Made by a program: the position numbers and the translations under genes. The notes beneath the pieces are model-generated. The model ran no database searches. It saw nothing but the letters and a program-made list of their open reading frames with translations, and was not told the origin of the DNA. Source: Thioclava nitratireducens (GTDB lineage: Bacteria > Pseudomonadota > Alphaproteobacteria > Rhodobacterales > Rhodobacteraceae). From it: a stretch of DNA of 64,000 nucleotides. Location of the stretch: NCBI RefSeq assembly GCF_001940525.2, contig NZ_CP019437.1, positions 3,397,501-3,461,500 of the forward strand. Direction: 5' to 3'. Shown here piece after piece: positions 1-64,000 of this stretch. The stretch's first letter is position 1; the number at the start of each line of letters is the position of its first letter.

Positions 1-1695
1 TTCGAGGCGCAGACGCCCTACATGTACTCGACCTACGAGGCCCCCGCGATGGGCGAGGTCGAATGCGAGGCGCGTCCCTCCGACCGCAAGAAAGTGGTCA
101 TCCTCGGTGGCGGTCCGAACCGGATCGGCCAGGGGATCGAGTTCGACTATTGCTGCTGCCACGCCTGTTTCGCGCTGACCGACGCGGGTTACGAGACCAT
201 CATGGTCAACTGTAACCCCGAGACCGTATCGACCGACTACGACACCTCGGATCGCCTGTATTTCGAGCCGCTGACGCTGGAGCACGTCCTCGAAATCCTG
301 CGGGTGGAGCGTGACAACGGCACGCTGCACGGCGTGATCGTGCAATTCGGCGGCCAGACGCCCCTGAAACTCGCAAACGCGCTGGAGGCCGAAGGCATCC
401 CGATCCTCGGCACCACGCCCGACGCGATCGACCTTGCCGAAGACCGCGAGCGGTTCCAGGACCTGCTCAACCGGCTGGGCCTGAAGCAACCGGTCAACGG
501 CATTGCCAGCTCCGACGAGCAGGCCTTCGAGATTGCGGGCCGCGTCGGCTATCCGCTGGTGATCCGTCCCTCCTATGTGCTGGGCGGCCGCGCGATGGAA
601 ATCGTGCGCGACCTCGACCACCTCAAGCGCTACATCAAAGAGGCGGTGGTGGTCTCGGGCGACAACCCGGTGCTGCTCGACAGCTATCTGGCGGGCGCCA
701 TCGAGGTGGACGTGGATGCGCTCTGCGACGGCGAAAGCGTCCATGTTGCGGGCATCATGCAGCATATCGAGGAAGCCGGCGTCCACTCGGGCGACTCCGC
801 CTGCTCGCTGCCGCCCTACTCGCTGAGCCCCGAGATCGTGGCCGAGCTGAAGGTGCAGACCGAGAAGATGGCCAAGGGCCTCAACGTGGTCGGCCTGATG
901 AACGTGCAATTCGCGATCAAGGACGGCGAGATCTATGTGCTCGAAGTGAACCCGCGCGCCTCGCGCACCGTGCCCTTCGTCGCGAAAGCCACAGACTCGG
1001 CCATCGCCTCGATTGCGGCGCGCCTGATGGCGGGCGAGAAGCTGTCGGCCTTCCCGGCGCGCCCGCCCTACCCCGAAGGCGTCGGCCCCGACACGCCGCT
1101 GCCCTTCGCCGATCCGCTGACGCTGGCCGATCCGCAAACGCCGTGGTTCTCGGTCAAGGAAGCCGTGCTGCCCTTTGCCCGCTTCCCGGGTGTCGACACG
1201 CTTCTCGGCCCGGAAATGCGCTCCACCGGCGAGGTGATGGGCTGGGATCGCGACTTCCCGTCGGCCTTCTGGAAAGCCCAGCTCGGCGCGGGCACCGTGC
1301 TGCCTGAAAGCGGTCGCGTGTTCTTCTCGATCAAGGATTCCAACAAGACCGACGATCTGGCCGAGGCCGCCGCCACGCTGATCTCGATGGGCTTCACCAT
1401 CGTCGCGACCGGCGGCACCGCCGCTTGGCTCGCCGAGCATGGCGTGGAAAGCGAGAAGGTGCTGAAGGTCTATGAGGGCCGCCCGAACATCGTCGACCGG
1501 CTGAAGAACGACGAGATCGACCTCGTCTTCAACACCACCGATGGCAGTCAGGCGATCTCGGACAGCCGCGACATCCGCGCGGTCGCGCTCTATGACAAGA
1601 TCCCCTACTTCACCACCGCCGCCGCTTCGATCGCCGCCGTCGCAGCGATCAAGAGCCGCAAAGAGGGCGAAGTCCACGTCCGCTCGCTACAGTAA
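1..1695 (+). CDS. carB: Carbamoyl-phosphate synthase large subunit, 3' part
   Basis: This is the C-terminal half of the large subunit of carbamoyl-phosphate synthase, which makes carbamoyl phosphate from bicarbonate, ammonia (from CarA-bound glutamine) and two ATP for pyrimidine and arginine synthesis in the cytoplasm. The frame is open from base 1, so the 5' end lies outside the window; about 564 residues are visible of the roughly 1,100 usual for the family. [15 protein letters not shown] opens the second synthetase half, followed by an ATP-grasp domain with [13 protein letters not shown], then a C-terminal MGS-like allosteric domain containing ATGGTAAWL. The stop at 1693-1695 is followed 27 bases later by an intrinsic terminator, so this is the end of its transcript. 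Confidence 0.97.
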
Positions 1696-1722
1696 GCGAC
1701 CGCGCCAGTTCAGAAAGACATG

Positions 1723-1760
1723 TGTCCTCCGAAGCACAAGCTTCGGAGGACATTCATTTT
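1723..1760 (+). terminator. Intrinsic terminator of carB
   Basis: A perfect 13-bp stem (TGTCCTCCGAAGC at 1723-1735 with its complement at 1740-1752) closes a 4-base ACAA loop and runs into a T-rich tract (TTCATTTTTC). It lies directly downstream of the carB stop. Confidence 0.93.
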
Positions 1761-1762
1761 TC

Positions 1763-2053
1763 ACATTCCGGATATTCTACACGCTCAATGACCGGATCGA
1801 GTTCAACGCGAGCCTCGACAACTTCAACGTCTCGTACCTCAACACCAACCGCGTGTCATTCGGGATGGATTACCGTGTGAACGACGCCTTCACGCTGAAC
1901 GGCACTGTCGGCCACCTCGACATGGGCTATGGCGGGGCTTCGGACTTCATCTCCATCGGCGCGAAATTCACCTTCGGTCCGAACAAAGGCGCGACATTCG
2001 AGCAGCGCGACCTTTTGCGCTATCTGCCTGGACAAGGTAACTCTGCTGCCTGA
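1763..2053 (+). pseudogene. Outer-membrane beta-barrel protein, C-terminal fragment
   Basis: A reading frame of about 96 codons follows the carB terminator and ends at 2053. Its peptide alternates hydrophobic and polar residues in strand-length runs (RIEFNASLDNFNVSYL, RVSFGMDYRVNDAFTLNG, FISIGAKFTFGP), as expected of the last strands of a small outer-membrane barrel. It lacks a signal peptide and a credible ribosome-binding site. The frame is open only because it runs back out of frame through carB. The one in-frame ATG (1865) has no Shine-Dalgarno sequence and would start in mid-barrel. I read it as a decayed or 5'-truncated gene; the protein family is inferred from composition, not from a search. 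Confidence 0.55.
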
Positions 2054-2080
2054 CCGGTCGGACGGCTTATACTCATGACA

Positions 2081-2106
2081 AGGGCGGCTCCAAGTCGCCC
2101 TTTTTC
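2081..2106 (+). terminator. Probable intrinsic terminator after the barrel fragment
   Basis: AGGGCG (2081-2086) pairs with CGCCCT (2096-2101) across a 9-base loop and is followed by a run of five T. It sits just after the barrel fragment, suggesting that the fragment's ancestral gene had its own terminator. Confidence 0.6.
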
Positions 2107-2133
2107 ATCCCCGCTGCCCGCGAGGTGCCCCCG

Positions 2134-2964
2134 TCACGCCCGCTGCGCCCGCCGGGCGAGCCAGCTTTGCCACGCGCCCGGAGACCCCGCGAAAGCGTTC
2201 ATGTCCACCGTTCCGGGCACGCCGGGCACCACGCCCGTGCCGCTATATTGCCAGAAGCTCCAATCGGCGCCGGGGTAGCGCTCCATCGGGTGCGCGGTGA
2301 CCGAGCGCAGCCACATCTCGTAGCCCGAGAAACGCGACAGGTCGTTGTCACGCCAGAAGTCGATCGTCGTGTAGATGACCGGTTTCGTGCCGTAATGACG
2401 CGTCAAAGCAGCGAGGAAGCGGTGCATCTCGGCGCGGGTGACGTGGGCCGCGGGGCGGCGCTGGCAGGTGCGCGAGGTGTGGTTCCACTCGATATCCAGC
2501 ACAGGCGGCAGATCCCCCCGCCGGCGCGGCACGTTGCGGATATACCAATCCGCCTGCTCTTCGGGGGAACGGCAGAAATAATAGAAGTGATACGCCCCCA
2601 CCGGCACGCCCGCTGCCCGCGCGCGGGTCGCGTTGATGTGGAAACCGGGATCGGAGTGATCGCCGCCCTCGGTCGCCTTGAGCCACGCGAAGGACACGCC
2701 AGCCGCGCGCGCCCGTCGCCAGTCGATCTCGCCCTGATAGCGCGCGGCGTCGATCCCGTGGACCGGCAACCGCGCTGGCGCCAGACCTTCCCAGTCATGC
2801 GGATCGGTATCGCCGAAGCGCGCAGGGATGCCGCTCGCCCGGTAGTTCGAGGCGGACAACACGGCCGGACGCATCAGCGTGGCCTGTTTGCCGCCCGGCC
2901 CGCCACCGCAGCCCGCCAAGGCCAAGGCCGCGCCCGAGACGAAGAACCTGCGTGAAATCCCCAT
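2134..2964 (-). CDS. Glycoside hydrolase family 25 (lysozyme-like) lipoprotein
   Basis: The product is 276 residues and resembles GH25 muramidases, which cleave the MurNAc-GlcNAc bond of peptidoglycan. The N-terminus (GISRRFFVSGAALALAGC) combines a twin-arginine-like pair with a lipobox LAGC, so the protein is probably exported and lipid-anchored. The catalytic barrel begins with GIDAARYQGEIDW, and the family DXE acid motif appears as VLDIEWN; SFWQYSGTG near the end is also typical. The start at 2964 was chosen because it gives the signal sequence immediately; an upstream in-frame start would add 27 residues coded by a terminator region. The gene stands alone, so a role in wall remodelling is inferred from family only. 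Confidence 0.87.
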   Translation of the reverse strand: MGISRRFFVSGAALALAGCGGGPGGKQATLMRPAVLSASNYRASGIPARFGDTDPHDWEGLAPARLPVHGIDAARYQGEIDWRRARAAGVSFAWLKATEGGDHSDPGFHINATRARAAGVPVGAYHFYYFCRSPEEQADWYIRNVPRRRGDLPPVLDIEWNHTSRTCQRRPAAHVTRAEMHRFLAALTRHYGTKPVIYTTIDFWRDNDLSRFSGYEMWLRSVTAHPMERYPGADWSFWQYSGTGVVPGVPGTVDMNAFAGSPGAWQSWLARRAQRA

Positions 2965-3003
2965 GCTCACTCCCCCGTGATTTTTTCCCAGCCTCTCATG
3001 CAA

Positions 3004-3035
3004 ACGCCCGCCTGTCATCGCTGACAGGCGGGCGT
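3004..3035 (-). terminator. Strong stem-loop terminator downstream of the EF-hand gene
   Basis: A perfect 14-bp stem (ACGCCCGCCTGTCA at 3004-3017, complement at 3022-3035) with a 4-base loop. T residues follow on both strands (CTTTT on plus, TTTG on minus). Its position between two minus-strand genes suggests it ends the EF-hand transcript before the GH25 gene. Confidence 0.8.
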
Positions 3036-3073
3036 CTTTTGACATCGGCGAGGCTTCGCCTAAAGGGTCCGGG

Positions 3074-3586
3074 TCAGGTCCGTGGGCCGAAATCGGCGCT
3101 AGTCAGCACGCCGTCCCCGTTGCGATCGCGCATCGCGAACCACCGATCGGTACCGCCCACGAACTCCACGCGCGAGATTACCCCGTCACCATTCGCATCG
3201 AAGGCCCGCAGCCCTTCGGCGGCCGGGACATCGTGCCCCGAGCGCATCGCACGGCCCTGACCCTGACGCTTGCCGGGCCCCTGCCCCATACCTTCTGGCA
3301 TCTGATGCCCCGGACCCTTGCCGGCCGCGCGCTCCATTGCCTTATGCTCGTCGATCATGGCGATCTCCGCTGCGGAATAGGCGTCATCCTCGTTCTCGTC
3401 GAACATCGTGAAGATGTCGCCGCGCCGCTCGCGGGCTTCGGACAGCGTGACGCCACCATCGCCATCGAGATCCCATTGCAGGAGGAATTCTTGCCCCGGC
3501 ACCGGGGCAGTCTGCGCGAAGCCCGGAGCGGCGCCGAGCAGGAGGGCCGCGGCAAACGGGGCGGCAAGAGAGGCGAACCGTTTCAT
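3074..3586 (-). CDS. Secreted EF-hand calcium-binding protein
   Basis: A 170-residue protein with a clear signal peptide (MKRFASLAAPFAAALLLGAAPGFAQ) and four EF-hand-type loops. Three are canonical (DLDGDGGVTLSE, DANGDGVISRVE, DRNGDGVLTSAD). The second, DENEDDAYSAAE, lacks the central glycine and is probably degenerate. A linker rich in Gly, Gln, Met and Lys separates the two pairs. It should bind calcium in the periplasm; partners cannot be seen. The start at 3586 was preferred to upstream in-frame starts because it places the signal peptide at the N-terminus. A strong terminator follows. Confidence 0.85.
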   Translation of the reverse strand: MKRFASLAAPFAAALLLGAAPGFAQTAPVPGQEFLLQWDLDGDGGVTLSEARERRGDIFTMFDENEDDAYSAAEIAMIDEHKAMERAAGKGPGHQMPEGMGQGPGKRQGQGRAMRSGHDVPAAEGLRAFDANGDGVISRVEFVGGTDRWFAMRDRNGDGVLTSADFGPRT

Positions 3587-3679
3587 CTGTCTGTCCTTTA
3601 CAATGTGATGTCGAAAATAAAACGAAACGGCCCGCACCTTTCCGGCGCGGGCCTGACAACATGTCGCAGAGGAGAAGCC

Positions 3680-4024
3680 TCAGCCTTTCGCGGCAGCCAG
3701 CTCGTCCCAGCACGCCAGCGCGTGACCGGCATACATCACACCCGGGCCACCGCCCATCTGGATCGCCATGGCAAGCACGTCGCCCAGCTCCTCGCGCGTG
3801 CCGCCCGCTTTCATCAACGCCTCTACATGGAACATGATGCAGGGCTCGCAACGCAGCACGACCGCCATGCCGAGGGCGATGAATTCCTTGGTCTTCACAT
3901 CGAGCGGCCCATTCTCCTTCACCGCTTTCGACAGCACACCAAAGCCGCCGACTGCGTCGGGGATCGTCTTGTTCATCACGCGTAGCTCGTTGCGCATCTC
4001 GTCGATTTTCGCCTTGTAGCTCAT
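3680..4024 (-). CDS. Carboxymuconolactone decarboxylase / AhpD-like protein
   Basis: A 114-residue all-helical CMD-family protein. The signature LRCEPCIMFHVEALMKAG carries the CXXC pair and the downstream His used by AhpD-like members for thiol redox chemistry, so an alkylhydroperoxidase-like activity is more likely than decarboxylation. The rest (IALGMAVVLRC, GGGPGVMYAGHAL) fits the short single-domain group. The ATG at 4024 has a good AAGGAG ribosome site. The gene is monocistronic and its upstream side is occupied by a dispersed repeat. The substrate is unknown. Confidence 0.88.
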   Translation of the reverse strand: MSYKAKIDEMRNELRVMNKTIPDAVGGFGVLSKAVKENGPLDVKTKEFIALGMAVVLRCEPCIMFHVEALMKAGGTREELGDVLAMAIQMGGGPGVMYAGHALACWDELAAAKG

Positions 4025-4130
4025 CGCAGGTCTCCTTCGCATTTCGTCCCTCGCGGCGTGACACGGGGCGCGGGCGAAATCCTTGACCTGCGTCAATACA
4101 TTGGCGTGAGCGGGTAACGGCTGATAGCGA

Positions 4131-4275
4131 GGGGGCTCCGCCCCCGGCGCGGGACACGCGCCTCCCCCGGGATATTTCTCAAGCCCGAAGAGGCGCAAAG
4201 CGTCGTCCTCTTCGCCTTGGCGCAAATATCCCCGGGGGTAAATTCGCGAAGCGAAAAGGGGGGCAGCGCCCCCTT
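4131..4275. repeat. Dispersed palindromic repeat, bipartite copy 1
   Basis: Two half-units in inverted orientation fill the gap between the CMD gene and the flavoprotein gene. Each has a GGGGGC..GCCCCC mini-hairpin (4131-4145 and about 4258-4272) and a core reading CCCCCGGGATATTT or its complement AAATATCCCCGGGG (about 4164-4177 and 4223-4237). The same core recurs at five other places in the window. Confidence 0.75.
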
Positions 4276-4300
4276 CTGCGATCTCCATCGAGAGACAGGC

Positions 4301-6802
4301 TCAGCCGTCGACGCGGATGCGTGCGTTAGTCGGATCGTGCGGGCTATCCTCGGTCACTTCCGCCGGATAATCGGCACCGAGGATGCGCACGCTCAGCTTG
4401 GTGCCCGGCTCGGCCAGATCGGGGCGCACATAGCCCATGCCGATCTGCTTGCCGAAGGCCACCGACCAGCCGCCCGAGGTCAGACGCCCGACCTTCTCGC
4501 CGTCCCGCTTGATGACTTCCTTGCCCCATGGATCGGCATCGTCCGGCCCGTCGATCAAAAGCGTCACGCATTTCGAGCGGATGCCGGTGTCGAGCATCGC
4601 CTGTTTACCGGTAAACTCCTTCTCGAGGTCGATGAAGCGGTCGAGACCGGCTTCCTGCGGGGTCGCGTCGCGGCCCAGCTCGTTGCCGAAAGCGCGGTAG
4701 CTCTTCTCCTGACGCAGCCAGTTCTGGGCGCGCGCGCCGACGAGCTTCATCCCGTGCTTCTCGCCCGCTTCGACCAGCAGATCCCAGAGGTAGCGGCCGA
4801 ATTCGACCGGGTGATGCAGTTCCCACCCCAACTCGCCGGTATAGGCCACGCGCACGGCACGGACCGGACACATGCCCAGCTCGATATTGCGCATCGAAAG
4901 CCACGGGAAGCGCTTGTTCGAAAGAACCGTCTCCGGATAGGCGTCCTTGACGACCTCCTGCAGGATCTTGCGGGCATTGGGGCCTGCGAGCGCGAAGACG
5001 CCCCATTGCGTGGTCACGTCGTGGCAATCGACATAGTCGCCGCCCGCCGCGCGGAAATCCTCGATCGATTTGCGCAGGAAGTCGCCGTCGTAATCGGTCC
5101 AGGCACCGGCCGAGATCAGGTAGTATTCATCCTCGGCCAGCCGCACGATCGTGTATTCGGTGCGGGTCGTGCCCGCTTCGGTCAGGGCGTAGGTCAGGTT
5201 GATCCGACCCACTTTCGGCAACTTGTTGCAGGTGAAGGCATCGAGGAAGGCGGTCGCGCCGGGGCCGCGCACCAAGTGTTTGGTAAAGGCGGAGGCATCG
5301 ATAAGGCCGGCGGTGTCGCGCAGCGCCTCGGCCTCGGCCTTGGCATATTGCCACCATTCGCCGCGCCGGAACGATCGGCTGTCATGGTCGAAGCTCGAAG
5401 GCGCATCCTTGGGCCCGTAGTAGTTCGGACGCTCCCAGCCGTTGGTCTGGCCCATCTGCGCGCCCGCCGCGATCTGGCGATCATAGGCGGGGGCGGTGCG
5501 CAGCGGGCGGCAGGCTTCGCGCTCTTCATCGGGGTGGTGCAGGATGAAGACGTGCTCATAGGCCTCTTCGTTCTTGCGCGCCGCGTATTCGGTGGTCATC
5601 CAGCTGCCGTAGCGCTTGGGGTCGAGCGAGGCCATGTCGATCTCGGCCTCGCCTTCGACCATCATTTGCGCGAGGTAATAGCCGGTGCCGCCCGCGGCGG
5701 TGATACCGAAGGAGAAGCCTTCCGCCAGCCACATGTTGCGCAGGCCCGGCGCCGGGCCGACCAGCGGGTTGCCATCGGGGGTGTAGCAGATCGGGCCGTT
5801 GAAATCGTCCTTCAGGCCGACTTCCTCGGAACTCGGCAAGCGATGGATCATCGACATGTATTCTTCTTCGATACGCTCCAGATCGAGCTGGAACAGATCG
5901 GCGCGGAAACTCTCCGGCACGTCGTAGAGGAAGCGCGCGGGCGCGTTGCGCTCATAGGGGCCCAAGATCCAGCCGCCGCGCTCTTCGCGGACATACCATT
6001 TCGCATCCGCATCTCGCAGCACCGGGTGCTCGGGGTTGCCCTCGGCGCGCCATTTGACGAGCGCCGGATCGGCATCGGTCACGATGAACTGGTGTTCGAC
6101 GGGAATGGCGGGGATCTTGATGCCCAGCAGGCGGGCGGTGCGCTGCGCGTGGTTGCCGGTGCAGGTCACGACATGCTCGGCGCGGACCTCGATCTCTTCG
6201 CCGGAGCCGACAAGGTTGCCGCCCTTCTCGACCATCTTCTCGAGCGTCACGACCCATTCCGAACCGGTCCAGCGATAAGCGTTGACCTGCAGCTTGCGCG
6301 CGATCTCGGCACCGTGCTGGCGCGCGCCCTTGGCCATCGCCTGCGTCACGTCGGCGGGATTGATATAGCCGTCCTGCGGGTGGAACAGCGCACCCACGAG
6401 GTCTTCGGTGTTCAGAAGCGGCCAACGCTCCTTCATCTGCGCAGGCGTGAGGAACTCGTGATAGACGTCCGCGGTCTCGGCCACGGAAGAATAGAGCTTG
6501 TACTCGTCCATCCGTTCCTGCGTCTGCGCCATGCGCAGGTTGCCCACGATCGCAAAACCCGCATTCAGCCCGGTCTCGGCTTCGAGCGTCTTGTAGAAAT
6601 CGACCGAGTATTTGTGGATGTGGGTCGTCGCGTAGCTCATGTTGAACAGCGGCAGCAGACCCGCGGCGTGCCAGGTCGAGCCCGAGGTCAGTTCGTCGCG
6701 CTCGATCAGCAGCGTGTCCCAGCCCGCCTTGGCGAGATGATAGGCGACACCGCACCCGACCGCGCCGCCACCGACGACCAGAGCTTTCACATGGGTTTTC
6801 AT
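4301..6802 (-). CDS. FAD-dependent dimethylglycine/sarcosine dehydrogenase-like protein
   Basis: An 833-residue two-part enzyme. Residues 1 to about 390 are a DAO-type flavoprotein: the dinucleotide-binding motif VVGGGAVGCGVAYHLAKAG and SGSTWHAAGL, whose His is the covalent FAD attachment point in the dimethylglycine and sarcosine dehydrogenase group. The remainder, from about 430, is a GcvT-like aminomethyl/tetrahydrofolate module (GPNARKILQ, YTGELGWELH, RQEKSYRAFGNELG). The family oxidatively demethylates N-methylglycines, passing the one-carbon unit to folate. Start 6802 has a GGAGG site. The gene is single, so dimethylglycine versus sarcosine cannot be settled. It shares a divergent 368-bp region with the PRC-barrel gene. 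Confidence 0.88.
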   Translation of the reverse strand: MKTHVKALVVGGGAVGCGVAYHLAKAGWDTLLIERDELTSGSTWHAAGLLPLFNMSYATTHIHKYSVDFYKTLEAETGLNAGFAIVGNLRMAQTQERMDEYKLYSSVAETADVYHEFLTPAQMKERWPLLNTEDLVGALFHPQDGYINPADVTQAMAKGARQHGAEIARKLQVNAYRWTGSEWVVTLEKMVEKGGNLVGSGEEIEVRAEHVVTCTGNHAQRTARLLGIKIPAIPVEHQFIVTDADPALVKWRAEGNPEHPVLRDADAKWYVREERGGWILGPYERNAPARFLYDVPESFRADLFQLDLERIEEEYMSMIHRLPSSEEVGLKDDFNGPICYTPDGNPLVGPAPGLRNMWLAEGFSFGITAAGGTGYYLAQMMVEGEAEIDMASLDPKRYGSWMTTEYAARKNEEAYEHVFILHHPDEEREACRPLRTAPAYDRQIAAGAQMGQTNGWERPNYYGPKDAPSSFDHDSRSFRRGEWWQYAKAEAEALRDTAGLIDASAFTKHLVRGPGATAFLDAFTCNKLPKVGRINLTYALTEAGTTRTEYTIVRLAEDEYYLISAGAWTDYDGDFLRKSIEDFRAAGGDYVDCHDVTTQWGVFALAGPNARKILQEVVKDAYPETVLSNKRFPWLSMRNIELGMCPVRAVRVAYTGELGWELHHPVEFGRYLWDLLVEAGEKHGMKLVGARAQNWLRQEKSYRAFGNELGRDATPQEAGLDRFIDLEKEFTGKQAMLDTGIRSKCVTLLIDGPDDADPWGKEVIKRDGEKVGRLTSGGWSVAFGKQIGMGYVRPDLAEPGTKLSVRILGADYPAEVTEDSPHDPTNARIRVDG

Positions 6803-7170
6803 CGCGGGGCCTCCTTGCCGATACGGACGTAGGGGCAGATTGACCCTCATATTCGCGAACGCAATCCGATCCGGGCGACATTCGCGCGACAAAAACGACA
6901 AAACCGCACACGCCACGCTTTGGGCGCGCGGCGCCAGCCCGCCATAGCCCGTTCATGAAAGCCCAAGCCTCGTTGGACGGCCCAGAACCGAGCGATGACA
7001 TGGTCGTGATGCGAGTCGCGAATTCGTGTTTAGTTCCCGCAAAAAGTAAAAATTTTTCCCTTGCATGCACAGGAACTGTGCGCGGGTTCACCAGTTTTCA
7101 GTGCATCAGAGGCGGCGGTGACGGAAAGCAAAGCCGACCCGCCTCGCCTAATTCGAAAGGGAGACGAGAT
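6803..7170. other. Divergent intergenic region (flavoprotein gene / PRC-barrel gene)
   Basis: No gene is supported in these 368 bases. The stretch around 7020-7070 is AT-rich (AAAAAGTAAAAATTTTT) and unlike its surroundings, so it is a likely promoter region for the rightward gene. GGAAC at 7072-7076 followed 16 bases later by AGTT resembles an ECF-type promoter, but the -10 is imperfect and I would not rely on it. Confidence 0.4.
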
Positions 7171-8478
7171 ATGAAGAAGCTCATCACCACTACCGCAATC
7201 GGCCTGATGCTTGCCCTGCCCGCACATGCCGAAGACAAAGCGAATGCCAACGCCAAGGCGGAAGCCAACGCGAACGCTTCGGCCAGCATGTCGGGCGACA
7301 TGTTCATGAAGTCGATTCCGGATTCCTTCAACGCCTCGGGCCTCATGGGCAAGCGCGTGTACATCTCGAAGGACAAGGTCGACGCCAAGACCGCGGTCAA
7401 CGAGGCGCAGGACAACTGGGATGACGTCGGCGAAGTCAGCGACGTCGTGCTCGGCACCGATGGTAAGGTCGATGCCGTACTCGTCGACGTTGGCGGATTC
7501 CTCGGCATCGGCGAGAAGACCGTCGCGATCTCGATGGATTCGCTGAACCTGGTTCCCGATGGCGACACCGAAAATTCCTATTTCGTCGTCGCTCAGGGCA
7601 GCAAGGACCAGCTGGACCAAGCCCCGAAATACGACGCCGAAATGCAGACCGCGTTCAGCTCGGACACGAAGGGCGAGATGAACGGCAACGACAACGGCGA
7701 AGACATGCAGAACGCCGATGCGTCGCAGTCGCAGGATTCGGACATGGACGGCGACAAGATGGAAAACGCCGACGCGTCGCAGAAGATGGATAAGGCTGGC
7801 GACAACGCGGAAGCCGCTGCCACCGCGACCGCCGCTGCCGCTGGCGCCGCTGCGAACGAAGCTGCCGACAAGACTGCCAAAGCTGCCGATAACGCAGGCG
7901 AAGCGATGGACAACGCTGCCGAGAACACTGCCGACGCTGCTCAGAACGCCGCGCAGGACACCGAGCAGGCGATGAACAACGCCGCCGACAAGACCCAAGA
8001 GATGGCGAAAGACGCCGCTCAGAACACCAAGGAAGCCGCGAACGCGACCGGCCAAGCCGTCGAGAACGCTGCTGACAACGCTGGCGAAGCGACCAAGGAA
8101 GCCGCGAACGAAACCGGGAGCGCGATCGACGACGCCGTCGACAGCACCGCTGCCGCCGTGGGCACCATGGGGCAAGCCGACAAGGAGAGCGGCCAGAAGG
8201 TCGACGTGGCTTCGGTCGATCCCGACACGCTGCGTGGTGAAGGGGTCTATGGCCCGAACGACGACAAGGTCGGCGACGTGTCCGAACTGGTTCAGGGCAA
8301 GGACGGTAAAGTCTCGGGCGTCGTGATCGACGTGGGAGGCTTCCTCGGCATCGGCGCCAAGCCGGTCGAGATCAAGGCCAGCGAGCTGACCGTTCTGAAG
8401 AACGACACTTCGATCACTGTGCATACGGGTCTGACCGAAGAGCAACTGAAGAAGCTTCCGAAATACGAAGCGAAGTAA
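7171..8478 (+). CDS. Secreted double PRC-barrel protein with LEA-like linker
   Basis: A 435-residue exported protein (signal peptide MKKLITTTAIGLMLALPAHA). The first PRC-barrel domain spans about residues 50-160 and the second about 350-430. Both contain the same core, DGKVDAVLVDVGGFLGIGEKTV versus DGKVSGVVIDVGGFLGIGAKPV, which indicates internal duplication. Between them lie about 180 residues of Ala, Asn, Asp, Glu and Lys in short repeating units such as NAADKTQEMAKDAAQ and NTKEAANATGQ, resembling LEA group 3 proteins. Two units reading MENADAS/MQNADAS precede this. The function is unknown; stress protection is an inference. ATG 7171 has an AAAGGGAG site, and a strong terminator follows the stop. 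Confidence 0.85.
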   Translation: MKKLITTTAIGLMLALPAHAEDKANANAKAEANANASASMSGDMFMKSIPDSFNASGLMGKRVYISKDKVDAKTAVNEAQDNWDDVGEVSDVVLGTDGKVDAVLVDVGGFLGIGEKTVAISMDSLNLVPDGDTENSYFVVAQGSKDQLDQAPKYDAEMQTAFSSDTKGEMNGNDNGEDMQNADASQSQDSDMDGDKMENADASQKMDKAGDNAEAAATATAAAAGAAANEAADKTAKAADNAGEAMDNAAENTADAAQNAAQDTEQAMNNAADKTQEMAKDAAQNTKEAANATGQAVENAADNAGEATKEAANETGSAIDDAVDSTAAAVGTMGQADKESGQKVDVASVDPDTLRGEGVYGPNDDKVGDVSELVQGKDGKVSGVVIDVGGFLGIGAKPVEIKASELTVLKNDTSITVHTGLTEEQLKKLPKYEAK

Positions 8479-8527
8479 TCTTCGGATGATGTGACGGAGA
8501 GCGGGGGCAGCCCCTGCTCCCAGCGAA

Positions 8528-8556
8528 GGCCCCGGGACTGTCCCGGGGCCTTTCGT
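8528..8556 (+). terminator. Intrinsic terminator of the PRC-barrel gene
   Basis: GGCCCCGGGA (8528-8537) pairs perfectly with TCCCGGGGCC (8541-8550) around a CTG loop, then TTTCGTC. It begins 49 bases after the stop codon. Confidence 0.85.
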
Positions 8557-8603
8557 CATTTCGGGCACATTTCGACCTCGGGGTCGCCTGCCACAAATGA
8601 AGA

Positions 8604-8641
8604 GGCCCCGGATCGCACTGACGCATTCCGCGTGGTGGGAG
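8604..8641 (+). repeat. Left arm of a 1.35-kb inverted-repeat pair
   Basis: This arm reads AGGCCCCG, then an 8-mer GATCGCAC, then 23 bases beginning TGACGCATTCCGCG (8619-8641). The 23-base block is an exact reverse complement of 9918-9940, and AGGCCCCG recurs there too. The 8-mer is itself inverted in the right arm. Confidence 0.85.
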
Positions 8642-8694
8642 TTTTGATGAGGTATCTCATCGGCGACAAGAGGAACCGAGCGTAGAGCTCGTTG

Positions 8695-8741
8695 GCCATA
8701 GCAAGTACGCGGCGATTTCATCGTCGCCTACTTGCTATGGC
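8695..8741. repeat. 47-nt near-perfect hairpin
   Basis: GCCATAGCAAGTA (8695-8707) is a perfect complement of TACTTGCTATGGC (8729-8741). The inner 8-base arms pair at seven positions (one G-T wobble) around TTTCA. No T-run follows on either strand, so it is not a classical terminator. It lies inside the inverted-repeat island, 55 bases past the stop of the methyltransferase. Confidence 0.8.
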
Positions 8742-8796
8742 GATGTCTCGAAAGCGTGTTGGGCAGGTCGGCTCACGACCAGTTTCATCTGCGGCT

Positions 8797-9417
8797 TCAG
8801 CCGAAGCGGCGGAAAAGACTGAACTGGAAGGACTGGCTTTTGCCCGAGGGAGTCTGATGCAGGTGGTGGCGATGCGCCACGAGTTCGAAGCTTTCTCCAA
8901 GCAACTGGGCGAGGTCGTTTGGACTATATCGGGCGACCGAGAGGCCACTACATTTCTCCGGCCCGTCTGGCGCAAAGGTGGCAATGATCGCATGGCCGCC
9001 GATGTTCACCGCGCGCGCGAGGTTTTCCAGATAGGCCGCCCGCTCCGCCGCATCGACGAGGAAGTGGAACACTGCCCTGTCGTGCCACAGGTCGTAATGG
9101 CGATCAGGAGCCCAAGTGGTGATGTCTACTGAGATCCATTTCACTGTTTCACCGGCTTGTCCCAGCCGGTCTCGGGCTACATCCAGGGCGACCTGCGATA
9201 GATCGAGGACTGTGATATCGCGAAGTCCCATCGCGACGAGAGCGCCCGCAAGGCGGGAGGTTCCTCCGCCAATGTCGATGATTGATGAATTCGCAGTTGC
9301 GCCAGCCATCTCGATCAGTTCGAGCGAGACCCGTGGATCATCCTGATGCCAACTCAACTGGGCCTCGGACTTCTCGCCATAGACGGTGTCCCAGTGTGCC
9401 TTTCTGTCGACCGTCAT
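8797..9417 (-). CDS. Class I SAM-dependent methyltransferase (accessory)
   Basis: A 206-residue Rossmann-fold methyltransferase. Motif I is SIIDIGGGTSRLAG, the following acidic residue is VLDLSQ, and DLWHDRAVFHFL corresponds to motif IV/V. The substrate is unknown; similar stand-alone enzymes act on small molecules. ATG 9417 has a GGAG site at good spacing; a TTG 18 bases upstream is possible but less likely. The gene lies between two inverted repeats and beside a transposase remnant in a stretch less GC-rich than its neighbours, so it may have been acquired by transfer. Confidence 0.85.
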   Translation of the reverse strand: MTVDRKAHWDTVYGEKSEAQLSWHQDDPRVSLELIEMAGATANSSIIDIGGGTSRLAGALVAMGLRDITVLDLSQVALDVARDRLGQAGETVKWISVDITTWAPDRHYDLWHDRAVFHFLVDAAERAAYLENLARAVNIGGHAIIATFAPDGPEKCSGLSVARYSPNDLAQLLGESFELVAHRHHLHQTPSGKSQSFQFSLFRRFG

Positions 9418-9538
9418 GTCTCCACGCCCTCCCAACTCATTGCGGCGAAAGCACCCTTCGAAAGACTGCTCCGCCGTCTATCTTCGACCGGAGTAGAAAC
9501 CAACGCAGGTAACGCCCCAGACACTTCGACGCCGGACC

Positions 9539-9742
9539 TTAGAAGGGCCCCATGAAGGCGTTGTAGCGGGAGTGTAATGCGTTCACATTCTGGGTGTGAA
9601 ATGCTTTCTGCGTGGCCTGTTTGCCTGGCTTGTTCTTCTTGGTGAGGAGAACGGCGCGCGGCTTGAAGTCGATACGGATGCTCGTCCGCGAATTTTGCCG
9701 CATTCGAAGGTCAAGCTTGTGGCCGAGGGATATTGGCTGCAT
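9539..9742 (-). pseudogene. IS1595-type transposase remnant
   Basis: The 67-codon frame contains PRAVLLTKKNKPGKQ and AFHTQNVNALHSRYNAFMGPF. The latter resembles the H-QN-VNA-HSR block near the C-terminus of IS1595/ISXO2-family transposases, where a Cys/Gly-rich continuation is expected. Here it stops right after GPF. The frame also lacks the N-terminal zinc and catalytic parts of the roughly 300-residue enzyme. I read it as the remains of an insertion sequence truncated on both sides. The family is assigned from memory of this motif, not by search. Confidence 0.6.
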
Positions 9743-9870
9743 TCATGAAATCGGAAGCAGAAAGGTCTGAAATCACTGATTTTTCTTTATTCACGCAGGC
9801 GCCGCCGAGAAAAAAGTCTCGGATTTACGACATCTTTTTTAGGAACCTGACGCGGCATTTTCCTTAGAAA

Positions 9871-9902
9871 TAATAAAGACCTGCCGTGAGTATCACGACA
9901 GG
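9871..9902 (-). terminator. Stem-loop terminator on the minus strand
   Basis: CCTGCCGTGA (9880-9889) pairs with TCACGACAGG (9893-9902) with one mismatch. Read on the minus strand the stem is followed by TCTTTATTATTTC. It could end transcripts from the hydroxyacid dehydrogenase gene. It abuts the right arm of the inverted-repeat pair. Confidence 0.7.
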
Positions 9903-9917
9903 CCCGATCTTTTGGGC

Positions 9918-9957
9918 CTCCCACCACGCGGAATGCGTCAGGATCGCACCGGGGCCT
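9918..9957 (-). repeat. Right arm of the 1.35-kb inverted-repeat pair
   Basis: 9918-9940 is the exact 23-base reverse complement of 8619-8641, and 9950-9957 matches the outer AGGCCCCG box of the left arm. The segment between the arms holds a methyltransferase and a transposase fragment. Confidence 0.85.
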
Positions 9958-9976
9958 TTTCTCTGCCACCTGGGGA

Positions 9977-10963
9977 TCAGATCATCGACGGCACGACGAG
10001 ATCCGGCGGCCGGTGACCGTCGGCGAAGGTCTTGATATTGACCAGTACCTTCTCGCCCATCTCAACACGTCCTTCGACCGTGGCCGAGCCCATATGGGGC
10101 AGCAGCACCACGTTCGGCAGCTCGCGCAGACGCGGATTGACGTCCGCGCCATGCTCGAACACGTCGAGCCCGGCCCCGGCCAGCTCGCCCGCCCGCAACG
10201 CCCGTGTCAGCGCGTTTTCGTCGATCACCTCGCCCCGCGACGTATTCACGATCACCGCCTCGCGCTTGAGCATCTTCAGCCGCCGCGCATTGAGCAGGTG
10301 GAAGGTCGAGGGCGTGTGCGGGCAGTTCACCGAAATCACGTCCATCCGGCTCACCATCTGGTCGAGACTGTCCCAGTAGGTCGCCTCCAGCTCCTCCTCG
10401 ATATCGGGGTGAACCTTGGTGCGGTTGTGATAGTGGATCTGCATCCCGAAGGCCTTGGCGCGCCGCGCCACCGCCTGACCGATCCGGCCCATGCCGAGAA
10501 TGCCCAGCCGCTTTCCGCCAATCCGATGGCCCATGAAGGCGGTGGGGGCCCAGCCCTTCCAGTCGCCCGCCTGCATATGCGCGAGCCCCTCGGGAATGCG
10601 TCGTGTCACCGCCAGCATCAGCGCGATCGTCATATCCGCCGTATCATCGGTGACGACACCGGGCGTGTTCGACACCAGCACCCCGCGCTGACGCGCCGAG
10701 GACACGTCGATATGATCGACCCCGGCGCCGTAATTCGCGATCAGTTTCAGGCGCTCGCCAGCCTGCGAGATCATCGACGCATCGATCCGATCGGTCACGC
10801 AAGGCACGAGAACATCGGCGCGCTTCATCGCCTCGACAAGGTCCTCCCGGCTCATCTTGCGATCGTCGTGATTGAGCTCGACCTCGAACAATTCCTTCAT
10901 CCGGGTCTCGACGACCTCGGGCAGGCGTCGCGTCACGACAACACTCAGGCGCGGTGCAGGCAT
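9977..10963 (-). CDS. D-2-hydroxyacid dehydrogenase (glyoxylate/hydroxypyruvate reductase type)
   Basis: A 328-residue NAD(P)-dependent D-2-hydroxyacid dehydrogenase, probably a glyoxylate or hydroxypyruvate reductase. The substrate-binding motif is LIANYGAGVDHID, the nucleotide-binding loop is LGILGMGRIGQAVARRA, the catalytic Arg falls in VNTSRGEVIDE, and the catalytic His in LLPHMGSAT. Length is normal for the family. The ATG at 10963 has a GGAGAGGA-type site. It faces away from the SH3-protein gene. The exact substrate cannot be read from sequence. Confidence 0.9.
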   Translation of the reverse strand: MPAPRLSVVVTRRLPEVVETRMKELFEVELNHDDRKMSREDLVEAMKRADVLVPCVTDRIDASMISQAGERLKLIANYGAGVDHIDVSSARQRGVLVSNTPGVVTDDTADMTIALMLAVTRRIPEGLAHMQAGDWKGWAPTAFMGHRIGGKRLGILGMGRIGQAVARRAKAFGMQIHYHNRTKVHPDIEEELEATYWDSLDQMVSRMDVISVNCPHTPSTFHLLNARRLKMLKREAVIVNTSRGEVIDENALTRALRAGELAGAGLDVFEHGADVNPRLRELPNVVLLPHMGSATVEGRVEMGEKVLVNIKTFADGHRPPDLVVPSMI

Positions 10964-11135
10964 CTCGGTCCTCTCCTCTCTTCCATCGCGGGGCGGTTGG
11001 ATGCAAACTGCCCCTCAACGCGGGCAGGCACAAGGCCCGGCAAGAGCAGTAATGGCCGAAATCGACACGCGAGCGCAATTTTATTGCGCACCGGATGTCG
11101 CAGACCCGCGGATCAGCCGACGGGCGGGCCGGGAT

Positions 11136-11789
11136 ATGAGGCGGATGATGACGGGCAGCAAAATCCTCGCGGCGGTATCCTCAATTGCGATTCTGGTGGG
11201 TGCGGTCTGGAGCGTGTCGGGCAATGCCTCGGGCGCGCAATCGAAACCCGACGCGGCACCCTCTCAGACGGCTGCAAGCAGCCAGACCAACAAGCCCCAA
11301 GCGAAGCCCGCGGCCGAACCCGATGGCAATGGCCCCGACGTGCAACTGTCGAAACCGCAACATCGCGGCCCCGTCACCCACCTGCCGATCCCGCGCTACG
11401 TCTCGCTCAAGGGCTCGAAGGGAAATGTGCGCCGCGGCCCGTCGCTGTCGCACCGGATCGACTGGGTCTTCACCCACCCGGGCATGCCGCTGAAAGTCAC
11501 CGCAGAATTCGGCCACTGGCGGCGCGTCGAGGATAACGAAGGCCAAGGCGGCTGGATTCACTACACGCTGATCTCGGGCGTCCGGAACGTGATCGTCATG
11601 CAGGACATGGTCTCGCTCCATGCCCGTCCCGATCCGAAATCCGCGGTCACTGCCAAGGCGCAGGCCGGAGCGATCGCGCAGCTGGGGGCCTGCACCCACG
11701 ATTGGTGCGAAATCTCGGGTTCGGGCGCGGATGGCTGGTTACCCAAGACGGAAATCTGGGGCGTCGACCCCGACGAGACCCGTGACTGA
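11136..11789 (+). CDS. Membrane-anchored or secreted SH3-domain protein
   Basis: A 217-residue protein with an N-terminal hydrophobic segment (KILAAVSSIAILVGAVWS), a disordered Ala/Pro/Gln/Lys linker, and two bacterial SH3-like units. The first contains GNVRRGPSLSHRIDWVF and the second VSLHARPDPKSAVTAKA, ending with CEISGSGADGWL. Bacterial SH3 domains often bind cell-wall peptides, so a periplasmic role is likely, though none is demonstrated. ATG codons at 11136, 11145 and 11148 are all in frame; the last has the best purine-rich site (GAGGCGG). The CDF transporter gene follows 48 bases downstream and may be co-transcribed. Confidence 0.82.
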   Translation: MRRMMTGSKILAAVSSIAILVGAVWSVSGNASGAQSKPDAAPSQTAASSQTNKPQAKPAAEPDGNGPDVQLSKPQHRGPVTHLPIPRYVSLKGSKGNVRRGPSLSHRIDWVFTHPGMPLKVTAEFGHWRRVEDNEGQGGWIHYTLISGVRNVIVMQDMVSLHARPDPKSAVTAKAQAGAIAQLGACTHDWCEISGSGADGWLPKTEIWGVDPDETRD

Positions 11790-11837
11790 GACGCTCTCCT
11801 GCGCTAGAGCAACGGCGCAAAGGTAGAGGCGGCGGCG

Positions 11838-12722
11838 ATGGCCTATAGCGAAAACGAACACCGGATGAACACCTCGGCGGGTCTGGCCTCGGTCGGCACC
11901 GCCGCGCTGCTCGTCGCGATAAAGGCCTGGGCGCTGTGGCAGACCGGGGCGCTCTCCGTGGGCGCCTCGCTGGCCGATAGCGCGGTGGACCTGCTGATCT
12001 CGGGCGCGGGGCTGCTGGCGATCCTCTATGCCGCGAAACCCGCCGATGACGATCACGCTTTCGGGCATAGCTCGGCCGAAGACCTCGCGGCCCTCGGTCA
12101 GGCGCTGATCGTGCTGGGCGCAGGCGCCACGATCGGCATCACCGGGATACGGCGGCTGATGGCGCCTTCGCCCCCGCCGCTCGCCGCAGAGGGGCTTGGG
12201 ATCGCGGTGATGTTCGCCTCTGCGGTGATCACCTTCGGCCTGATCTGGTGGCAGGGCCGCGTGGCAAAGGCGACCGGCAACAAGGTCGTTGCCGCCGACC
12301 GTCTGCACTATGTGGGCGACCTGCTGCCGACGCTGGGCGCGATCCTCGCGCTCTGGCTCTCGCATGCCTTTGGCTGGGGCGACGTGGACAGCATCGTCGC
12401 CCTGATCGCCGCCGCGATCATGCTAGCCGGCGCGGCGAAGATCTTCATTGGCGCATGGCACGCCCTGATGGACCGCGCAGCCCCTGACGACGTGATCGAA
12501 GGCATCGCCAAGATCGCCCGCGACTGGCCCGATGTGCGCGGCTTTCACGATCTTAAAACCCGCACCGCCGGCGCGCAGATCTTCGTAAACCTGCATATCG
12601 AACTCGACGGGGATCAGACGCTGGAGGAAGCGCACGACATCGGCGCCGCGCTCAAACGCGCCATTGTCGCGGCCTATCCGCAGGCCGACGTCATCATCCA
12701 TAAGGATGTCTATCGGGGCTGA
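11838..12722 (+). CDS. Cation diffusion facilitator (FieF-like) metal efflux transporter
   Basis: A 294-residue CDF-family transporter that exports divalent metals (Zn, Fe, Cd, Mn or Co) in exchange for protons. About six membrane segments are visible. The metal site residues are in SLADSAVDLL (TM2) and RLHYVGDLL (TM5), i.e. a D-D/H-D arrangement like FieF, plus DDHAFGH after TM2. The C-terminal cytoplasmic dimerization domain contains GFHDLKTRTAG and FVNLHIELD. The start has an AGGTAGAGGC site. The metal cannot be fixed from sequence. Confidence 0.93.
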   Translation: MAYSENEHRMNTSAGLASVGTAALLVAIKAWALWQTGALSVGASLADSAVDLLISGAGLLAILYAAKPADDDHAFGHSSAEDLAALGQALIVLGAGATIGITGIRRLMAPSPPPLAAEGLGIAVMFASAVITFGLIWWQGRVAKATGNKVVAADRLHYVGDLLPTLGAILALWLSHAFGWGDVDSIVALIAAAIMLAGAAKIFIGAWHALMDRAAPDDVIEGIAKIARDWPDVRGFHDLKTRTAGAQIFVNLHIELDGDQTLEEAHDIGAALKRAIVAAYPQADVIIHKDVYRG

Positions 12723-12726
12723 GCGC

Positions 12727-12831
12727 GGAGGGGGCGCTGCCCCCACGGCTTGCGCCGCCCCCCGGGATATTTTGGCCAAGAGGAAGGCAGATCGTCTTGC
12801 TTCCAACTGCCTCAAATATCCCCGCCGGAGG
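12727..12831. repeat. Dispersed palindromic repeat, copy 2
   Basis: A GGGGGCGCTGCCCCC hairpin (about 12731-12745) is followed by CCCCCCGGGATATTTT, then by the inverted AAATATCCCCGCCGG at about 12814-12828. The repeat fills the space between the convergent CDF and M3-peptidase genes. Confidence 0.75.
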
Positions 12832-12850
12832 CTCCGACATCACCACTCGC

Positions 12851-14872
12851 TCAGGCGGCCGGATCGAGCAGCCCGCGACCCTTCAGCAGAGGCTCGACCC
12901 CCGGCATCTTGCCCCGGAACTCGGTATAAAGTTCCTCCGGCGGCCGCGAATTGCCCGCAGACAGAACGAAGCGTTCGAGTTTCGCCGCCGTTTCCGGGTC
13001 GAACACGTCGCCCGCTTCCTCGAAGGCCTCGAACGCATCGGCATCCATCACCTCGGACCACATGTAGCTGTAATAGCCCGCCGAATAGCCGTCGCCCGAG
13101 AAGACATGCGAGAAATGCGGCGTCGCGTGGCGCATCCGGATCGCGTGGGGCATGCCGATCTCGCGAAGCACCTCGGCTTGTTTCGCCATCGGATCTTCCG
13201 GGGCCGCACCCTCGTGGAAAGCCAGATCGACCAGCGCCGAACCGAGATATTCCACCGTCGAGAAGCCCTGGTCGAAAGTGGCAGCACCGTTCAGCTTCTC
13301 GCGCAGCTCCGTCGGCATCGGCTCGCCCGTCTTGTAGTGGCGCGCGTGTTTTTCGAGCGTCTCGGGCACGTCGAGCCAATGCTCGTACAGCTGGCTCGGC
13401 AGCTCCACGAAATCGCGTGCGACCGAGGTGCCTGATAGGAACTGATAGGTCACGTTGGACAGCATCTGGTGCAGCGCATGGCCGAATTCGTGGAACAGCG
13501 TGCGTGCGTCGTCATGCGACAGAAGCGCCGGATCGCCCTTGGCGAAGTTGCACACGTTCACCACGATCGGCACCGGCGCGCCGCCCAGCTTGCGCTGCGA
13601 GCGCATCGCCGAGCACCACGCGCCAGACCGCTTCGAACCGCGCGCGAAATAGTCGCCGAGGAACACGGCCAGAACCTTGCCCCCGCGCGACACTTCCCAG
13701 CCACGCACGTCCGCATGATAGAACGGCCCGTCGATCTCCTTGAACTTCAGCCCGAAGAGCCGGTTCGCCGTATCGAAGGCCGCACCGATCATCGCGTCGA
13801 GCGAGAGATAGGGCTTGATCTGTCCCTCGTCGAAATCATGCTCTGCCACGCGGCGCTTCTCGGCATAGTAGCGCCAGTCCCACGGCTCCAGATCGCCATT
13901 GATCCCGTCGGCGTGCATCATCTCGGCCAGCTTCGCGGCATCGGCCTCGGCGGCGGCCTTCGCAGGTGCCCAGACCCGCATCAAAAGACCGCGCACCGCT
14001 TCGGGCGTCTTGGCCATCTCGGGCTCCAGCTTGTAGGCGGCGAAGCTCTCGTAACCCAGCAGCTTCGCGCGTTCCTCGCGCAGCTTGAGCACCTCGGCGG
14101 CGATCTCGCGATTGTCGGTCTCGCCGCCATTCGCGCCGCGCGCGGCCCAGGCCTCGTAGGCGATCCGGCGAAGCTCGCGATTGGGCGAGAACTGCAGGAA
14201 GGGCACGATCAGAGAGCGCGAGAGCGTCAGCACCGGACCGTCCTGCCCACGCTCCTTGCCCGCCGCGCGGGCGGTATCCACGACGAAATCGGGGAGCCCT
14301 TCCAGCTCATCCTCGGCCAGCGGGCGGAACCACCCGCTCTCGTCGGCCAGCAGGTTCTGGCTGAACTGCGTGGTGATCGAGGCGAAGCGCTGCTTGATCT
14401 CGCGCATCCGCTCGGCCTCGGCCCCTTCCAGCGCCGCGCCGGAACGGGTGAACATCTGATAATATTGCTCCAGAAGCCGGTCCTGCTCCGGGTCAAGTCC
14501 GAGGCTCTCGCGGTCCTGCCAAAGCTGGTCGATCCGCGCAAACAGCGCCTTGTTCATCGTGATCTCGGAGGAAAACGCCGCGAGCTTCGGCGCCAGATCG
14601 CGCATCAACTCCTGCCGCGCGGGCGTCGCATCGGCGCCGGCGAGGTTGTAGAACACGCCCGCGACCTTTTCGAGCGCCTCTTCAGCCAGTTCCATCGCCT
14701 CGATCGTATTGGCGAATGTCGGGGCGTCGGGCGAGTCCGCGATTGCCGCGATATTGGCGCGCGCCTCGGCCAGCGCAGCATCGAAAGCAGGCGCGAAATC
14801 GGCATCTGAGATCTCGGTGAAGGGCGGCAGTTCGTAGGGGCCGGTCCAGTCGGCGAGAAGCGGGTTGGTCAT
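12851..14872 (-). CDS. M3 family zinc metallopeptidase (oligopeptidase A / Dcp type)
   Basis: A 673-residue cytoplasmic thimet-type peptidase that degrades short peptides. The HEXXH zinc site is LFHEFGHALHQML, and the third ligand lies in ARDFVELPSQLYEHW. The conserved FSHVFSGDGYSAGYYSYMWSEVMDADAFEAF region is present (quoted in parts: GDGYSAGYYSY, WSEVMDADAF). Length and order match oligopeptidase A and dipeptidyl carboxypeptidase. ATG 14872 has an AAGGAG site. It lies 37 bases after the MoeB-like gene and could be its last co-transcribed partner. A second M3 enzyme, PepF type, occurs at 58066. Confidence 0.93.
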   Translation of the reverse strand: MTNPLLADWTGPYELPPFTEISDADFAPAFDAALAEARANIAAIADSPDAPTFANTIEAMELAEEALEKVAGVFYNLAGADATPARQELMRDLAPKLAAFSSEITMNKALFARIDQLWQDRESLGLDPEQDRLLEQYYQMFTRSGAALEGAEAERMREIKQRFASITTQFSQNLLADESGWFRPLAEDELEGLPDFVVDTARAAGKERGQDGPVLTLSRSLIVPFLQFSPNRELRRIAYEAWAARGANGGETDNREIAAEVLKLREERAKLLGYESFAAYKLEPEMAKTPEAVRGLLMRVWAPAKAAAEADAAKLAEMMHADGINGDLEPWDWRYYAEKRRVAEHDFDEGQIKPYLSLDAMIGAAFDTANRLFGLKFKEIDGPFYHADVRGWEVSRGGKVLAVFLGDYFARGSKRSGAWCSAMRSQRKLGGAPVPIVVNVCNFAKGDPALLSHDDARTLFHEFGHALHQMLSNVTYQFLSGTSVARDFVELPSQLYEHWLDVPETLEKHARHYKTGEPMPTELREKLNGAATFDQGFSTVEYLGSALVDLAFHEGAAPEDPMAKQAEVLREIGMPHAIRMRHATPHFSHVFSGDGYSAGYYSYMWSEVMDADAFEAFEEAGDVFDPETAAKLERFVLSAGNSRPPEELYTEFRGKMPGVEPLLKGRGLLDPAA

Positions 14873-14909
14873 GGCGTGTCTCCTTTGCATCGCAAGCTAG
14901 GACGCACGC

Positions 14910-15974
14910 TTAGGATTGACCATCCCCCGCGCCGCGCCCTTCGCCGCAAACCGCGCAATCGGCGCGCCGCTTCACGCCGAACTGACGGCTCTCGCCCCAG
15001 AGGGCGTCGTAGATCATCAACCGTCCGCGCGCGGATTGCCCCGCGCCGGTGATCTCCTTGATCGCCTCGGTCGCCATCATCGAGCCCACAACGCCCGGCA
15101 ACGCGCCGACCACCCCCGCTTCGGCGCAGGTGGGCGCAAGACCCGCCGCCGGCGCCTCGGGGAAAACACAGGCGTAACAGGGCGCACCCTTCGCTGGATC
15201 ATAGAGCGAGAGCTGCCCTTCCCATTGCGTGATCGCGCCAGAAATCAACGGCGTGCCTGTCGCCACGCAGGCCGCGTTCACCAGATAGCGGGTGTCGAAA
15301 TTGTCGGTCCCGTCGAGGACGAGGTCATATTCTGCAACCAGCCCTTCGGCATCCTCGGCGCTCAGGCGGCGGTTATAGGGCAGCACCTCGATATGCGGGT
15401 TGAGCGCCAGCATCGCTTTCTGTGCGGAGAAGACCTTGGGCATTCCGAGATCGGCGTCGCGGTGGATCACCTGCCGCTGCAGGTTGGAATTCGAGACGGC
15501 ATCGTCATCCACGACACCTATCCGCCCCACCCCGGCAGCGGCGAGATAGAGCAGCGCGGGCGAGCCCAGCCCCCCGGCTCCGACCACCAGAACCTTAGCC
15601 TGTTTGAGCCGCTTCTGCCCCGGCCCGCCGATCTCGCGCAGCATGATGTGGCGCGCGTAGCGGTCCAGTTCAGCCTCGGAGAAGCTGCCCGGTTTGGCGG
15701 TTGGCGACTGCGGTTCCTTTGCCTCGGCCCTCGTCCGGATCGCCCCAAGCATCCAGCGATAGATCAGCACCAGCGCGACCACGACACCGAGGCCAATCCA
15801 CCCCGCAAGCGAACCGCCCAGAACACGTCCGATGGGAGAAAATCCCGGGATCGGCAGATGCGCGATAACCAGCGCCGCCCAGACCAGCACCAGCATCCCG
15901 AAGATCGCACGGGCAGACGCTTTCATCACCAGCCCAAGCCCGAGGATCGCCGCCATGAGAGTGAGTCCGAGCAT
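14910..15974 (-). CDS. HesA/MoeB/ThiF-family adenylyltransferase with N-terminal membrane segments
   Basis: Residues from about 95 to 354 form an E1-like adenylyltransferase: nucleotide loop VVGAGGLGSPALLYLAAAG, NLQRQVIH, LDGTDNFDTRYLVN, and zinc-binding CYAC and CAVC pairs. MoeB activates the C-terminus of MoaD for molybdopterin synthesis; ThiF and HesA relatives serve other sulfur carriers. The first 75 residues are unusual: three hydrophobic segments (LTLMAAILGLGLVM, AIFGMLVLVWAALVIA, LAGWIGLGVVVALVLIY) that should anchor the enzyme in the membrane. Canonical MoeB is about 250 residues and soluble. It begins 3 bases after the dut stop, so the two are co-transcribed. Confidence 0.88.
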   Translation of the reverse strand: MLGLTLMAAILGLGLVMKASARAIFGMLVLVWAALVIAHLPIPGFSPIGRVLGGSLAGWIGLGVVVALVLIYRWMLGAIRTRAEAKEPQSPTAKPGSFSEAELDRYARHIMLREIGGPGQKRLKQAKVLVVGAGGLGSPALLYLAAAGVGRIGVVDDDAVSNSNLQRQVIHRDADLGMPKVFSAQKAMLALNPHIEVLPYNRRLSAEDAEGLVAEYDLVLDGTDNFDTRYLVNAACVATGTPLISGAITQWEGQLSLYDPAKGAPCYACVFPEAPAAGLAPTCAEAGVVGALPGVVGSMMATEAIKEITGAGQSARGRLMIYDALWGESRQFGVKRRADCAVCGEGRGAGDGQS

Positions 15975-15977
15975 GCC

Positions 15978-16448
15978 TCAGCCCTTGCCGGTCGAGCCGA
16001 AACCGCCTGCGCCGCGTGCGGTGTCACCCAAAGTGTCGGCGACCTCGAAGCGCGCCTGCACCACCGGCGCGACGATCGCCTGCGCGATGCGTGCCCCATG
16101 CTCGATCAGATAGGGCTCTTGGCCGAGGTTGATCAGCAGCACCCCCAGCGGCCCGCGATAATCGGCGTCGATCGTCCCGGGCGTGTTGGCCAGGCTGATC
16201 CCGTGTTTGTACGCAAGCCCCGAACGCGGACGGATCTGCATCTCGAACCCTTCGGGGATCTCGACTCGCAGCCCTGTCGGAATGATCGCGCGCTGCATCG
16301 GGCCGAGCATGACGCCGCGCCCGCGATCCTCGGGCGGGAGATTGGCGCGCAGGTCGGCCCCGGCGGCGCCGTGGGTCTCGTAGCGCGGCAGGGCGATCTC
16401 GTGATCGGCCCAGTCTTCGTGCAGAACCTTGATGATCGGTGTGCTCAC
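15978..16448 (-). CDS. dut: dUTP diphosphatase
   Basis: A 156-residue trimeric dUTPase that hydrolyses dUTP to dUMP and pyrophosphate, keeping uracil out of DNA and feeding dTMP synthesis. All five motifs are visible: [39 protein letters not shown] and [10 protein letters not shown]. The start is a GTG at 16448 with GGAGAGGG upstream; the frame stays open further upstream but no ATG has a site. It sits between coaBC and the MoeB-like gene, echoing the coaBC-dut pairing of many bacteria. Confidence 0.95.
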
Positions 16449-16493
16449 GTGTCCCTCTCCTGCCCGATGTCGCGCGGGCGTCAATTGCAGATG

Positions 16494-16568
16494 CCTCCGG
16501 CGGGGATATTTGGACCAAGCCGAAAGAGGGGCGCTTCGCTTCGGCTTGGCATAAATATCCCCCGCGGA
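16494..16568. repeat. Dispersed palindromic repeat, copy 3
   Basis: CTCCGGCGGGGATATTT at the left and AAATATCCCCCGCGGAG at the right form an inverted pair, with CCAAGCCGAA and TTCGGCTTGG as inner arms. It occupies most of the 127-bp gap between coaBC and dut, so the folded RNA would lie inside the transcript if the two are co-transcribed. Confidence 0.8.
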
Positions 16569-16575
16569 GCGTCCC

Positions 16576-17784
16576 TTACCCCGTCGCCGCGCCCAAGGCT
16601 GCCGCGATGCGCGCAGCCAACCGCCGCGCAACCTCGTCCTTGCCCGTCCGGTCCCAGCTTTCCGCGCCGGTCTCGTCGATGATCGTCACCGCGTTCTCGG
16701 TGCCGCCCATAATCCCGGTCGCGGGACTCACGTCATTGGCGACGATCCAGTCACAGCCCTTGCGGGCGCGTTTGTCCGCCGCAAAGCGCGCGACATCGTG
16801 GGTCTCGGCGGCGAAGCCAACCACGAGACCCGGGCGGCCCTCGCCCATCTTCGAAACTGTGGCGAGAATGTCCGGGTTCTCGGCAAATTCCAGCGCGGGC
16901 GGCGCGCCGGTGCCGTCCTTCTTCATCTTCCGCTCGGCCGCGTTCGCGACGCGCCAATCCGCCACGGCGGCAGCAAAGATCGCGGCCTCGGCAGGCAGCG
17001 CGGTCTGCACCGCGTCGAGCATTTCGCGAGCGGTCTCGACCTTGATCACCTTCACGCCCGCAGGGGGCGCAACCGTCGCGGGACCGGTGACGAAGGTGAC
17101 AGTCGCGCCGAGGTCGCGCAGGGCTGCGGCAATCGCCGTGCCCTGCGCGCCCGAGGAGCGGTTCGCTATATAGCGCACCGGGTCGATCGGCTCATGGGTG
17201 GGCCCCGAGGTCACGAGGATATGGCGGCCTTTCAGCGGACCGTCGGACAGCGCCGCACCGATCGCCGCGAGGATCGCCTCGGACTCGATCATCCGGCCCT
17301 CGCCGTATTCGCCACAGGCCATGTCGCCCTCGGTCGGACCTGCGAAGATCACGCCGTCGGATTTCAGCGTCGCGATATTGCGCTGCGTTGCGAGATGCTC
17401 CCACATCCGCACGTTCATCGCGGGCGCGATCAGCACACGCTTGTCCGTCGCGAGCAGCAGGGTCGAGGCGAGGTCATTGGCCAGACCGTGCGCCATCTTC
17501 GCCATCAGGTCGGCGGTGGCCGCCACGACGACGACCAGATCGGCGGCGCGCGACAGTTGGATATGACCGATCTCGGCCTCATGCGTCAGATCGAAAAGGT
17601 CGGAATGCACGGCCTCGCCCGCAAGCGAGGACAGGGTCAGCGGCGTCACGAACTCGGCGCCGGCCCTGGTCAGGACCGGGCTCACCGAGGCTCCCGCACC
17701 CCGCAGCAGTCGGATCAGCTCGGGCGCCTTGAAGGCGGCGATGCCGCCGCCGACGATCAACAGGATGCGTTTGCCGGCAAGCAT
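16576..17784 (-). CDS. coaBC: Bifunctional phosphopantothenoylcysteine decarboxylase / phosphopantothenate-cysteine ligase
   Basis: A 402-residue CoA-biosynthesis enzyme that couples cysteine to 4'-phosphopantothenate and then decarboxylates the product. The CoaC half (residues 1 to about 180) has the flavin loop [14 protein letters not shown], the active-site His in [12 protein letters not shown], and PAMNVRMW. The CoaB half has [29 protein letters not shown] and KMKKDG. Length and domain order are typical. Confidence 0.97.
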
Positions 17785-17843
17785 TTGCCTCTCCGTGAAA
17801 CTCTCTCAGATGGTCTAAGCGCCGGGGCGCATTGGTGCAAGGA

Positions 17844-18656
17844 TCACTTGAACGCGGCGCAGGGATCGGCGCGCTCGGTCGGGGGCGTGACGATCCAGTC
17901 GTCATAGGGCTGTGGGCCGGGATCGGCACCCGGTTCGGCCTCGATCTGGCCGATCGCCACGACCTTCGCCTCCGGGTCCGCCTTGCGCAGAAGCGCGGGG
18001 ACCGCGAGATCGGTTCTGGCATGGCCCGAGCCGGTGATCACCGCGACCGGGCCGCCGGTTTCCTTCAGCGCCTTCAGAGCGACCCGGGCAAAGGCGGCGT
18101 CGCGGAAGCGTTGCGCGGCGACCATGCCGGGGAGCAGATCGACCGGAAGCGCGTTACAATGATCTTCCTGCGACTGAGCTTCCAGCTTGGCTTGCAACGC
18201 GTCGGGATAGGGTTGATCGAGCCCGTAACGCGCAGCGCCCTTGCCGAACACCTCCGGTAGCGGCTTGGTCATCGCGGCGCGCACTGTCTCGCGCGGCTGC
18301 GCGGCGCCATAGACTTTCGCATCGCCCAAAGCCTCGAAAATCGGATAGTAGATCGCGAAATCGGGCCAGCCCGAGTTATTCCAATCCAGCGCCTTTTCCA
18401 GCGCCCCCTCGTCCTTCAAAAGCGCCGGCGTGATCTTCGCGGCCTGCTCGGGCGTCAACTGCTCGAACACCACAGCGGCGGGTTTCAGCGCCTTGATCGC
18501 CCGCGCCTGATTGAGGTGATGGGTGGCGTTGTCGTGAATCTCGCCCAGAACGACAATATCGCCCGAAAGCGTATCGAGCTGGTCGGGCGATATTTCCGCA
18601 GCTTGAGCGGAACCTGTCAGCGACAGCAGGCAGATCGCGGCGAGAAACTTCCTCAT
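17844..18656 (-). CDS. ChaN-family protein
   Basis: A 270-residue exported protein of the ChaN group (DUF399), members of which bind haem and are linked to iron uptake. VVLGEIHDNATHHLNQ near residue 35 and VAVITGSGHARTDLAVP near residue 200 are the conserved pieces. The signal peptide MRKFLAAICLLSLTGSAQAA has no lipobox cysteine after it, unlike lipoprotein ChaN relatives. The start ATG overlaps the rpoH stop as ATGA, so translation is probably coupled to the sigma factor gene. What haem or stress role it plays here is not shown. Confidence 0.85.
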   Translation of the reverse strand: MRKFLAAICLLSLTGSAQAAEISPDQLDTLSGDIVVLGEIHDNATHHLNQARAIKALKPAAVVFEQLTPEQAAKITPALLKDEGALEKALDWNNSGWPDFAIYYPIFEALGDAKVYGAAQPRETVRAAMTKPLPEVFGKGAARYGLDQPYPDALQAKLEAQSQEDHCNALPVDLLPGMVAAQRFRDAAFARVALKALKETGGPVAVITGSGHARTDLAVPALLRKADPEAKVVAIGQIEAEPGADPGPQPYDDWIVTPPTERADPCAAFK

Positions 18657-19531
18657 ATAAAGAAGCTTTGCACCTCGCCCTGATGCGTTTCAAGCGATTT
18701 GCGCATCTTGCCGAAGGCCTGCGCTTCGAGCTGACGAATGCGCTCTTTCGAAAGACCCAATTCTTCACCGAGGCTTTCCAAAGTGCGCGGCTCGTCGATC
18801 AGGCGACGCTCGCGGACGATGTAGGCTTCGCGGTCGGTCAGTCGCTCCATCGCCTCGCCCAACCAGACTTTCATCGTCTGGCCGTCATGGGTGTCGGCCA
18901 CGGTTTCCTCCGGGCTCGCGCCGTCATCTTCCAGTGTGTCGACCCATTCGCGGCCTTCGTCTTCGCTGGACTGCGTCGCGTTGAGCGAGAAGTCGGAGCC
19001 GGACAGGCGGCCCTCCATCATCTCGACGTCGGCAAGCGGCACGCCGATCACCTCGGCCACGCGCTGCCGCAGCTGCATCGCGTCGAGCTGCTCGCCCTCT
19101 TGCTGCGCCTCGCGGGTCAACTGAGCCTGAACGCGGCGCATGTTGAAGAACAGCGCTTTTTGCGACGAGGTGGACCCGGTGCGCACCATCGACCAGTTCC
19201 GCATTACGAATTCCTGGATCGAGGCCTTGATCCACCACACGGCATAGGTCGAGAAGCGCACGCCGCGTTCCGGATCGAACTTGTCGGCGGCCTTCATCAG
19301 ACCAAGTGACGCTTCCTGAATGAGATCGTTCATCGGGGCGCCGTAGCGGCGGAACTTCGACGCCATCGAAATCGCCAGGCGCATGTAAGCGGTTACAAGT
19401 CGATGGAGGGCCTGCTCATCCCGATGATCGCGCCACGCGCGCGCCAGTTCTGCTTCGGTGTCAGCGTCCAGGAACTCTGCCCGCATCGCTTGGCGTGGCA
19501 GGGTTTCATCGGTCATACCATCAAGTGCCAT
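18653..19531 (-). CDS. rpoH: Alternative sigma factor RpoH (sigma-32 family)
   Basis: A 292-residue sigma-70-family factor. Region 2 contains YMRLAISMASKFRRYGAPMNDLIQE and RFSTYAVWWIKASIQEF (given in parts: FRRYGAPMNDLIQEASLG, FSTYAVWWIKASIQE), region 2.4/RpoH box includes QKALFFNMRR, and region 4 ends LGLSKERIRQLEAQAFGKMRK. The RpoH family directs heat-shock and, for RpoHII in Rhodobacter, singlet-oxygen stress genes. The spacer sequence (SGSDFSLNATQSSEDEGREW) looks more like RpoHII than RpoHI, but this is a judgement. Start 19531 has GGGAG. chaN is coupled downstream. Confidence 0.93.
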   Translation of the reverse strand: MALDGMTDETLPRQAMRAEFLDADTEAELARAWRDHRDEQALHRLVTAYMRLAISMASKFRRYGAPMNDLIQEASLGLMKAADKFDPERGVRFSTYAVWWIKASIQEFVMRNWSMVRTGSTSSQKALFFNMRRVQAQLTREAQQEGEQLDAMQLRQRVAEVIGVPLADVEMMEGRLSGSDFSLNATQSSEDEGREWVDTLEDDGASPEETVADTHDGQTMKVWLGEAMERLTDREAYIVRERRLIDEPRTLESLGEELGLSKERIRQLEAQAFGKMRKSLETHQGEVQSFFI

Positions 19532-19998
19532 TTACAATCTCCCTGGGGTGTCCAGCCCAAACCGGCGCAACCTTGAATTGGGTGGCTGCTTTGCCCACCC
19601 AATGCGAATGACATGAATTAGTTCCTCACGGAAATGTTGAATTTTGCTTGAAACTTTGTGCGCGTGGCGCACTTGACGACGTTTTCAAGCGAAAAATGAA
19701 AGAAATTCATACCCCTACGGAAGGACCATCACTCCTTCTTGAGCACGACATATCATAAGCCTGCTCACGGACACTTGAGAAACTGTAACGCAACGCGTTG
19801 ATCTTGTGCGCGAAATTGAAGCGAGCGCTGTGCGGATATGCAGAAAATGCAGGTTCTCGTGGAGATTTCGGCAGCTTTCCCCCAGGCGCCTTTCGCCCCT
19901 GAGTCGAGGTTCGGGTGCCGCCTCTCGGCCTCGGCGACCGTTAACCAATCCTAAACCATGATCGCGCTACCCATCGACGAGGAGGCGTGGGAGAACCG
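19532..19998. other. Divergent intergenic region (rpoH / comM)
   Basis: About 467 bases without a supported gene. It is richer in A and T than the flanking coding DNA and must hold promoters for rpoH (leftward) and comM (rightward). On the minus strand GCTTGAAAACGTCGTCAAG (19673-19691) is a partial palindrome starting with a CTTGAA box like a heat-shock -35, but no matching -10 is convincing. An open frame at 19715-19948 (minus) has no family features and no ribosome site, so it is not called. Confidence 0.4.
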
Positions 19999-21510
19999 AT
20001 GGTCAGCCAGAGCTACACGGTGGCGTTCGAGGGGGTGGAAGCCCGCCTCGTGGAGGTGCAATGCGCGCTCTCCGAAGGCATGCCCGGCTTCGCGGTCGTG
20101 GGTCTGCCCGACAAGGCGGTCTCCGAGGCGCGCGAGCGGGTGCGCGCGGCGCTCGGCGCGCTGGGGATCGCACTGCCGATGCAGAAGATCACCGTGAACC
20201 TTTCGCCCGCGGACCTGCCGAAAGAGGGCTCGCATTTCGATCTGCCCATCGCCCTGTCGCTGCTGGGCGCCATTGGCGTGGTGCCCCGCGACCGTATCGA
20301 GGCACTGGTCGCGGTGGGAGAACTATCGCTCGACGGACGACTGCTGCCGGTCGCGGGCGCCCTACCCGCCGCGATGGCGGCTGCCGCAGCGGACAAGGGG
20401 CTGATCTGCCCGAAAGGCTCCGGCGCAGAGGCCGCCTGGGTCGGCGCGACCGATGTAACGGCGCCGGAGACGCTCGGCGGCGCAATCGACCATCTCAGCG
20501 GTCGCCTCCCGCTGGAGCCTGCGCGACCGGGTCTGATCGAAGCGATCGCGCATCCACGCGACCTGCGTGACGTGAAGGGTCAGGAGCGGGCGAAACGCGC
20601 GCTGGAAATCGCCGCTGCCGGACGCCATCACCTGATGATGATCGGCACGCCCGGCTCGGGCAAATCCATGCTGGCCGCGCGGCTGGCCTCTATCCTGCCC
20701 GAGATGCGCCCCGAGGAGATGCTGGAAACCTCGATGATCCAGTCGCTTTCGGGCCTGCTGGCCGAGGGCGGCATCTCGCGCACCCGCCCCTTCCGCGAAC
20801 CGCACCATACCGCGTCGATGGCGGCGATGATCGGAGGCGGGCGCGGCGCACGCCCCGGCGAGGTCAGCCTCGCCCATAACGGCGTCCTGTTCATGGACGA
20901 GTTCCCCGAATTCCCCCGCGCCGTGCTGGAGACTCTGCGCCAACCGATCGAGACCGGAGAAGTCGTCGTCTCGCGCGCCAACGCCCATACGCGCTACCCC
21001 TGCCGCTTCCTGTTGATCGCCGCCGCGAACCCCTGCAAATGCGGCTATCTCGGCGATGCCGAACGCGCATGCCCCCGCGCTCCCGGCTGTGGTGACGACT
21101 ATCTGGGCCGAATTTCAGGACCGCTGATGGATCGGTTCGATCTGCGCATCGAGGTGCCCCCGGTGCGCTATGCCGATCTCGACCTGCCCGCCACCGGCGA
21201 CAGCTCCACAGAAGTGGCGGCGCGCGTCGCTGACGCACGCGAGCGGCAGGCCCAACGCTTCGCGGATCACCCGGAAATCCGCGTCAACGCCGAAGTCGAA
21301 GGACGGTTGCTCGAAGATATCGCAACGCCGGATACCGAGGGACGCGATCTTCTGGCGCGGATGGCGGAACGGGTCGAGCTCTCGGCGCGCGGCTACCACC
21401 GCGTCTTGCGGGTCGCACGCACGATCGCCGATCTCGATCACGCCGATAAGGTGCGCAAGCCACATATCGCGGAGGCGTTGAGCTATCGCCTCAGCGCTGT
21501 GGCAGGTTGA
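19999..21510 (+). CDS. comM: YifB/ComM family Mg-chelatase-like AAA+ ATPase
   Basis: A 503-residue ComM/YifB protein. ComM is a hexameric helicase that promotes branch migration during natural transformation; YifB homologues occur in many non-transformers. The N-terminal ChlI-like domain contains FAVVGLPDKAVSEARERV; the AAA+ core has Walker A GTPGSGKSM, Walker B LFMDEFPEF and the zinc-like CKCGYLG...CPRAPGC cluster; the Mg_chelatase_C domain follows. ATG 19999 was chosen because GGGAG lies 6 bases upstream; a GTG 12 bases earlier is possible. Its last 20 bases overlap the tail of the convergent hydrolase gene. Confidence 0.94.
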   Translation: MVSQSYTVAFEGVEARLVEVQCALSEGMPGFAVVGLPDKAVSEARERVRAALGALGIALPMQKITVNLSPADLPKEGSHFDLPIALSLLGAIGVVPRDRIEALVAVGELSLDGRLLPVAGALPAAMAAAAADKGLICPKGSGAEAAWVGATDVTAPETLGGAIDHLSGRLPLEPARPGLIEAIAHPRDLRDVKGQERAKRALEIAAAGRHHLMMIGTPGSGKSMLAARLASILPEMRPEEMLETSMIQSLSGLLAEGGISRTRPFREPHHTASMAAMIGGGRGARPGEVSLAHNGVLFMDEFPEFPRAVLETLRQPIETGEVVVSRANAHTRYPCRFLLIAAANPCKCGYLGDAERACPRAPGCGDDYLGRISGPLMDRFDLRIEVPPVRYADLDLPATGDSSTEVAARVADARERQAQRFADHPEIRVNAEVEGRLLEDIATPDTEGRDLLARMAERVELSARGYHRVLRVARTIADLDHADKVRKPHIAEALSYRLSAVAG

Positions 21511-22399
21511 GCATCTTGCGCGCCGCGGCGGCCGCGTCTTCCAGCGCCTCGCGCGCCTCGGGAATCCGACCGTCGAAGAAATGCCAGACATGCGGCGTGT
21601 CGGGCCAGCTCTGCACGGTGACATCCGTACCGAAATCGCGCAGCCTTTCGGCCACGCGCAGCGAGTCGTCACACAGGATTTCGGCCATCGAATGCTGGAT
21701 CAGCACCGGTGGCGGATCGGGAAATTCCGCGAAAAGCGGCGAGAAGCGCGGATCGGTCGGGTCATGGCCGCGCAGAACCATTTCGCAGGTGTCGCCAAGA
21801 CGCTCGACCGGCAGCATTGCATCTTTAGAAGCGTTGAGGCGGAGGCTCTCGCCCGAACAGGTCAAATCCGTCCAGGGGGACAAAGCGATCACCCCGGCAG
21901 GCGGCGTGCCGCGCTGGCACAGGGCGCTGAGAAGCGCCACCGCCAAGCCGCCCCCCGCGCTGTCGCCTGCGAGCACGATCGCGCTAGGATCATACCCGGT
22001 TTCAACAAGCGCGTCGAAAGCCGCCGTCGCATCCTCGAGCGCGGCGCCCACCGGCGCTTCGGGCGCGAGGCGGTAATCCGGCACGATCACCTCGAGGCCG
22101 CTCAGCTTCGCCAAGCGCCCGGTGAGACCGCGATACATCCAAGGGGAGCCGGTGACGTAACCACCGCCGTGAAGATAGAGAATGACGCGCCCGGCCACGC
22201 ATTGTCCCGCGCGCAACGACAGCGCATCACGCCCGGCCAGCCTGATTTGCAGACGACATATCTCCGTGGGCTCGCGCACGATCCAACTGGCCAATCTCTC
22301 GGTCCCGCGCCGCATTTGCGCAGGGCCGTGGAACCTGCGCACCATCGGTTTTGCGAAAGCGCGCAGCCAGAGATTGAGTAAAACCAGACGGATCGACAT
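21491..22399 (-). CDS. Alpha/beta hydrolase, hormone-sensitive-lipase type
   Basis: A 302-residue esterase of the HSL/bacterial family IV. It has the oxyanion motif YLHGGGYVTGSP, the nucleophile elbow AGDSAGGGLA, and the Asp/His residues of the triad in the C-terminal part (DSLRVAERL, DTPHVWHFF). It probably hydrolyses short-chain esters; the natural substrate is unknown. Its ATG lies one base after the gshB stop, so it is co-transcribed with gshB. The 3' end overlaps comM by 20 bases on the opposite strand. Confidence 0.88.
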   Translation of the reverse strand: MSIRLVLLNLWLRAFAKPMVRRFHGPAQMRRGTERLASWIVREPTEICRLQIRLAGRDALSLRAGQCVAGRVILYLHGGGYVTGSPWMYRGLTGRLAKLSGLEVIVPDYRLAPEAPVGAALEDATAAFDALVETGYDPSAIVLAGDSAGGGLAVALLSALCQRGTPPAGVIALSPWTDLTCSGESLRLNASKDAMLPVERLGDTCEMVLRGHDPTDPRFSPLFAEFPDPPPVLIQHSMAEILCDDSLRVAERLRDFGTDVTVQSWPDTPHVWHFFDGRIPEAREALEDAAAAARKMLNLPQR

Positions 22400-22400
22400 A

Positions 22401-23342
22401 TCAGCTCCGTTTCGCTTCGATCGCCTCCCAGATCCGGGCGGTGATATTCACGCCGTCGAACCGTTCGAGCTCCTGAATTCCGGTGGGCGAAGTCACGTTG
22501 ATTTCGGTCAGCCAATCGCCGATCACATCGATTCCGACGAAAATCTGACCCTTCTCGCGCAGATGCGGACCGATCCGCGCACAGATTTCTCGATCGCGCG
22601 CGGTCAGCTCGACCTTTTCGGGCCGGCCGCCGACATGCATGTTCGACCGCGTCTCACCTTCCGCAGGCACCCGATTGATCGCGCCCACGGGCTCGCCATC
22701 GACAAGAATGATCCGCTTGTCGCCCTTCGACACCGCGGGCAGGAATTTCTGCGCGATCAACGGCTCGTTGTTGATGCCGATGAAAAGCTCATGCAGCGAC
22801 GACAGGTTGCGGTCGTTCGGATCGAGCCGAAACACCCCCGCCCCCCCGTTGCCATAAAGCGGCTTGAGGATGATATCGCCATGCTCGGCCTTGAAGGCCC
22901 GGATGGCCTCGAGGTCGCGCGCAATCAATGTCGGCGGCGTCAGGTCGGGGAAGTCGAGAACGAGTAGCTTCTCGGGCGAATTGCGAACCCAGAAAGGATC
23001 GTTCACCACAAGCGTCTCGGGATGAATCCGATCCAGCAGATGCGTCGTGGTGATGTAACCCATGTCAAAGGGTGGATCCTGCCGTAGCCAGACGACGTCC
23101 CAATCCCCCAGATCGATCTCGGCCTCTTCGCCCAACGAGAAGTGATTGCCCTTCTCGCGGCGCACCGTGAGCGGCCAACCACGTGCATAAACGCGACCCT
23201 CGCGATAAATCAGACGGCCCGGCGTGTAATAGAACAGCTCATGTCCACGAGCCTGCGCTTCTTCGGCGATCCGAAACGTGCTGTCAGCCTCGATATTGAC
23301 CGCTTCGATCGGATCCATCTGGATCGCAACTTTCAAACCCAT
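22401..23342 (-). CDS. gshB: Glutathione synthase
   Basis: A 313-residue ATP-grasp ligase that joins gamma-glutamylcysteine and glycine to make glutathione. [23 protein letters not shown] is the typical N-terminus ([14 protein letters not shown] quoted). ATP-grasp motifs follow: [34 protein letters not shown] [16 protein letters not shown]. Start 23342 was chosen over a GTG/ATG 60 bases upstream because it matches the family N-terminus. The rsmI-yraN-gshB order fits a conserved alphaproteobacterial neighbourhood. Confidence 0.96.
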
Positions 23343-23414
23343 CCGCGCCCCCTGTTTCAGTGCAATCTTGATGCAATGTGGCGCGCCCGGATGCAACCTC
23401 AACCCATCGGCCGG

Positions 23415-23780
23415 TCACATTCCGAAATAGGCGTTCTCCAGAACCTTGATCTCCCCGATCTCATTGACCAGCGCGAGATCGAACCGAACCTTGCGATTGC
23501 AGTTGGCCGGAGCCGGATGGCGCATCAGGTATTCTTCGACCGAAACGCAGATTCGGCGCATCTGACGTTGCGAAAGACGTTCGGCAGCACGGGCATGGCT
23601 CCGCGATTTCTTCACTTCGATGAAGATCAAGGTGTCGCCCTCGCGCGCGATCAAATCGATCTCGCCGCCATATTTGCCGCGCCAGCGATGTTCCGACACC
23701 GCGCGGCCTTCTCTCTCGTAATGCAGCATCACCTGTTCTTCGGCGGCGAGACCCGAATGATACGACAGCGATCCACTCAT
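23415..23780 (-). CDS. YraN family (UPF0102) endonuclease-like protein
   Basis: A 121-residue YraN/UPF0102 protein with a Holliday-junction-resolvase-like nuclease core. GLAAEEQVMLHYEREG, KYGGEIDLIAREGDTLIFIEVKKS (active-site pattern E-ID-EVK) and RFDLALVN are visible. Its biological role is undefined. The ATG overlaps the rsmI stop as ATGA, indicating translational coupling with the rRNA methyltransferase, as commonly seen for this pair. Confidence 0.93.
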   Translation of the reverse strand: MSGSLSYHSGLAAEEQVMLHYEREGRAVSEHRWRGKYGGEIDLIAREGDTLIFIEVKKSRSHARAAERLSQRQMRRICVSVEEYLMRHPAPANCNRKVRFDLALVNEIGEIKVLENAYFGM

Positions 23781-24682
23781 TTCTTCTTCTCCATAGCCAG
23801 AGCGGCCTGATAGACCTTGCGTCGCGGCAAACCGGTCGCGCCCACGACGGCATCGACCGCATCGCGAAGCGACTCCCGCTCGAGCGCGGCGCTCAACCGG
23901 CGCTCCAGTTCCGCATCATCGACTTCGACCGCGTGCGGCCTGTCGACCACCACCACGATCTCTCCCTTGATCGGCGCATCAGCCACGCCTGCCGCAAGTT
24001 CTTCCAGCGTGCCCCGGCGCACCTCTTCGAACCGCTTCGTCAGTTCCCGGCACAGCGCCGCTTGTCTCTCCTTTCCCAGACTATGGGCCGCGTCAGCTAA
24101 CATTTCCCTAATGCGTTTGGGGCTTTCATAAAAAACCAGTGTCGCGGGAATTTCCTTGAACTCGGCGAGCCAATTCCGCCGCGCGCCTTTACTGTTCGGC
24201 GCGAACCCGGCGAAGAGGAAGCGATCCGTCGGCAAGCCCGAGAGCGTCAGCGCCGTCAGCACCGCTGAGGGGCCCGGCGCACTGTAGAGCGGCAGCCCGG
24301 CCTCGATCACCGCGCGGCCGAGCTGATAGCCGGGGTCGGCGACCAGCGGCGTGCCCGCTTCGGAGGCATAAACCACCGACTTCCCGGCCTCGAGCGCGGC
24401 AAGGATTTTCGGCCGCATCGCGGCACCGTTATGGTCATGATAGGCGAGCACCTGGCGCCCGTTGAGCGGTACTCCGTGAATCTCCATCAGGTGCCGCAGG
24501 CTGCGGGTATCCTCGGCCGCCAGAACATCGGCGGCGCGCAACATATCTAGGGCGCGCAGCGTGATGTCGCGGGCCGCTCCGATCGGCGTGGCGATGAAAT
24601 GAAGCCCCGGGCTTAACGGCGCAGGCACCCTCTTGGTTCCGCCATTTTGCGCGTTTGCATCAGATACAACACCCTCGCCCAT
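23777..24682 (-). CDS. rsmI: 16S rRNA (cytidine(1402)-2'-O)-methyltransferase
   Basis: About 301 residues of the RsmI (YraL) family, which 2'-O-methylates C1402 in the decoding centre of 16S rRNA. The tetrapyrrole-methylase fold is evident: LHFIATPIGAARDITLRAL, AAEDTRSLRHLM, VVYASEAGTPLVADPGYQL and YSAPGPSAVLTALTLSGLP. The ATG at 24682 has GAGGCGG upstream; a GTG/ATG pair at 24697/24694 lacks such a site, so the shorter start is preferred. It begins the rsmI-yraN-gshB group and is divergent from the LpoA-like lipoprotein gene. Confidence 0.95.
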   Translation of the reverse strand: MGEGVVSDANAQNGGTKRVPAPLSPGLHFIATPIGAARDITLRALDMLRAADVLAAEDTRSLRHLMEIHGVPLNGRQVLAYHDHNGAAMRPKILAALEAGKSVVYASEAGTPLVADPGYQLGRAVIEAGLPLYSAPGPSAVLTALTLSGLPTDRFLFAGFAPNSKGARRNWLAEFKEIPATLVFYESPKRIREMLADAAHSLGKERQAALCRELTKRFEEVRRGTLEELAAGVADAPIKGEIVVVVDRPHAVEVDDAELERRLSAALERESLRDAVDAVVGATGLPRRKVYQAALAMEKKK

Positions 24683-24816
24683 CGCCCGCCTCATCACTTG
24701 TGTGGATCGTTTACTTCACGCCTGCTTGTGCGTAGTCTCGATCGCGTCATCCGATCGCGGTTCGCAGGCTTTGCTTCAGTGCCCGGACCGGACGCCAACG
24801 CCCAAAAGGACGTATC

Positions 24817-25992
24817 ATGTTTAATCTCATTCGTAACCCCCGCGCCCTCGCTGCGCGAATCGCAGCCCTCCTTGCTCTGGTCTGGCTCGCGGCCTGTCAG
24901 CCGGGGCCGATGGGCAATTCCGGCCAGAAGATCGACAGCAGCGCACCTGTCAAGGTCGCGCTTCTCGTCCCGTCGGGGTCGGGAAATGCGGGCGATGAGA
25001 CTCTCGCACGGGCTCTGCAGAATGCGGCCAATCTCGCGATCCAGGACCTGAAGGGCACCCGCATTGACCTGCAGGTCTACAACACCGCGGGCAATCCGCA
25101 GCAGGCCGCCGCGATGGCGACCAAGGCTGCCGACGAGGGCGCGAAGGTCATCCTCGGCCCCGTCTATGCGCAATCGGCGAATGCGGCGGGTCTTGCGGTG
25201 GCCTCGCGCAACATCAACGTGCTTGCGTTTTCGAACAATACCAACGTCGCGGGCGGCAATGTCTTCGTGCTCGGCCCGACCTTCCAGAACACCGCCAACC
25301 GCCTCGTGAGCTTCGCCGCGCGTCAGGGCAAGCAGCGGATCATGGTCGTGCATGAGCAGACCACGGCAGGCGAAATCGGCGCGCAGGCGATCCAGACGGC
25401 GATCGCACGGTCGGGCGCTTCGCTCGCGGGCGTGGCCTCCTACCCGTTCTCGCAGCAGGGCGTGGTCGATGCGACGCCGCAGATCGCAAGCCGCGTGAAG
25501 TCCGGCGACGTCGATGCGCTGTTCCTGACCGCCGATACCGCAGGCGCGCTCCCGCTGCTCACGCAGCTGATGGGCGAGCAGGGAGTGACCCCGCAGACCA
25601 CGCAATATATCGGCCTGACCCGTTGGGATATCCCGCCGGCGACCCTGTCGCTTCCGGGCACCCAAGGTGGATGGTTCGCCGAGCCCGACCCGGCGCTGCA
25701 ACAGCAGTTCGTGTCGCGCTACACCGCCGCTTACGGGCAAGCGCCCCACCCGATCGCGGGCCTCGCCTATGACGGGGTCGCGGCGATCGGCGCGCTGGTG
25801 AAATCGGGCAATCCGAACGCGCTGACCAAGCAGGGCCTGACCCAGCGTTCGGGCTTCGTGGGCGTCAACGGCGTCTTCCGGCTCCTGCCCGACGGCACCA
25901 ACGAGCGCGCACTCGCCGTAGCTCAGGTCCGCAACGGGCAGGCGGTCGTGATCGATCCGGCGCCGCGCAACTTCGGCGGTTTCGGCTTCTGA
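24817..25992 (+). CDS. LpoA/LppC-type penicillin-binding protein activator lipoprotein
   Basis: A 391-residue lipoprotein (signal LLALVWLAAC with lipobox LAAC) whose body is a type I periplasmic-binding-protein fold related to LppC/LpoA C-domain and to amino-acid ABC binding proteins: VKVALLVPSGSGNAGDETLARAL, ILGPVYAQSANAAGLAVA, GLAYDGVAAIGAL. LpoA in gamma-proteobacteria stimulates PBP1A from the outer membrane; the alphaproteobacterial relatives lack its TPR half and their function is inferred. ATG 24817 has AAAGGA. Confidence 0.85.
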   Translation: MFNLIRNPRALAARIAALLALVWLAACQPGPMGNSGQKIDSSAPVKVALLVPSGSGNAGDETLARALQNAANLAIQDLKGTRIDLQVYNTAGNPQQAAAMATKAADEGAKVILGPVYAQSANAAGLAVASRNINVLAFSNNTNVAGGNVFVLGPTFQNTANRLVSFAARQGKQRIMVVHEQTTAGEIGAQAIQTAIARSGASLAGVASYPFSQQGVVDATPQIASRVKSGDVDALFLTADTAGALPLLTQLMGEQGVTPQTTQYIGLTRWDIPPATLSLPGTQGGWFAEPDPALQQQFVSRYTAAYGQAPHPIAGLAYDGVAAIGALVKSGNPNALTKQGLTQRSGFVGVNGVFRLLPDGTNERALAVAQVRNGQAVVIDPAPRNFGGFGF

Positions 25993-26041
25993 TCCGGAGC
26001 GCCGCTACAGGAAAGGGCCCGCAAAGGGACGAGATCGCGCA

Positions 26042-28813
26042 GTGACCAGCATGACAGAAACCGCCCCGGCATCGACCGGGGCGCCCCTCCTTCTGGATCA
26101 GCAGCGTCTGTTCGACGCGCTCGACGCCGCAACCTCCGGTGCAAGCGATCCCAAGGACATCCGGACCGCGACGGTGAACTTCCTCACCGAGGAGCGCCGC
26201 GCCGCCACCGCTGCGATCGAGGCTGATTTCGAGAGGCACCCGCGCGCGGCGCGCGACACGGTCGAAGCCTATGCCCAGATGACGGACGGGATCGTCCGGT
26301 CGGTGCTGCGCATCGCGACGACGCGTCTGCATCCAAGCGGCATCCGCACCGAGGCAGAGCGTTTCGCGGTGCTCGCCGTGGGCGGCTATGGCCGCGCCGA
26401 GATGGCGCCACATTCCGATGTCGATCTGCTCTTCCTCACCCCTTACAAGGTCACCCCCTGGGCCGAGAGCGTCATCGAGTCGATGCTCTACATGCTCTGG
26501 GATCTGAAGCTGAAGGTCGGTCATTCGTCTCGGACGCTCGACGATTGCATCCGGCTCGGGCGCGAGGACATCACGATCCGCACCGCACTTCTGGAGCATC
26601 GCTGCGTCGGCGGCGACGATAAGCTGGCCGAGGCGCTGTCGCTGCGCCTTCACCACGACCTTTTCGAGGGGACCGAGGCCGAGTTCATCGAGGCCAAGCT
26701 TGAGGAACGCTCGCAACGCCACCGCCGGCAGGGCGGGCAGCGCTACGTGCTCGAACCGAACGTGAAAGAGGGCAAGGGGGGCCTGCGCGACCTGCAGACC
26801 CTCTACTGGATCGGCAAATACATCCATCATGTGGGCCGCGCCCGCGAATTGATGGAGATCGGGGCATTTTCGCCCGAGGAATACGAGACCTTCCACGAGG
26901 CCGAGAATTACCTCTGGGCGGTGCGTTGTCACCTGCATCTGATCTCCGGCCGCGCTTCGGATCAGCTGACCTTCGACATGCAGGTCGAGGTGGCCGAGCG
27001 CATGGGCTATCGCGATCTGGCGGGCCGCCGCGCGGTAGAGGTCTTCATGCAGGATTACTTCCGCCACGCGACCGCCGTGGGCGACGTGACCCGCATCTTC
27101 CTGACCAAGCTCGAAGCGCAGCACGTCAAAAGCGCGCCGATGCTGACGCGGATTTTCCGCCGGCGACGCAAGCTGAAGGCCCCCTATTGCGAAGAGAACG
27201 GACGCATCAACGTGGCCGACGAGAAGGCCTTCCTCTCCGATCCGGTCAACCTGCTGCGCCTCTTCGAAGAGGGGCTGCGCTCGGGGATGCTGATCCACCC
27301 TGACGCGATGCGGCTCGTCTCGGCCAATCTAGACCTGATCGACGACAAGGTGCGCACCAATCGCGAGGCGCAGCGTATTTTCCTCGATCTGCTCCTGAAG
27401 CACGGCAACCCGGAACGCGCGCTGCGCCGGATGAACGAGCTGGGCGTGCTGGCCGCCTTCATCCCCGAATTCGAGCCGATTGTCGCGATGATGCAGTTCA
27501 ACATGTATCACAGCTACACCGTGGATGAGCACACGATACAGGTCGTCTCGACGCTGGCACAGATCGAGCGCAAGGAGCTGGTGGAGGATCTGCCGCTCTC
27601 GTCGCATATTCTCGAAGAAGGCATCAATCGCAAGGTTCTCTATGTCGCGCTGCTGGTGCATGACATCGGCAAGGGACGCCCCGAAGATCACTCGATCCTC
27701 GGCGCGAAGATCGCCCGCAAGGTAGCGCCGCGGCTGGGGTTGAACCCAGAGGAATGCGACACCGTCGAATGGCTGGTGCGCCATCACCTTCTGATGTCCG
27801 ACGTGGCGCAGAAACGCGACCTGTCGGACCCGCGCACGATCCGCGATTTCGCCAAGCGCGTGAAGTCGCGCAAGCGACTCGACCTGCTGACGGTGCTGAC
27901 GGTCTGTGACATTCGCGGCGTCGGCCCGAACGTGTGGAACAACTGGAAAGCGACGCTGCTGCGCAAGCTGCATTCCGAGACCGCGATGGCGTTGGAGCAC
28001 GGGCTGGAAGCGGTCAATCGCGAGCAGCGTACCGACGAGGCCAAACGTGCCCTGCGCGAAGTGCTGGAGGCGCAGGACGACTGGGACAAGACCCGCATCC
28101 GCGCCGAGCTCGCCCGCCATTACCCGCCCTACTGGCAGGCGCTCGCCACGGTCAATCACGAGATCTTCGCGCGGCTGCTGCGCGATCTGGGCGATAACGA
28201 GATCCGTATCGACCTGCATCCCGATGACGATCACGACGCGACCCGCGTCAGCTTCGCTCTCGCCGATCACCCCGGCATCTTCTCCCGGCTCTCCGGCGCG
28301 CTGGCGCTGGTCGGCGCGAACGTGGTCGATGCGCGCACCTATACCTCGAAGGACGGCTACGCGACCGCCGTCTTCTGGGTTCAGGATGCCGAGGGCCATC
28401 CCTACGAGGCCTCGAAACTGACCCGCCTGCGCGGGATGATCGAGAAGACGCTGAAAGGCGAGGTCGTCGCCCGCGAGGCGCTCAAGGATCGCGACAAGCT
28501 CAAGAAGCGTGAGCGCGAATTCAAGTTCCCGACCCATATCACCATCGACAACGAGGGATCGGATATCTACACGATCATCGAAGTCGATACCCGCGACCGG
28601 CCCGGCCTTCTCTACGACCTGACCCGGGCGCTGGCATCGAACAATATCTCGATCTCCTCGGCGGTGATCGCCACCTATGGCGCGCAGGTCGTGGACAGCT
28701 TCTACGTGAAAGACATGTTCGGCCTGAAACTCCATTCCAAATCGCGCCAGGAAGCTCTCGAGAAGAAGCTGATGGACGCGATTGCCTCGGGCGCGAAACG
28801 GGCGGGCAACTAA
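26042..28813 (+). CDS. glnD: [Protein-PII] uridylyltransferase / uridylyl-removing enzyme
   Basis: A 923-residue bifunctional nitrogen-status sensor that uridylylates PII proteins when glutamine is low and removes UMP when it is high. Visible are the nucleotidyltransferase core LAVGGYGRAEMAPHSDVDLLFL (in parts: GGYGRAEMAP, SDVDLLFL), the PII-UTase linker, an HD domain (LLVHDIGKGRPEDHS), and two ACT domains near residues 730-810 and 845-920 (ADHPGIFSRLSGAL, RDRPGLLYDLTRAL). A GTG at 26042 fits the upstream GGGACGAG; the ATG nine bases later has no site. murJ begins one base after its stop. Confidence 0.96.
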   Translation: MTSMTETAPASTGAPLLLDQQRLFDALDAATSGASDPKDIRTATVNFLTEERRAATAAIEADFERHPRAARDTVEAYAQMTDGIVRSVLRIATTRLHPSGIRTEAERFAVLAVGGYGRAEMAPHSDVDLLFLTPYKVTPWAESVIESMLYMLWDLKLKVGHSSRTLDDCIRLGREDITIRTALLEHRCVGGDDKLAEALSLRLHHDLFEGTEAEFIEAKLEERSQRHRRQGGQRYVLEPNVKEGKGGLRDLQTLYWIGKYIHHVGRARELMEIGAFSPEEYETFHEAENYLWAVRCHLHLISGRASDQLTFDMQVEVAERMGYRDLAGRRAVEVFMQDYFRHATAVGDVTRIFLTKLEAQHVKSAPMLTRIFRRRRKLKAPYCEENGRINVADEKAFLSDPVNLLRLFEEGLRSGMLIHPDAMRLVSANLDLIDDKVRTNREAQRIFLDLLLKHGNPERALRRMNELGVLAAFIPEFEPIVAMMQFNMYHSYTVDEHTIQVVSTLAQIERKELVEDLPLSSHILEEGINRKVLYVALLVHDIGKGRPEDHSILGAKIARKVAPRLGLNPEECDTVEWLVRHHLLMSDVAQKRDLSDPRTIRDFAKRVKSRKRLDLLTVLTVCDIRGVGPNVWNNWKATLLRKLHSETAMALEHGLEAVNREQRTDEAKRALREVLEAQDDWDKTRIRAELARHYPPYWQALATVNHEIFARLLRDLGDNEIRIDLHPDDDHDATRVSFALADHPGIFSRLSGALALVGANVVDARTYTSKDGYATAVFWVQDAEGHPYEASKLTRLRGMIEKTLKGEVVAREALKDRDKLKKREREFKFPTHITIDNEGSDIYTIIEVDTRDRPGLLYDLTRALASNNISISSAVIATYGAQVVDSFYVKDMFGLKLHSKSRQEALEKKLMDAIASGAKRAGN

Positions 28814-28814
28814 T

Positions 28815-30368
28815 ATGAAACCAATCCGGCTGGTGCGCGGCTTCCTCACGGTGGGCGGCTGGACCATGGCGAGCCGCATCCTCGGCTTTGCGCGCGACAT
28901 GATGATCGCGGCCTATCTCGGTGCAGGCCCGGTGGCGGAGGCCTTCCTCGTGGCCTTCTCGCTACCGAACCTGTTTCGCCGTTTCTTCGCGGAAGGCGCG
29001 TTCAACACCGCCTTCATCCCGATCTTCTCGAAGAAGCTGGAGGGCGGCGAGGACGCGCAGGGCTTCGCGCGCGAGGCAATGGGCGGCTTGGCCTCGGTGC
29101 TGATCGTGCTGACACTGGTGGCTTCGGCGGCAATGCCGTGGCTGGTGCTGGCGATGGCCTCGGGCTTCGCGGGCGATGAGCGGTTCGCCATCGCCACGAG
29201 CTATGGCCGGATCGCCTTCCCCTACATCCTCTTCATCTCGCTCAGCGCGCTTCTGTCGGGCGTGCTGAACGCCGCCGGTCACTTCGCCGCTGCCGCCGCG
29301 GCACCCGTGCTGCTGAACGTCACCTTCGTCATCGCGATGCTGATGGCCGATCAGGCCGGCTGGCCGGTGGGCGATGCGCTGGCCTGGGCCGTGCCCGTCG
29401 CGGGCGTGGCGCAACTGGCGCTGGTCTGGGCCGCGGCATGGCGGGCGGGCTACAAGATCGTGCCGAAACGCCCGCGCCTCTCTCCCGACATGAAACGCCT
29501 CGTTCGGATCGCGATCCCAGCGATGCTCGCGGGCGGCGTGGTGCAGGTGAACCTGCTGGTGGGCCGTCAGGTCGCCTCGCATTTCGACGGCGCGATCGCG
29601 TGGCTGAACTATGCCGATCGGCTCTATCAGTTGCCGCTGGGCGTCGTGGGCATCGCGATCGGCGTGGTTCTGCTGCCCGACCTGTCTCGTCGCTTGCGCG
29701 GCGGCGACACGGCCGGCAGCCGCTATTCCTTTTCGCGTGCGGGAGAGTTCGCGCTCCTCTTCACCGTCGGCCCCGCCGTAGCGCTGCTGGTGGCAGCCCA
29801 GCCCATCGTCTCGGTCCTGTTCGAGCGCGGCCAGTTCATCCACGAGGACACCATTGCCACGGCCTGGGCCACCGCGATCTACGGCCTCGGCCTGCCCGCC
29901 TTCGTGCTGCAAAAGGTTCTGCAGCCCTTGTATTTCGCCCGCGAGAACACGCGCACGCCGTTCAACTACGCGCTCGTCGCGATGGTGGTGAATGCGGTGT
30001 TGGCGATCGGGCTGTCCTTCGTGATCGGCTACCTTGCGGCGGCCGTCGGAACGACGCTCGCCGCCTGGGCGATGGTCGCGCAGCTTTGGCTCGGCGCACG
30101 CCCGATGGGGGAAGCCGCGAGCTTCGATCACCGTTTCTACCGCCGCCTGCCCCGCATCGTGATCGCGGCGCTGGTGATGGGCGCTGCGATCTGGGCGGTG
30201 ACCTGGGCGGTGCCGGGCGCATTCGCCGTGCCGGGCCTACGTGCGCTGGCGCTACTGGGGCTCGTGCTGTTCGGGATGGTCGTCTATTTCGGCACGGCCA
30301 TCGCGATCGGTGCGATGCATATGGCCGATCTGAAAGGTGCGATGCGGCGCGGTCCGGGCGGGGCGTAA
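28815..30368 (+). CDS. murJ: Lipid II flippase MurJ
   Basis: A 517-residue polytopic protein of the MurJ/MviN MOP superfamily that flips lipid II across the inner membrane. About 14 hydrophobic segments are visible. Family blocks include GGWTMASRILGFARDMMIAAYLGAGP (in parts: SRILGFARDMMIAAYLG), SLPNLFRRFFAEGAFNTAFIP (RRFFAEGAF) and FARENTRTPFNYA. It starts one base after the glnD stop, so the two are translationally coupled. Confidence 0.96.
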   Translation: MKPIRLVRGFLTVGGWTMASRILGFARDMMIAAYLGAGPVAEAFLVAFSLPNLFRRFFAEGAFNTAFIPIFSKKLEGGEDAQGFAREAMGGLASVLIVLTLVASAAMPWLVLAMASGFAGDERFAIATSYGRIAFPYILFISLSALLSGVLNAAGHFAAAAAAPVLLNVTFVIAMLMADQAGWPVGDALAWAVPVAGVAQLALVWAAAWRAGYKIVPKRPRLSPDMKRLVRIAIPAMLAGGVVQVNLLVGRQVASHFDGAIAWLNYADRLYQLPLGVVGIAIGVVLLPDLSRRLRGGDTAGSRYSFSRAGEFALLFTVGPAVALLVAAQPIVSVLFERGQFIHEDTIATAWATAIYGLGLPAFVLQKVLQPLYFARENTRTPFNYALVAMVVNAVLAIGLSFVIGYLAAAVGTTLAAWAMVAQLWLGARPMGEAASFDHRFYRRLPRIVIAALVMGAAIWAVTWAVPGAFAVPGLRALALLGLVLFGMVVYFGTAIAIGAMHMADLKGAMRRGPGGA

Positions 30369-30502
30369 GGGCCGCGCCCGACCCTTGGGTGGCACTTTAA
30401 TCCGTCTCTCGCTGGGCGCTTTATCTCTCATGCCCGACGGCCGCTAATGCCTGCGCCGACTTCGCCAATGCGCCCTCCCGGTGGGAGGGTCGGGCGCGGC
30501 CC
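30369..30502. repeat. 17-bp inverted repeat in the murJ / rhomboid gap
   Basis: GGGCCGCGCCCGACCCT at 30369-30385 is the exact reverse complement of 30486-30502. The arms are 100 bases apart and lie between convergent genes, so each transcript could form a long-range hairpin past its stop. No gene is seen between the arms. Confidence 0.75.
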
Positions 30503-30530
30503 GGGGCTAGTCGCCCCTGGCCAGGAAGGC

Positions 30531-31217
30531 TCACCGACGCCGCAGCCGCTGCAACGTCCGCTGCATTCCGCCGGGCGCCACGAAGAAGCTCAGCACGAAG
30601 CCTGCCACGAACCCGACGATATCCGCGATCCAGTCGGGCCGCGCGCCGAAGATCATCGCAAACAGCAGCTGAATGCCCATCAGTGCGCCGATCAACGAGA
30701 AGGCCCGGAACTGGTTCGCATTTTCCTGCCCCAGTCGCGTCCACAGAATCCATGTGAACGCCCCGATCAGCCCGTAATCGCCGGGATAGCCGCCATAGAG
30801 CCCGATCTGCGTAAAGGGCAGCGCCGCATAGACAAGCGCGCCAAGGATCGTCGCCCCGAAGAAGACGATCGCCACGGCGAGGCCCGAGAACACCTCGCCC
30901 ACCATCTTGCCCAGCGCCAAGAGGAACACGAGCACGAAGATCGCCTGAGTCACCGAAGCGTTGACGAACGGATAGGTCAGAATTCGCATCATCTGCTCCG
31001 GCGGATATTGCCCGGTCTGGACCATCGCGCGCATCACCTGCGGCGAGAAGGCGAATTTCTGCAGCGCGTCGAGCCGCCAGCCCGCCGCCTGCGCCCCGCC
31101 GATCAGCCCCGACTGGCCCATCGCGAAGAACAGCTCCGTCGCGATGATCGGCAGCGCCAGAAGCCAGACCACTGGCGGCAGCGGGTTCATCGGGTGTTCG
31201 TCATAGCCGTCGCGCAT
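30531..31217 (-). CDS. Rhomboid-fold membrane protein lacking catalytic residues
   Basis: A 228-residue polytopic protein with the six-segment rhomboid layout. Two landmarks locate the normally catalytic sites. The TM4 motif, usually GxSG followed by a GLxGA turn, is [13 protein letters not shown] here, with Pro where Ser is expected. The TM6 motif, usually AHxxGFxxG, is [15 protein letters not shown], with Asp for His. It therefore looks like a pseudo-rhomboid, possibly a chaperone-like or trafficking protein rather than a protease. Start 31217 has CAGGAG. Confidence 0.8.
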
Positions 31218-31345
31218 TAATGGTCTCCTGCTCGCGGGCTCAGTTGCGCCCTTTGCGCTTTAGCGATAAGCGAGCGGAGAGCGGATTTCCACCCCGGGAG
31301 ATCCTCAATGGCGGGCTTCCACCCCCCGCAGATCAGGAGCATCAG

Positions 31346-32386
31346 ATGAGCGAGCAAGCGCAACCCCTCAACGCCAATTTCAAACCGCGGATCTTCTCCG
31401 GCATCCAGCCCTCGGGCGGGCTTACGCTGGGCAACTATCTGGGCGCGCTCAAGCGCTTCGCCCAGAAGCAGGACGAAGGAATCGAGACGATCTACTGCCT
31501 CGTCGACCTACACGCGATCACGGTCTGGCAAGAGCCCGAGGCGCTGCGCCGCAACACCCGCGAGGCAGCTGCCGCCTTCATCGCCTCGGGCGTCGACCCG
31601 AAACGCTCGATCCTGTTCAACCAATCGCAAGTGTCGGCCCATGCCGAACTGGCCTGGGCGCTGAACTGCGTCGCGCGTCTGGGCTGGATGAACCGGATGA
31701 CCCAGTTCAAGGACAAGGCGGGCAAGAATGCCGAGAAGGCCTCGCTGGGCCTCTATGCCTATCCCGCCCTGATGGCCGCCGACATCCTGCTATATCACGC
31801 GACGATGGTGCCGGTGGGCGAGGATCAGAAGCAGCACGTCGAATTGACCCGCGACATTGCGGCCAAGTTCAACCACGACTACGGGACCGAGTTCTTTCCC
31901 TCCCCCGAGCCGCTGATCGAAGGCGCCGCTACCCGGGTGATGTCCCTGCGCGACGGCACCAAGAAGATGTCGAAATCCGACCCCTCGGACGCGAGCCGCA
32001 TCAACCTGACCGACGATGCCGACACGATCGCCAAGAAGATTCGCAAGGCCGTGACCGACCCCGAGCCCCTGCCCTCCGAGATCGAGGGGCTCAAGGACCG
32101 AGCCGAGGCGCGCAACCTCGTGAACATCTACGCCGCGCTGGCCGACATGACGCCGACCCAAGTGCTGGGCGAATATGGCGGCGAGGGCTTCGGCAAGTTC
32201 AAACCGGCGCTGGCGGAGCTCGCAGTCGCGAAGCTCGCCCCGATCTCGGACGAGATGACCCGGCTGATGAACGACCCTTGCGAGATCGACAATATCCTGG
32301 GCGATGGCGCAAACCGGGCCGACGAGATCGCGCAGCCGATCCTGGGCCAGACGCTCGAGATCATGGGAATGATCCGCTCGCGTTAA
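31346..32386 (+). CDS. trpS: Tryptophanyl-tRNA synthetase
   Basis: A 346-residue class I aminoacyl-tRNA synthetase charging tRNA-Trp. [19 protein letters not shown] carries the HIGH-equivalent motif and [10 protein letters not shown] the KMSKS loop; [17 protein letters not shown] [18 protein letters not shown] is the Trp-specific block. ATG 31346 has CAGGAG; an earlier in-frame start lacks a site. Length is normal. The gene is followed by a long repeat region. Confidence 0.97.
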
Positions 32387-32396
32387 GCGTCGAGAA

Positions 32397-32569
32397 CGGG
32401 GGCTCTGCCCCCGGTCGCCGGAGAGCGACAAAACCAAAGGAAGAGGGGGCGCTGCCCCCTCGGGCTATCGCCCTCCCCCCGGGATATTTCGCCCAAGCCG
32501 AAACGGATCTTCCTCTTGATGGAAATATCGCGGGGGAGGCGCGCACGCGCCGGGGGCGGAGCCCCCCTT
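32397..32569. repeat. Dispersed palindromic repeat, copy 4 (compound)
   Basis: Three mini-hairpins (GGGGGCTCTGCCCCC at 32398, GGGGGCGCTGCCCCC at 32445, GGGGGCGGAGCCCCC near 32552) flank a core of CCCCCCGGGATATTTC (about 32475-32490) and inverted GAAATATCGCGGGGG (32522-32536). This explains most of the 285 bases between trpS and the amidotransferase gene. Confidence 0.75.
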
Positions 32570-32671
32570 CGCGCCTTCCGGTCGCGATCCGGCGAACCAG
32601 CCGCGCCCCCCTTGCCGCCGCTCACGGCCCGCACTACGCTTCGTCAACAAGAGCTTACGAGCGGACCTCCC

Positions 32672-33370
32672 ATGCGTATCGGCATTCTCCAAACCGGCCA
32701 ATCCCCCGACGTTCTGCGCGACAAGGCGGGCGATTATCCCGACATGTTCGAAGCCCTGCTCGCCGGGCGCGGCCTCGAATTCCAACGCTACGACGTCGAG
32801 CATATGCACTTCCCGAAAGACGTGCATGAATGCGACGGCTGGCTGATCACCGGCTCCCGTCACGGCGCCTACGAGGATCATCCCTTCATCAAGCCACTCG
32901 AGACGTTCATCCGCGACGCCCATGCCGAGAAGGTGCCGATGGTTGGCATCTGTTTCGGCCACCAAATCATCGCGCAGGCGCTTGGCGGCAAGGTCGAGAA
33001 ATTCTCCGGCGGCTGGGCCGTAGGCCCGCAGGATTACGATTTCGGCGGCGAGGTGATCGCACTCAACGCGTGGCATCAGGATCAGGTGACCGAGCTGCCG
33101 CCGGGTGCGACACCGATTGCGGGCAATGATTTCTGCGCCTATCCAGCGCTTACCTATGGCGACACGATCTTCACCGTTCAGCCCCATCCCGAGTTTCGCG
33201 ACGAATTCGTGGAAGGGTTGATGGACACACGCGGGCGCGGCGTCGTGCCCGACGAGTTGATGGAGGCGGCCCGCACGCGGCTGGGCCGGCCCAACGGCGC
33301 GCCCCGGATCGCCGAGCGCATCGCCGATTTCTTCCTCAAGACAAGGGTGCCCGCGCACCCGGAAAGCTGA
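32672..33370 (+). CDS. Class I glutamine amidotransferase (GATase1) protein
   Basis: A 232-residue stand-alone GATase1. The Cys nucleophile is in VGICFGHQIIAQALGG, and the His-Glu partners are in VQPHPEF. This is the GMP-synthase-like type (as YfeJ), not the PuuD peptidase-C26 type. It starts the operon with the GS-like ligase and the FAD oxidase. It may supply ammonia or hydrolyse a gamma-glutamyl amide in that pathway; both are inference. Confidence 0.88.
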   Translation: MRIGILQTGQSPDVLRDKAGDYPDMFEALLAGRGLEFQRYDVEHMHFPKDVHECDGWLITGSRHGAYEDHPFIKPLETFIRDAHAEKVPMVGICFGHQIIAQALGGKVEKFSGGWAVGPQDYDFGGEVIALNAWHQDQVTELPPGATPIAGNDFCAYPALTYGDTIFTVQPHPEFRDEFVEGLMDTRGRGVVPDELMEAARTRLGRPNGAPRIAERIADFFLKTRVPAHPES

Positions 33371-33373
33371 CCG

Positions 33374-34738
33374 ATGAGCGACATGAAGGACTGGACCGAC
33401 CGCATCCCGCAAGCCGCACGCGATTACATCGAGGGTCGGCGTCTCGACGAGGTTGAATGCATTGTCGCCGATATAGCAGGGGTCGCGCGCGGCAAGGCGA
33501 TGCCCGCGTCGAAATTCAAGTTCCAGGATCGCTTCTTCCTGCCGAACTCGATCTTCCTGCAGACGATCACCGGCGAGTGGACTGACAACCCCTCGGGCGC
33601 CTTCACCGAGCCGGACATGATCCTGACGCCCGATTTCTCGACCGCGACGGCCGCGCCCTGGACGGCGGACTGGACCTTGCAGATCATCCACGACGTCGAG
33701 GACCAGCAGGGCAACCCGGTGCCGATCGCCCCACGCAACGTGCTCAAGCGTGTGCTTTCGCTTTACGAGGCCGAGGGCTGGGTGCCGGTCGTCGCCCCCG
33801 AAATGGAATTCTTCCTCGTTGCACGTAATGTGGATCCGAACCAGCCGATCATCCCGCCGATGGGGCGGTCTGGTCGTCGCGCGGCCGCCAAGCAGGCCTA
33901 TTCGATGTCGGCGGTCGATGAATACGGCAAGGTCATCGACGATATCTACGACTTCGCCGAGCTTCAGGGTTTCGAGATCGACGGCATCTTGCAGGAAGGC
34001 GGTGCCGGGCAGATCGAGATCAACCTCGCCCATGGCGACCCGGTCGAACTCGCCGACCAGATCTTCTACTTCAAGCGGCTGATCCGCGAGGCCGCCCTGC
34101 GTCAGGATTGCTTTGCCACCTTCATGGCGAAGCCGATCGAGGGCGAGCCGGGCTCGGCCATGCATATCCACCAATCGGTGATCGACACGAAGACCGGCGA
34201 GAACATCTTCTCGGACGAGAAGGGCGGCGAGACGGAGGCCTTCCTGCATTGCATCGCGGGGCTTCAGACGCACCTGCCCGCGGTGATCGCGCTGCTGGCG
34301 CCCTACGTGAACAGCTATCGCCGCTACGTCCCGGATTTCGCGGCCCCGATCAATCTTGAATGGGGCCGTGACAACCGCACGACGGGCCTGCGCGTGCCGA
34401 TCTCCGGCCCAGCGGCGCGGCGGATCGAGAACCGTCTCGCGGGAATGGACTGCAACCCCTATCTCGGGCTCGCGGCCTCGCTCGCTTGCGCTTATCTGGG
34501 CCTCAAGGAAAAGCAGATGCCGAAGCCCGAATGCCTGGGCGACGCCTATATGTCGGCCGAAGACGTGCCGGTGAATCTGGGCGATGCGCTCGATCTGTTC
34601 TCGGAAAGTGCCCCGATCCGCGACGTGCTGGGGCCGGAATTCTGCGCCGTCTACGAGGCCGTGAAGCGCAACGAATACAAAGAGTTCCTACAGGTGATCT
34701 CGCCGTGGGAGCGCGAGCACCTGTTGATGAACGTGTGA
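33374..34738 (+). CDS. Glutamine-synthetase-like ligase (gamma-glutamylputrescine synthetase type)
   Basis: A 454-residue GS-fold enzyme without the adenylylation signature of GlnA. It has the GS beta-grasp start DEVECIVADIAGVARGKAMP, ATP/metal motifs PEMEFFLV, EGGAGQIEINL and GSAMHIHQSV, and NRTTGLRVPISGP. This layout fits PuuA-type enzymes that gamma-glutamylate putrescine or other amines. It starts 3 bases after the GATase gene, and the PuuB-like oxidase follows 4 bases later, supporting polyamine degradation. Confidence 0.88.
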   Translation: MSDMKDWTDRIPQAARDYIEGRRLDEVECIVADIAGVARGKAMPASKFKFQDRFFLPNSIFLQTITGEWTDNPSGAFTEPDMILTPDFSTATAAPWTADWTLQIIHDVEDQQGNPVPIAPRNVLKRVLSLYEAEGWVPVVAPEMEFFLVARNVDPNQPIIPPMGRSGRRAAAKQAYSMSAVDEYGKVIDDIYDFAELQGFEIDGILQEGGAGQIEINLAHGDPVELADQIFYFKRLIREAALRQDCFATFMAKPIEGEPGSAMHIHQSVIDTKTGENIFSDEKGGETEAFLHCIAGLQTHLPAVIALLAPYVNSYRRYVPDFAAPINLEWGRDNRTTGLRVPISGPAARRIENRLAGMDCNPYLGLAASLACAYLGLKEKQMPKPECLGDAYMSAEDVPVNLGDALDLFSESAPIRDVLGPEFCAVYEAVKRNEYKEFLQVISPWEREHLLMNV

Positions 34739-34742
34739 TGCG

Positions 34743-36044
34743 ATGAACCTGCTCTTCGCCAATGACCGCAAGGGCGAGCACGCGCCGAGCTATTACGCGG
34801 CGACCGCGCTGACCGACCGGCGCTGGCCCGCGTTGACGGGCCGCCACCGGGCGGATGTCTGCGTGGTGGGCGGCGGCTTCACCGGCCTCTCGGCGGCGCT
34901 GCATCTGGCGGAAAAGGGCTATTCTGTGCGGCTGCTCGAGGCCCATCGCGTAGGCTTCGGGGCGTCGGGACGCAATGGCGGGCAGGTGGGCTCGGGCCAG
35001 CGGCTGGAGCAGGACGATCTGGAGAAAGCCCACGGCCCAGAAATGGCGCGCAGGCTTTGGGATATCGGAGGGGACGCGAAAGCGCTGATCCGCGACCTGA
35101 TCGCACGATACGAGATGGACGTGACCTTCCACCCCGGCATCGCCCATGCCTGCCGGACGCAATCCGAGGTCGCGCATTCCCACCACATGGCGGAGAAACT
35201 GGCCCGCGATTACGGCTACGATCAGGTGGAGCCGCTCTCCCGCGAGGCGCTGCACGCAATTCTGCCGTCGGAGGCCTATCTTGGCGGCGATATCGACCGG
35301 GGCGCAGGGCACCTGCATCCGCTGAACTTCGCCCAGGCCCTGGCGCTCGCTTGCGACAAGGCCGGCGTGGAAATCCACGAGGGTTCGCTCGTCCATCATA
35401 TCCGTCCCGGCGCGCCGGTGCGCGTGCAGACCGAGCATGGCCATATCGATGCCGATCATCTGATCTTCGCGGCCAATGGCTATCTTGGAAACCTCGCCCC
35501 GCGCGTGGCTTCGCATGTGATGCCGATCAACAATTTCATCGTCGCGACAGAGCCGCTGGGCCCGCGCGTGGCCCAAGTGCTGCGCGAGAATATCGCCGTG
35601 GCGGACACGAAATTCGTGGTGAATTACTGGCGGCTCTCTGACGATAACCGCCTGCTCTTCGGCGGCGGCGAGAGCTACGGCTACAGGTTCCCCGATATCG
35701 TGCAGACCGTGCGCAAGCCGATGCTGGAGGTCTACCCCTCCCTTGCCGATGTAAAGATCGACTACGCTTGGGGCGGCACGCTCGCCATCACCCGCACCCG
35801 GATGCCCTATTTCGCACGGCCTTTGAAAAACGCGTTCTCGGCCAGCGGCTTTTCCGGCCATGGCGTCGCGATGGGCACGATGGCGGGCAAGATCATGGCC
35901 GAGGCAGTCGCGGGCCAAGCCGAACGCTTCGACCTGATGGCCAGCCTCGACGTGCCGGGCTTCCCGGGAGGATCGCTCCTGCGCAGCCCGCTTCTGGTCG
36001 CCGCGATGACGTGGTTCTCGATGCGCGACAAACTGGGGATTTGA
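34743..36044 (+). CDS. FAD-dependent amine oxidoreductase (gamma-glutamylputrescine oxidase type)
   Basis: A 433-residue DAO-family flavoenzyme of the OrdL/PuuB group. Nucleotide binding is at VCVVGGGFTGLSAALHLAEKG; GFGASGRNGGQVGSGQ is the PuuB/OrdL block; GFSGHGVAMGTMAGKIMAEA closes the FAD site. PuuB oxidises gamma-glutamylputrescine to the aldehyde. Spacing of 4 bases from the GS-like gene indicates one transcript. The dehydrogenase and hydrolase that finish the Puu route are not in the window. Confidence 0.88.
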   Translation: MNLLFANDRKGEHAPSYYAATALTDRRWPALTGRHRADVCVVGGGFTGLSAALHLAEKGYSVRLLEAHRVGFGASGRNGGQVGSGQRLEQDDLEKAHGPEMARRLWDIGGDAKALIRDLIARYEMDVTFHPGIAHACRTQSEVAHSHHMAEKLARDYGYDQVEPLSREALHAILPSEAYLGGDIDRGAGHLHPLNFAQALALACDKAGVEIHEGSLVHHIRPGAPVRVQTEHGHIDADHLIFAANGYLGNLAPRVASHVMPINNFIVATEPLGPRVAQVLRENIAVADTKFVVNYWRLSDDNRLLFGGGESYGYRFPDIVQTVRKPMLEVYPSLADVKIDYAWGGTLAITRTRMPYFARPLKNAFSASGFSGHGVAMGTMAGKIMAEAVAGQAERFDLMASLDVPGFPGGSLLRSPLLVAAMTWFSMRDKLGI

Positions 36045-36135
36045 GCCGGTCTCGGTTTCGTCATGAAAAGGTCACTGGAGAATTCGCCCCCTGCAGTGTA
36101 AGTATTTCTGAAAGTCAGTTTCAGGATATCTTGCC

Positions 36136-37320
36136 ATGCCGCGTGACGGACAGACCGCCCCGAATTGCTACGACGCCGAGGCCATTCCCGAGGCCGCCCG
36201 GGCCGAAATCGATCGCCTTCTGACCAGCGGGGACCTGTTCCGCTACACCTCGGAAGACGCGCCGGTCGCCAAGCTGGAAGCCGAGTTCGCGGAATTCATG
36301 GGCGTCAAATACGCCGTGGCGGTGTCATCCTGCTCGCAAGCCCTCTTCCTGTCGATGAAGGCGCTCGACCTGCCGCGCGGCGCGCGCGTGCTGGTCCCGG
36401 CCTTCACCTTCGCTGCCGTCCCTTCCGCCATCGTCCACGCCGATTGCGTCCCGATTCTGGTCGAAGTCGGCTCCAATTTCCGCATCGACCTCGACGATTT
36501 CCGCGCGAAATTCGACGACAGCATCGACGCGGTGCTAATCTCTCACATGCGCGGCCACACCTCCGATATGGACGTGATCATGGAACTGGCAGCCGAGAAG
36601 GACGTGCCGGTGATCGAGGACGCGGCGCACTCGCTCGGAACGCTCTGGAACGGCAAGAAGATCGGCACCATCGGCAAGATCGGCTGCCTCTCCTTCCAGT
36701 CCTACAAGCTGATCAACGCGGGCGAAGGCGGCATCCTGCTGACCGACGATCCGGAGCTCGCCGCCCGCGCGATCATCATGTCGGGCGCCTATGAGCATAA
36801 TTGGAAGAAGCATCCCGGCCTGCAGAACAGCTTCCATCACTGGCAGAACAAGCTGCCGCTATACAATTGCCGGATGCAGAACCTCTCCGCCGCCGTCATC
36901 CGCCCGCAGATCGCGGAAGTGGAGCGCCGCGTGAACGATGGTCGCGCCAACCACGACTATGTCGCGGAGCGGCTGAACACGAGCGACTGGCTCGACGTGC
37001 CGCCGCCGCTCGGGCCCGAAACCCGCGCCCCGGATTCGCTGCAGTTCAACCTCGCGGGCGATTGGTCGGATGACGAAGCCCGCAAGATGCAATCGGAAGC
37101 GAAAGCGCGCGGCGTCAGCGTGCAGGTCTTCGGCCTCAGCCAAGACAATGCGCGCGCCTTCTGGAACTGGCAGTTCCTCGGCGACGTGCCGGAGCTTCCG
37201 AAAACCCGAGAGATGCTGATGCGCGCTTGCGATACGCGCTTGCCCGCGCGGCTCAAGCAGCCCGATCTCGATTACATCGCCGATGCGATTCTCGAGGCCG
37301 TCAAAGCCGTGAAGGGCTGA
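36136..37320 (+). CDS. DegT/DnrJ/EryC1/StrS family aminotransferase
   Basis: A 394-residue PLP enzyme of the sugar-aminotransferase group. The PLP Lys is in SFQSYKLINAGEGG, the pocket Asp in IEDAAHSLG, and AVSSCSQALFLSMKAL is the phosphate-binding region. Such enzymes usually make amino sugars in surface-glycan or antibiotic clusters, yet no sugar-nucleotide genes are near. It starts 91 bases after the puu-type operon with its own upstream region and ATG 36136, so it may be a separate unit. Confidence 0.9.
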   Translation: MPRDGQTAPNCYDAEAIPEAARAEIDRLLTSGDLFRYTSEDAPVAKLEAEFAEFMGVKYAVAVSSCSQALFLSMKALDLPRGARVLVPAFTFAAVPSAIVHADCVPILVEVGSNFRIDLDDFRAKFDDSIDAVLISHMRGHTSDMDVIMELAAEKDVPVIEDAAHSLGTLWNGKKIGTIGKIGCLSFQSYKLINAGEGGILLTDDPELAARAIIMSGAYEHNWKKHPGLQNSFHHWQNKLPLYNCRMQNLSAAVIRPQIAEVERRVNDGRANHDYVAERLNTSDWLDVPPPLGPETRAPDSLQFNLAGDWSDDEARKMQSEAKARGVSVQVFGLSQDNARAFWNWQFLGDVPELPKTREMLMRACDTRLPARLKQPDLDYIADAILEAVKAVKG

Positions 37321-37326
37321 TCCGGT

Positions 37327-37392
37327 CTTCTCCTTGATCGAAATATCCCGGGGGCAAGGCCGTCAGGCCGAGGGGGCAGAGCCCCCCCTCGC
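37327..37392. repeat. Dispersed palindromic repeat, copy 5 (half unit)
   Basis: CTTCTCCTTGATCGAAATATCCCGGGGG begins right after the aminotransferase stop (quoted part: GAAATATCCCGGGGG, about 37340-37354), followed by a GGGGGCAGAGCCCCCC hairpin. The same layout follows pepF (copy 6). Confidence 0.75.
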
Positions 37393-37393
37393 C

Positions 37394-37813
37394 TTACCCG
37401 ACCATCACGCGGGGATAGTCGATCTTCGGGCAACGGTTCATCACGACTTTCACCCCCTGCCCTCGGGCTTTCTCGGCGGCAGCGTCATGCGACACGCCAA
37501 GCTGCATCCAGATCGTTTTGAGATGGGGCAGATGCGCCAGCGCCTCGTCCACGACCTCCGGCACCGCCTCGGAACGGCGGAACACGTCGACCATATCCAC
37601 CGCGATCTCGTCGGGGATCGCGCCGAGATCGGCATAGACCGTCTCGCCCAGCAGCTGCTGCCCCGCGAGCCCAGGATTGACCGGGATCACACGATACCCC
37701 TTGGATTGCAGGAACCGCGCCACTTCGTAAGAGGGGCGCTCCGGCTTGTGGGACATGCCGACCACGGCGATGACCTTGGTACTTTCCAGAATGTCGCGAA
37801 TCTCGTCTTGCAT
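37394..37813 (-). CDS. CoA-binding domain protein (YccU-like)
   Basis: A 139-residue single-domain CoA-binding Rossmann protein. VIAVVGMSHKPERPSYEVARFLQSKGYRVIPVNPG is the family nucleotide-binding block (VVGMSHKPERPS quoted), with VDVFRR and IWMQLGV following. The family has no proven reaction; it resembles succinyl-CoA synthetase alpha-subunit N-domains. ATG 37813 has GAGAGG. It is followed by a repeat, then the convergent aminotransferase. Confidence 0.9.
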   Translation of the reverse strand: MQDEIRDILESTKVIAVVGMSHKPERPSYEVARFLQSKGYRVIPVNPGLAGQQLLGETVYADLGAIPDEIAVDMVDVFRRSEAVPEVVDEALAHLPHLKTIWMQLGVSHDAAAEKARGQGVKVVMNRCPKIDYPRVMVG

Positions 37814-37842
37814 CTGAAACCTCTCCTTTGTCGCAGCCCTCT

Positions 37843-37878
37843 AAGAAAAATGCGCCCAAGCCTTGAAGGCTGGGCGCA
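37843..37878 (-). terminator. Terminator downstream of rlmB
   Basis: GCGCCC (37852-37857) and GGGCGC (37872-37877) with inner AGCCTT/AAGGCT arms make a long stem; read on the minus strand it is followed by ATTTTTCTTAG. It lies about 130 bases beyond the rlmB stop and just upstream of the CoA-binding gene. Confidence 0.85.
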
Positions 37879-38006
37879 ACAGTGGCGGAACGAGGGACAG
37901 TGAACTAGAGACGCAGCGGTTCCGAAGCTGCGCCTCAGACATCGAGATAGGAACGCATCCCGCCGCTTTTAAGGTCCAGGCCCTCATGATCGCGATTTTG
38001 TGACCA

Positions 38007-38780
38007 TTACCGACTTGCAGATGCATAAAGAGACACCGCGGCGGCATTCGACACGTTGAGCGAACCGAATTCGCCCGCGAAGGGGATTCGCACCAGACGG
38101 TCGCAGGTCTCGCGGGTCTTCTCGCGCAGGCCCGGTCCCTCGGCGCCCAAAACGAGCGCCACCGGCTCCATTCCCGCCTCGGACAGCCCGTCTTCGAGCG
38201 ACATCTTCGCCTCGCCCGCAAGCCCGATCAGCCGGAAGCCCATCTGGCGAAGCTCCTCCATCGCGTCGGAGAGGTTCTTCACCCGCAGATAGGGCTGACG
38301 CTCGAGCGCGCCGGAGGCGGTTTTCGCGAGTGCGCCGGTCTCGGGTGCGGAATGGCGATGCGGCGCGATCACGGCGGCCGCGCCAAACACCTCGGCCGAG
38401 CGCAGGATGGCGCCGACGTTATGCGGATCGGTGACGCGGTCGAGCAGCACCACACGGCGCGCCCCGAAGCAGACATCCTTCAGCGCGCCCCAATCGAGCG
38501 GCTTCACCTCGAGCGCCGCGCCCTGATGGACGGAGTCGGTCGAGATCGGCACGAACTTGTCGAACTTGCGGACATCGACGATCTCGTGCTCCATGCCCGA
38601 CGCCTTGATCGCCTCGGCCAGTTTGTCGGCGGCGTTCTTCGAACAGACCAACCGCAGACGCTCGCGCATCGGGTTCTGCAGCGCATCGCGCACCGCATGC
38701 AGGCCGAAGAGCCACACGGTCTCGGCGGCCGCAGCGCGCTTGGCGCGTTCCTTATCGATCACCCAGGCTGGCTTTTTCAT
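38007..38780 (-). CDS. rlmB: 23S rRNA (guanosine-2'-O)-methyltransferase (TrmH/RlmB family)
   Basis: A 257-residue SPOUT methyltransferase. Residues 15-95 are the substrate-binding L30e-like domain (VWLFGLHAVRDALQNP); the knot domain has VLLDRVTDPHNVGAILRSAEVFG (DPHNVGAILRSA), LVLGAEGPGLR and GSLNVSNAAAVSLY. RlmB makes Gm2251 in the 23S P-loop; the exact site here is inferred. ATG 38780 has AAAGGAG. It is divergent from tRNA-Tyr. Confidence 0.93.
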   Translation of the reverse strand: MKKPAWVIDKERAKRAAAAETVWLFGLHAVRDALQNPMRERLRLVCSKNAADKLAEAIKASGMEHEIVDVRKFDKFVPISTDSVHQGAALEVKPLDWGALKDVCFGARRVVLLDRVTDPHNVGAILRSAEVFGAAAVIAPHRHSAPETGALAKTASGALERQPYLRVKNLSDAMEELRQMGFRLIGLAGEAKMSLEDGLSEAGMEPVALVLGAEGPGLREKTRETCDRLVRIPFAGEFGSLNVSNAAAVSLYASASR

Positions 38781-38867
38781 CGCGGGTCTCCTTTGGCCCC
38801 TACCTGCGCGGAATGACCTCGTTTGGCAAGCTCTGATCCGGAGCGCGATTTTTCGGCAAACTCTCTC

Positions 38868-38896
38868 TTGACGCCCCCCGCCCCCTTTTGTATCTC
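38868..38896 (+). promoter_or_regulatory. Sigma-70-type promoter of tRNA-Tyr
   Basis: TTGACG (38868-38873) and TATCTC (38891-38896) are separated by 17 bases, and the tRNA begins 12 bases beyond the -10. The spacer is C-rich then T-rich. Confidence 0.75.
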
Positions 38897-38908
38897 CCGC
38901 CCAGCGTC

Positions 38909-38992
38909 GGGTGACGTGCTGCAAGGTGCGGCAGCGGACTGTAACTCCGCCGGGGCGACCCACGCCTGGTTCGATTCCAGGGTCACCCACCA
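38909..38992 (+). tRNA. tRNA-Tyr (anticodon GTA)
   Basis: An 84-nt tRNA including encoded CCA (38990-38992). Acceptor GGGTGAC pairs with GTCACCC (38982-38988). The anticodon arm is GCGGA-CTGTAAC-TCCGC with GTA at 38941-38943. The T arm is CCTGG-TTCGATT-CCAGG. A variable arm of about 14 nt with GGG/CCC fits the long-arm class to which bacterial tRNA-Tyr belongs. The D arm (GCTGC-AAGGT-GCGGC) and G at position 8 are unusual. Its place beside rlmB also supports Tyr. Confidence 0.82.
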
Positions 38993-39018
38993 CTTCCCCT
39001 TTCAGGAACTGGTGACAC

Positions 39019-39043
39019 GCGGCTCCCACGGGGGGCCGCTGTG
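39019..39043 (+). terminator. Probable terminator of tRNA-Tyr
   Basis: GCGGCTCCC (39019-39027) pairs with GGGGGCCGC (39031-39039) with one T-G pair and a 3-base loop; the following TGTGTTG is a weak T tract. Confidence 0.6.
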
Positions 39044-39070
39044 TTGAATAACGCCCATTCGTTGCGCCGT

Positions 39071-39487
39071 TTATTGCAGCACCGCCTTGCGGCTGAACCG
39101 TGCTTCTTCCGAACTGCCATCGTCATAGATCAGCTTCACCCGCACCTCGGAGACCGAGCCCTGCGGTTGGCTGACATAGACATTGTCGCCCGAGATCGCG
39201 TTGGGCTGGGCTGCGCCCTCGTGGCATTTCTCCATCTTGAACGATTTGGTGGGCGGCGCACCGTTGAAACCGTAGCGAATCTCGCTCAGCCCGCAGCGCC
39301 ACGCCAGAAGATGGGTGAAGTAGACCAGATCCTTGCCACCGTATTCCCGGATCGCGACCCAGGAGTCGCGGGTCATGCCGAGAATCGGGCGCACTTCGGC
39401 AGCGGTGGTAAAATTCTGCGCGTTCGCGGGGCCGCTCAATGCGACACCACACAGCGCCAACGCGGCTAACTTGCTTATCTGTATCAC
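39071..39487 (-). CDS. Small secreted protein of unknown function
   Basis: A 138-residue protein with a signal peptide (MIQISKLAALALCGVALSGPANAQ). The mature part contains EVRPILGMTRDSWVAIREYGGKDLVYFT (RPILGMTRDSWVAIREY quoted), two cysteines (WRCGLSE, MEKCHEG) that could form a disulphide, and a strand-rich C-terminus. I do not recognise a characterised family. It is monocistronic and divergent from the glycosyltransferase-like gene, with only 57 bases between them. Confidence 0.8.
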   Translation of the reverse strand: MIQISKLAALALCGVALSGPANAQNFTTAAEVRPILGMTRDSWVAIREYGGKDLVYFTHLLAWRCGLSEIRYGFNGAPPTKSFKMEKCHEGAAQPNAISGDNVYVSQPQGSVSEVRVKLIYDDGSSEEARFSRKAVLQ

Positions 39488-39544
39488 CTTTTACCCCTGA
39501 ACTTTCTCGCTATACTGCGCTCAAATCCTCCGACAGGCGGCAGT

Positions 39545-40549
39545 ATGGCGGCGAACGACCGGACTTCACAACCCTACAACATCTTCTGTGTTGCACAGGC
39601 GGGACGGCTGGAATTCGAAGCGATTCTGTTCGTATTGAGTTTCCGCGCCGCCAATCCGGACTTCGCTGGGCGCTTGCTGATCGCCGAGCCGCAACCCGGC
39701 CCGCGCTGGTCCGAGGAGACGCGGATCTCCGGTCCGGTCCGGGCGCTGCTCGAAGAGGTCGGCGCCGAGATCGTGCCCTTCGAGTCGAAGGTCTTCGGCC
39801 AGTCCTACCCCCATGGCAACAAGATCGAGGCGCTCGCCGCCCTGCCCGCGGGGATGCCCTTCGTCTTCTTCGACACCGATACGGTTTTTACCGGGCCGCT
39901 GTCGCAGGTCGGTTTCGACTTCGACCACCCATCAGCCTCGATGCGCCGCACCGGAACCTGGCCCGAGCCGCCGCTTTACGGTCCGGGCTATACCGGCATC
40001 TGGAAGTCGCTCTACGACAAATTCGGGCTGGACGGGTTCGAGGAGACGCTCGATCTGAGCCAGCCGGACGAATACTGGCGGCGCTACATGTATTTCAACG
40101 CAGGCTGGTTCTTCGGTCCCGACCCGGCGGAGTTCGGCGACCGTTTCCTGCGCTACGCCCGCGACATCCGCGACGAGACGCCGGATGAGCTGGCCTGCCA
40201 ATCGCTCGATCCGTGGCTCGATCAGGTTGCGCTGCCGCTGGTGATCCATTCCTTCGGCGGCGGGCGCCCGGGATCCGAGCTCGATGGGCTCGACGGCGAT
40301 GTCAGCTGTCATTACCGCGCGCTGCCGTTGATGTACGCGCGCGAGAGCGACACCGTGATCGCGACTGTCGAAGAGCTGACGTCCCCGAACAGGGTCAAGA
40401 AAGTGCTGAAGGCTTACGAGCCTGCCAAGAAGCTGATTTATCAGGGTAAGGGCCGGAAGCTGCGCGGGATCATCGCGGAGGAAGGCATGCCACGGCAGGA
40501 GAAGGCGCTGCGTAACCGGATCAAGCGCGCGAAGCTCTGGATGCGCTGA
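39545..40549 (+). CDS. Glycosyltransferase-like protein with DXD motif
   Basis: A 334-residue cytoplasmic protein. FVFFDTDTVFTGPLSQ near residue 120 is a DXD-type sequence as in GT-A nucleotide-sugar transferases, and YMYFNAGWFFGPDP followed by DQVALPLVIHSFGG resembles the acceptor side of GT8-like folds. The C-terminal 80 residues are basic (KKVLKAYEPAKKLIYQGKGRKLRG). A sugar-transfer role is an inference; no glycan genes are adjacent. Confidence 0.68.
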   Translation: MAANDRTSQPYNIFCVAQAGRLEFEAILFVLSFRAANPDFAGRLLIAEPQPGPRWSEETRISGPVRALLEEVGAEIVPFESKVFGQSYPHGNKIEALAALPAGMPFVFFDTDTVFTGPLSQVGFDFDHPSASMRRTGTWPEPPLYGPGYTGIWKSLYDKFGLDGFEETLDLSQPDEYWRRYMYFNAGWFFGPDPAEFGDRFLRYARDIRDETPDELACQSLDPWLDQVALPLVIHSFGGGRPGSELDGLDGDVSCHYRALPLMYARESDTVIATVEELTSPNRVKKVLKAYEPAKKLIYQGKGRKLRGIIAEEGMPRQEKALRNRIKRAKLWMR

Positions 40550-40650
40550 GCCGCGCGGTCCTTCTCTGGCCTCTTATCACCGAAAACGAATGTGTTTGTC
40601 GGCCTCTCCCGGTGCCGCTAACGTCTCGGCAAGAAAAGAGGAGCCCCGAT

Positions 40651-41934
40651 ATGTCCGACTACGCATTCGACACCCTGCAAATCCACGCCGCGGCCGATCC
40701 CGATCCCGCGACGGGCGCGGTTCAGGTGCCGATCTACCAGACCACATCCTACGCCTTCAAAGACGCCGACCACGCGGCGCGCCTGTTCAATCTCGAGGAA
40801 GTCGGCTTCATCTATTCGCGCCTGACCAACCCGACGGTGATGAAGCTGGCCGAACGTGTCGCGGCGCTTGAAGGCGCGGCAGGCGGCGTGACCTGTTCCT
40901 CGGGTCATGCGGCGCAGATCATGGCGCTCTTCCCGCTGATGGGGCCGGGGCTGAACATCGTGGCCTCGACGCGGCTCTACGGTGGCTCGATCACCCAGTT
41001 CAGCCACACGATCAAGCGCTTCGGCTGGTCCTGCACCTTCGTCGATTTCGACGATCTCGACGCGTTGGAAGCGGCTGTGGACGAGAACACCCGCGCGATC
41101 TTCTGCGAGTCGATCTCGAATCCGGGCGGCTACATCACCGACCTTCCGGCGGTGGCGAAACTGGCCGACAAGGTCGGCCTGCCGCTGATCGTCGACAACA
41201 CGCTGGCCACCCCCTACCTGTGCCGCCCGATCGAGCATGGCGCGACCCTCGTCGTCCACTCGCTGACGAAATACATGACCGGCAACGGCACCGTCACCGG
41301 CGGCTGCGTCGTCGATAGCGGCAAGTTCGACTGGTCCGCCTCGGGCAAGTTCCCGTCGCTGAGCGAACCCGAGCCCGCCTATCACGGGCTGAAATTCCAC
41401 GAGGCGCTGGGGCCCATGGCCTTCACCTTTCACTCGATCGCGGTCGGCCTGCGTGATCTCGGCATGACGATGAACCCGCAAGGCGCGCATTACACGCTGA
41501 TGGGGATCGAGACGCTGAGCCTGCGGATGGACAAGCACAACGCCAACGCCAAAGCGATTGCCGAATGGCTCGAAAAGGACCCGCGCATCGATTACGTCAC
41601 CTATGCGGGGCTGGAGAGCTCGCCGTGGCATGAGCGTATGAAGACCGTCTCGCCGAAGGGCGCGGGCGGGCTGTTCACCGTCGCGGTCAAAGGCGGATAC
41701 GACGCCTGCGTGAAGCTGGTGAACAATCTCAAGCTGTTCAGCCACGTCGCCAACCTTGGCGATGCGCGCTCGCTGATCATCCACTCGGCTTCAACCACGC
41801 ACCGCCAGCTGACCGAAGCCCAGCAGATCGCCGCAGGGGCCGCGCCGAACGTGGTGCGCCTGTCGATCGGGATCGAGAATGCGGACGACCTTATCGCCGA
41901 TCTCGATCAGGCGCTGAGCGCCGCAACCAGCTGA
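40651..41934 (+). CDS. metY: O-acetylhomoserine sulfhydrylase (MetY type)
   Basis: A 427-residue Cys/Met-metabolism PLP enzyme making homocysteine from O-acetylhomoserine and sulfide, or aminocarboxypropylating related thiols. PLP Lys is in VVHSLTKYMTGNG; SNPGGYITDLPAVAKLA and VDNTLATPYLCRPIEHGA are characteristic of MetY rather than MetB/MetC. ATG 40651 has GAGGAG. About 30 bases upstream, TTGTCG and GCTAAC may be promoter boxes. A stem-loop follows the stop. Confidence 0.92.
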   Translation: MSDYAFDTLQIHAAADPDPATGAVQVPIYQTTSYAFKDADHAARLFNLEEVGFIYSRLTNPTVMKLAERVAALEGAAGGVTCSSGHAAQIMALFPLMGPGLNIVASTRLYGGSITQFSHTIKRFGWSCTFVDFDDLDALEAAVDENTRAIFCESISNPGGYITDLPAVAKLADKVGLPLIVDNTLATPYLCRPIEHGATLVVHSLTKYMTGNGTVTGGCVVDSGKFDWSASGKFPSLSEPEPAYHGLKFHEALGPMAFTFHSIAVGLRDLGMTMNPQGAHYTLMGIETLSLRMDKHNANAKAIAEWLEKDPRIDYVTYAGLESSPWHERMKTVSPKGAGGLFTVAVKGGYDACVKLVNNLKLFSHVANLGDARSLIIHSASTTHRQLTEAQQIAAGAAPNVVRLSIGIENADDLIADLDQALSAATS

Positions 41935-41941
41935 TAACACA

Positions 41942-41971
41942 GATGGCGCGCCGCGATGTCGGCGCGCCATC
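41942..41971 (+). terminator. Stem-loop after metY
   Basis: GATGGCGCGCC (41942-41952) pairs perfectly with GGCGCGCCATC (41961-41971). There is no T-run after it, so it may be a weak terminator or an mRNA-end stabiliser. Confidence 0.65.
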
Positions 41972-42152
41972 CATGACCGCGGATTGCATTTCCGATATTT
42001 CTTGCGTCGCTTCCCGCGTCTGCGCCGTTGAAACGGTGGAAAACCGGCAAATGCCCGCTCCGTCCCCGTCGCGGCGCTTTTCAGAAGATCGAATCTCCTT
42101 TACCAAGATGTGAACACTTGGACCGGACCGCCCCGAGGCGCGCGCAGCACCC

Positions 42153-45100
42153 ATGAAACCCGATTTTGCATTGATCCTCTCGCATGATGGCATCGCTCTG
42201 GTGCACCGCGCGAAAGAGGGCTGGACGCTTCTGGGCGAGGCCGCGCTCGAAGGGGACGACCCGATGGCCGAGGTCGCGGCCCTGCGCGACAAGGCCCGGG
42301 CGCAGGCTCCGCGCGGCTTCACTTCGAAGCTCGTGCTGCCGGATACGCAGATTCTATATACCGCGATCTACGCGCCCGGTCCCAGCCCGGCGCAGCGCAA
42401 GAAACAGATCGAAGCGGCGCTGGAAGGCATGACGCCCTACCCCGTCAGCGAGCTGGTCTATGATTTCGCGGGCCCCGGCCAGACCGTGCAGGTCGCCGTG
42501 ATCGCACGCGAGACATTGAAGGAAGCCGAGAGCTTCGCGCAGGAGAACGGCTTCAACCCGGTCAGCTTCGTGGCCGCCCCCGAACCCGGCGACTTCCCCG
42601 GCGAGCCGCAATTCGGGCTGACCTCGTCGGTCGCGCAGTACATTCCCGAAGGTGCGCATGTCGAGCCCGACAAATCCGCGCTGATCGTGGCTGTCGATCT
42701 GTCCGAGGAGGCAAGCGAGACACCGGCGGAGGCCGTTCCGTCAGAAGCCCCGGAGACGGAGTCCGCCGAGGTGGGAACCGCCGCTGCGCAGAGCGACATG
42801 GCGGAGCTCTCCGACGACAGCGCAGTCTCGGAAACCGAACTGGCAGAATTGAGCGCGCTGGATCAGTCGGCGAGAGCGGAGGCCACGGCGGAAGAGGCTG
42901 ATCTCACGCTGCCGGACGAGCCGGGCGAATTCTCCGAGTTGCTCGATGCGGCGGGCGCCGAGCCCGACGCGCAGCAAGGCGCGCCGAGCGAGGACACGCC
43001 CGCTGCGGCAAGCCCCGCCGCCAAGGCTGCCGAAGCGGTGGCGGCGGGCGAAATCGCACCCGAGGAAACCGAGGCTGCGGATGCGGTCGAATTTGCCGAG
43101 GGCGAGCCGGAGGGCGCGCTCTCCGACGACGCGGAGGCGGACAGTGCCGAGGAAACCTCGGACACAGCCCTCGCCGCTGCTGGCCTTGCGGCCGCACCGG
43201 CCTTGCCGACCGCCGCGGAGGCCGATGCCAAACCTGAGGAGGTGGCGCACGACGCGGAGAGCGACCAATCCGAGGCTCTCGAAAGCGACGAGGACGACGA
43301 CGATCTGCCGAAATCCGACGCCAGCGTTATCGCCGCCGCCTTCGCTTCGCGCCGCGACCACGCGGCGACGGTGACCGTGAACGACACGCCACCGCGGCTC
43401 GGCGGGGCCACGCGGCTCAGCCCGATGCCCGATCGCAGCAAGATCGCATCGGGCGACGCCAAGATCACCGCGCCCACGCTCGATTTCGACGAGCCCGATC
43501 CGCGTTTCACGCCGAAAGAACCGCAGAAAACCGGGGCGAAAGCGGGCAAGGCTACAGCCCCCTCGGCGCGCACGGGGATCGGCGGGACGACCGCGCTCGG
43601 CGCGAAATCCGCGACCTCGTTGCTGCGCGAGGAGGCGAAGGACGGGCCGGATGCGAGCACCGCCACCCCGGCGCCGATCGTCGAGCGTACGAGCGACAAG
43701 ACTGTTTTCGGCGGCACCAAGCGGCCGACGACTGGCGGCAAGCCGCGCCATCTCGGGCTGATGCTTACCGGCGCGCTGGTGCTGGTACTGGCGATCATCG
43801 CGCTCTGGACCACACTGCTGGACGATCCCGCACCGGTCGATGCGCCGGTGGACGCCATCGCCGAAGCGTCCGCCCCGGCTGCGGGTGACGCGCCAGAGCA
43901 GACCGCACTCGCGCCGGCCACTCCTGAAGTGGCGGCCCCCGAGGCAACGCAATCCGACGCTCAGGCTCAGGCCAACCAACCCGCTCCTCAAGACGAGCAA
44001 GTCGCGGCGCTCGCCCCGACTGATGCGCAACCCGCCCCGTCGGAACAAAGCGACGCGGTCACCACGGCCACGCCCGACACCGCCGCGCCAGCGCAGGATC
44101 AGGCGCCCACGCAGAGCGGCGCCGACGCACAGCCCTCTGACACGCAGCCTGCCGATACGGCGGCGGCAGAGCCGCCCGCCGACGCGCAGGCGACCGCTTC
44201 GGACATCACAGCGTCGGACACGGTGGACACCGCCCCCGACACCATGCTCAATTCGCAGGCAGAGACTCCGGACGCCACGGCTGAGACGCAAACGGACGTT
44301 GCGGCAAACGACGCGACCGCCAGCGAAACCGCACAAAGCGACGCGACCGAAGCTCCCGCAACCGAGGCGCAGACCGCGTCGCCTGCGACGCCGCCCGCAG
44401 AGCTTCCGGCCTTCACCGCGACGCCGCTCGCCCCGCCGAGCGCCGATACGCTGCAGAGCGACACGCAGCCCCCAGACACCCCGCCTGTCACGCCGACGGA
44501 GGACGGAGTGGAAATGCCGGGCGGCTTCACGCTTTACGCGGGCGCGCCCGCCGTCACTCCGGGCCCCCGCCCCGAAGCCGTCGCGAAGGCCTATGCCGCG
44601 ACCCAGCCGATCACGCCGGAAGGTACGCTCGGCGCGATCCCGTCGCTGTCGGGATTCCGTCCCGCGGACAAGCCCGCCGACCTCACCGGCGCAACCGCAG
44701 CGCCAAATGAGACCGATCCCGCCACGCAGGCTGATCCGAACGATCAAGGCGCGCTCGACCCGGCACTTCAGCCCAATCCCGAACTCCAGACGACGCGCCC
44801 GACGGCTCGCCCCGACGCGGTGACCAAGCTCGCCACAACGCAGGCGCCCGCCTCGGAATCCGCAGCGGTCGCGAACCCTGAACTCGCGGCACTGCGGCCA
44901 CCGCGCCGTCCGGCATCGATCCAGGAGTCGGTCGCCGCCGCCGTGCAGGCGCAAGATGAAGCCGTCGCCGAGAACGCCGATCCCTTCGCCGGCGCGACCG
45001 CTCTGGCGGTGGCGCGCTCCGCCGTCCCGCCGACGAAACCGCGTAACTTCTCGCGTTCCGTCGAGAACGCCCTTGCCGCTGCGATCGCCGCCGAGCCCGC

Positions 45101-45461
45101 GCAAACGGTCGCCGCCGCTGCCGCGCGCGCCCCGGTCGCCACGCCCGTGCCCGACCCGCGGCCCGCCGATCTCGACGAGCCGGAACCCACTGCCGCGCCG
45201 ACGCGCCTGCCGACCTCTGCCTCCGTCGCCAGACAAGCGACCGAGAAGAACGTCATCAACCTGCGCAAGATCAACCTGATCGGGCTTTACGGCTCCTCGT
45301 CGAACCGCCGCGCCCTCGTGCGGCTCTCGAACGGGCGCTTCGTCAAAGTGGGGGTGGGCGACCGGCTGGATGGCGGGCGGGTGACGCAGATCGGCTCCAA
45401 TGCGCTGACCTATAAGAAAGGGTCGCGCAGCCTGACGCTGAAGCTGCTGCAAGAGGGCTAA
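42153..45461 (+). CDS. 1102-residue bitopic low-complexity protein with pilus/secretion-like ends
   Basis: Three parts are visible. Residues 1 to about 170 look globular (ALILSHDGIALVHRAKEGW, KLVLPDTQILYTAIYAPGP, QIEAALEGMTPYPVSELVYD) and recall the N-terminal actin-like subdomain of PilM/GspL. Residues 175-530 are acidic and Ala/Glu/Ser/Asp-rich. One hydrophobic segment (LMLTGALVLVLAIIALW) lies at about 532-555. Residues 556-1030 are again Ala/Pro/Thr/Gln-rich. Residues 1030-1102 form a small basic beta domain (LIGLYGSSSNRRALVRLSNG, FVKVGVGDRLDGGRV, LTYKKGSRSLTL) resembling PilP/GspC. The relations to pilus and type II secretion parts are inference; no such genes are adjacent. Confidence 0.8.
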   Translation: MKPDFALILSHDGIALVHRAKEGWTLLGEAALEGDDPMAEVAALRDKARAQAPRGFTSKLVLPDTQILYTAIYAPGPSPAQRKKQIEAALEGMTPYPVSELVYDFAGPGQTVQVAVIARETLKEAESFAQENGFNPVSFVAAPEPGDFPGEPQFGLTSSVAQYIPEGAHVEPDKSALIVAVDLSEEASETPAEAVPSEAPETESAEVGTAAAQSDMAELSDDSAVSETELAELSALDQSARAEATAEEADLTLPDEPGEFSELLDAAGAEPDAQQGAPSEDTPAAASPAAKAAEAVAAGEIAPEETEAADAVEFAEGEPEGALSDDAEADSAEETSDTALAAAGLAAAPALPTAAEADAKPEEVAHDAESDQSEALESDEDDDDLPKSDASVIAAAFASRRDHAATVTVNDTPPRLGGATRLSPMPDRSKIASGDAKITAPTLDFDEPDPRFTPKEPQKTGAKAGKATAPSARTGIGGTTALGAKSATSLLREEAKDGPDASTATPAPIVERTSDKTVFGGTKRPTTGGKPRHLGLMLTGALVLVLAIIALWTTLLDDPAPVDAPVDAIAEASAPAAGDAPEQTALAPATPEVAAPEATQSDAQAQANQPAPQDEQVAALAPTDAQPAPSEQSDAVTTATPDTAAPAQDQAPTQSGADAQPSDTQPADTAAAEPPADAQATASDITASDTVDTAPDTMLNSQAETPDATAETQTDVAANDATASETAQSDATEAPATEAQTASPATPPAELPAFTATPLAPPSADTLQSDTQPPDTPPVTPTEDGVEMPGGFTLYAGAPAVTPGPRPEAVAKAYAATQPITPEGTLGAIPSLSGFRPADKPADLTGATAAPNETDPATQADPNDQGALDPALQPNPELQTTRPTARPDAVTKLATTQAPASESAAVANPELAALRPPRRPASIQESVAAAVQAQDEAVAENADPFAGATALAVARSAVPPTKPRNFSRSVENALAAAIAAEPAQTVAAAAARAPVATPVPDPRPADLDEPEPTAAPTRLPTSASVARQATEKNVINLRKINLIGLYGSSSNRRALVRLSNGRFVKVGVGDRLDGGRVTQIGSNALTYKKGSRSLTLKLLQEG

Positions 45462-45585
45462 ACGCGCGCGGCGTAATCATTCGCGACCTTGAACCCTTGC
45501 GCACGGTCTGCGCTGGATTACGCTGGGACGTAGACGCGTCGCGCCCCTCCCCCTCCCGCGCACCGCCCAAGGAAACAAGCCGCCG

Positions 45586-47478
45586 ATGGAAAGCTTTCTC
45601 TTTCAAGCCACGTTGTACCTGCTCGCGATGGTGATCGCAGTGCCGCTGGCCACCCGTGCCGGCCTTGGCTCTGTGCTGGGCTACCTGATCGCGGGCATCC
45701 TGATCGGCCCGGTCACGGGGCTCTCCGGCGCCGAGATGACCGACCTGCAGCATTTCGCCGAGTTCGGCGTGGTGATGATGCTGTTCCTGATCGGACTGGA
45801 GCTGGAGCCGCGTGCGCTATGGGCGATGCGCGACAAGCTGATCGGTCTCGGCGGGTTGCAGGTGCTGGTCACGATGATCCTCGTCACCGCGATCGTGATG
45901 ACGATGGGCGAGGATTTCCGTGTCTCGCTCGCGATCGGGATGACGCTGTCACTGTCCTCGACGGCGATCGTGTTGCAGACTCTCAACGAGAAGCGACTGA
46001 TGCAGACGGCGGGCGGGCGGTCCTCCTTCGCGGTGCTGCTGACGCAGGATATCGCGGTAATCCCGATGCTGGCGCTGATGCCGCTTCTGGCCCTGCCCGG
46101 CGCGCGGGCGGTGGCGAAGGCTGGGCACGGCGATCACGTCGTGGCGCGCGTGATCGACTCGTTGCCCGCCTGGGGCGTCACGGTGATCACGCTGGCCGCG
46201 GTCGCCTTCACCGTGCTGATCGGGCATTACCTAGTGCGCCCGCTGTTCCGGTTCGTGCAAGGCGCAAGGCTGCGCGAGGTGAACACGGCGATGGCGCTGC
46301 TGATCGTGGTGGGCATCGCGAGCCTGATGAACCTCGTAGGTCTCTCGCCCGCGCTTGGGACTTTTCTCGCCGGGGTCGTGCTGGCCGACAGCGAGTTCAA
46401 ACACGAGATGGAATCCGATATCGAGCCCTTCAAGGGCCTGCTGATGGGCCTGTTCTTCATCACCGTGGGCGCGGGCATCAATTTCGACGTCATCACCGCG
46501 CAGCCTGCGAATATCTTCGCGCTGGTCTTCCTGCTGGTCGCGCTGAAATCGGCGGTGCTTTACGGGCTGTCGGTGCTGTTCAAGATCCGCGGGCCGGATC
46601 GTTCGCTGTTCACGCTGAGTCTCGCGCAGGCTGGCGAATTCGGCTTCGTGCTGGTCTCCTTCGCGGTCGGCCAACGGATTTTGCCGAATGCCTTGGCCGA
46701 GAAGCTTCTGGTGGTGATCGCGCTGTCGATGCTCATCACGCCCTTGCTGTTCATCCTGCACGAGCAGATCGGCCTCAGGCTGCGCAAGCCGCCGGGCCCC
46801 GACCCGGACGCGATCGACGAGCAGCAGCCGATCATCATCGCAGGCGTGGGCCGTTTCGGGCAGGTGGTGAACCGTCTGGTGACGATGTCCGGCATGCGCA
46901 CGACCGTTCTGGACGCCGATCTCAAGACGATCCAGCTGATGCGAACCTTCGGCTTCAAGGGCTATTTCGGGGATCCGACGCGCCCCGACCTGCTCGCCGC
47001 GGCCGGCATCAATCAGGCGCGGGTGCTGGTCGCAGCGCTCGACGGGCGCGAACAGACCACGAAGCTCGTGGCCTATGCGCGCCGCATCCGGCCCGACCTT
47101 CACATTGTCGCCCGCGCGCGCGACCGGACGCATGTGTTCGATCTGTATCGAGCCGGCGCGAATGACATCGTGCGCGAGATGTTCGACAGCTCCCTGCGCG
47201 CCGGGCGGTATGTGCTCGAGAACGCGGGATTGTCGGCCTTCGAAGCCTCGGAGCTGGAGAAACTGTTCTTCAAGCTCGACCGGGCCGCCGTGCGCGACCT
47301 GGCGCAGGTCTGGAAGCCGGGCGTGCCGGTCGAACAGAACGCCGAGTACATCGCGCGCACGAAGGAGCTCAACGCAGAGCTGGAAGCCGCAATGATGGAG
47401 CAGTTCCGCCGCCGCGGCGAGCGCGACGAAAGCGATCGCGAGGCCCCGGGCAACGAAAAGACCGGGCCGGAAGCGTGA
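45586..47478 (+). CDS. CPA2-family cation:proton antiporter with RCK domain (KefB/KefC type)
   Basis: A 630-residue membrane protein. Twelve or so membrane segments make the antiporter (MFLIGLELEPRALW, LSSTAIVLQTLNEK, SLAQAGEFGFVLVSFAVG), followed from about residue 410 by a TrkA-N/RCK domain (IIIAGVGRFGQVVNRLV). Kef systems export K+ in exchange for protons and are gated by glutathione adducts. The C-terminal tail of about 60 residues is charged. No KefF/KefG flavoprotein is adjacent. Its gene stands alone between the 1102-residue protein and carD. Confidence 0.92.
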   Translation: MESFLFQATLYLLAMVIAVPLATRAGLGSVLGYLIAGILIGPVTGLSGAEMTDLQHFAEFGVVMMLFLIGLELEPRALWAMRDKLIGLGGLQVLVTMILVTAIVMTMGEDFRVSLAIGMTLSLSSTAIVLQTLNEKRLMQTAGGRSSFAVLLTQDIAVIPMLALMPLLALPGARAVAKAGHGDHVVARVIDSLPAWGVTVITLAAVAFTVLIGHYLVRPLFRFVQGARLREVNTAMALLIVVGIASLMNLVGLSPALGTFLAGVVLADSEFKHEMESDIEPFKGLLMGLFFITVGAGINFDVITAQPANIFALVFLLVALKSAVLYGLSVLFKIRGPDRSLFTLSLAQAGEFGFVLVSFAVGQRILPNALAEKLLVVIALSMLITPLLFILHEQIGLRLRKPPGPDPDAIDEQQPIIIAGVGRFGQVVNRLVTMSGMRTTVLDADLKTIQLMRTFGFKGYFGDPTRPDLLAAAGINQARVLVAALDGREQTTKLVAYARRIRPDLHIVARARDRTHVFDLYRAGANDIVREMFDSSLRAGRYVLENAGLSAFEASELEKLFFKLDRAAVRDLAQVWKPGVPVEQNAEYIARTKELNAELEAAMMEQFRRRGERDESDREAPGNEKTGPEA

Positions 47479-47510
47479 TCGCGGGCAACGGCTCCATTGC
47501 CCTTCGCCCA

Positions 47511-47542
47511 TGAAAAAACGCGAGGCTCGCAAGCCTCGCGTT
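47511..47542 (-). terminator. Intrinsic terminator of carD
   Basis: AACGCGAGGCT (47517-47527) and AGCCTCGCGTT (47532-47542) pair perfectly around CGCA; on the minus strand the stem ends in TTTTTTC. It is also placed to stop rightward transcripts of the antiporter. Confidence 0.93.
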
Positions 47543-47566
47543 GGAAAAGTTCCGCGTGTGTCGGGA

Positions 47567-48076
47567 TCAGGCGGCGCGGCCGACCAGAACCTCGTCAACG
47601 GTTTTCGCGGCACGCTCTTCGTCGGTGCCCGAAACGGCGGCCACTTCGCGGGTCAGACGCTCGAGCGCGGCTTCATAAAGCTGGCGCTCCGAGTAGGACT
47701 GCTCGCGCTGATCGTCGCTGCGGTGCAGGTCGCGCACCACTTCAGCGATCGCGAGCAGGTCGCCCGAATTGATTTTCTGTTCGTATTCCTGCGCACGGCG
47801 CGACCACATCGCCCGCTTGACCTTGGCCTTACCCTTGAGGGTCTCGAGGGCCTTGGTCACCATGTCGGGCGAGGAGAGGCTGCGCATCCCGACTTCGGTC
47901 GCCTTGTGCGTCGGCACGCGGAGGGTCATCTTGTCCTTCTCGAAGGAGATCACGAAAAGCTCGAGCTTGAGCCCGGCGATTTCCTGTTCTTCGATGGACA
48001 TGATCTTCCCTACGCCATGCGCCGGGTAGACGACGAAATCGTTGGGGCGGAATTCGGTCTTCTTGGTTTTGGTCAT
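47567..48076 (-). CDS. carD: CarD family transcriptional regulator
   Basis: A 169-residue CarD/CdnL-type protein that binds RNA polymerase beta and stabilises open complexes at rRNA and housekeeping promoters. The N-terminal Tudor-like RNAP-interaction domain shows RPNDFVVYPAHGVGKIMSIE and LELFVISFEKDKMTLRVPT; the C-terminal helical DNA-binding part has WSRRAQEYEQKINSGDL and YSERQLYEAALERL. ATG 48076 was chosen over a start 27 bases upstream because AAGGAAA precedes it and family members begin near here. A terminator follows. Confidence 0.95.
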   Translation of the reverse strand: MTKTKKTEFRPNDFVVYPAHGVGKIMSIEEQEIAGLKLELFVISFEKDKMTLRVPTHKATEVGMRSLSSPDMVTKALETLKGKAKVKRAMWSRRAQEYEQKINSGDLLAIAEVVRDLHRSDDQREQSYSERQLYEAALERLTREVAAVSGTDEERAAKTVDEVLVGRAA

Positions 48077-48234
48077 GCGGTTCGTTTCCTTGCAGCCGGT
48101 CACGAACCCCGGTATCCAGCGAGCATACGACGCCCACGGGGCTCTCTAGCTCCGCGTTCGTCAGTCAGTCACGAGATCTCTTTTGCGGGCGAGCGGGCGA
48201 CGCAAAAGGTGGGGTCGAACTCATTTGTGACAGT

Positions 48235-48262
48235 AATATAGCAAGAATCGCATGAATTTCAA
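48235..48262 (-). promoter_or_regulatory. Candidate sigma-70 promoter of carD
   Basis: On the minus strand TTGAAA (48262-48257) and TATATT (48240-48235) are 16 bases apart in an AT-rich stretch, about 160 bases before the carD start. The long leader after it is otherwise unassigned. Confidence 0.5.
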
Positions 48263-48396
48263 AGCGCGTAACTGTCGCGCATATGTAATATGATGCGTTT
48301 TCAAAGAGTTACGCAGGGGATTTTGACAAAATGCCGCAGCGTAAACCGCCCCAATTCCCAGAGAATCGGGGAAAATTGGTCAGAATCACCGACCCG

Positions 48397-48735
48397 TCAG
48401 TCGCCTTCGCCAGGCGCCTCGGAGAAATACTTCTCCAGCTTGCCACTCTCGCCGTCGTATTTCTCGGCTTCCGGCATCGGATCTTTCTTCTGGGTGATCA
48501 CCGGCCAGAGCTCGGAATACTTCCGGTTTAGTTCGACCCAGGATTCCATTCCCGGCTCGGTATCCGGACGGATCGCATCGGCGGGGCATTCGGGCTCGCA
48601 GACGCCACAATCGATGCATTCGTCGGGATGGATCACCAACGTATTCTCCCCCTCGTAGAAGCAATCCACCGGGCAGACCTCGACGCAGTCGGTATATTTG
48701 CAGTTGATGCAGTTATCGATGACGACGTAGGTCAT
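48397..48735 (-). CDS. fdxA: 7Fe-8S ferredoxin FdxA
   Basis: A 112-residue ferredoxin. The first cluster motif, [19 protein letters not shown], carries the [3Fe-4S]-type spacing and the second is [17 protein letters not shown] for [4Fe-4S]. The C-terminal extension ([21 protein letters not shown]) is typical of the Azotobacter FdI-like FdxA group. It is a cytoplasmic electron carrier; partner unknown. It is downstream of the S4-protein gene by 101 bases and may be in its transcript. Confidence 0.95.
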
Positions 48736-48836
48736 TGGTGAAACCCCGATTGAACAGCTTCCTGCCCCGTCCTAGCGGGGGATGAACCCTCTTTCAAGAG
48801 AGAGGCCCGGCTTTTCGCTGCGGCATTGCGCACAGC

Positions 48837-49127
48837 CTATCCCTCCGGTTCGAGCAAGGTGTAAAGCGTCTGAGCCTCAACCGCGGGGCCGCGCCGTGTG
48901 CCACATTCCAGTACCCGCAGCACACAGATTCGTGCGTCTTCGCCCTTGCCGAGCCGCAAGGTCAGCACATCGCCCGGGCCGATCGCCCGACCGGGCTTGT
49001 CGATGCGCTGACCGTTGACGCGCGCCTTGCCACCCTGCACCAGCTCCTGCGCGAGCCCGCGGGACTTGCAGAACCGCGCCTGCCAGAGCCATTTGTCGAT
49101 GCGGATGCGCTCGGGCGCGTCAGCCAT
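48837..49127 (-). CDS. S4 RNA-binding domain protein (HslR/Hsp15-like)
   Basis: A 96-residue protein with an N-terminal S4 domain: RIDKWLWQARFCKSRGLAQELVQGGKARVNGQRID (IDKWLWQARFCKSR quoted). Hsp15 binds free 50S subunits carrying nascent chains in E. coli. The gene begins 9 bases after the helicase stop, so it is co-transcribed with it, an arrangement seen in other alphaproteobacteria. Confidence 0.92.
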   Translation of the reverse strand: MADAPERIRIDKWLWQARFCKSRGLAQELVQGGKARVNGQRIDKPGRAIGPGDVLTLRLGKGEDARICVLRVLECGTRRGPAVEAQTLYTLLEPEG

Positions 49128-49136
49128 GGCGGGACG

Positions 49137-51977
49137 TTACTTCTTGTCCTTGAGGGCTGCCAGAACCGCGAAGGGGTTGTCCGGATCAACCGGCTTGTCC
49201 TTCTTCGGCGGACGAGCCTCGAAGTTGCGCGCGCCTTGCGGTTTGCCACCCTTCTTGCCTTTGCCGTCGCGCTTGCCATGCGGCTTGCCGCCGCCCTTGC
49301 GTTCGCCACGTTCGCCACCGGGCTTGCCACCCTGCCCCTGATCGCGACGCGGCGGACGGTTGCCGCGCGGACGCGGTGCCCAGGTGAAGGTGTAGAAGAC
49401 CTCGACCTCGTCGCTGGTCACGTCATCGGCTGCCACCATGTCGCCGCCGGCCTCGGCCGCAGCCTCCGCCTCGGGATGGGTCTCGGCAGGCTGCTCGCCG
49501 CCGCCGGCCTCGGCTTTCGCCTCGTCGGCCTGCTCGGTCTTGAGGGCCTCGGCACCGGCTTGCTCTTCGGCCTTCTCAAGATCGGCGGCTTTCACCTTCG
49601 CGCGCTCGCCTTTCTCGGCCTTGTAGCCCAGACCGCCCATCAGATCGGCGAACTGATCCAGCGTCATGCCGGTAATCGAGAGCATGTCCGGATTGGCTTC
49701 GAACCCGCCGCGGCTATCCTGCGTGCGCAGCAGATCGGCGAGACGTTCGAGCATGTCGATGCGGATCGCCCGCGCGCCCGAGGGGCGGTAGCCCGACAGG
49801 CGATAGGTCTCGGCATCGAACGCATCGATATTCGGGATCGTCACGAGGCCCGGAGGCGGGCTTTCGGGGAATTCATCCGCGCCCGACCAGAGCGAGGCCA
49901 GCACGAGGCGCAGACGCGTCGGCGCGGGCTTGAGAAGCGCGGGCATGAAGATCGTGTATTGGCCGAAGCGCACACCGTGCTTACGCAGAGAACCGCGCGC
50001 GTCCTGATCGAGATCCTTCACCTCGGCGGCGACCTGCTCGCGCGGGATGATACCCAGCGATTCCACCATGCGGAACGCGAAGCCACGGGCGAGACCCGTC
50101 AGCTCTTCGTCGCGGCTCATCGCCAGAAGCGGCTCGAACAGGGCGGCAACCTTGCGGTCGATGAAATGCTGTAGACGGCGCGTAACCTTCTCGGCCACAT
50201 CCGCGCCTGCCTCGTCGTCGACGAAAGCCTGCACGGTCGGCTTCAGGACATCGGGCCCCTTCACCAGCTTGCCGACAGCGGTGTCGCCCCACATCAGGCC
50301 GCCCTGCTCGGTAAAATCCATCTCCGTATCGGGCGCATTGTAGAAGCGGTCCGCGCGCAGATTGAACTCGGGCGCGAGCGCCTCATACGCCGCGCGGGCA
50401 AGCATCTTCGCCTCGTCTGGCGAGCCGGTCTCGTCCTGTTTGAACCGGAATCCTTCCAGACGGCCCGCGAATTCGCCTTCCACCGTCACTTCGCCCTTGT
50501 CGTTCACCTCGGCCACGAGGGTCTCCTTCTGCTTGAGCCGGCGCATCAACACAGAGGTGCGCCGGTCCACAAATCTTTGCGTCAGCGCGCCATGAAGCGC
50601 GTCCGACAGGCGGTCTTCTACAGCGCGGGTCGCCTCGCGCCAATGGCTTTCATCATCGACCCACCCTTTGCGTTGCGCAACATAGGTCCATGTGCGGATG
50701 AAGGCGAGACGACGCGAGAGCGTGTCGATATCGCCGCCCGTCCTGTCGATACGCTCGATCTGGCGCGCGAGCCAGTCCGAGGGCACGCCCTTGCCCGATT
50801 GCAGGAACTCGAAGATGCGCGCCAGAAGCGTTGCATGTCCGGCCTCGGAAATCGAACGAAAATCGGGGATTCGACAGACATCCCAGAGAAGCTGCACGTC
50901 CTTTGGACTGGTGACGCGGTCGCGGATCGCCGGATCCTCGGCCAGCACCTTGAGCGCGCGCGCATCGTCGGCCTCGCGTCCCTTGGTCAGCCATTCGCCG
51001 CCATCGCGTTCGGCGGGCCGCGCGTCGAGCGATTGGATCAGCCGGTCCACGGTACCGAATTCGAGCCGCGCGTTGCGCCATTGCAGCCTCTGCAGCGGCG
51101 CGAAACGGTGGTTCTCGACCGCCTCGATCACCTCGGGCTGCAGCGGCCGCGCCTCGCCGGTCACCCCGAACGTGCCATCGGTGGTGTGGCGCCCGGCGCG
51201 ACCTGCGATCTGCGCAAGTTCATGCGGGAAAAGCGGACGCATCCGCCGCCCGTCGAATTTCGACGTGGCCGAAAACGCGACATGGTCGATATCGAGGTTG
51301 AGCCCCATCCCGATCGCATCGGTGGCGACCAGATAGTCGACGTCGCCATTTTGATACATCGCGACCTGCGCGTTGCGGGTGCGGGGCGAGAGCGCCCCCA
51401 TCACCACCGCGCAGCCGCCCTTCTGGCGGCGTATCAGCTCCGCGATCGCATAGGTGTTCTCGACCGAAAACCCCACGATGGCCGAGCGCGGCTTCATCCG
51501 GGAGATTTTCTTCGAACCGGAATAGGTCAGCTCGGAAAACCGCTCGCGCTTGGTGAACTGCACCTTTGGCACCAGCGCCGCGATCGCCCCGCGCATCGTC
51601 TCGGAGCCGAGGAACAGCGTCTCGTGCAGCCCGCGCGCATGCAGCAGCCGATCGGTGAAGACATGGCCCCGCTCGGGATCGCCACATAGCTGGATTTCGT
51701 CGATGGCAAGGAAATCAGCGCCGATCCCCGTCGGCATCGCCTCGACCGTGCAGACCCAATATTGCGTCCGCTCGGGCACGATACGTTCTTCGCCGGTGAC
51801 CAGCGCCACGACCGAGGGGCCGCGCTGCGCGACGATCCGGTCATAGACCTCGCGCGCCAAGAGCCGCAGCGGCAGTCCGATGACGCCGGTCCGATGCGCC
51901 AGCATCCTCTCGATTGCGTAATGGGTTTTGCCGGTATTGGTCGGCCCCAGAACGGCCGTGATCCGCCCGCCTTGCAT
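49137..51977 (-). CDS. Suv3-like DEXH RNA/DNA helicase
   Basis: A 946-residue superfamily 2 helicase related to mitochondrial SUV3. Walker A is AVLGPTNTGKTHYAIERML, DEXH-type box II is LAIDEIQLCGD, and the C-terminal RecA lobe has YLVATDAIGMGLNLDI and QIAGRAGR. After about residue 500 comes a family-specific region, then an acidic Ala/Glu stretch and a Gly/Arg/Lys-rich tail (RPRGNRPPRRDQGQGGKPGG) ending in VDPDNPFAVLAALKDKK. It probably unwinds structured RNA; substrates are unproven. ATG 51977 has CGGAG. It precedes the S4 gene by 9 bases. Confidence 0.9.
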   Translation of the reverse strand: MQGGRITAVLGPTNTGKTHYAIERMLAHRTGVIGLPLRLLAREVYDRIVAQRGPSVVALVTGEERIVPERTQYWVCTVEAMPTGIGADFLAIDEIQLCGDPERGHVFTDRLLHARGLHETLFLGSETMRGAIAALVPKVQFTKRERFSELTYSGSKKISRMKPRSAIVGFSVENTYAIAELIRRQKGGCAVVMGALSPRTRNAQVAMYQNGDVDYLVATDAIGMGLNLDIDHVAFSATSKFDGRRMRPLFPHELAQIAGRAGRHTTDGTFGVTGEARPLQPEVIEAVENHRFAPLQRLQWRNARLEFGTVDRLIQSLDARPAERDGGEWLTKGREADDARALKVLAEDPAIRDRVTSPKDVQLLWDVCRIPDFRSISEAGHATLLARIFEFLQSGKGVPSDWLARQIERIDRTGGDIDTLSRRLAFIRTWTYVAQRKGWVDDESHWREATRAVEDRLSDALHGALTQRFVDRRTSVLMRRLKQKETLVAEVNDKGEVTVEGEFAGRLEGFRFKQDETGSPDEAKMLARAAYEALAPEFNLRADRFYNAPDTEMDFTEQGGLMWGDTAVGKLVKGPDVLKPTVQAFVDDEAGADVAEKVTRRLQHFIDRKVAALFEPLLAMSRDEELTGLARGFAFRMVESLGIIPREQVAAEVKDLDQDARGSLRKHGVRFGQYTIFMPALLKPAPTRLRLVLASLWSGADEFPESPPPGLVTIPNIDAFDAETYRLSGYRPSGARAIRIDMLERLADLLRTQDSRGGFEANPDMLSITGMTLDQFADLMGGLGYKAEKGERAKVKAADLEKAEEQAGAEALKTEQADEAKAEAGGGEQPAETHPEAEAAAEAGGDMVAADDVTSDEVEVFYTFTWAPRPRGNRPPRRDQGQGGKPGGERGERKGGGKPHGKRDGKGKKGGKPQGARNFEARPPKKDKPVDPDNPFAVLAALKDKK

Positions 51978-51996
51978 CGCAGCTCCGTTCCAGCTC

Positions 51997-52569
51997 TCAG
52001 AGAGCCGTGCCCTGATGCGCCTCGTCGAGGCGCGCAATGGCGTCTTTCACATCCTGTTGATGCGGATTCAAGGCAAAAGACTTCTTATAGGCCTCAAGCG
52101 CGCGCTTGTCGTCGCCCATCTCCTCGAGGATCGCCCCCAGACCTGCAAGCGCGCCCCAATGTCGCGGCTCCAGCTTCAGGGTACGCGCAATATCCGCCGC
52201 CGACGGGCCATAGAGCCCGGCCATGAAATAGGCGGTCGCCCGCCCGTTCCAGCCAGCGGCGAAATCGGGCGCGTGATCGGTGAGCGCCGTGAAATGCTCG
52301 ATCGCGGCCTCGGTATCGCCGGCGTCCAGCGCCTCTTCGCCGCGCTTCAGGAGCAGGTCCATCGCTGCGGATCCAGACCGCGACCACGCCCTGCGGATGT
52401 CCGCCTCGGCGCGCGACCAGCCCGGATCGTTGGGATCGGCCAACTCTTTGAAATACGGGTCCAGACCTGCGGTTTCGGCGCTAGCGGGGAATGCCGCCAT
52501 TGTTCCCAGCATCGCCGAAAAGCAAAATGCCGTGACGACACATTTGTATCTGTCAAATCGCTGCCACAT
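51997..52569 (-). CDS. Secreted tetratricopeptide-repeat protein
   Basis: A 190-residue protein with a signal-like N-terminus (CVVTAFCFSAMLGTMAAFPASA) and about three TPR units: MDLLLKRGEEALDAGDTEAAIEHF, GWNGRATAYFMAGLYGPSAADI and GALAGLGAILEEMGDDKRALEAY (first words quoted within limits). TPRs mediate protein contacts; the partner is not evident. The helicase gene starts 19 bases after its stop, so it may lead that operon. Confidence 0.87.
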   Translation of the reverse strand: MWQRFDRYKCVVTAFCFSAMLGTMAAFPASAETAGLDPYFKELADPNDPGWSRAEADIRRAWSRSGSAAMDLLLKRGEEALDAGDTEAAIEHFTALTDHAPDFAAGWNGRATAYFMAGLYGPSAADIARTLKLEPRHWGALAGLGAILEEMGDDKRALEAYKKSFALNPHQQDVKDAIARLDEAHQGTAL

Positions 52570-52634
52570 AAATCATGACTGTAATGCAATTGCCGGAGAA
52601 TGCGAGAGCCCGGCCATCAAAATTGGAGGACGCG

Positions 52635-52922
52635 ATGAGCGAGGTTATCGACAAGGCCGTTGAGGCGCTGCGGGCGAAACTGCCCGATGGGTTTTCTTCG
52701 ACTGCAAAATTCGTGATCGAAGGCGAAGGCTCGATCATTGCCGACGAGAACGGCGTGCGTGAAGGCGACGACGACGCGGAAGTCGTTCTGACCGCCGATC
52801 GCGAGACCTTCGAAGGCATGCTCAACGGCGACGTGAACCCGACCGCGGCCTTCATGTCCGGCAAACTTTCGGTCGACGGCTCGATGGGCCTCGCCATGCA
52901 GCTGGGTGCGGCTCTGGCCTGA
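52635..52922 (+). CDS. SCP2 sterol-carrier-domain protein
   Basis: A 95-residue protein consisting of a single SCP2 lipid-binding domain: ADENGVREGDDDAEVVLTAD followed by FEGMLNGDVNPTAAFMSGKLSVDGSMGLAMQLG (MNGDVNPTAAFMSGK-like core). Such proteins bind fatty acyl chains or similar lipids. Its stop overlaps the start of the hydrolase gene (TGATG), so the two are translated together and may act on the same lipid. ATG 52635 has TTGGAGGA. Confidence 0.9.
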   Translation: MSEVIDKAVEALRAKLPDGFSSTAKFVIEGEGSIIADENGVREGDDDAEVVLTADRETFEGMLNGDVNPTAAFMSGKLSVDGSMGLAMQLGAALA

Positions 52923-53905
52923 TGGAACGCGCCCCGATTTTCGAAGAGATCGCGCGCGCCCCCGAGGGCGGCGCTGCCTATTGGCTGACGGCGGAAGATG
53001 GGGTGCGGATACGCTTCGCACATTGGCCAGCACCGCCCCAACCACGCGGCACGGTCTTTCTGGGATGCGGGCGCACCGAATATGTCGAAAAATACGGCCC
53101 TGCGGCCGCGGAATTCGCGGCCCGGGGCTATGCCATGCTCGCCATCGACTGGCGCGGGCAAGGCTTGGCCGACCGGCTTTTGCCCGACGCACCCGAGAAG
53201 GGCCATGTCGGCGGCTTGCAGGATTACCAGTGGGATCTGCATGCGGTGATCGACGCTGCGGACGAGCTCGGTCTGCCGCAACCCTATTACATAGTGGGCC
53301 ATTCGATGGGCGGCGCAATCGCGCTGCGCGCGGTGATGCATGAACACCATCGCTTCAGCGCGGTGGCTTTCTCCGCGCCGATGTGGGGGATCGCCACCTC
53401 GCCGCTGCTGCACCCGTTCCGCATCGTGCTGGCAAACCTTCTGGGCGACGGCTTCCTCGCGAACAACTATCCGCCCGGCATGAACGGCACCACCTATGTC
53501 TACCGCGACAGTTTCGAGGCGAACCGCCTGACCCGCGATCCCGGGATGTGGGCCTGGCTGCTCGAGCAGGCCGCGAAGCGCCCCGAACTGACGTTGGCCG
53601 GCCCGACGATCCACTGGGTCGCCGAGAGCCTGCTGGAATGCGAGGCGCTGGCAGCCCTGCCCTCCCCCGACCTGCCCTGCTATTGCGGCCTGGGCGGGGC
53701 GGAGAAGATCGTTCACACGCCCTCGGTCCATGACCGGATGGGGCGTTGGCCAAAAGGCACGCTGGACGTGATCCCCGACGCCGAGCACGAATTGATGATG
53801 GAAATCCCCGCAACGCGGAAACGCTTCTACGACGGCTGCACCGCGCTGTTCGACGCGGCGGGCGGGCTGGACGCCCGCGACCCGGTCAAAGCTGAATCTG
53901 CGTGA
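52922..53905 (+). CDS. Alpha/beta hydrolase (lysophospholipase L2 / monoglyceride lipase type)
   Basis: A 327-residue hydrolase. GHSMGGAIALRAVM holds the Ser nucleophile, LAIDWRGQGLADRLL the family D-x-RG-G loop, and PDAEHELMMEIP the catalytic His; the Asp is near HDRMGRWPKG-preceding residues. It is likely a lysophospholipase or monoacylglycerol lipase. Start ATG overlaps the SCP2 stop. The last 20 bases overlap the Anbu gene on the other strand. Confidence 0.9.
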   Translation: MERAPIFEEIARAPEGGAAYWLTAEDGVRIRFAHWPAPPQPRGTVFLGCGRTEYVEKYGPAAAEFAARGYAMLAIDWRGQGLADRLLPDAPEKGHVGGLQDYQWDLHAVIDAADELGLPQPYYIVGHSMGGAIALRAVMHEHHRFSAVAFSAPMWGIATSPLLHPFRIVLANLLGDGFLANNYPPGMNGTTYVYRDSFEANRLTRDPGMWAWLLEQAAKRPELTLAGPTIHWVAESLLECEALAALPSPDLPCYCGLGGAEKIVHTPSVHDRMGRWPKGTLDVIPDAEHELMMEIPATRKRFYDGCTALFDAAGGLDARDPVKAESA

Positions 53906-54611
53906 AGCTGTCGCGCAGCGCATTCGACCAGGCTTCCGACATTTCCGCGAAATCATTGTCGCCCGCCTCGATGCGGCGCTGGCTGGAGATCCGGCACTCG
54001 TCCTTCTTGATCACCGCCAGATCGAGCGGCATCCCCACCGAGAGGTTCGAGCGCAGCGTCGAATCCATCGAAAGGAGTACCGCCTTCTGCGCATCGATCA
54101 GGTTTGTGTCCGGACGGACCACGCGATCGAGGATCGGCTTGCCGTATTTATGCTCGCCGATCTGCAGGAAGGGCGTGTCCTCGGTGGCTTCGATGAAGTT
54201 GCCCTCCGGGTAGATCAGGAACATCCGCATCTCACCGCCCGCGCGCTGCCCCGCGACGATCATCGAGGCCGAGGTCGAAACCCGCTCGGCATCCATCCGG
54301 CTGGTGATGTCCTTGCGCACGCCCGCCATCGTGTTGCCGATGATCTCGGCCACTTTCAGCATCGTCGGCGCTTCCATGATCGAGCTGTCGCCCGTCGCGT
54401 CGCTCGCATCCGCTGCCTCGCGCAACCGCGCCAGCGTCGTTTGCGTGACCGAGAGCGAGCCCGCGGTCATGATCGCGATCACACGCTCGCCCGGCTCTTC
54501 GAAGGTGAACATCTTGCGATAGGTCGCGATGTTGTCGAGCCCGCCATTGGTCCGCGTGTCCGACAGCAGCACCATCCCCTCGTTCAGCAAGAGGCCTACG
54601 CAATAGGTCAT
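53886..54611 (-). CDS. Anbu-type proteasome-like peptidase
   Basis: A 241-residue member of the Anbu (BPH) branch of the proteasome superfamily, ancestral-like self-assembling Ntn hydrolases. MTYCVGLLLNEGMVLLSDTRTN begins the protein (within TYCVGLLLNEGMVLLSDTR), so removal of Met exposes Thr as the N-terminal nucleophile. GSLSVTQTTLARLRE and ILDRVVRPDTNL follow. Start 54611 was chosen for that reason and has CAGGGAAC; the open frame extends 216 bases upstream into the transglutaminase gene. It is the last gene of the ATP-grasp / alpha-E / transglutaminase operon. No activity has been shown for most homologues. Confidence 0.95.
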   Translation of the reverse strand: MTYCVGLLLNEGMVLLSDTRTNGGLDNIATYRKMFTFEEPGERVIAIMTAGSLSVTQTTLARLREAADASDATGDSSIMEAPTMLKVAEIIGNTMAGVRKDITSRMDAERVSTSASMIVAGQRAGGEMRMFLIYPEGNFIEATEDTPFLQIGEHKYGKPILDRVVRPDTNLIDAQKAVLLSMDSTLRSNLSVGMPLDLAVIKKDECRISSQRRIEAGDNDFAEMSEAWSNALRDSFTQIQL

Positions 54612-54643
54612 GTTCGTTCCCTGATCCCTGACAAGCGCGCAAT

Positions 54644-55456
54644 CTATTGCTGGACTTGGTCCAAGGCAACTGTGACGTGCAGTCGCTCCTCGCCCGAGCC
54701 TTGGGTGATGCCACGGATCGGCGCGGCTTCGCGCGCATCGAGCCCGGAGCCGAGGCGGATATAGCGCTCGTCCGGGCAGCATTTGTTCGCCGGGTCGAAG
54801 CCGATCCAGCCGATGCCCGCGATCCATATTTCGGCCCAGGCATGGGCGGCCTCGTGCGGGGTGCCATCATCGGCCGCGAACAGGTAGCCCGAAACATAGC
54901 GCGCAGGCAGATCGGCACAGCGGGCTACCGCGACCAGCGCATGGGCATGGTCCTGACAGACCCCCTCGCCCTGCGCCAGCGCCTCGGCGGCTGTGGTGTG
55001 CGAATGGGTGGCGCCCGGCTTGTAGGCGATCGCTTCGGAGATCGCGGCACTGAGGCGATGCGCCCGATCGAGATTTTCCGTGGCCCCTGCAACGGCCTCT
55101 TCGGCCAGCGCCGCCAGACTGTCGTCGATCCATGTCGCGACGGTCTCGCGCAGGTACGCCATCGGATGCACCAGCTCGCGGTGACCGCGCAGCACGCCCG
55201 AGGTATCGAAAGTTTCGACCTGCCCCGTCACGGTGATCGCGACCTCGTCGACCGGTGGGCGGATGGACCAGCCCTCGATACGGTCACCGGCGCCGTCGCG
55301 GAACGACCCGCCCCGGAGACCGCCTTCGACCGAGACGTCCCATTCGATGACACGCTGGCCCTCGAAGCGCGAGGGGAACATGCGCAGCGACTGCACCGCG
55401 GCCCCCATCGGCGCGTCGTAATCATAGGTGGTGACATGGTTGACGGTGAGGATCAT
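54644..55456 (-). CDS. Transglutaminase-like cysteine peptidase
   Basis: A 270-residue transglutaminase-family protein with an N-terminal beta domain (ILTVNHVTTYDYDAPMGAAVQSL). The catalytic triad is readable: Cys in GEGVCQDHAHALVAVAR, His in PHEAAHAWAEIWI, Asp in WIGFDPANK. Members act as peptidases or amide transferases. The ATG overlaps the alpha-E stop as ATGA. Its position between alpha-E and Anbu suggests it processes the same peptide-like product. Confidence 0.94.
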   Translation of the reverse strand: MILTVNHVTTYDYDAPMGAAVQSLRMFPSRFEGQRVIEWDVSVEGGLRGGSFRDGAGDRIEGWSIRPPVDEVAITVTGQVETFDTSGVLRGHRELVHPMAYLRETVATWIDDSLAALAEEAVAGATENLDRAHRLSAAISEAIAYKPGATHSHTTAAEALAQGEGVCQDHAHALVAVARCADLPARYVSGYLFAADDGTPHEAAHAWAEIWIAGIGWIGFDPANKCCPDERYIRLGSGLDAREAAPIRGITQGSGEERLHVTVALDQVQQ

Positions 55457-56415
55457 CGCGCATCTCCCGACAGGTAGGTTTGCTGAACGAGCGCGGTAAG
55501 CTGCCCGATCTCGCCGATGAAACGGGTGAGGAACTCGTGCAGGCCTTCCTCGATAATTTCGGCGACTTGGGTCTGGTTCAGCTCGGTCATCAGCGCCTTG
55601 GCCCGCATCTGCGGCAGGCCGGTGCCCGGCTCGACCTCGTAGAAGCTTTCGAGATTGTCGAGGTGGTGCATCGCCTTGCGCGTCGCCGATATCAGCGAGC
55701 GCGGGCTGGCCGGGTTGAGGATCAGGAAATGCATGATCTTCGACGCCGTCAGCTCGCCGCCATAGGCCCAGTGGAAGGCGCGATAGGATTGCAGCGCGCG
55801 CAGCAGCACCTGCCACTGGTAATTGTCGAGGCCAGAGCCCACCATCTCCACCGAGGGCAGCAGCACGAAATATTTCACGTCGATCAGACGCGCGGTGTTG
55901 TCGGCCCGCTCCAGCGCATAACCGAGGTTCATGAAGAAGAACCCGTCATTGCGCAGCATCGTGCCGTCCATCGCTCCACGCAGCAGCGCCGATTGCCGGG
56001 CCACCCATTCGCACAGCTCTGTAATCTCCCATTCAGAGCGCGGCTGACGCTCGATCTGGCGGATCTCCTGGAACGCGGTGTTGAGCGTATCCCAGACCTG
56101 ACCGGTGATCGCCGTACGCACGATGCGCGCGTTCTCCCGTGCACGCTCGACGCAGGATATCACCGAGGACGGGTTGTCGCGATCAAAGAACAGGTAGCTC
56201 TCGATGTTGCGCTGCACCGGGTCGCCGTATTTCTCGGAGAAGCCATCGGCAGTGCCCGAGGCTTGCAGCAGGCTCTCCCATTCGGAACGGTAGCCATGAC
56301 CGGTCGACGGCGTCAGCGCGATCCGCGCGCCGACCTCCAGAAGCCGTGCCATCGTCTCTGCGCGCTCCATGTAGCGCGCGACCCAGAACAGGTTTTCAGC
56401 GGTTCTACTCAGCAT
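55453..56415 (-). CDS. Alpha-E domain protein (DUF403)
   Basis: A 320-residue all-helical Alpha-E protein. LSRTAENLFWVARYMERAETMARLLEV is the defining start (ENLFWVARYMERAETMAR), and LERADNTARLIDVKYFVLLPS is the second characteristic block. Alpha-E proteins nearly always occur with circularly permuted ATP-grasp and transglutaminase genes and are thought to assist peptide ligation, without proof. Start is 4 bases after the ATP-grasp stop. Confidence 0.95.
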   Translation of the reverse strand: MLSRTAENLFWVARYMERAETMARLLEVGARIALTPSTGHGYRSEWESLLQASGTADGFSEKYGDPVQRNIESYLFFDRDNPSSVISCVERARENARIVRTAITGQVWDTLNTAFQEIRQIERQPRSEWEITELCEWVARQSALLRGAMDGTMLRNDGFFFMNLGYALERADNTARLIDVKYFVLLPSVEMVGSGLDNYQWQVLLRALQSYRAFHWAYGGELTASKIMHFLILNPASPRSLISATRKAMHHLDNLESFYEVEPGTGLPQMRAKALMTELNQTQVAEIIEEGLHEFLTRFIGEIGQLTALVQQTYLSGDAR

Positions 56416-56419
56416 TCGA

Positions 56420-57832
56420 TCACTCCGCCAAAACCCAGGTGTCTTTCACGCCCCCGCCCTGCGACGAGTTCACGACGAGCGACCCTTCAGTCAGCGCGAC
56501 GCGGGTCAGCCCGCCGGGGACAAGCTCGATCTTCTCGCCGACGAGACAATAGGGCCGCAGATCGACATGGCGCGGAGCCACGCCCTCTTCCACGAAAGTC
56601 GGCGTGGTCGACAGCGCGAGCGTCGGCTGGGCGATGTAGTTCTCGGGATTGTCCTCGATCTTGTGGCGGAAATTCTCGATCTGCTCCTTCGTCGATTTCG
56701 GCCCGACGAGCATGCCGTAACCGCCGGAACCGTGAACCTCTTTCACCACCAGCTCGTCGAGATGTTCGAGCACGTATTTGCAATCGTCGGCCTTGGCGCA
56801 TTGCCACGTCGGCACGTTTTCCAGAAGTGGTTCTTCGCCAAGATAGAAGCGCACCATTTCCGGCACGAAGGTGTAGATCGCCTTGTCGTCGGCGACGCCC
56901 GCGCCCGGTGCCGAGCAGATCGTCACACCGCCAGAGCGGTAGACATCCATCAGGCCGGGAATGCCCAGCATCGAATCCGGGCGGAAGCAGAGCGGATCGA
57001 GGAAAGCGTCGTCGATCCGGCGATAGATCACGTCGAGCTTCTTCGGACCTTCGGTCGTGCGCATCCAGCAAAAGCCGCCCTCGCAGAACAGGTCCGGCCC
57101 CTCCACCAGCTCGACGCCCATCAGGTCGGCGAGGAAGGAATGCTCGTAATAGGCCGAGTTGAAATGGCCCGGCGTCAGGATCGCGACCGTCGGCTCGCCC
57201 TCGCATTTCGCCGGTGCGACCGAGGCCAAGGTGCGGCGCAGCGCGTCCGAATATCCATCCACCGGTTCGATCCGGTTCTCGCGGAACAGCTGCGGGAACA
57301 TCCGCATCATGATCTCGCGGTTCTCCAGCATATATGAGACGCCCGAGGGCGTGCGGCAGTTGTCCTCGAGCACGTAGAACTGATCCGGCCCCGTGCGCAC
57401 CAGATCGACGCCGACGATATGGCTGTAGATGCCGCGCGGCGGGATGAAGCCCGAAACCGCGCGCTCGAACGCATCGTTCTGATAGACCAGCCGCGCCGGG
57501 ATACGCCCCGCCCGCACGATCTCGCCACGCCCGTAGACATCGAGCAGGAAGGCGTTCAGCGCCCGGGTGCGCTGCTTGATCCCGCGCTCCAACTTACGCC
57601 ATTCAGCCTGCGTGAAGACGCGTGGAAACATGTCGAAGGGAATCAGGCGGTCCGGGTCGCCGCCCTCGCCGTAGACCGCGAAGGTGATCCCGATCCGGCG
57701 AAACAGCGCCTCCGCCTCGGCCTGTTTCATTGCGCGCAGCTCGGAGGGCATTTCGCGCATCCAGCCATCGAGCCCGCTATAGGGCTGACGCACTTTGCCG
57801 CCGTCGAACATCTCGTTGAAATACTCTGTCAT
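56420..57832 (-). CDS. Circularly permuted ATP-grasp ligase (DUF404/407)
   Basis: A 470-residue protein of the circularly permuted ATP-grasp family. Conserved blocks include QRTRALNAFLLDVYG, YVLEDNCRTPSGVSYMLENR, AILTPGHFNSAYYEHSFLA, LDVIYRRIDDAFLDPL, VVKEVHGSGGYGMLVGP and YIAQPTLALSTTPT. These enzymes are predicted amidoligases joining amino acids. It is the first gene of the four-gene operon; upstream is a 24-nt palindrome at 57850-57873. Confidence 0.95.
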   Translation of the reverse strand: MTEYFNEMFDGGKVRQPYSGLDGWMREMPSELRAMKQAEAEALFRRIGITFAVYGEGGDPDRLIPFDMFPRVFTQAEWRKLERGIKQRTRALNAFLLDVYGRGEIVRAGRIPARLVYQNDAFERAVSGFIPPRGIYSHIVGVDLVRTGPDQFYVLEDNCRTPSGVSYMLENREIMMRMFPQLFRENRIEPVDGYSDALRRTLASVAPAKCEGEPTVAILTPGHFNSAYYEHSFLADLMGVELVEGPDLFCEGGFCWMRTTEGPKKLDVIYRRIDDAFLDPLCFRPDSMLGIPGLMDVYRSGGVTICSAPGAGVADDKAIYTFVPEMVRFYLGEEPLLENVPTWQCAKADDCKYVLEHLDELVVKEVHGSGGYGMLVGPKSTKEQIENFRHKIEDNPENYIAQPTLALSTTPTFVEEGVAPRHVDLRPYCLVGEKIELVPGGLTRVALTEGSLVVNSSQGGGVKDTWVLAE

Positions 57833-57849
57833 CGCGCCGGATATGCCCC

Positions 57850-57873
57850 CCTAGTCTTTTATTTAAGTCTAGG
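57850..57873. promoter_or_regulatory. 24-nt palindrome upstream of the ATP-grasp/Anbu operon
   Basis: CCTAGTCTT (57850-57858) and AAGTCTAGG (57865-57873) form an inverted pair with one mismatch around TTATTT. It lies 18 bases before the ATP-grasp start in an AT-rich patch, a position suited to an operator, or to a leader hairpin. Confidence 0.5.
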
Positions 57874-58065
57874 CCGTGTGCCTCAGGAGTAAAAGGCGAT
57901 GCCCAAAGTTAAGCAACGCGGCGCGCCCGGGGATCGCTCATTTCGCGGCATCTGCCGAAAAATTGTGCAACACCCAGCGAGCCCGCGCCCTTGTCACGAC
58001 GGCGCCCCTGCCCCTATCTGGAAAACAACCAAACATACATGAGCCAGACATACATGAGGATGCCC

Positions 58066-59886
58066 ATGACGCTGACACACCGCCGCCCCGTCTTCGACGC
58101 GAATGCCAATGCAGGGGCGTTCGGCGATCTGCCCGAATGGGATCTCAGCGATCTCTACCCCGCCCCCGACGCGCCGGAACTGAGCAAGGACATGGCGTGG
58201 CTGGAAAAAGCCTGCGCCGAGTTCGCCGCCGATTACGAAGGCAGGCTGGCCGATCTCGACGCGGCGGGCATGGCAGACTGCATCAAGCGCTACGAGGAAA
58301 TCGACGAGAAAGCGGGCCGCGTGATGTCCTATGTCGGCCTGCGCTATTACCAGAACACGACCGACCCGGCACGGGTGAAGCTGCTGTCCGATGCGCAGGA
58401 CAAGATCACCTCCTACACCACGCCGCTCGTCTTCTTCAGCCTTGAGTTCAACCGCATCCCGGACGCGACCTACGAGGCCGTCTTCGCCGATGAGCGCGTC
58501 GCCCGCTACAAGCCGGTGTTTGACCGCATGCGCGCGATGAAACCCTACCAGCTCTCCGACGAGCTGGAGAAATTCCTCCACGACCAATCGGTCGTCGGCG
58601 CTGCCGCGTGGAACCGCCTCTTCGACGAGACCACCGCGGCGCTGGAATTCGAGGTGCAGGGCGAGAAACTGTCGCTCGAGGCCACCACGACGCTCCTCTC
58701 CGACCACAATCGCGAAAAACGCGAAGCGGCGGCGAAGGAGCTGGCGCACGTGTTCGGCGAGAACATCCGCACCTTCTCGCGCATCCACAACACGCTGGCC
58801 AAGGAAAAGGAAATCGAGGACCGCTGGCGCAAGATGCCGACGCCGCAGACCGGTCGCCACCTGTCGAACGACGTGGAGCCGGAAGTGGTGCAGGCGCTGC
58901 GCGACGCCGTGGTCGCGGCCTACCCGCGTCTGTCGCATCGCTACTACAAGCTGAAGGCGAAATGGCTCGGCCTCGAGAAGCTGCAGATCTGGGACCGCAA
59001 CGCGCCGCTGCCGACCGAAGCCCCGCGCGACATCATGTGGGACGAGGCGAAGGACACCGTGCTCGACGCCTATTCCGGCTTCGATCCGCGCATGGCCGAT
59101 ATCGCGCAGCCCTTCTTCGAGAAAGGCTGGATCGATGCGGGCGTGAAGCCGGGCAAGGCACCGGGCGCCTTCGCGCATCCGACCGTGACGACCGTCCACC
59201 CTTACGTTATGCTCAACTACCTCGGCAAACCGCGCGACGTGATGACGCTGGCGCATGAGTTGGGCCACGGCGTTCACCAGGTGCTGGCCGCGAAACAGGG
59301 CGAGATGCTGGCCAACACGCCGCTGACGCTGGCCGAGACGGCCTCCGTCTTCGGCGAGATGCTGACCTTCCGCAAACTCCTCGCTGCGGCGAAGACCCGC
59401 GAAGAGCGCAAGACGCTTCTGGCCGGCAAGGTCGAGGACATGATCAACACGGTCGTCCGCCAGATCGCCTTCTATGATTTCGAGTGCAAGCTGCATGCGG
59501 CGCGCGCCGAAGGGGAGTTGACGCCTGAGGACATCAACGCGCTATGGATGTCTGTGCAGGGCGAAAGCCTCGGCCCGGCATTCGAATTCATGGACGGCTA
59601 CGAGACCTTCTGGTCCTACATCCCGCACTTCGTCCACTCGCCCTTCTACGTCTACGCCTATGCGTTCGGCGACGGGCTGGTGAACGCGCTCTACGCCGCC
59701 TACGAGGCCGCGCCCGAGGGCTTCCAGGACAAGTATTTCGCGATGCTGGAAGCGGGCGGCTCGATGCACCACAAAGAACTGCTCGCGCCCTTCGGCCTCG
59801 ACGCCTCCGACCCGGCCTTCTGGGACAAGGGCCTGTCGATGATCGAAAGCTTCATCGACGAGCTGGAGGCGATGGAGAAGGCCTGA
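58066..59886 (+). CDS. pepF: Oligoendopeptidase F (M3 family)
   Basis: A 606-residue cytoplasmic M3B peptidase. The HEXXH motif is MTLAHELGHGVHQVLA, with the third ligand in LTLAETASVFGEMLTF; HSPFYVYAYAFGDGLVNALY is typical of PepF. It hydrolyses peptides of roughly 7-17 residues. ATG 58066 is preferred because GAGG lies 8 bases upstream; in-frame ATGs at 58039, 58054 and 58060 are alternatives. It diverges from the Anbu operon. A repeat and a terminator follow. Confidence 0.95.
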   Translation: MTLTHRRPVFDANANAGAFGDLPEWDLSDLYPAPDAPELSKDMAWLEKACAEFAADYEGRLADLDAAGMADCIKRYEEIDEKAGRVMSYVGLRYYQNTTDPARVKLLSDAQDKITSYTTPLVFFSLEFNRIPDATYEAVFADERVARYKPVFDRMRAMKPYQLSDELEKFLHDQSVVGAAAWNRLFDETTAALEFEVQGEKLSLEATTTLLSDHNREKREAAAKELAHVFGENIRTFSRIHNTLAKEKEIEDRWRKMPTPQTGRHLSNDVEPEVVQALRDAVVAAYPRLSHRYYKLKAKWLGLEKLQIWDRNAPLPTEAPRDIMWDEAKDTVLDAYSGFDPRMADIAQPFFEKGWIDAGVKPGKAPGAFAHPTVTTVHPYVMLNYLGKPRDVMTLAHELGHGVHQVLAAKQGEMLANTPLTLAETASVFGEMLTFRKLLAAAKTREERKTLLAGKVEDMINTVVRQIAFYDFECKLHAARAEGELTPEDINALWMSVQGESLGPAFEFMDGYETFWSYIPHFVHSPFYVYAYAFGDGLVNALYAAYEAAPEGFQDKYFAMLEAGGSMHHKELLAPFGLDASDPAFWDKGLSMIESFIDELEAMEKA

Positions 59887-59943
59887 ACTTCTCCTTGATT
59901 GAAATATCCCGGGGGCGCGCAAGCGCGGGGGCAGAGCCCCCTC
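59887..59943. repeat. Dispersed palindromic repeat, copy 6 (half unit)
   Basis: Immediately after the pepF stop: CTTCTCCTTGATTGAAATATCCCGGGGG (core GAAATATCCCGGGGG at about 59911-59925), then a GGGGGCAGAGCCCCC hairpin. It is the same half-unit as copy 5. Confidence 0.75.
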
Positions 59944-59958
59944 CCCGGCCCGCAACAA

Positions 59959-59994
59959 AAAACGCCGCGCGAGGTTCTCAACGCGCGGCGTTTT
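59959..59994. terminator. Bidirectional terminator between pepF and the Hint gene
   Basis: AAAACGCCGCGCG (59959-59971) pairs perfectly with CGCGCGGCGTTTT (59982-59994) around a 10-base loop. T tracts lie on both strands, so it can end both convergent transcripts. Confidence 0.92.
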
Positions 59995-60060
59995 CCGTGA
60001 CCGGCTCCCCACGAGCGCCGTCAACTCCGACCGGAGCCTTTACCCCTTGCAGGCTCTCGC

Positions 60061-60855
60061 TCAGATCAGCATGTCTTCCACCTCGAACCGGGTCAGCCGC
60101 GGTGCGGCGAGCGGGCCGAACTCGCGCAGCCTGTCCATCTGCGGAAACAGCGCGAGGAACAGTTCCGCCATCCGAGGATCGATCGTCCGCTCGAAGCCTT
60201 CGCCTGGGTGGAAGCTCTCGACCTCCATGCCGCCAACCTTGAGCGAGCCGTGATGCTCCAGCACCAGATGATAGGCGGAGACCGGCGAGATCGGCGCGAC
60301 CTCGATCACGCTCACCCCGTCGACGAAAGCCGCAATCGGCGCATAGGCCGCCTCGATCCCCAGACGCGCGCGCAGCCGCGCGTCGCGCAGGCAAATCCGC
60401 GCATGGGGGCCCAACACCAGATCCTGCGACGGACGACCATGCCCGAATGCCTCGGCGGTGACGCGGATCATCCCCGCGGCCTTGTCCTTCGCGGCGGGGA
60501 ACATCGTCATCGACCCTTTCCAGGTGACGGTCTCAACCCGCTCGTCGGCGGTCAGGACGCGCATCCCGGGCACCACATCCTCAATCGAGACGGGGCCCTC
60601 CTCGGTCGCGATCACAGCGCCGCGCGCCAAGGCAGAGAACGCCTCCTCGAACAACGGAATCGCCGGGGCGACGCGGGAGGTTTCCTCGATAAACCCATCT
60701 GCCTCCAGCCACCACGCGGCATAACGGCGCGTCATCGCGGAGGCGCGCAGGGCGCGTTTCGGCGCATTCGGGCTCGCACGCAAAGGGCGCGGCAGAGGCG
60801 GTTCGGAACTGTCGGGACGGAGCGCGGCCGCTGCCGTCCGGTGGGGTAGATTCAT
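60061..60855 (-). CDS. Hint (Hedgehog/intein) domain protein, catalytic Cys absent
   Basis: A 264-residue protein whose residues 75-260 have the Hint fold: ARGAVIATEEGPVSIEDVVPGMRVLT starts it, RPSQDLVLGPHARI is the middle block, and YHLVLEHHGSLKVGGMEVESFHPG (LVLEHHGSLKVGG quoted) the end. In autoprocessing Hint proteins the first residue is Cys (CFxxGT). Here the equivalent is LARGAVIAT, with no Cys or Ser nucleophile, so splicing or cleavage is unlikely. The function is unknown. ATG 60855 has GAAAGG. Confidence 0.83.
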   Translation of the reverse strand: MNLPHRTAAAALRPDSSEPPLPRPLRASPNAPKRALRASAMTRRYAAWWLEADGFIEETSRVAPAIPLFEEAFSALARGAVIATEEGPVSIEDVVPGMRVLTADERVETVTWKGSMTMFPAAKDKAAGMIRVTAEAFGHGRPSQDLVLGPHARICLRDARLRARLGIEAAYAPIAAFVDGVSVIEVAPISPVSAYHLVLEHHGSLKVGGMEVESFHPGEGFERTIDPRMAELFLALFPQMDRLREFGPLAAPRLTRFEVEDMLI

Positions 60856-61174
60856 GCGATAGGCCTTTCGGTCTTCTCACGGCTGCATCGGCCCCCACCG
60901 GTTGCAGAGAGACGCTCACAACATGGCTAAAACCGGTGACCCCGTCAAATTTTTGATGCGATTGTCTCACGATCCCCGAGCAGTCGAGACCTGCCCTAAC
61001 GGCAGGTTTCCCGGGCGCGCACAAACCGCCACAGTCTCACCACATTCAAAGCGAATCACCCGCCTCCAGAGGCACTGGAAGCGGGTGATGAAAATGGCCG
61101 GGCGTGGCAGCGCCCGGCCAAGTTTCGCATTGCGATCCGCATGACCAATTGCGATCGCGTTGCGAGAAGGGAGA
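60856..61174. other. Intergenic region with nested hairpins
   Basis: No gene supported. It holds a hairpin ACCTGCC/GGCAGGT at 60989-61007, a second one at 61055-61089 (ATCACCCGC/GCGGGTGAT outer arms, TCCAG/CTGGA inner arms), and the terminator at 61091-61120. The upstream part is the promoter region of the Hint gene (minus strand). Confidence 0.5.
61091..61120 (-). terminator. Intrinsic terminator of the 51-residue protein gene
   Basis: TGGCCGGGCG (61095-61104) pairs with CGCCCGGCCA (61111-61120); on the minus strand ATTTTCATC follows. It lies 54 bases past the stop of the small gene. Confidence 0.85.
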
Positions 61175-61330
61175 TCATTGTGCGGCGCCGACCCTCCGCG
61201 GCGCGGCCGCCGCCGTGCGACGCGTCTGTGCGCTGCGCGCATTGCGCGCCCACGGCATCGGCGTGTCGCATTTACGTGCGGAGTCCAGCGCGGTTTTCAT
61301 CCAGCGGCGGGTCGGTTGTTGCTTGTTCAC
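61175..61330 (-). CDS. Small basic protein, 51 residues, unknown function
   Basis: A GTG at 61330 (GAGGGG 9 bases upstream) opens a 52-codon frame ending at 61175. The peptide begins MNKQQPTRRWMKTALD and continues SARKCDTPMPWARNARSAQ, then a basic Ala/Arg tail. RRWMKTALD, then CDTPMPWARNAR, resembles small conserved Rhodobacterales proteins that I recall only as hypothetical. Good ribosome site, a plausible stop and a dedicated terminator support it as real. It is downstream of pgeF by 184 bases and may have its own promoter. The role is unknown. Confidence 0.65.
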   Translation of the reverse strand: MNKQQPTRRWMKTALDSARKCDTPMPWARNARSAQTRRTAAAAPRRVGAAQ

Positions 61331-61514
61331 GTTGTTGTCCCCTCGTCTCAGGATCGTCTTCGATCCGGTTCAGGACTGTTGTGACCGCGCAATGGGGCCA
61401 GCATGGGGCGAGAGTGGGAATTTTTCGCGCAAGGAAACGAACGAATGCGGCAAGGCCGATTGTTTCAGAGCTATCTCATGTGCGGGCGGCGCGCCGCCCG
61501 CGCCCCCAGATCGA

Positions 61515-62276
61515 TCAGAGGCGGATCGCCGAGAGCAGGCGCCCGTAATCGGCCTCCCCCGCATGGGTCGCGCGGCGGTAGGAATAGAAGCGCTCGGGCT
61601 CCCGGTAGGTGCAGCGACGCATCCATTCCGCCTCACCGACGCCCGCCTCGCGCAGCCGGTGCAGCGAGAAGCTCGGCAGGTCGAAATGCGGCTTGCCCGA
61701 GGGTCCGGGCGAGAAGAACCGGCTGTAATCCATGTCTTCCATCAGGAACTGCTCCATGAAGTCCTCGCCGACCTCGTAGGAATGAACCGAGATGCACGGC
61801 CCGATCACCGCGGTGATGTCCTCGCGATGCGCGCCCAGACGCTCCATCGCGTCGAGCGTGTTCTCCAGCACCCCCTCCATCGCGCCGCGCCAGCCTGCAT
61901 GGGCCGCGCCGATAACGCCCGCTTTCGGGTCCGAGAACAGCACCGGCTGGCAGTCGGCGGTCAGGATCGAGATTGCGATGCCCGGCACCTTGGTCACCGC
62001 CGCATCGGCGCGCGGCGGCGGATCGGTGATTTCTTCGATCACTGCGACATCGGGCGAATGCACCTGATTGACGCCCTGCAGCGCGTTCAGCTCAACCCCC
62101 AACGCGTCTGCGGCACGGGCCCGATTGGTGCGCACCGCCTCGCTTTGGTCCGACGAACCGGGGCCGCAGTTGAGCCCGGCGAAAATGCCCGAGGACGCCC
62201 CGCCCTTGCGGGTGAAGAAGCCGTGCTTCACCGCCCCCAAGGCGGGTGAGGTCAGAATTTCGAGCATCGTCGACAT
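61515..62276 (-). CDS. pgeF: Peptidoglycan editing factor PgeF (YfiH/laccase-domain)
   Basis: A 253-residue multicopper-polyphenol-oxidase-like protein (YfiH). GFFTRKGGASSGIFAGLNCG, NQVHSPDVAV, LTADCQPVLF and GAAHAGWRGAMEGVL are diagnostic, with His/Cys residues for zinc. PgeF removes L-Ser wrongly placed in peptidoglycan precursors in E. coli; the role here is by family. Start 62276 (MSTM) has a GGGGGGC site; MLEIL at 62267 is an alternative. It begins 16 bases after the methyltransferase stop. Confidence 0.93.
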   Translation of the reverse strand: MSTMLEILTSPALGAVKHGFFTRKGGASSGIFAGLNCGPGSSDQSEAVRTNRARAADALGVELNALQGVNQVHSPDVAVIEEITDPPPRADAAVTKVPGIAISILTADCQPVLFSDPKAGVIGAAHAGWRGAMEGVLENTLDAMERLGAHREDITAVIGPCISVHSYEVGEDFMEQFLMEDMDYSRFFSPGPSGKPHFDLPSFSLHRLREAGVGEAEWMRRCTYREPERFYSYRRATHAGEADYGRLLSAIRL

Positions 62277-62292
62277 CGTGCCCCCCAATGGC

Positions 62293-63375
62293 TCAGTCGG
62301 TGTTTGGGTCGAAGCCCGGCGGCAGCGGCGCATTCGGCGCCACCAGTGCGAGAGCTTGGAACAGGTGACCCATTTCCTCGGGATGGGTCAAGCGGCGATG
62401 CGCGGCGATATGGGTCTCGCGCGCGGCCCCGGATAACGCCTGCGCGAGGCGCTGCGCCCGCGCCGTGATGCCCAGCCGCTCCAGCAGAAGGCCCTGCGCG
62501 GTCATCGCCGACACCTTGGCCCCGACCCTTTGCGCCGCCTGCGCCAGAGGTTCGAAATCGACATGGGCGGTCAGGTCCGCCTCACCCGGTGTCGCGAAGG
62601 GATCGACGGGTTCATGCGCCTTGAGGGCCTGAAACGTGTCGCCCTTGGAATGCCAGTTGCCATAGTCGATCAGCAACGCCGCGCCGCCGTGGCGCGCGAT
62701 CCGCGCTGCGAGCCTTTCAGTGAAACTCACCGCAGCGGCACAGGTCTCGACCACATTGCCCGGCACGGTGTCAGCCATGCGCGGCTCCAGAGCCTCGAAA
62801 CGCGTGGGCGGGGCGAGGCCGGGGGTCAGCGCGCCCTCGTCGGACAATCCGATCTGCCGCTCGGCCCAGCCCTGCTCGACCCGTTGGAACTGCCGGATCG
62901 GCAGCGCGTCGAGAAACTCGTTCGCTACGAGGAACAGGGGGGAGTCTGGCAGGGCGTCGATGGTCTCATGCCACACCACCCGATGCGGCGCGAGCTTCTG
63001 CTTCTGAATCTCGCGCAGGGTCGGTGAGGCTTCGATCAGATGCACCTCTGCCGCGTCCACCATCCCGCGCACCGCCTTCATCGCGCGCAGCATATCGGCC
63101 ATCAGCGTGCCGCGCCCCGGCCCAGCCTCGGCCAAGATGAACGGCGCAGGCCGCCCTTGATCGAGCCATGCTTGCGCCAGACACAGGCCCAGCATCTCGC
63201 CGAACATCTGGGAAATCTCCGGCGCGGTGATGAAATCGCCCGCGCGCCCGAACGGATCGCGGGTCGCGTAATAGCCATGTTCGGGATGCAGCAGGCAGAC
63301 GCTCATATAGCGGTCGAGCCGCATAGGCCCCTCCGCCGCGATCTGCGCGGCAAGGATGTCGCCCAGCGGGGTCAC
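62293..63375 (-). CDS. NDUFAF7/COG1565-type SAM-dependent methyltransferase
   Basis: A 360-residue class I methyltransferase. [20 protein letters not shown] is motif I, with [16 protein letters not shown] and AALLIDYGN. Mitochondrial NDUFAF7 dimethylates an Arg of complex I; alphaproteobacterial homologues are presumed similar. The start is GTG 63375, which overlaps the lgt stop as GTGA; the frame stays open upstream inside lgt and is not used. lgt, this gene and pgeF form one operon. Confidence 0.92.
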
Positions 63376-64000
63376 GATGCTTTCGGCGCGCGCAGCGCGC
63401 GGATCACGAAATACAACCCCACCGCGATCATCGGCAGCGACAGCACCTGCCCCATCGTCAGCCCCCAACCGTCCGTGAAGCGGATCACGTGGCCATAGGG
63501 ATTGCCGAGGGTCACGAACTGCGGATCGCCCTGCCGGAACAGCTCCACGAAGGCGCGCGCGGCTCCGTAGCCCATCAGGAAGACGCCGAGGCTCAGCCCG
63601 GGACGCTTCAGCGAACGACCGAACTTCACCAGCCCCCAGAGGATCAGTCCCAGCAGCAGCCCTTCGAGCCCCGCCTCGTAGAGCTGCGAGGGATGGCGCG
63701 CGCAAGACCCGTCCACCTGCCCCGCGATCCCGAGGCAGGTCTGCGCCAGTTCACCGGGGAAGATCACGCCCCACGGCACGTCCGTCGGACGCCCCCAAAG
63801 CTCCGGCTTGATGAAGTTGGCGATCCGTCCGAGAAACAGCCCGATCGGCGCCACCAACGCCATCGCGTCGGCGAGTTGCAGCTTCGGCACGTGGTGACGG
63901 CGCGCGAACCACCAGCCTGCGACCAGGGTGCCCAGGAAACCGCCATGGAAAGACATGCCGCCCTGCCAGACTTTCACGATGTCGAGCGGATGCGCCAGAT
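63372..64000 (-). CDS. lgt: Prolipoprotein diacylglyceryl transferase, C-terminal part
   Basis: The 3' two-thirds of lgt (about 209 residues; the 5' end lies beyond base 64000). Lgt transfers diacylglyceryl from phosphatidylglycerol to the lipobox cysteine of prolipoproteins in the inner membrane. [48 protein letters not shown] and FRQGDPQF are the family motifs. An in-frame internal GTG at the visible left side is not the start, because the Lgt reading ([13 protein letters not shown]) continues upstream to the window edge. Confidence 0.96.

Follow-up and report, generated by a model that had tools for sequence, protein, structure and literature searches.

An intact Anbu operon in Thioclava nitratireducens and its predicted nitrogen-control operator

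The locus among described systems

Anbu, a proteasome relative described in 2008, is encoded in Pseudomonas, Yersinia and other bacteria within a four-gene operon known from the work of Valas & Bourne (2008) and Iyer et al. (2009), as cited in PMC5666114 and PMC6376114; in both of these papers the physiological role of Anbu is given as still unconfirmed. A dodecameric open-ring assembly has been published for an Anbu other than the one considered here (PMC5666114). According to PMC6376114, purified Anbu was inactive on all three standard proteasome peptides tried, and pull-downs gave no specific partner. In the literature searched, no named substrate, product or mutant phenotype for the operon was found.

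The Pup-proteasome system of Actinobacteria also pairs an amide ligase with a proteasome-type peptidase under nitrogen starvation (PMC8223512), while the Rlo operon of P. aeruginosa combines an ATP-grasp protein (24% identical to RimK), a transglutaminase-like protein and a peptidase (PMC12239564). Both differ from the locus analyzed here. The ligase of the present unit is an ATP-grasp protein, not PafA, and the unit has no tag gene and no unfoldase among the neighbors scanned; the Rlo peptidase is secreted and retropepsin-like, and the Rlo transglutaminase is reported to be inactive and membrane-bound (PMC12239564).

The window, i.e., the whole 64,000-nucleotide stretch that was analyzed, contains the same four families as the Anbu operons of Pseudomonas, Yersinia and others (PMC5666114, PMC6376114), in the same order and with the Thr, Asp and Lys residues of Anbu kept. 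It differs from other Anbu operons in what precedes it: a predicted TGC-N11-GCA operator, with no sigma54 detectable in the genome, in contrast to the sigma54-type promoter found at this place in many other Pseudomonadota. We conclude that the window unit is an intact copy of a known, functionally unexplained bacterial gene set. An earlier note on this DNA had assigned the four genes, their linkage and their active-site residues correctly, but its view of the locus as an undescribed system does not stand, since the operon was published in 2008-2009 and solved structures exist for Anbu and for a relative of the ligase. The scheme of ligase, cross-linker and peptidase put forward in that note is the published, putative proposal. 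Added here are the operator, which is shared with P-II genes, the loss of residues in a fused form that is accompanied by DUF2126, and an internal duplication in the alpha-E protein.

The four-gene unit and its fused paralogue

The genes lie on the minus strand in the order ATP-grasp, alpha-E, transglutaminase, Anbu, and comparison of the window sequence with homologues shows that catalytic residues are intact in all of the enzymes. A 4-base gap separates the first two genes, an ATGA overlap joins the second and third, and 32 bases precede Anbu, exactly as the earlier note had it; the alpha-E/transglutaminase overlap measures 1 to 10 bases in all 78 Rhodobacteraceae loci that could be called. 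The spacing suggests cotranscription of all four genes.

The ATP-grasp gene (56420..57832, minus strand) encodes a circularly permuted ligase of 470 amino acids (PF14403, E 6e-164; PDB 3n6x, E 3e-191). The presumed active-site residues E156, N158, K364, GGYG 370-373 and D424 are all present, and are invariant in 59/59 standalone sequences (the window protein included) and in 80/80 Rhodobacteraceae sequences. From what is generally known of ATP-grasp enzymes, we take E156, N158, K364 and GGYG to be metal- and ATP-binding residues. The only convincing PDB sequence relative, 3n6x, is titled putative glutathionylspermidine synthase, and a profile search with the ligase reached no other glutathionylspermidine synthase. 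Amide-bond formation by this protein is putative, the published activity of a homologue being phosphate release only: the Y. bercovieri ATP-grasp protein released phosphate from ATP and was not stimulated by Glu or Gln (PMC6376114). This result weakens the amino-acid-dependent ATPase expected in the earlier note only as far as glutamate and glutamine are concerned.

The alpha-E protein (55453..56415, minus strand; 320 amino acids; PF04168, E 1e-90) is all-helical in an AlphaFold2 model with a mean pLDDT of 86.7. It is an internal duplication, with repeats at approximately 1-150 and 151-320 (hhalign comparison of the two halves: probability 99.2, E 5.5e-20), and each repeat carries an ER...R signature (E17 R18 R24 and E169 R170 R176). 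No solved structure for alpha-E was found by sequence search.

The next gene (54644..55456, minus strand) encodes a transglutaminase-like cysteine enzyme of 270 amino acids (PF08379 and PF01841; 3isr, E 5e-14). The Cys-His-Asp triad read earlier from the sequence was confirmed as C167/H205/D221 in the window protein and in 80/80 Rhodobacteraceae homologues; across three transglutaminase classes, Cys is found in 30/31, 34/34 and 35/35 sequences, and His and Asp in all. The last gene (53886..54611, minus strand) encodes Anbu, a proteasome-like Ntn-hydrolase of 241 amino acids (PF00227, E 3e-6), which matches five PDB Anbu sequences, 5loy, 5nyj, 5nyf, 5lox and 5nyw, with E values of 2e-73 to 4e-56 from residue 1 or 2 to residues 237-240. 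Its proposed nucleophile, Thr2 before removal of Met, is kept as Thr1 together with Asp17 and Lys32(33) in the window protein and in the 78/78 homologues that could be called.

Linkage of the genes was surveyed in Rhodobacteraceae. Among the best 80 of at least 551 relatives, the ATP-grasp, alpha-E and transglutaminase genes keep their order and strand in 80/80 loci. Anbu completes the set in 78 of these, and in the remaining two the contig ends no more than about 520 bases past the transglutaminase gene. Linkage of the four genes is thus far above chance. The flanking genes tracked in the 80 relatives encode an M3 peptidase, an alpha/beta hydrolase, an SCP2 protein, a TPR protein and a helicase-like protein. 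The first of these, an M3-family oligopeptidase F (58066..59886, plus strand; PF01432 and PF08439), is divergent from the operon, shares with it the intergenic region that contains the operator, and adjoins it in 69/80 Rhodobacteraceae loci, some of the others being cut by contig ends. Oligopeptidase F is possibly co-controlled with the operon, outside the core set.

A second locus in the same genome carries homologous ATP-grasp, alpha-E and transglutaminase domains, the first two as one fused gene, together with a transglutaminase-DUF2126 gene and a short transglutaminase gene; this copy has no Anbu. In 100 Pseudomonadota, the presumed metal-binding pair E156/N158 is present in 0/31 fused proteins versus 59/59 standalone ones, and a DUF2126 amidoligase is encoded in the locus of 30/31 fused genes. 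The ER motifs of alpha-E are retained in both forms. The fused locus is a paralogous system in which the ATP-grasp domain has lost its catalytic residues and the ligase step is probably supplied by DUF2126. The loss of residues on fusion, with DUF2126 nearly always alongside, provides an internal test of which partner ligates.

The upstream region and probable nitrogen control

A predicted NtrC-type operator, a 17-base palindrome TGC-N11-GCA with an AT-rich core, was found at 57953..57969 (no strand assigned), 121-137 bases upstream of the ATP-grasp start. The earlier note does not mention this site, which we take as the strongest clue to function. The motif was learned from 71 non-redundant operon upstream regions, 69 of which contain it at above 8 bits, and nothing else in the window scores as high as the operator (21.5 bits; the next site has 11.5). 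At 11 bits or more, the motif was found in 78/81 Rhodobacteraceae operon upstream regions (exact dinucleotide shuffles: mean 1.8, maximum 5) and in 49/51 upstream regions of P-II genes from 26 genomes (mean 1.6, maximum 4), the P-II set being 51 of 58 matches with the seven weakest left out. Outside Rhodobacteraceae it was present in 24/56 diverse operon upstream regions (mean 2.0, maximum 5) and missing from 32. Only 10/1421 control upstream regions carried it; these controls were mechanical ORFs, some of which are not real genes, and the dinucleotide shuffles are independent of them. Among P-II loci, the run in which the motif was learned and a permuted-motif test covered the 24 of 51 that could be placed by pattern; the shuffle count at 11 bits used all 51. 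Of these 24 upstream regions, 22 are recognized by the real motif at the 99% control threshold, against a mean of 0.8 and a maximum of 7 for 100 column-permuted motifs.

The genome holds seven other near-perfect motif sites: two are intergenic before ABC-transporter genes, one falls within a permease gene that precedes an ABC binding-protein gene, and four have no clear nitrogen role. At seven plasmid loci, drawn from 60 listed of 109 records and including two from Rhodobacterales, the sites are weak (at most 11.8 bits) or absent.

Sigma54-type sites precede the ATP-grasp gene in 21/58 cases outside Rhodobacteraceae (Markov shuffles: mean 0.9, maximum 3; control ORFs: 31/823) and in 0/80 Rhodobacteraceae operon upstream regions, and the sigma54 DNA-binding domain PF04552 has no match in the window genome. 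Either the motif or a sigma54 site is present in 15/20 operons with Anbu versus 4/12 that have the transglutaminase but no adjacent Anbu. Since the motif is common to operon and P-II upstream regions, and sigma54 promoters occur outside the family, the operon is most likely a member of the NtrC regulon for nitrogen starvation. NtrC is the presumed binder of the operator and, because the window genome is without detectable sigma54, it may act through a housekeeping promoter. In the Caulobacter NtrC paper (PMC10274813), ChIP-seq binding is reported at the glnBA and glnK promoters, the sigma54-contact loop is described as missing from Rhodobacterales NtrC, and hvyA is the only transglutaminase-type target found in the main text. 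Our control search showed that Caulobacter does carry alpha-E.

Published expression data also bear on nitrogen control. In P. putida grown on nitrate versus ammonium, log2 changes of 4.44 for Anbu and 3.99 for ATP-grasp were reported (PMC8050072). In PMC7801951, PP_2686-2688 rose 11- to 37-fold, and were still induced in the column taken to be that of the rpoN mutant, but the rises of Anbu PP_2685 were only 1.1-, 4.8- and 1.5-fold; an increase of 11.1 is given for PP2685 in PMC3325844. The B. cenocepacia genes I35_5080-83 are listed as dependent on NtrC and sigma54 in a study that includes an ntrC-mutant transcriptome (PMC5491218). Marine metagenomes have linked these domains to urea metabolism (PMC3597751); in our analysis, co-occurrence with urease was not significant once genome size was allowed for (p 0.12). 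The operon is very probably under nitrogen control, and the control site that it shares with nitrogen-sensing genes suggests that the set works when nitrogen is short.

Possible chemistry and its meaning

In our best reading, the ligase and the amidases of the unit would form a conjugate-and-cleave pathway for nitrogen salvage in starved cells. Upon nitrogen limitation, NtrC bound at the operator would switch on the operon from a housekeeping promoter. The ATP-grasp enzyme would activate a carboxylate with ATP and join it to an amine, to give a small cytosolic amide conjugate; alpha-E would be its obligate helical partner, holding substrate or product; and the transglutaminase (through Cys) and Anbu (through Thr) would transfer or hydrolyze such amides. 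The explanation as a whole, a complete type-1 Anbu operon that nitrogen limitation would induce for amide salvage, seems to us evenly balanced, and confidence in the chemistry itself falls a little short of even. Counting against it are the operons and plasmid loci in which the motif is weak or missing, the smaller share of motif or sigma54 sites where no Anbu adjoins, the four genomic sites of no clear nitrogen role, the finding of hvyA alone in the Caulobacter paper, the small rises of PP_2685, the induction that persisted in the presumed rpoN mutant, the non-significant urease result and the negative assays of Anbu and of the Y. bercovieri ligase.

Alternatively, the unit could be a pathway dedicated to making and maturing one particular small peptide, as proposed by Iyer et al. 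and in the earlier note, with nitrogen control explained by the nitrogen in the product or by a starvation signal. A ligase, a transglutaminase and an Ntn-hydrolase in one unit would fit, as would the paralogous locus, which has another putative amidoligase, but there is no transporter or carrier among the five tracked flanking genes and a nitrogen-rich product would be costly during starvation; we regard such a pathway as unlikely. Protein tagging, already proposed in print (PMC6376114), would have the ATP-grasp enzyme with alpha-E, or DUF2126, modify proteins that Anbu then degrades or de-modifies, recycling amino acids in the manner of the Pup-proteasome. Anbu is a proteasome homologue, the operon has a nitrogen operator, and M. 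smegmatis without pup and proteasome genes is reported to grow worse under nitrogen limitation (PMC8223512). Yet the four genes leave no space between them for a tag gene, and no AAA unfoldase was found among the eight proteins scanned in and around the unit, though either could be encoded elsewhere. Moreover, 19/58 alpha-E genomes are without Anbu, which argues that degradation is not the core function, and the in vitro peptidase activity of Anbu is reported as absent (PMC6376114). We judge tagging to be quite unlikely. A glutathionylspermidine-like buffer, in which a thiol peptide or amino acid is joined to a polyamine and released by the Cys and Thr amidases for storage or detoxification and not salvage, is very improbable, as 3n6x points to it but its title is an annotation and the profile search found no second such synthase.

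The salvage reading can be extended to the fused locus, where the DUF2126 amidoligase would act as the ligase beside a dead ATP-grasp domain, with alpha-E retaining its ER motifs. The Anbu operon and its sister would then be two ligase variants of one unrecognized nitrogen-starvation pathway with alpha-E as the shared core, conjugates being made by ATP-grasp with alpha-E or by DUF2126 and dismantled by the transglutaminase and Anbu. We offer the view of one shared pathway tentatively, considering it somewhat unlikely.

Alpha-E, helical and internally duplicated, for which sequence searches found no solved structure, is now a defined target. Assignment of the operon to the regulon for nitrogen starvation in Rhodobacteraceae and, judging from promoter type, across much of the phylum provides a condition for substrate hunting; the published assays, as described, used standard proteasome peptides or Glu and Gln and did not use nitrogen starvation. 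If the two variants do form one pathway, proteasome-type enzymes in these bacteria would serve nitrogen salvage from small amides and not protein degradation.

Identity and conservation of the operon

The four minus-strand genes described in the earlier note, which code for an ATP-grasp protein (57832-56420), alpha-E (56415-55453), a transglutaminase (55456-54644) and Anbu (54611-53886), were confirmed base for base, and the expected catalytic residues of the ATP-grasp protein, the transglutaminase and Anbu were all present in the window and in homologue alignments. The proposed linkage also held in relatives: the order ATP-grasp, alpha-E, transglutaminase was kept in 80 of 80 fetched Rhodobacteraceae loci (the best 80 of 551 relatives, hence close relatives only). 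Anbu was present in 78, and in the other two the contig stops before its position. The genome (4.24 Mb, 3 contigs) has as its closest named relatives, among the matches listed, other Thioclava, with ATP-grasp 98% identical. The observation was true and correctly read, but the system itself, which the note had rated the window's best candidate for an undescribed one, is already known: PMC5666114 and PMC6376114, citing 2008 and 2009 sources, contain the operon, its gene order and a peptide-synthesis proposal. In PMC6376114, phosphate release is reported for an ATP-grasp homologue, with Glu or Gln having no effect, while Anbu is described as cleaving none of the peptides offered to it and as forming no specific complex. 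The PDB covers Anbu (five distinct sequences) and a close ATP-grasp relative (3n6x); alpha-E matched no PDB sequence.

The Anbu N-terminus reads Met-Thr-Tyr-Cys in all 16 aligned sequences, so that the Tyr and Cys directly after the Thr nucleophile are invariant as well. In one alphaproteobacterial genome (G047:C5:165642-170245), a urease alpha-subunit match lies ca. 1.7 kb past Anbu on the same strand.

Probable nitrogen control of the operon

In P. putida, published expression data connect the operon with limiting nitrogen (PMC8050072, PMC7801951 and PMC3325844), and a related ATP-grasp/alpha-E/transglutaminase cluster of B. cenocepacia is tied to NtrC and σ54 (PMC5491218). However, in PMC7801951 Anbu itself was up only 1.1-, 4.8- and 1.5-fold, and other operon genes were still induced in the column taken as the rpoN mutant. 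A σ54-type site (score at least 13) was found upstream of 21 of 58 standalone ATP-grasp genes, i.e., those separate from alpha-E, from 100 sampled Pseudomonadota genomes (the genome studied here excluded), versus 31 of 823 mechanically defined control ORFs; 100 Markov shuffles of the 58 upstream regions gave a mean of 0.9 and a maximum of 3. The σ54 domain PF04552 had no match in the Thioclava genome, and none of 80 Rhodobacteraceae operon upstream regions contained the site.

In place of the σ54 site, the Rhodobacteraceae upstream regions have in common a 17-base palindrome, TGC-N11-GCA. The motif was trained by expectation-maximisation, seeded with aligned operon upstream regions, on 71 non-redundant sequences, 69 of which exceeded 8 bits (median position -132). 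The window's copy, at 57953-57969 upstream of the ATP-grasp gene, scores 21.5 bits; the next best site in the 64-kb window scores 11.5. Genes for the nitrogen sensor P-II, which played no role in training, served as an independent test set: 49 of 51 upstream regions from 26 genomes of the family (51 retrieved from 58 matches, leaving out the 7 weakest) scored at least 11 bits, versus 10 of 1421 control upstream regions; 60 exact dinucleotide shuffles gave a mean of 1.6 and a maximum of 4. Outside the Rhodobacteraceae, the motif was present in 24 of 56 operon upstream regions (shuffle mean 2.0, maximum 5), and either the motif (at 13 bits) or a σ54 site (at a score of 13) in 35 of 56, versus 65 of 820 controls. 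By operon type, one or the other preceded 15 of 20 operons with Anbu and 16 of 22 consisting of ATP-grasp and alpha-E only, but only 4 of 12 with a transglutaminase and no adjacent Anbu.

The TGC-N11-GCA spacing matches that of enteric NtrC sites. According to PMC10274813, NtrC is bound at the glnBA and glnK promoters of Caulobacter, and Rhodobacterales NtrC, which is without the σ54-contact loop, is reported to work through σ70. NtrC is therefore the likely binder of the operator.

A stricter palindrome pattern, with one mismatch allowed, revealed 8 sites in the whole genome, one of them that of the Anbu operon, versus 1 for the reversed control. Two sites (L208, L209) are intergenic, the genes behind them encoding an ABC binding protein and an ABC permease, and a third (L207) lies within a permease gene, ca. 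250 bases upstream of an ABC binding-protein gene. The remaining four (L206, L210, L211, L212), near phage portal, mechanosensitive channel and sub-threshold beta-lactamase-fold-match genes and inside xdhC, have no clear nitrogen role. The genome's other ATP-grasp locus has a 16.5-bit site ca. 120 bases upstream of its first gene; as a raw count, 10 of 34 first genes of such loci scored at least 11 bits. At another locus (L143), three motif copies lie between divergent ATP-grasp (1025-2710) and DUF2126 (2868-6194) frames, in an enhancer-like arrangement 275 to 340 bases ahead of where the ATP-grasp alignment starts.

Since a divergent M3 oligopeptidase gene (58066-59886) shares the operator-containing intergenic region and is the operon's neighbour in 69 of 80 relatives, this cytosolic enzyme may be part of the same response.

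The fused paralogue and alpha-E

Alpha-E was found in 58 of the 100 Pseudomonadota genomes, always with a standalone copy; 31 additionally encode a fused ATP-grasp/alpha-E protein, and none of the 100 has the fused form alone. E156, N158, K364, G370, G371, Y372, G373 and D424 are invariant in 59 standalone ATP-grasp sequences (58 surveyed plus the window's). Among the 31 fused proteins, E156, N158, Y372 and D424 are never kept, K364 and G371 are kept 3 times each, and G370 and G373 twice each. All 31 formed a single FastTree cluster (support 1.0). Their loci encode a short transglutaminase in 31 cases and DUF2126, a putative amidoligase, in 30. The DUF2126-fused pairing is strong, though not absolute, since at the genome level the two occur together in 30 cases, DUF2126 alone in 5 and the fused form alone in 1. 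Standalone residues were intact at 7 of 7 plasmid loci, among them those of Deinococcus, Paenibacillus and Tsukamurella. Our reading of these sequences is ligase replacement, with each system retaining one candidate active amidoligase, putatively DUF2126 in the fused system.

The second system of the genome (L005:7439-16119; G000:C1, ca. 2.50 Mb) comprises a transglutaminase-DUF2126 protein, a dead ATP-grasp fused to alpha-E, and a short transglutaminase. A peptide-type ABC transporter comes next on the same strand; none of the other 69 loci was found to have its binding protein. Eight of the 31 fused loci (L115, L120, L123, L126, L127, L132, L134, L135) have Anbu grouped with the fused/DUF2126 genes and not behind the standalone pair; Anbu can therefore switch between the two systems.

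Alpha-E has two homologous halves (hhalign probability 99.2, E 5.5e-20, 142 columns), and its predicted structure is confident (pLDDT 86.7, pTM 0.87). The standalone form keeps E17, R18, R24, R100, E169, R170, P238 and R239 in 56-59 of 59 sequences, and the fused form in 30-31 of 31. R176, which corresponds in the second repeat to R24, is retained by 59 of 59 standalone sequences versus only 8 of 31 fused ones, and W46, R93, R97, N112 and W201 are largely standalone-specific (0 to 3 of 31 fused). That the ER motifs persist even alongside a dead ATP-grasp suggests a role for alpha-E beyond that of a mere ATP-grasp accessory.

Proposed function

Anbu occurs in 40 of the 100 genomes, 39 of them among the 58 with alpha-E, and is dispensable in evolution. 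The core of the system is therefore ATP-grasp and alpha-E, often plus the transglutaminase; this speaks against obligate protein degradation as the function. The unit's ligase and both hydrolase-type enzymes belong to families that form or cleave amides, and no transporter or carrier was among the flanking genes tracked in relatives. Given these features and the nitrogen-assimilation-type control, a cytosolic conjugate-and-cleave pathway that would salvage nitrogen is the simplest explanation; its substrate, direction and step order are matters of inference. New here are the promoter and operator evidence for nitrogen control, the dead fused paralogue, and the internal duplication of alpha-E with its residue conservation. 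The regulatory address and the paralogue contrast make the function of a known operon testable.
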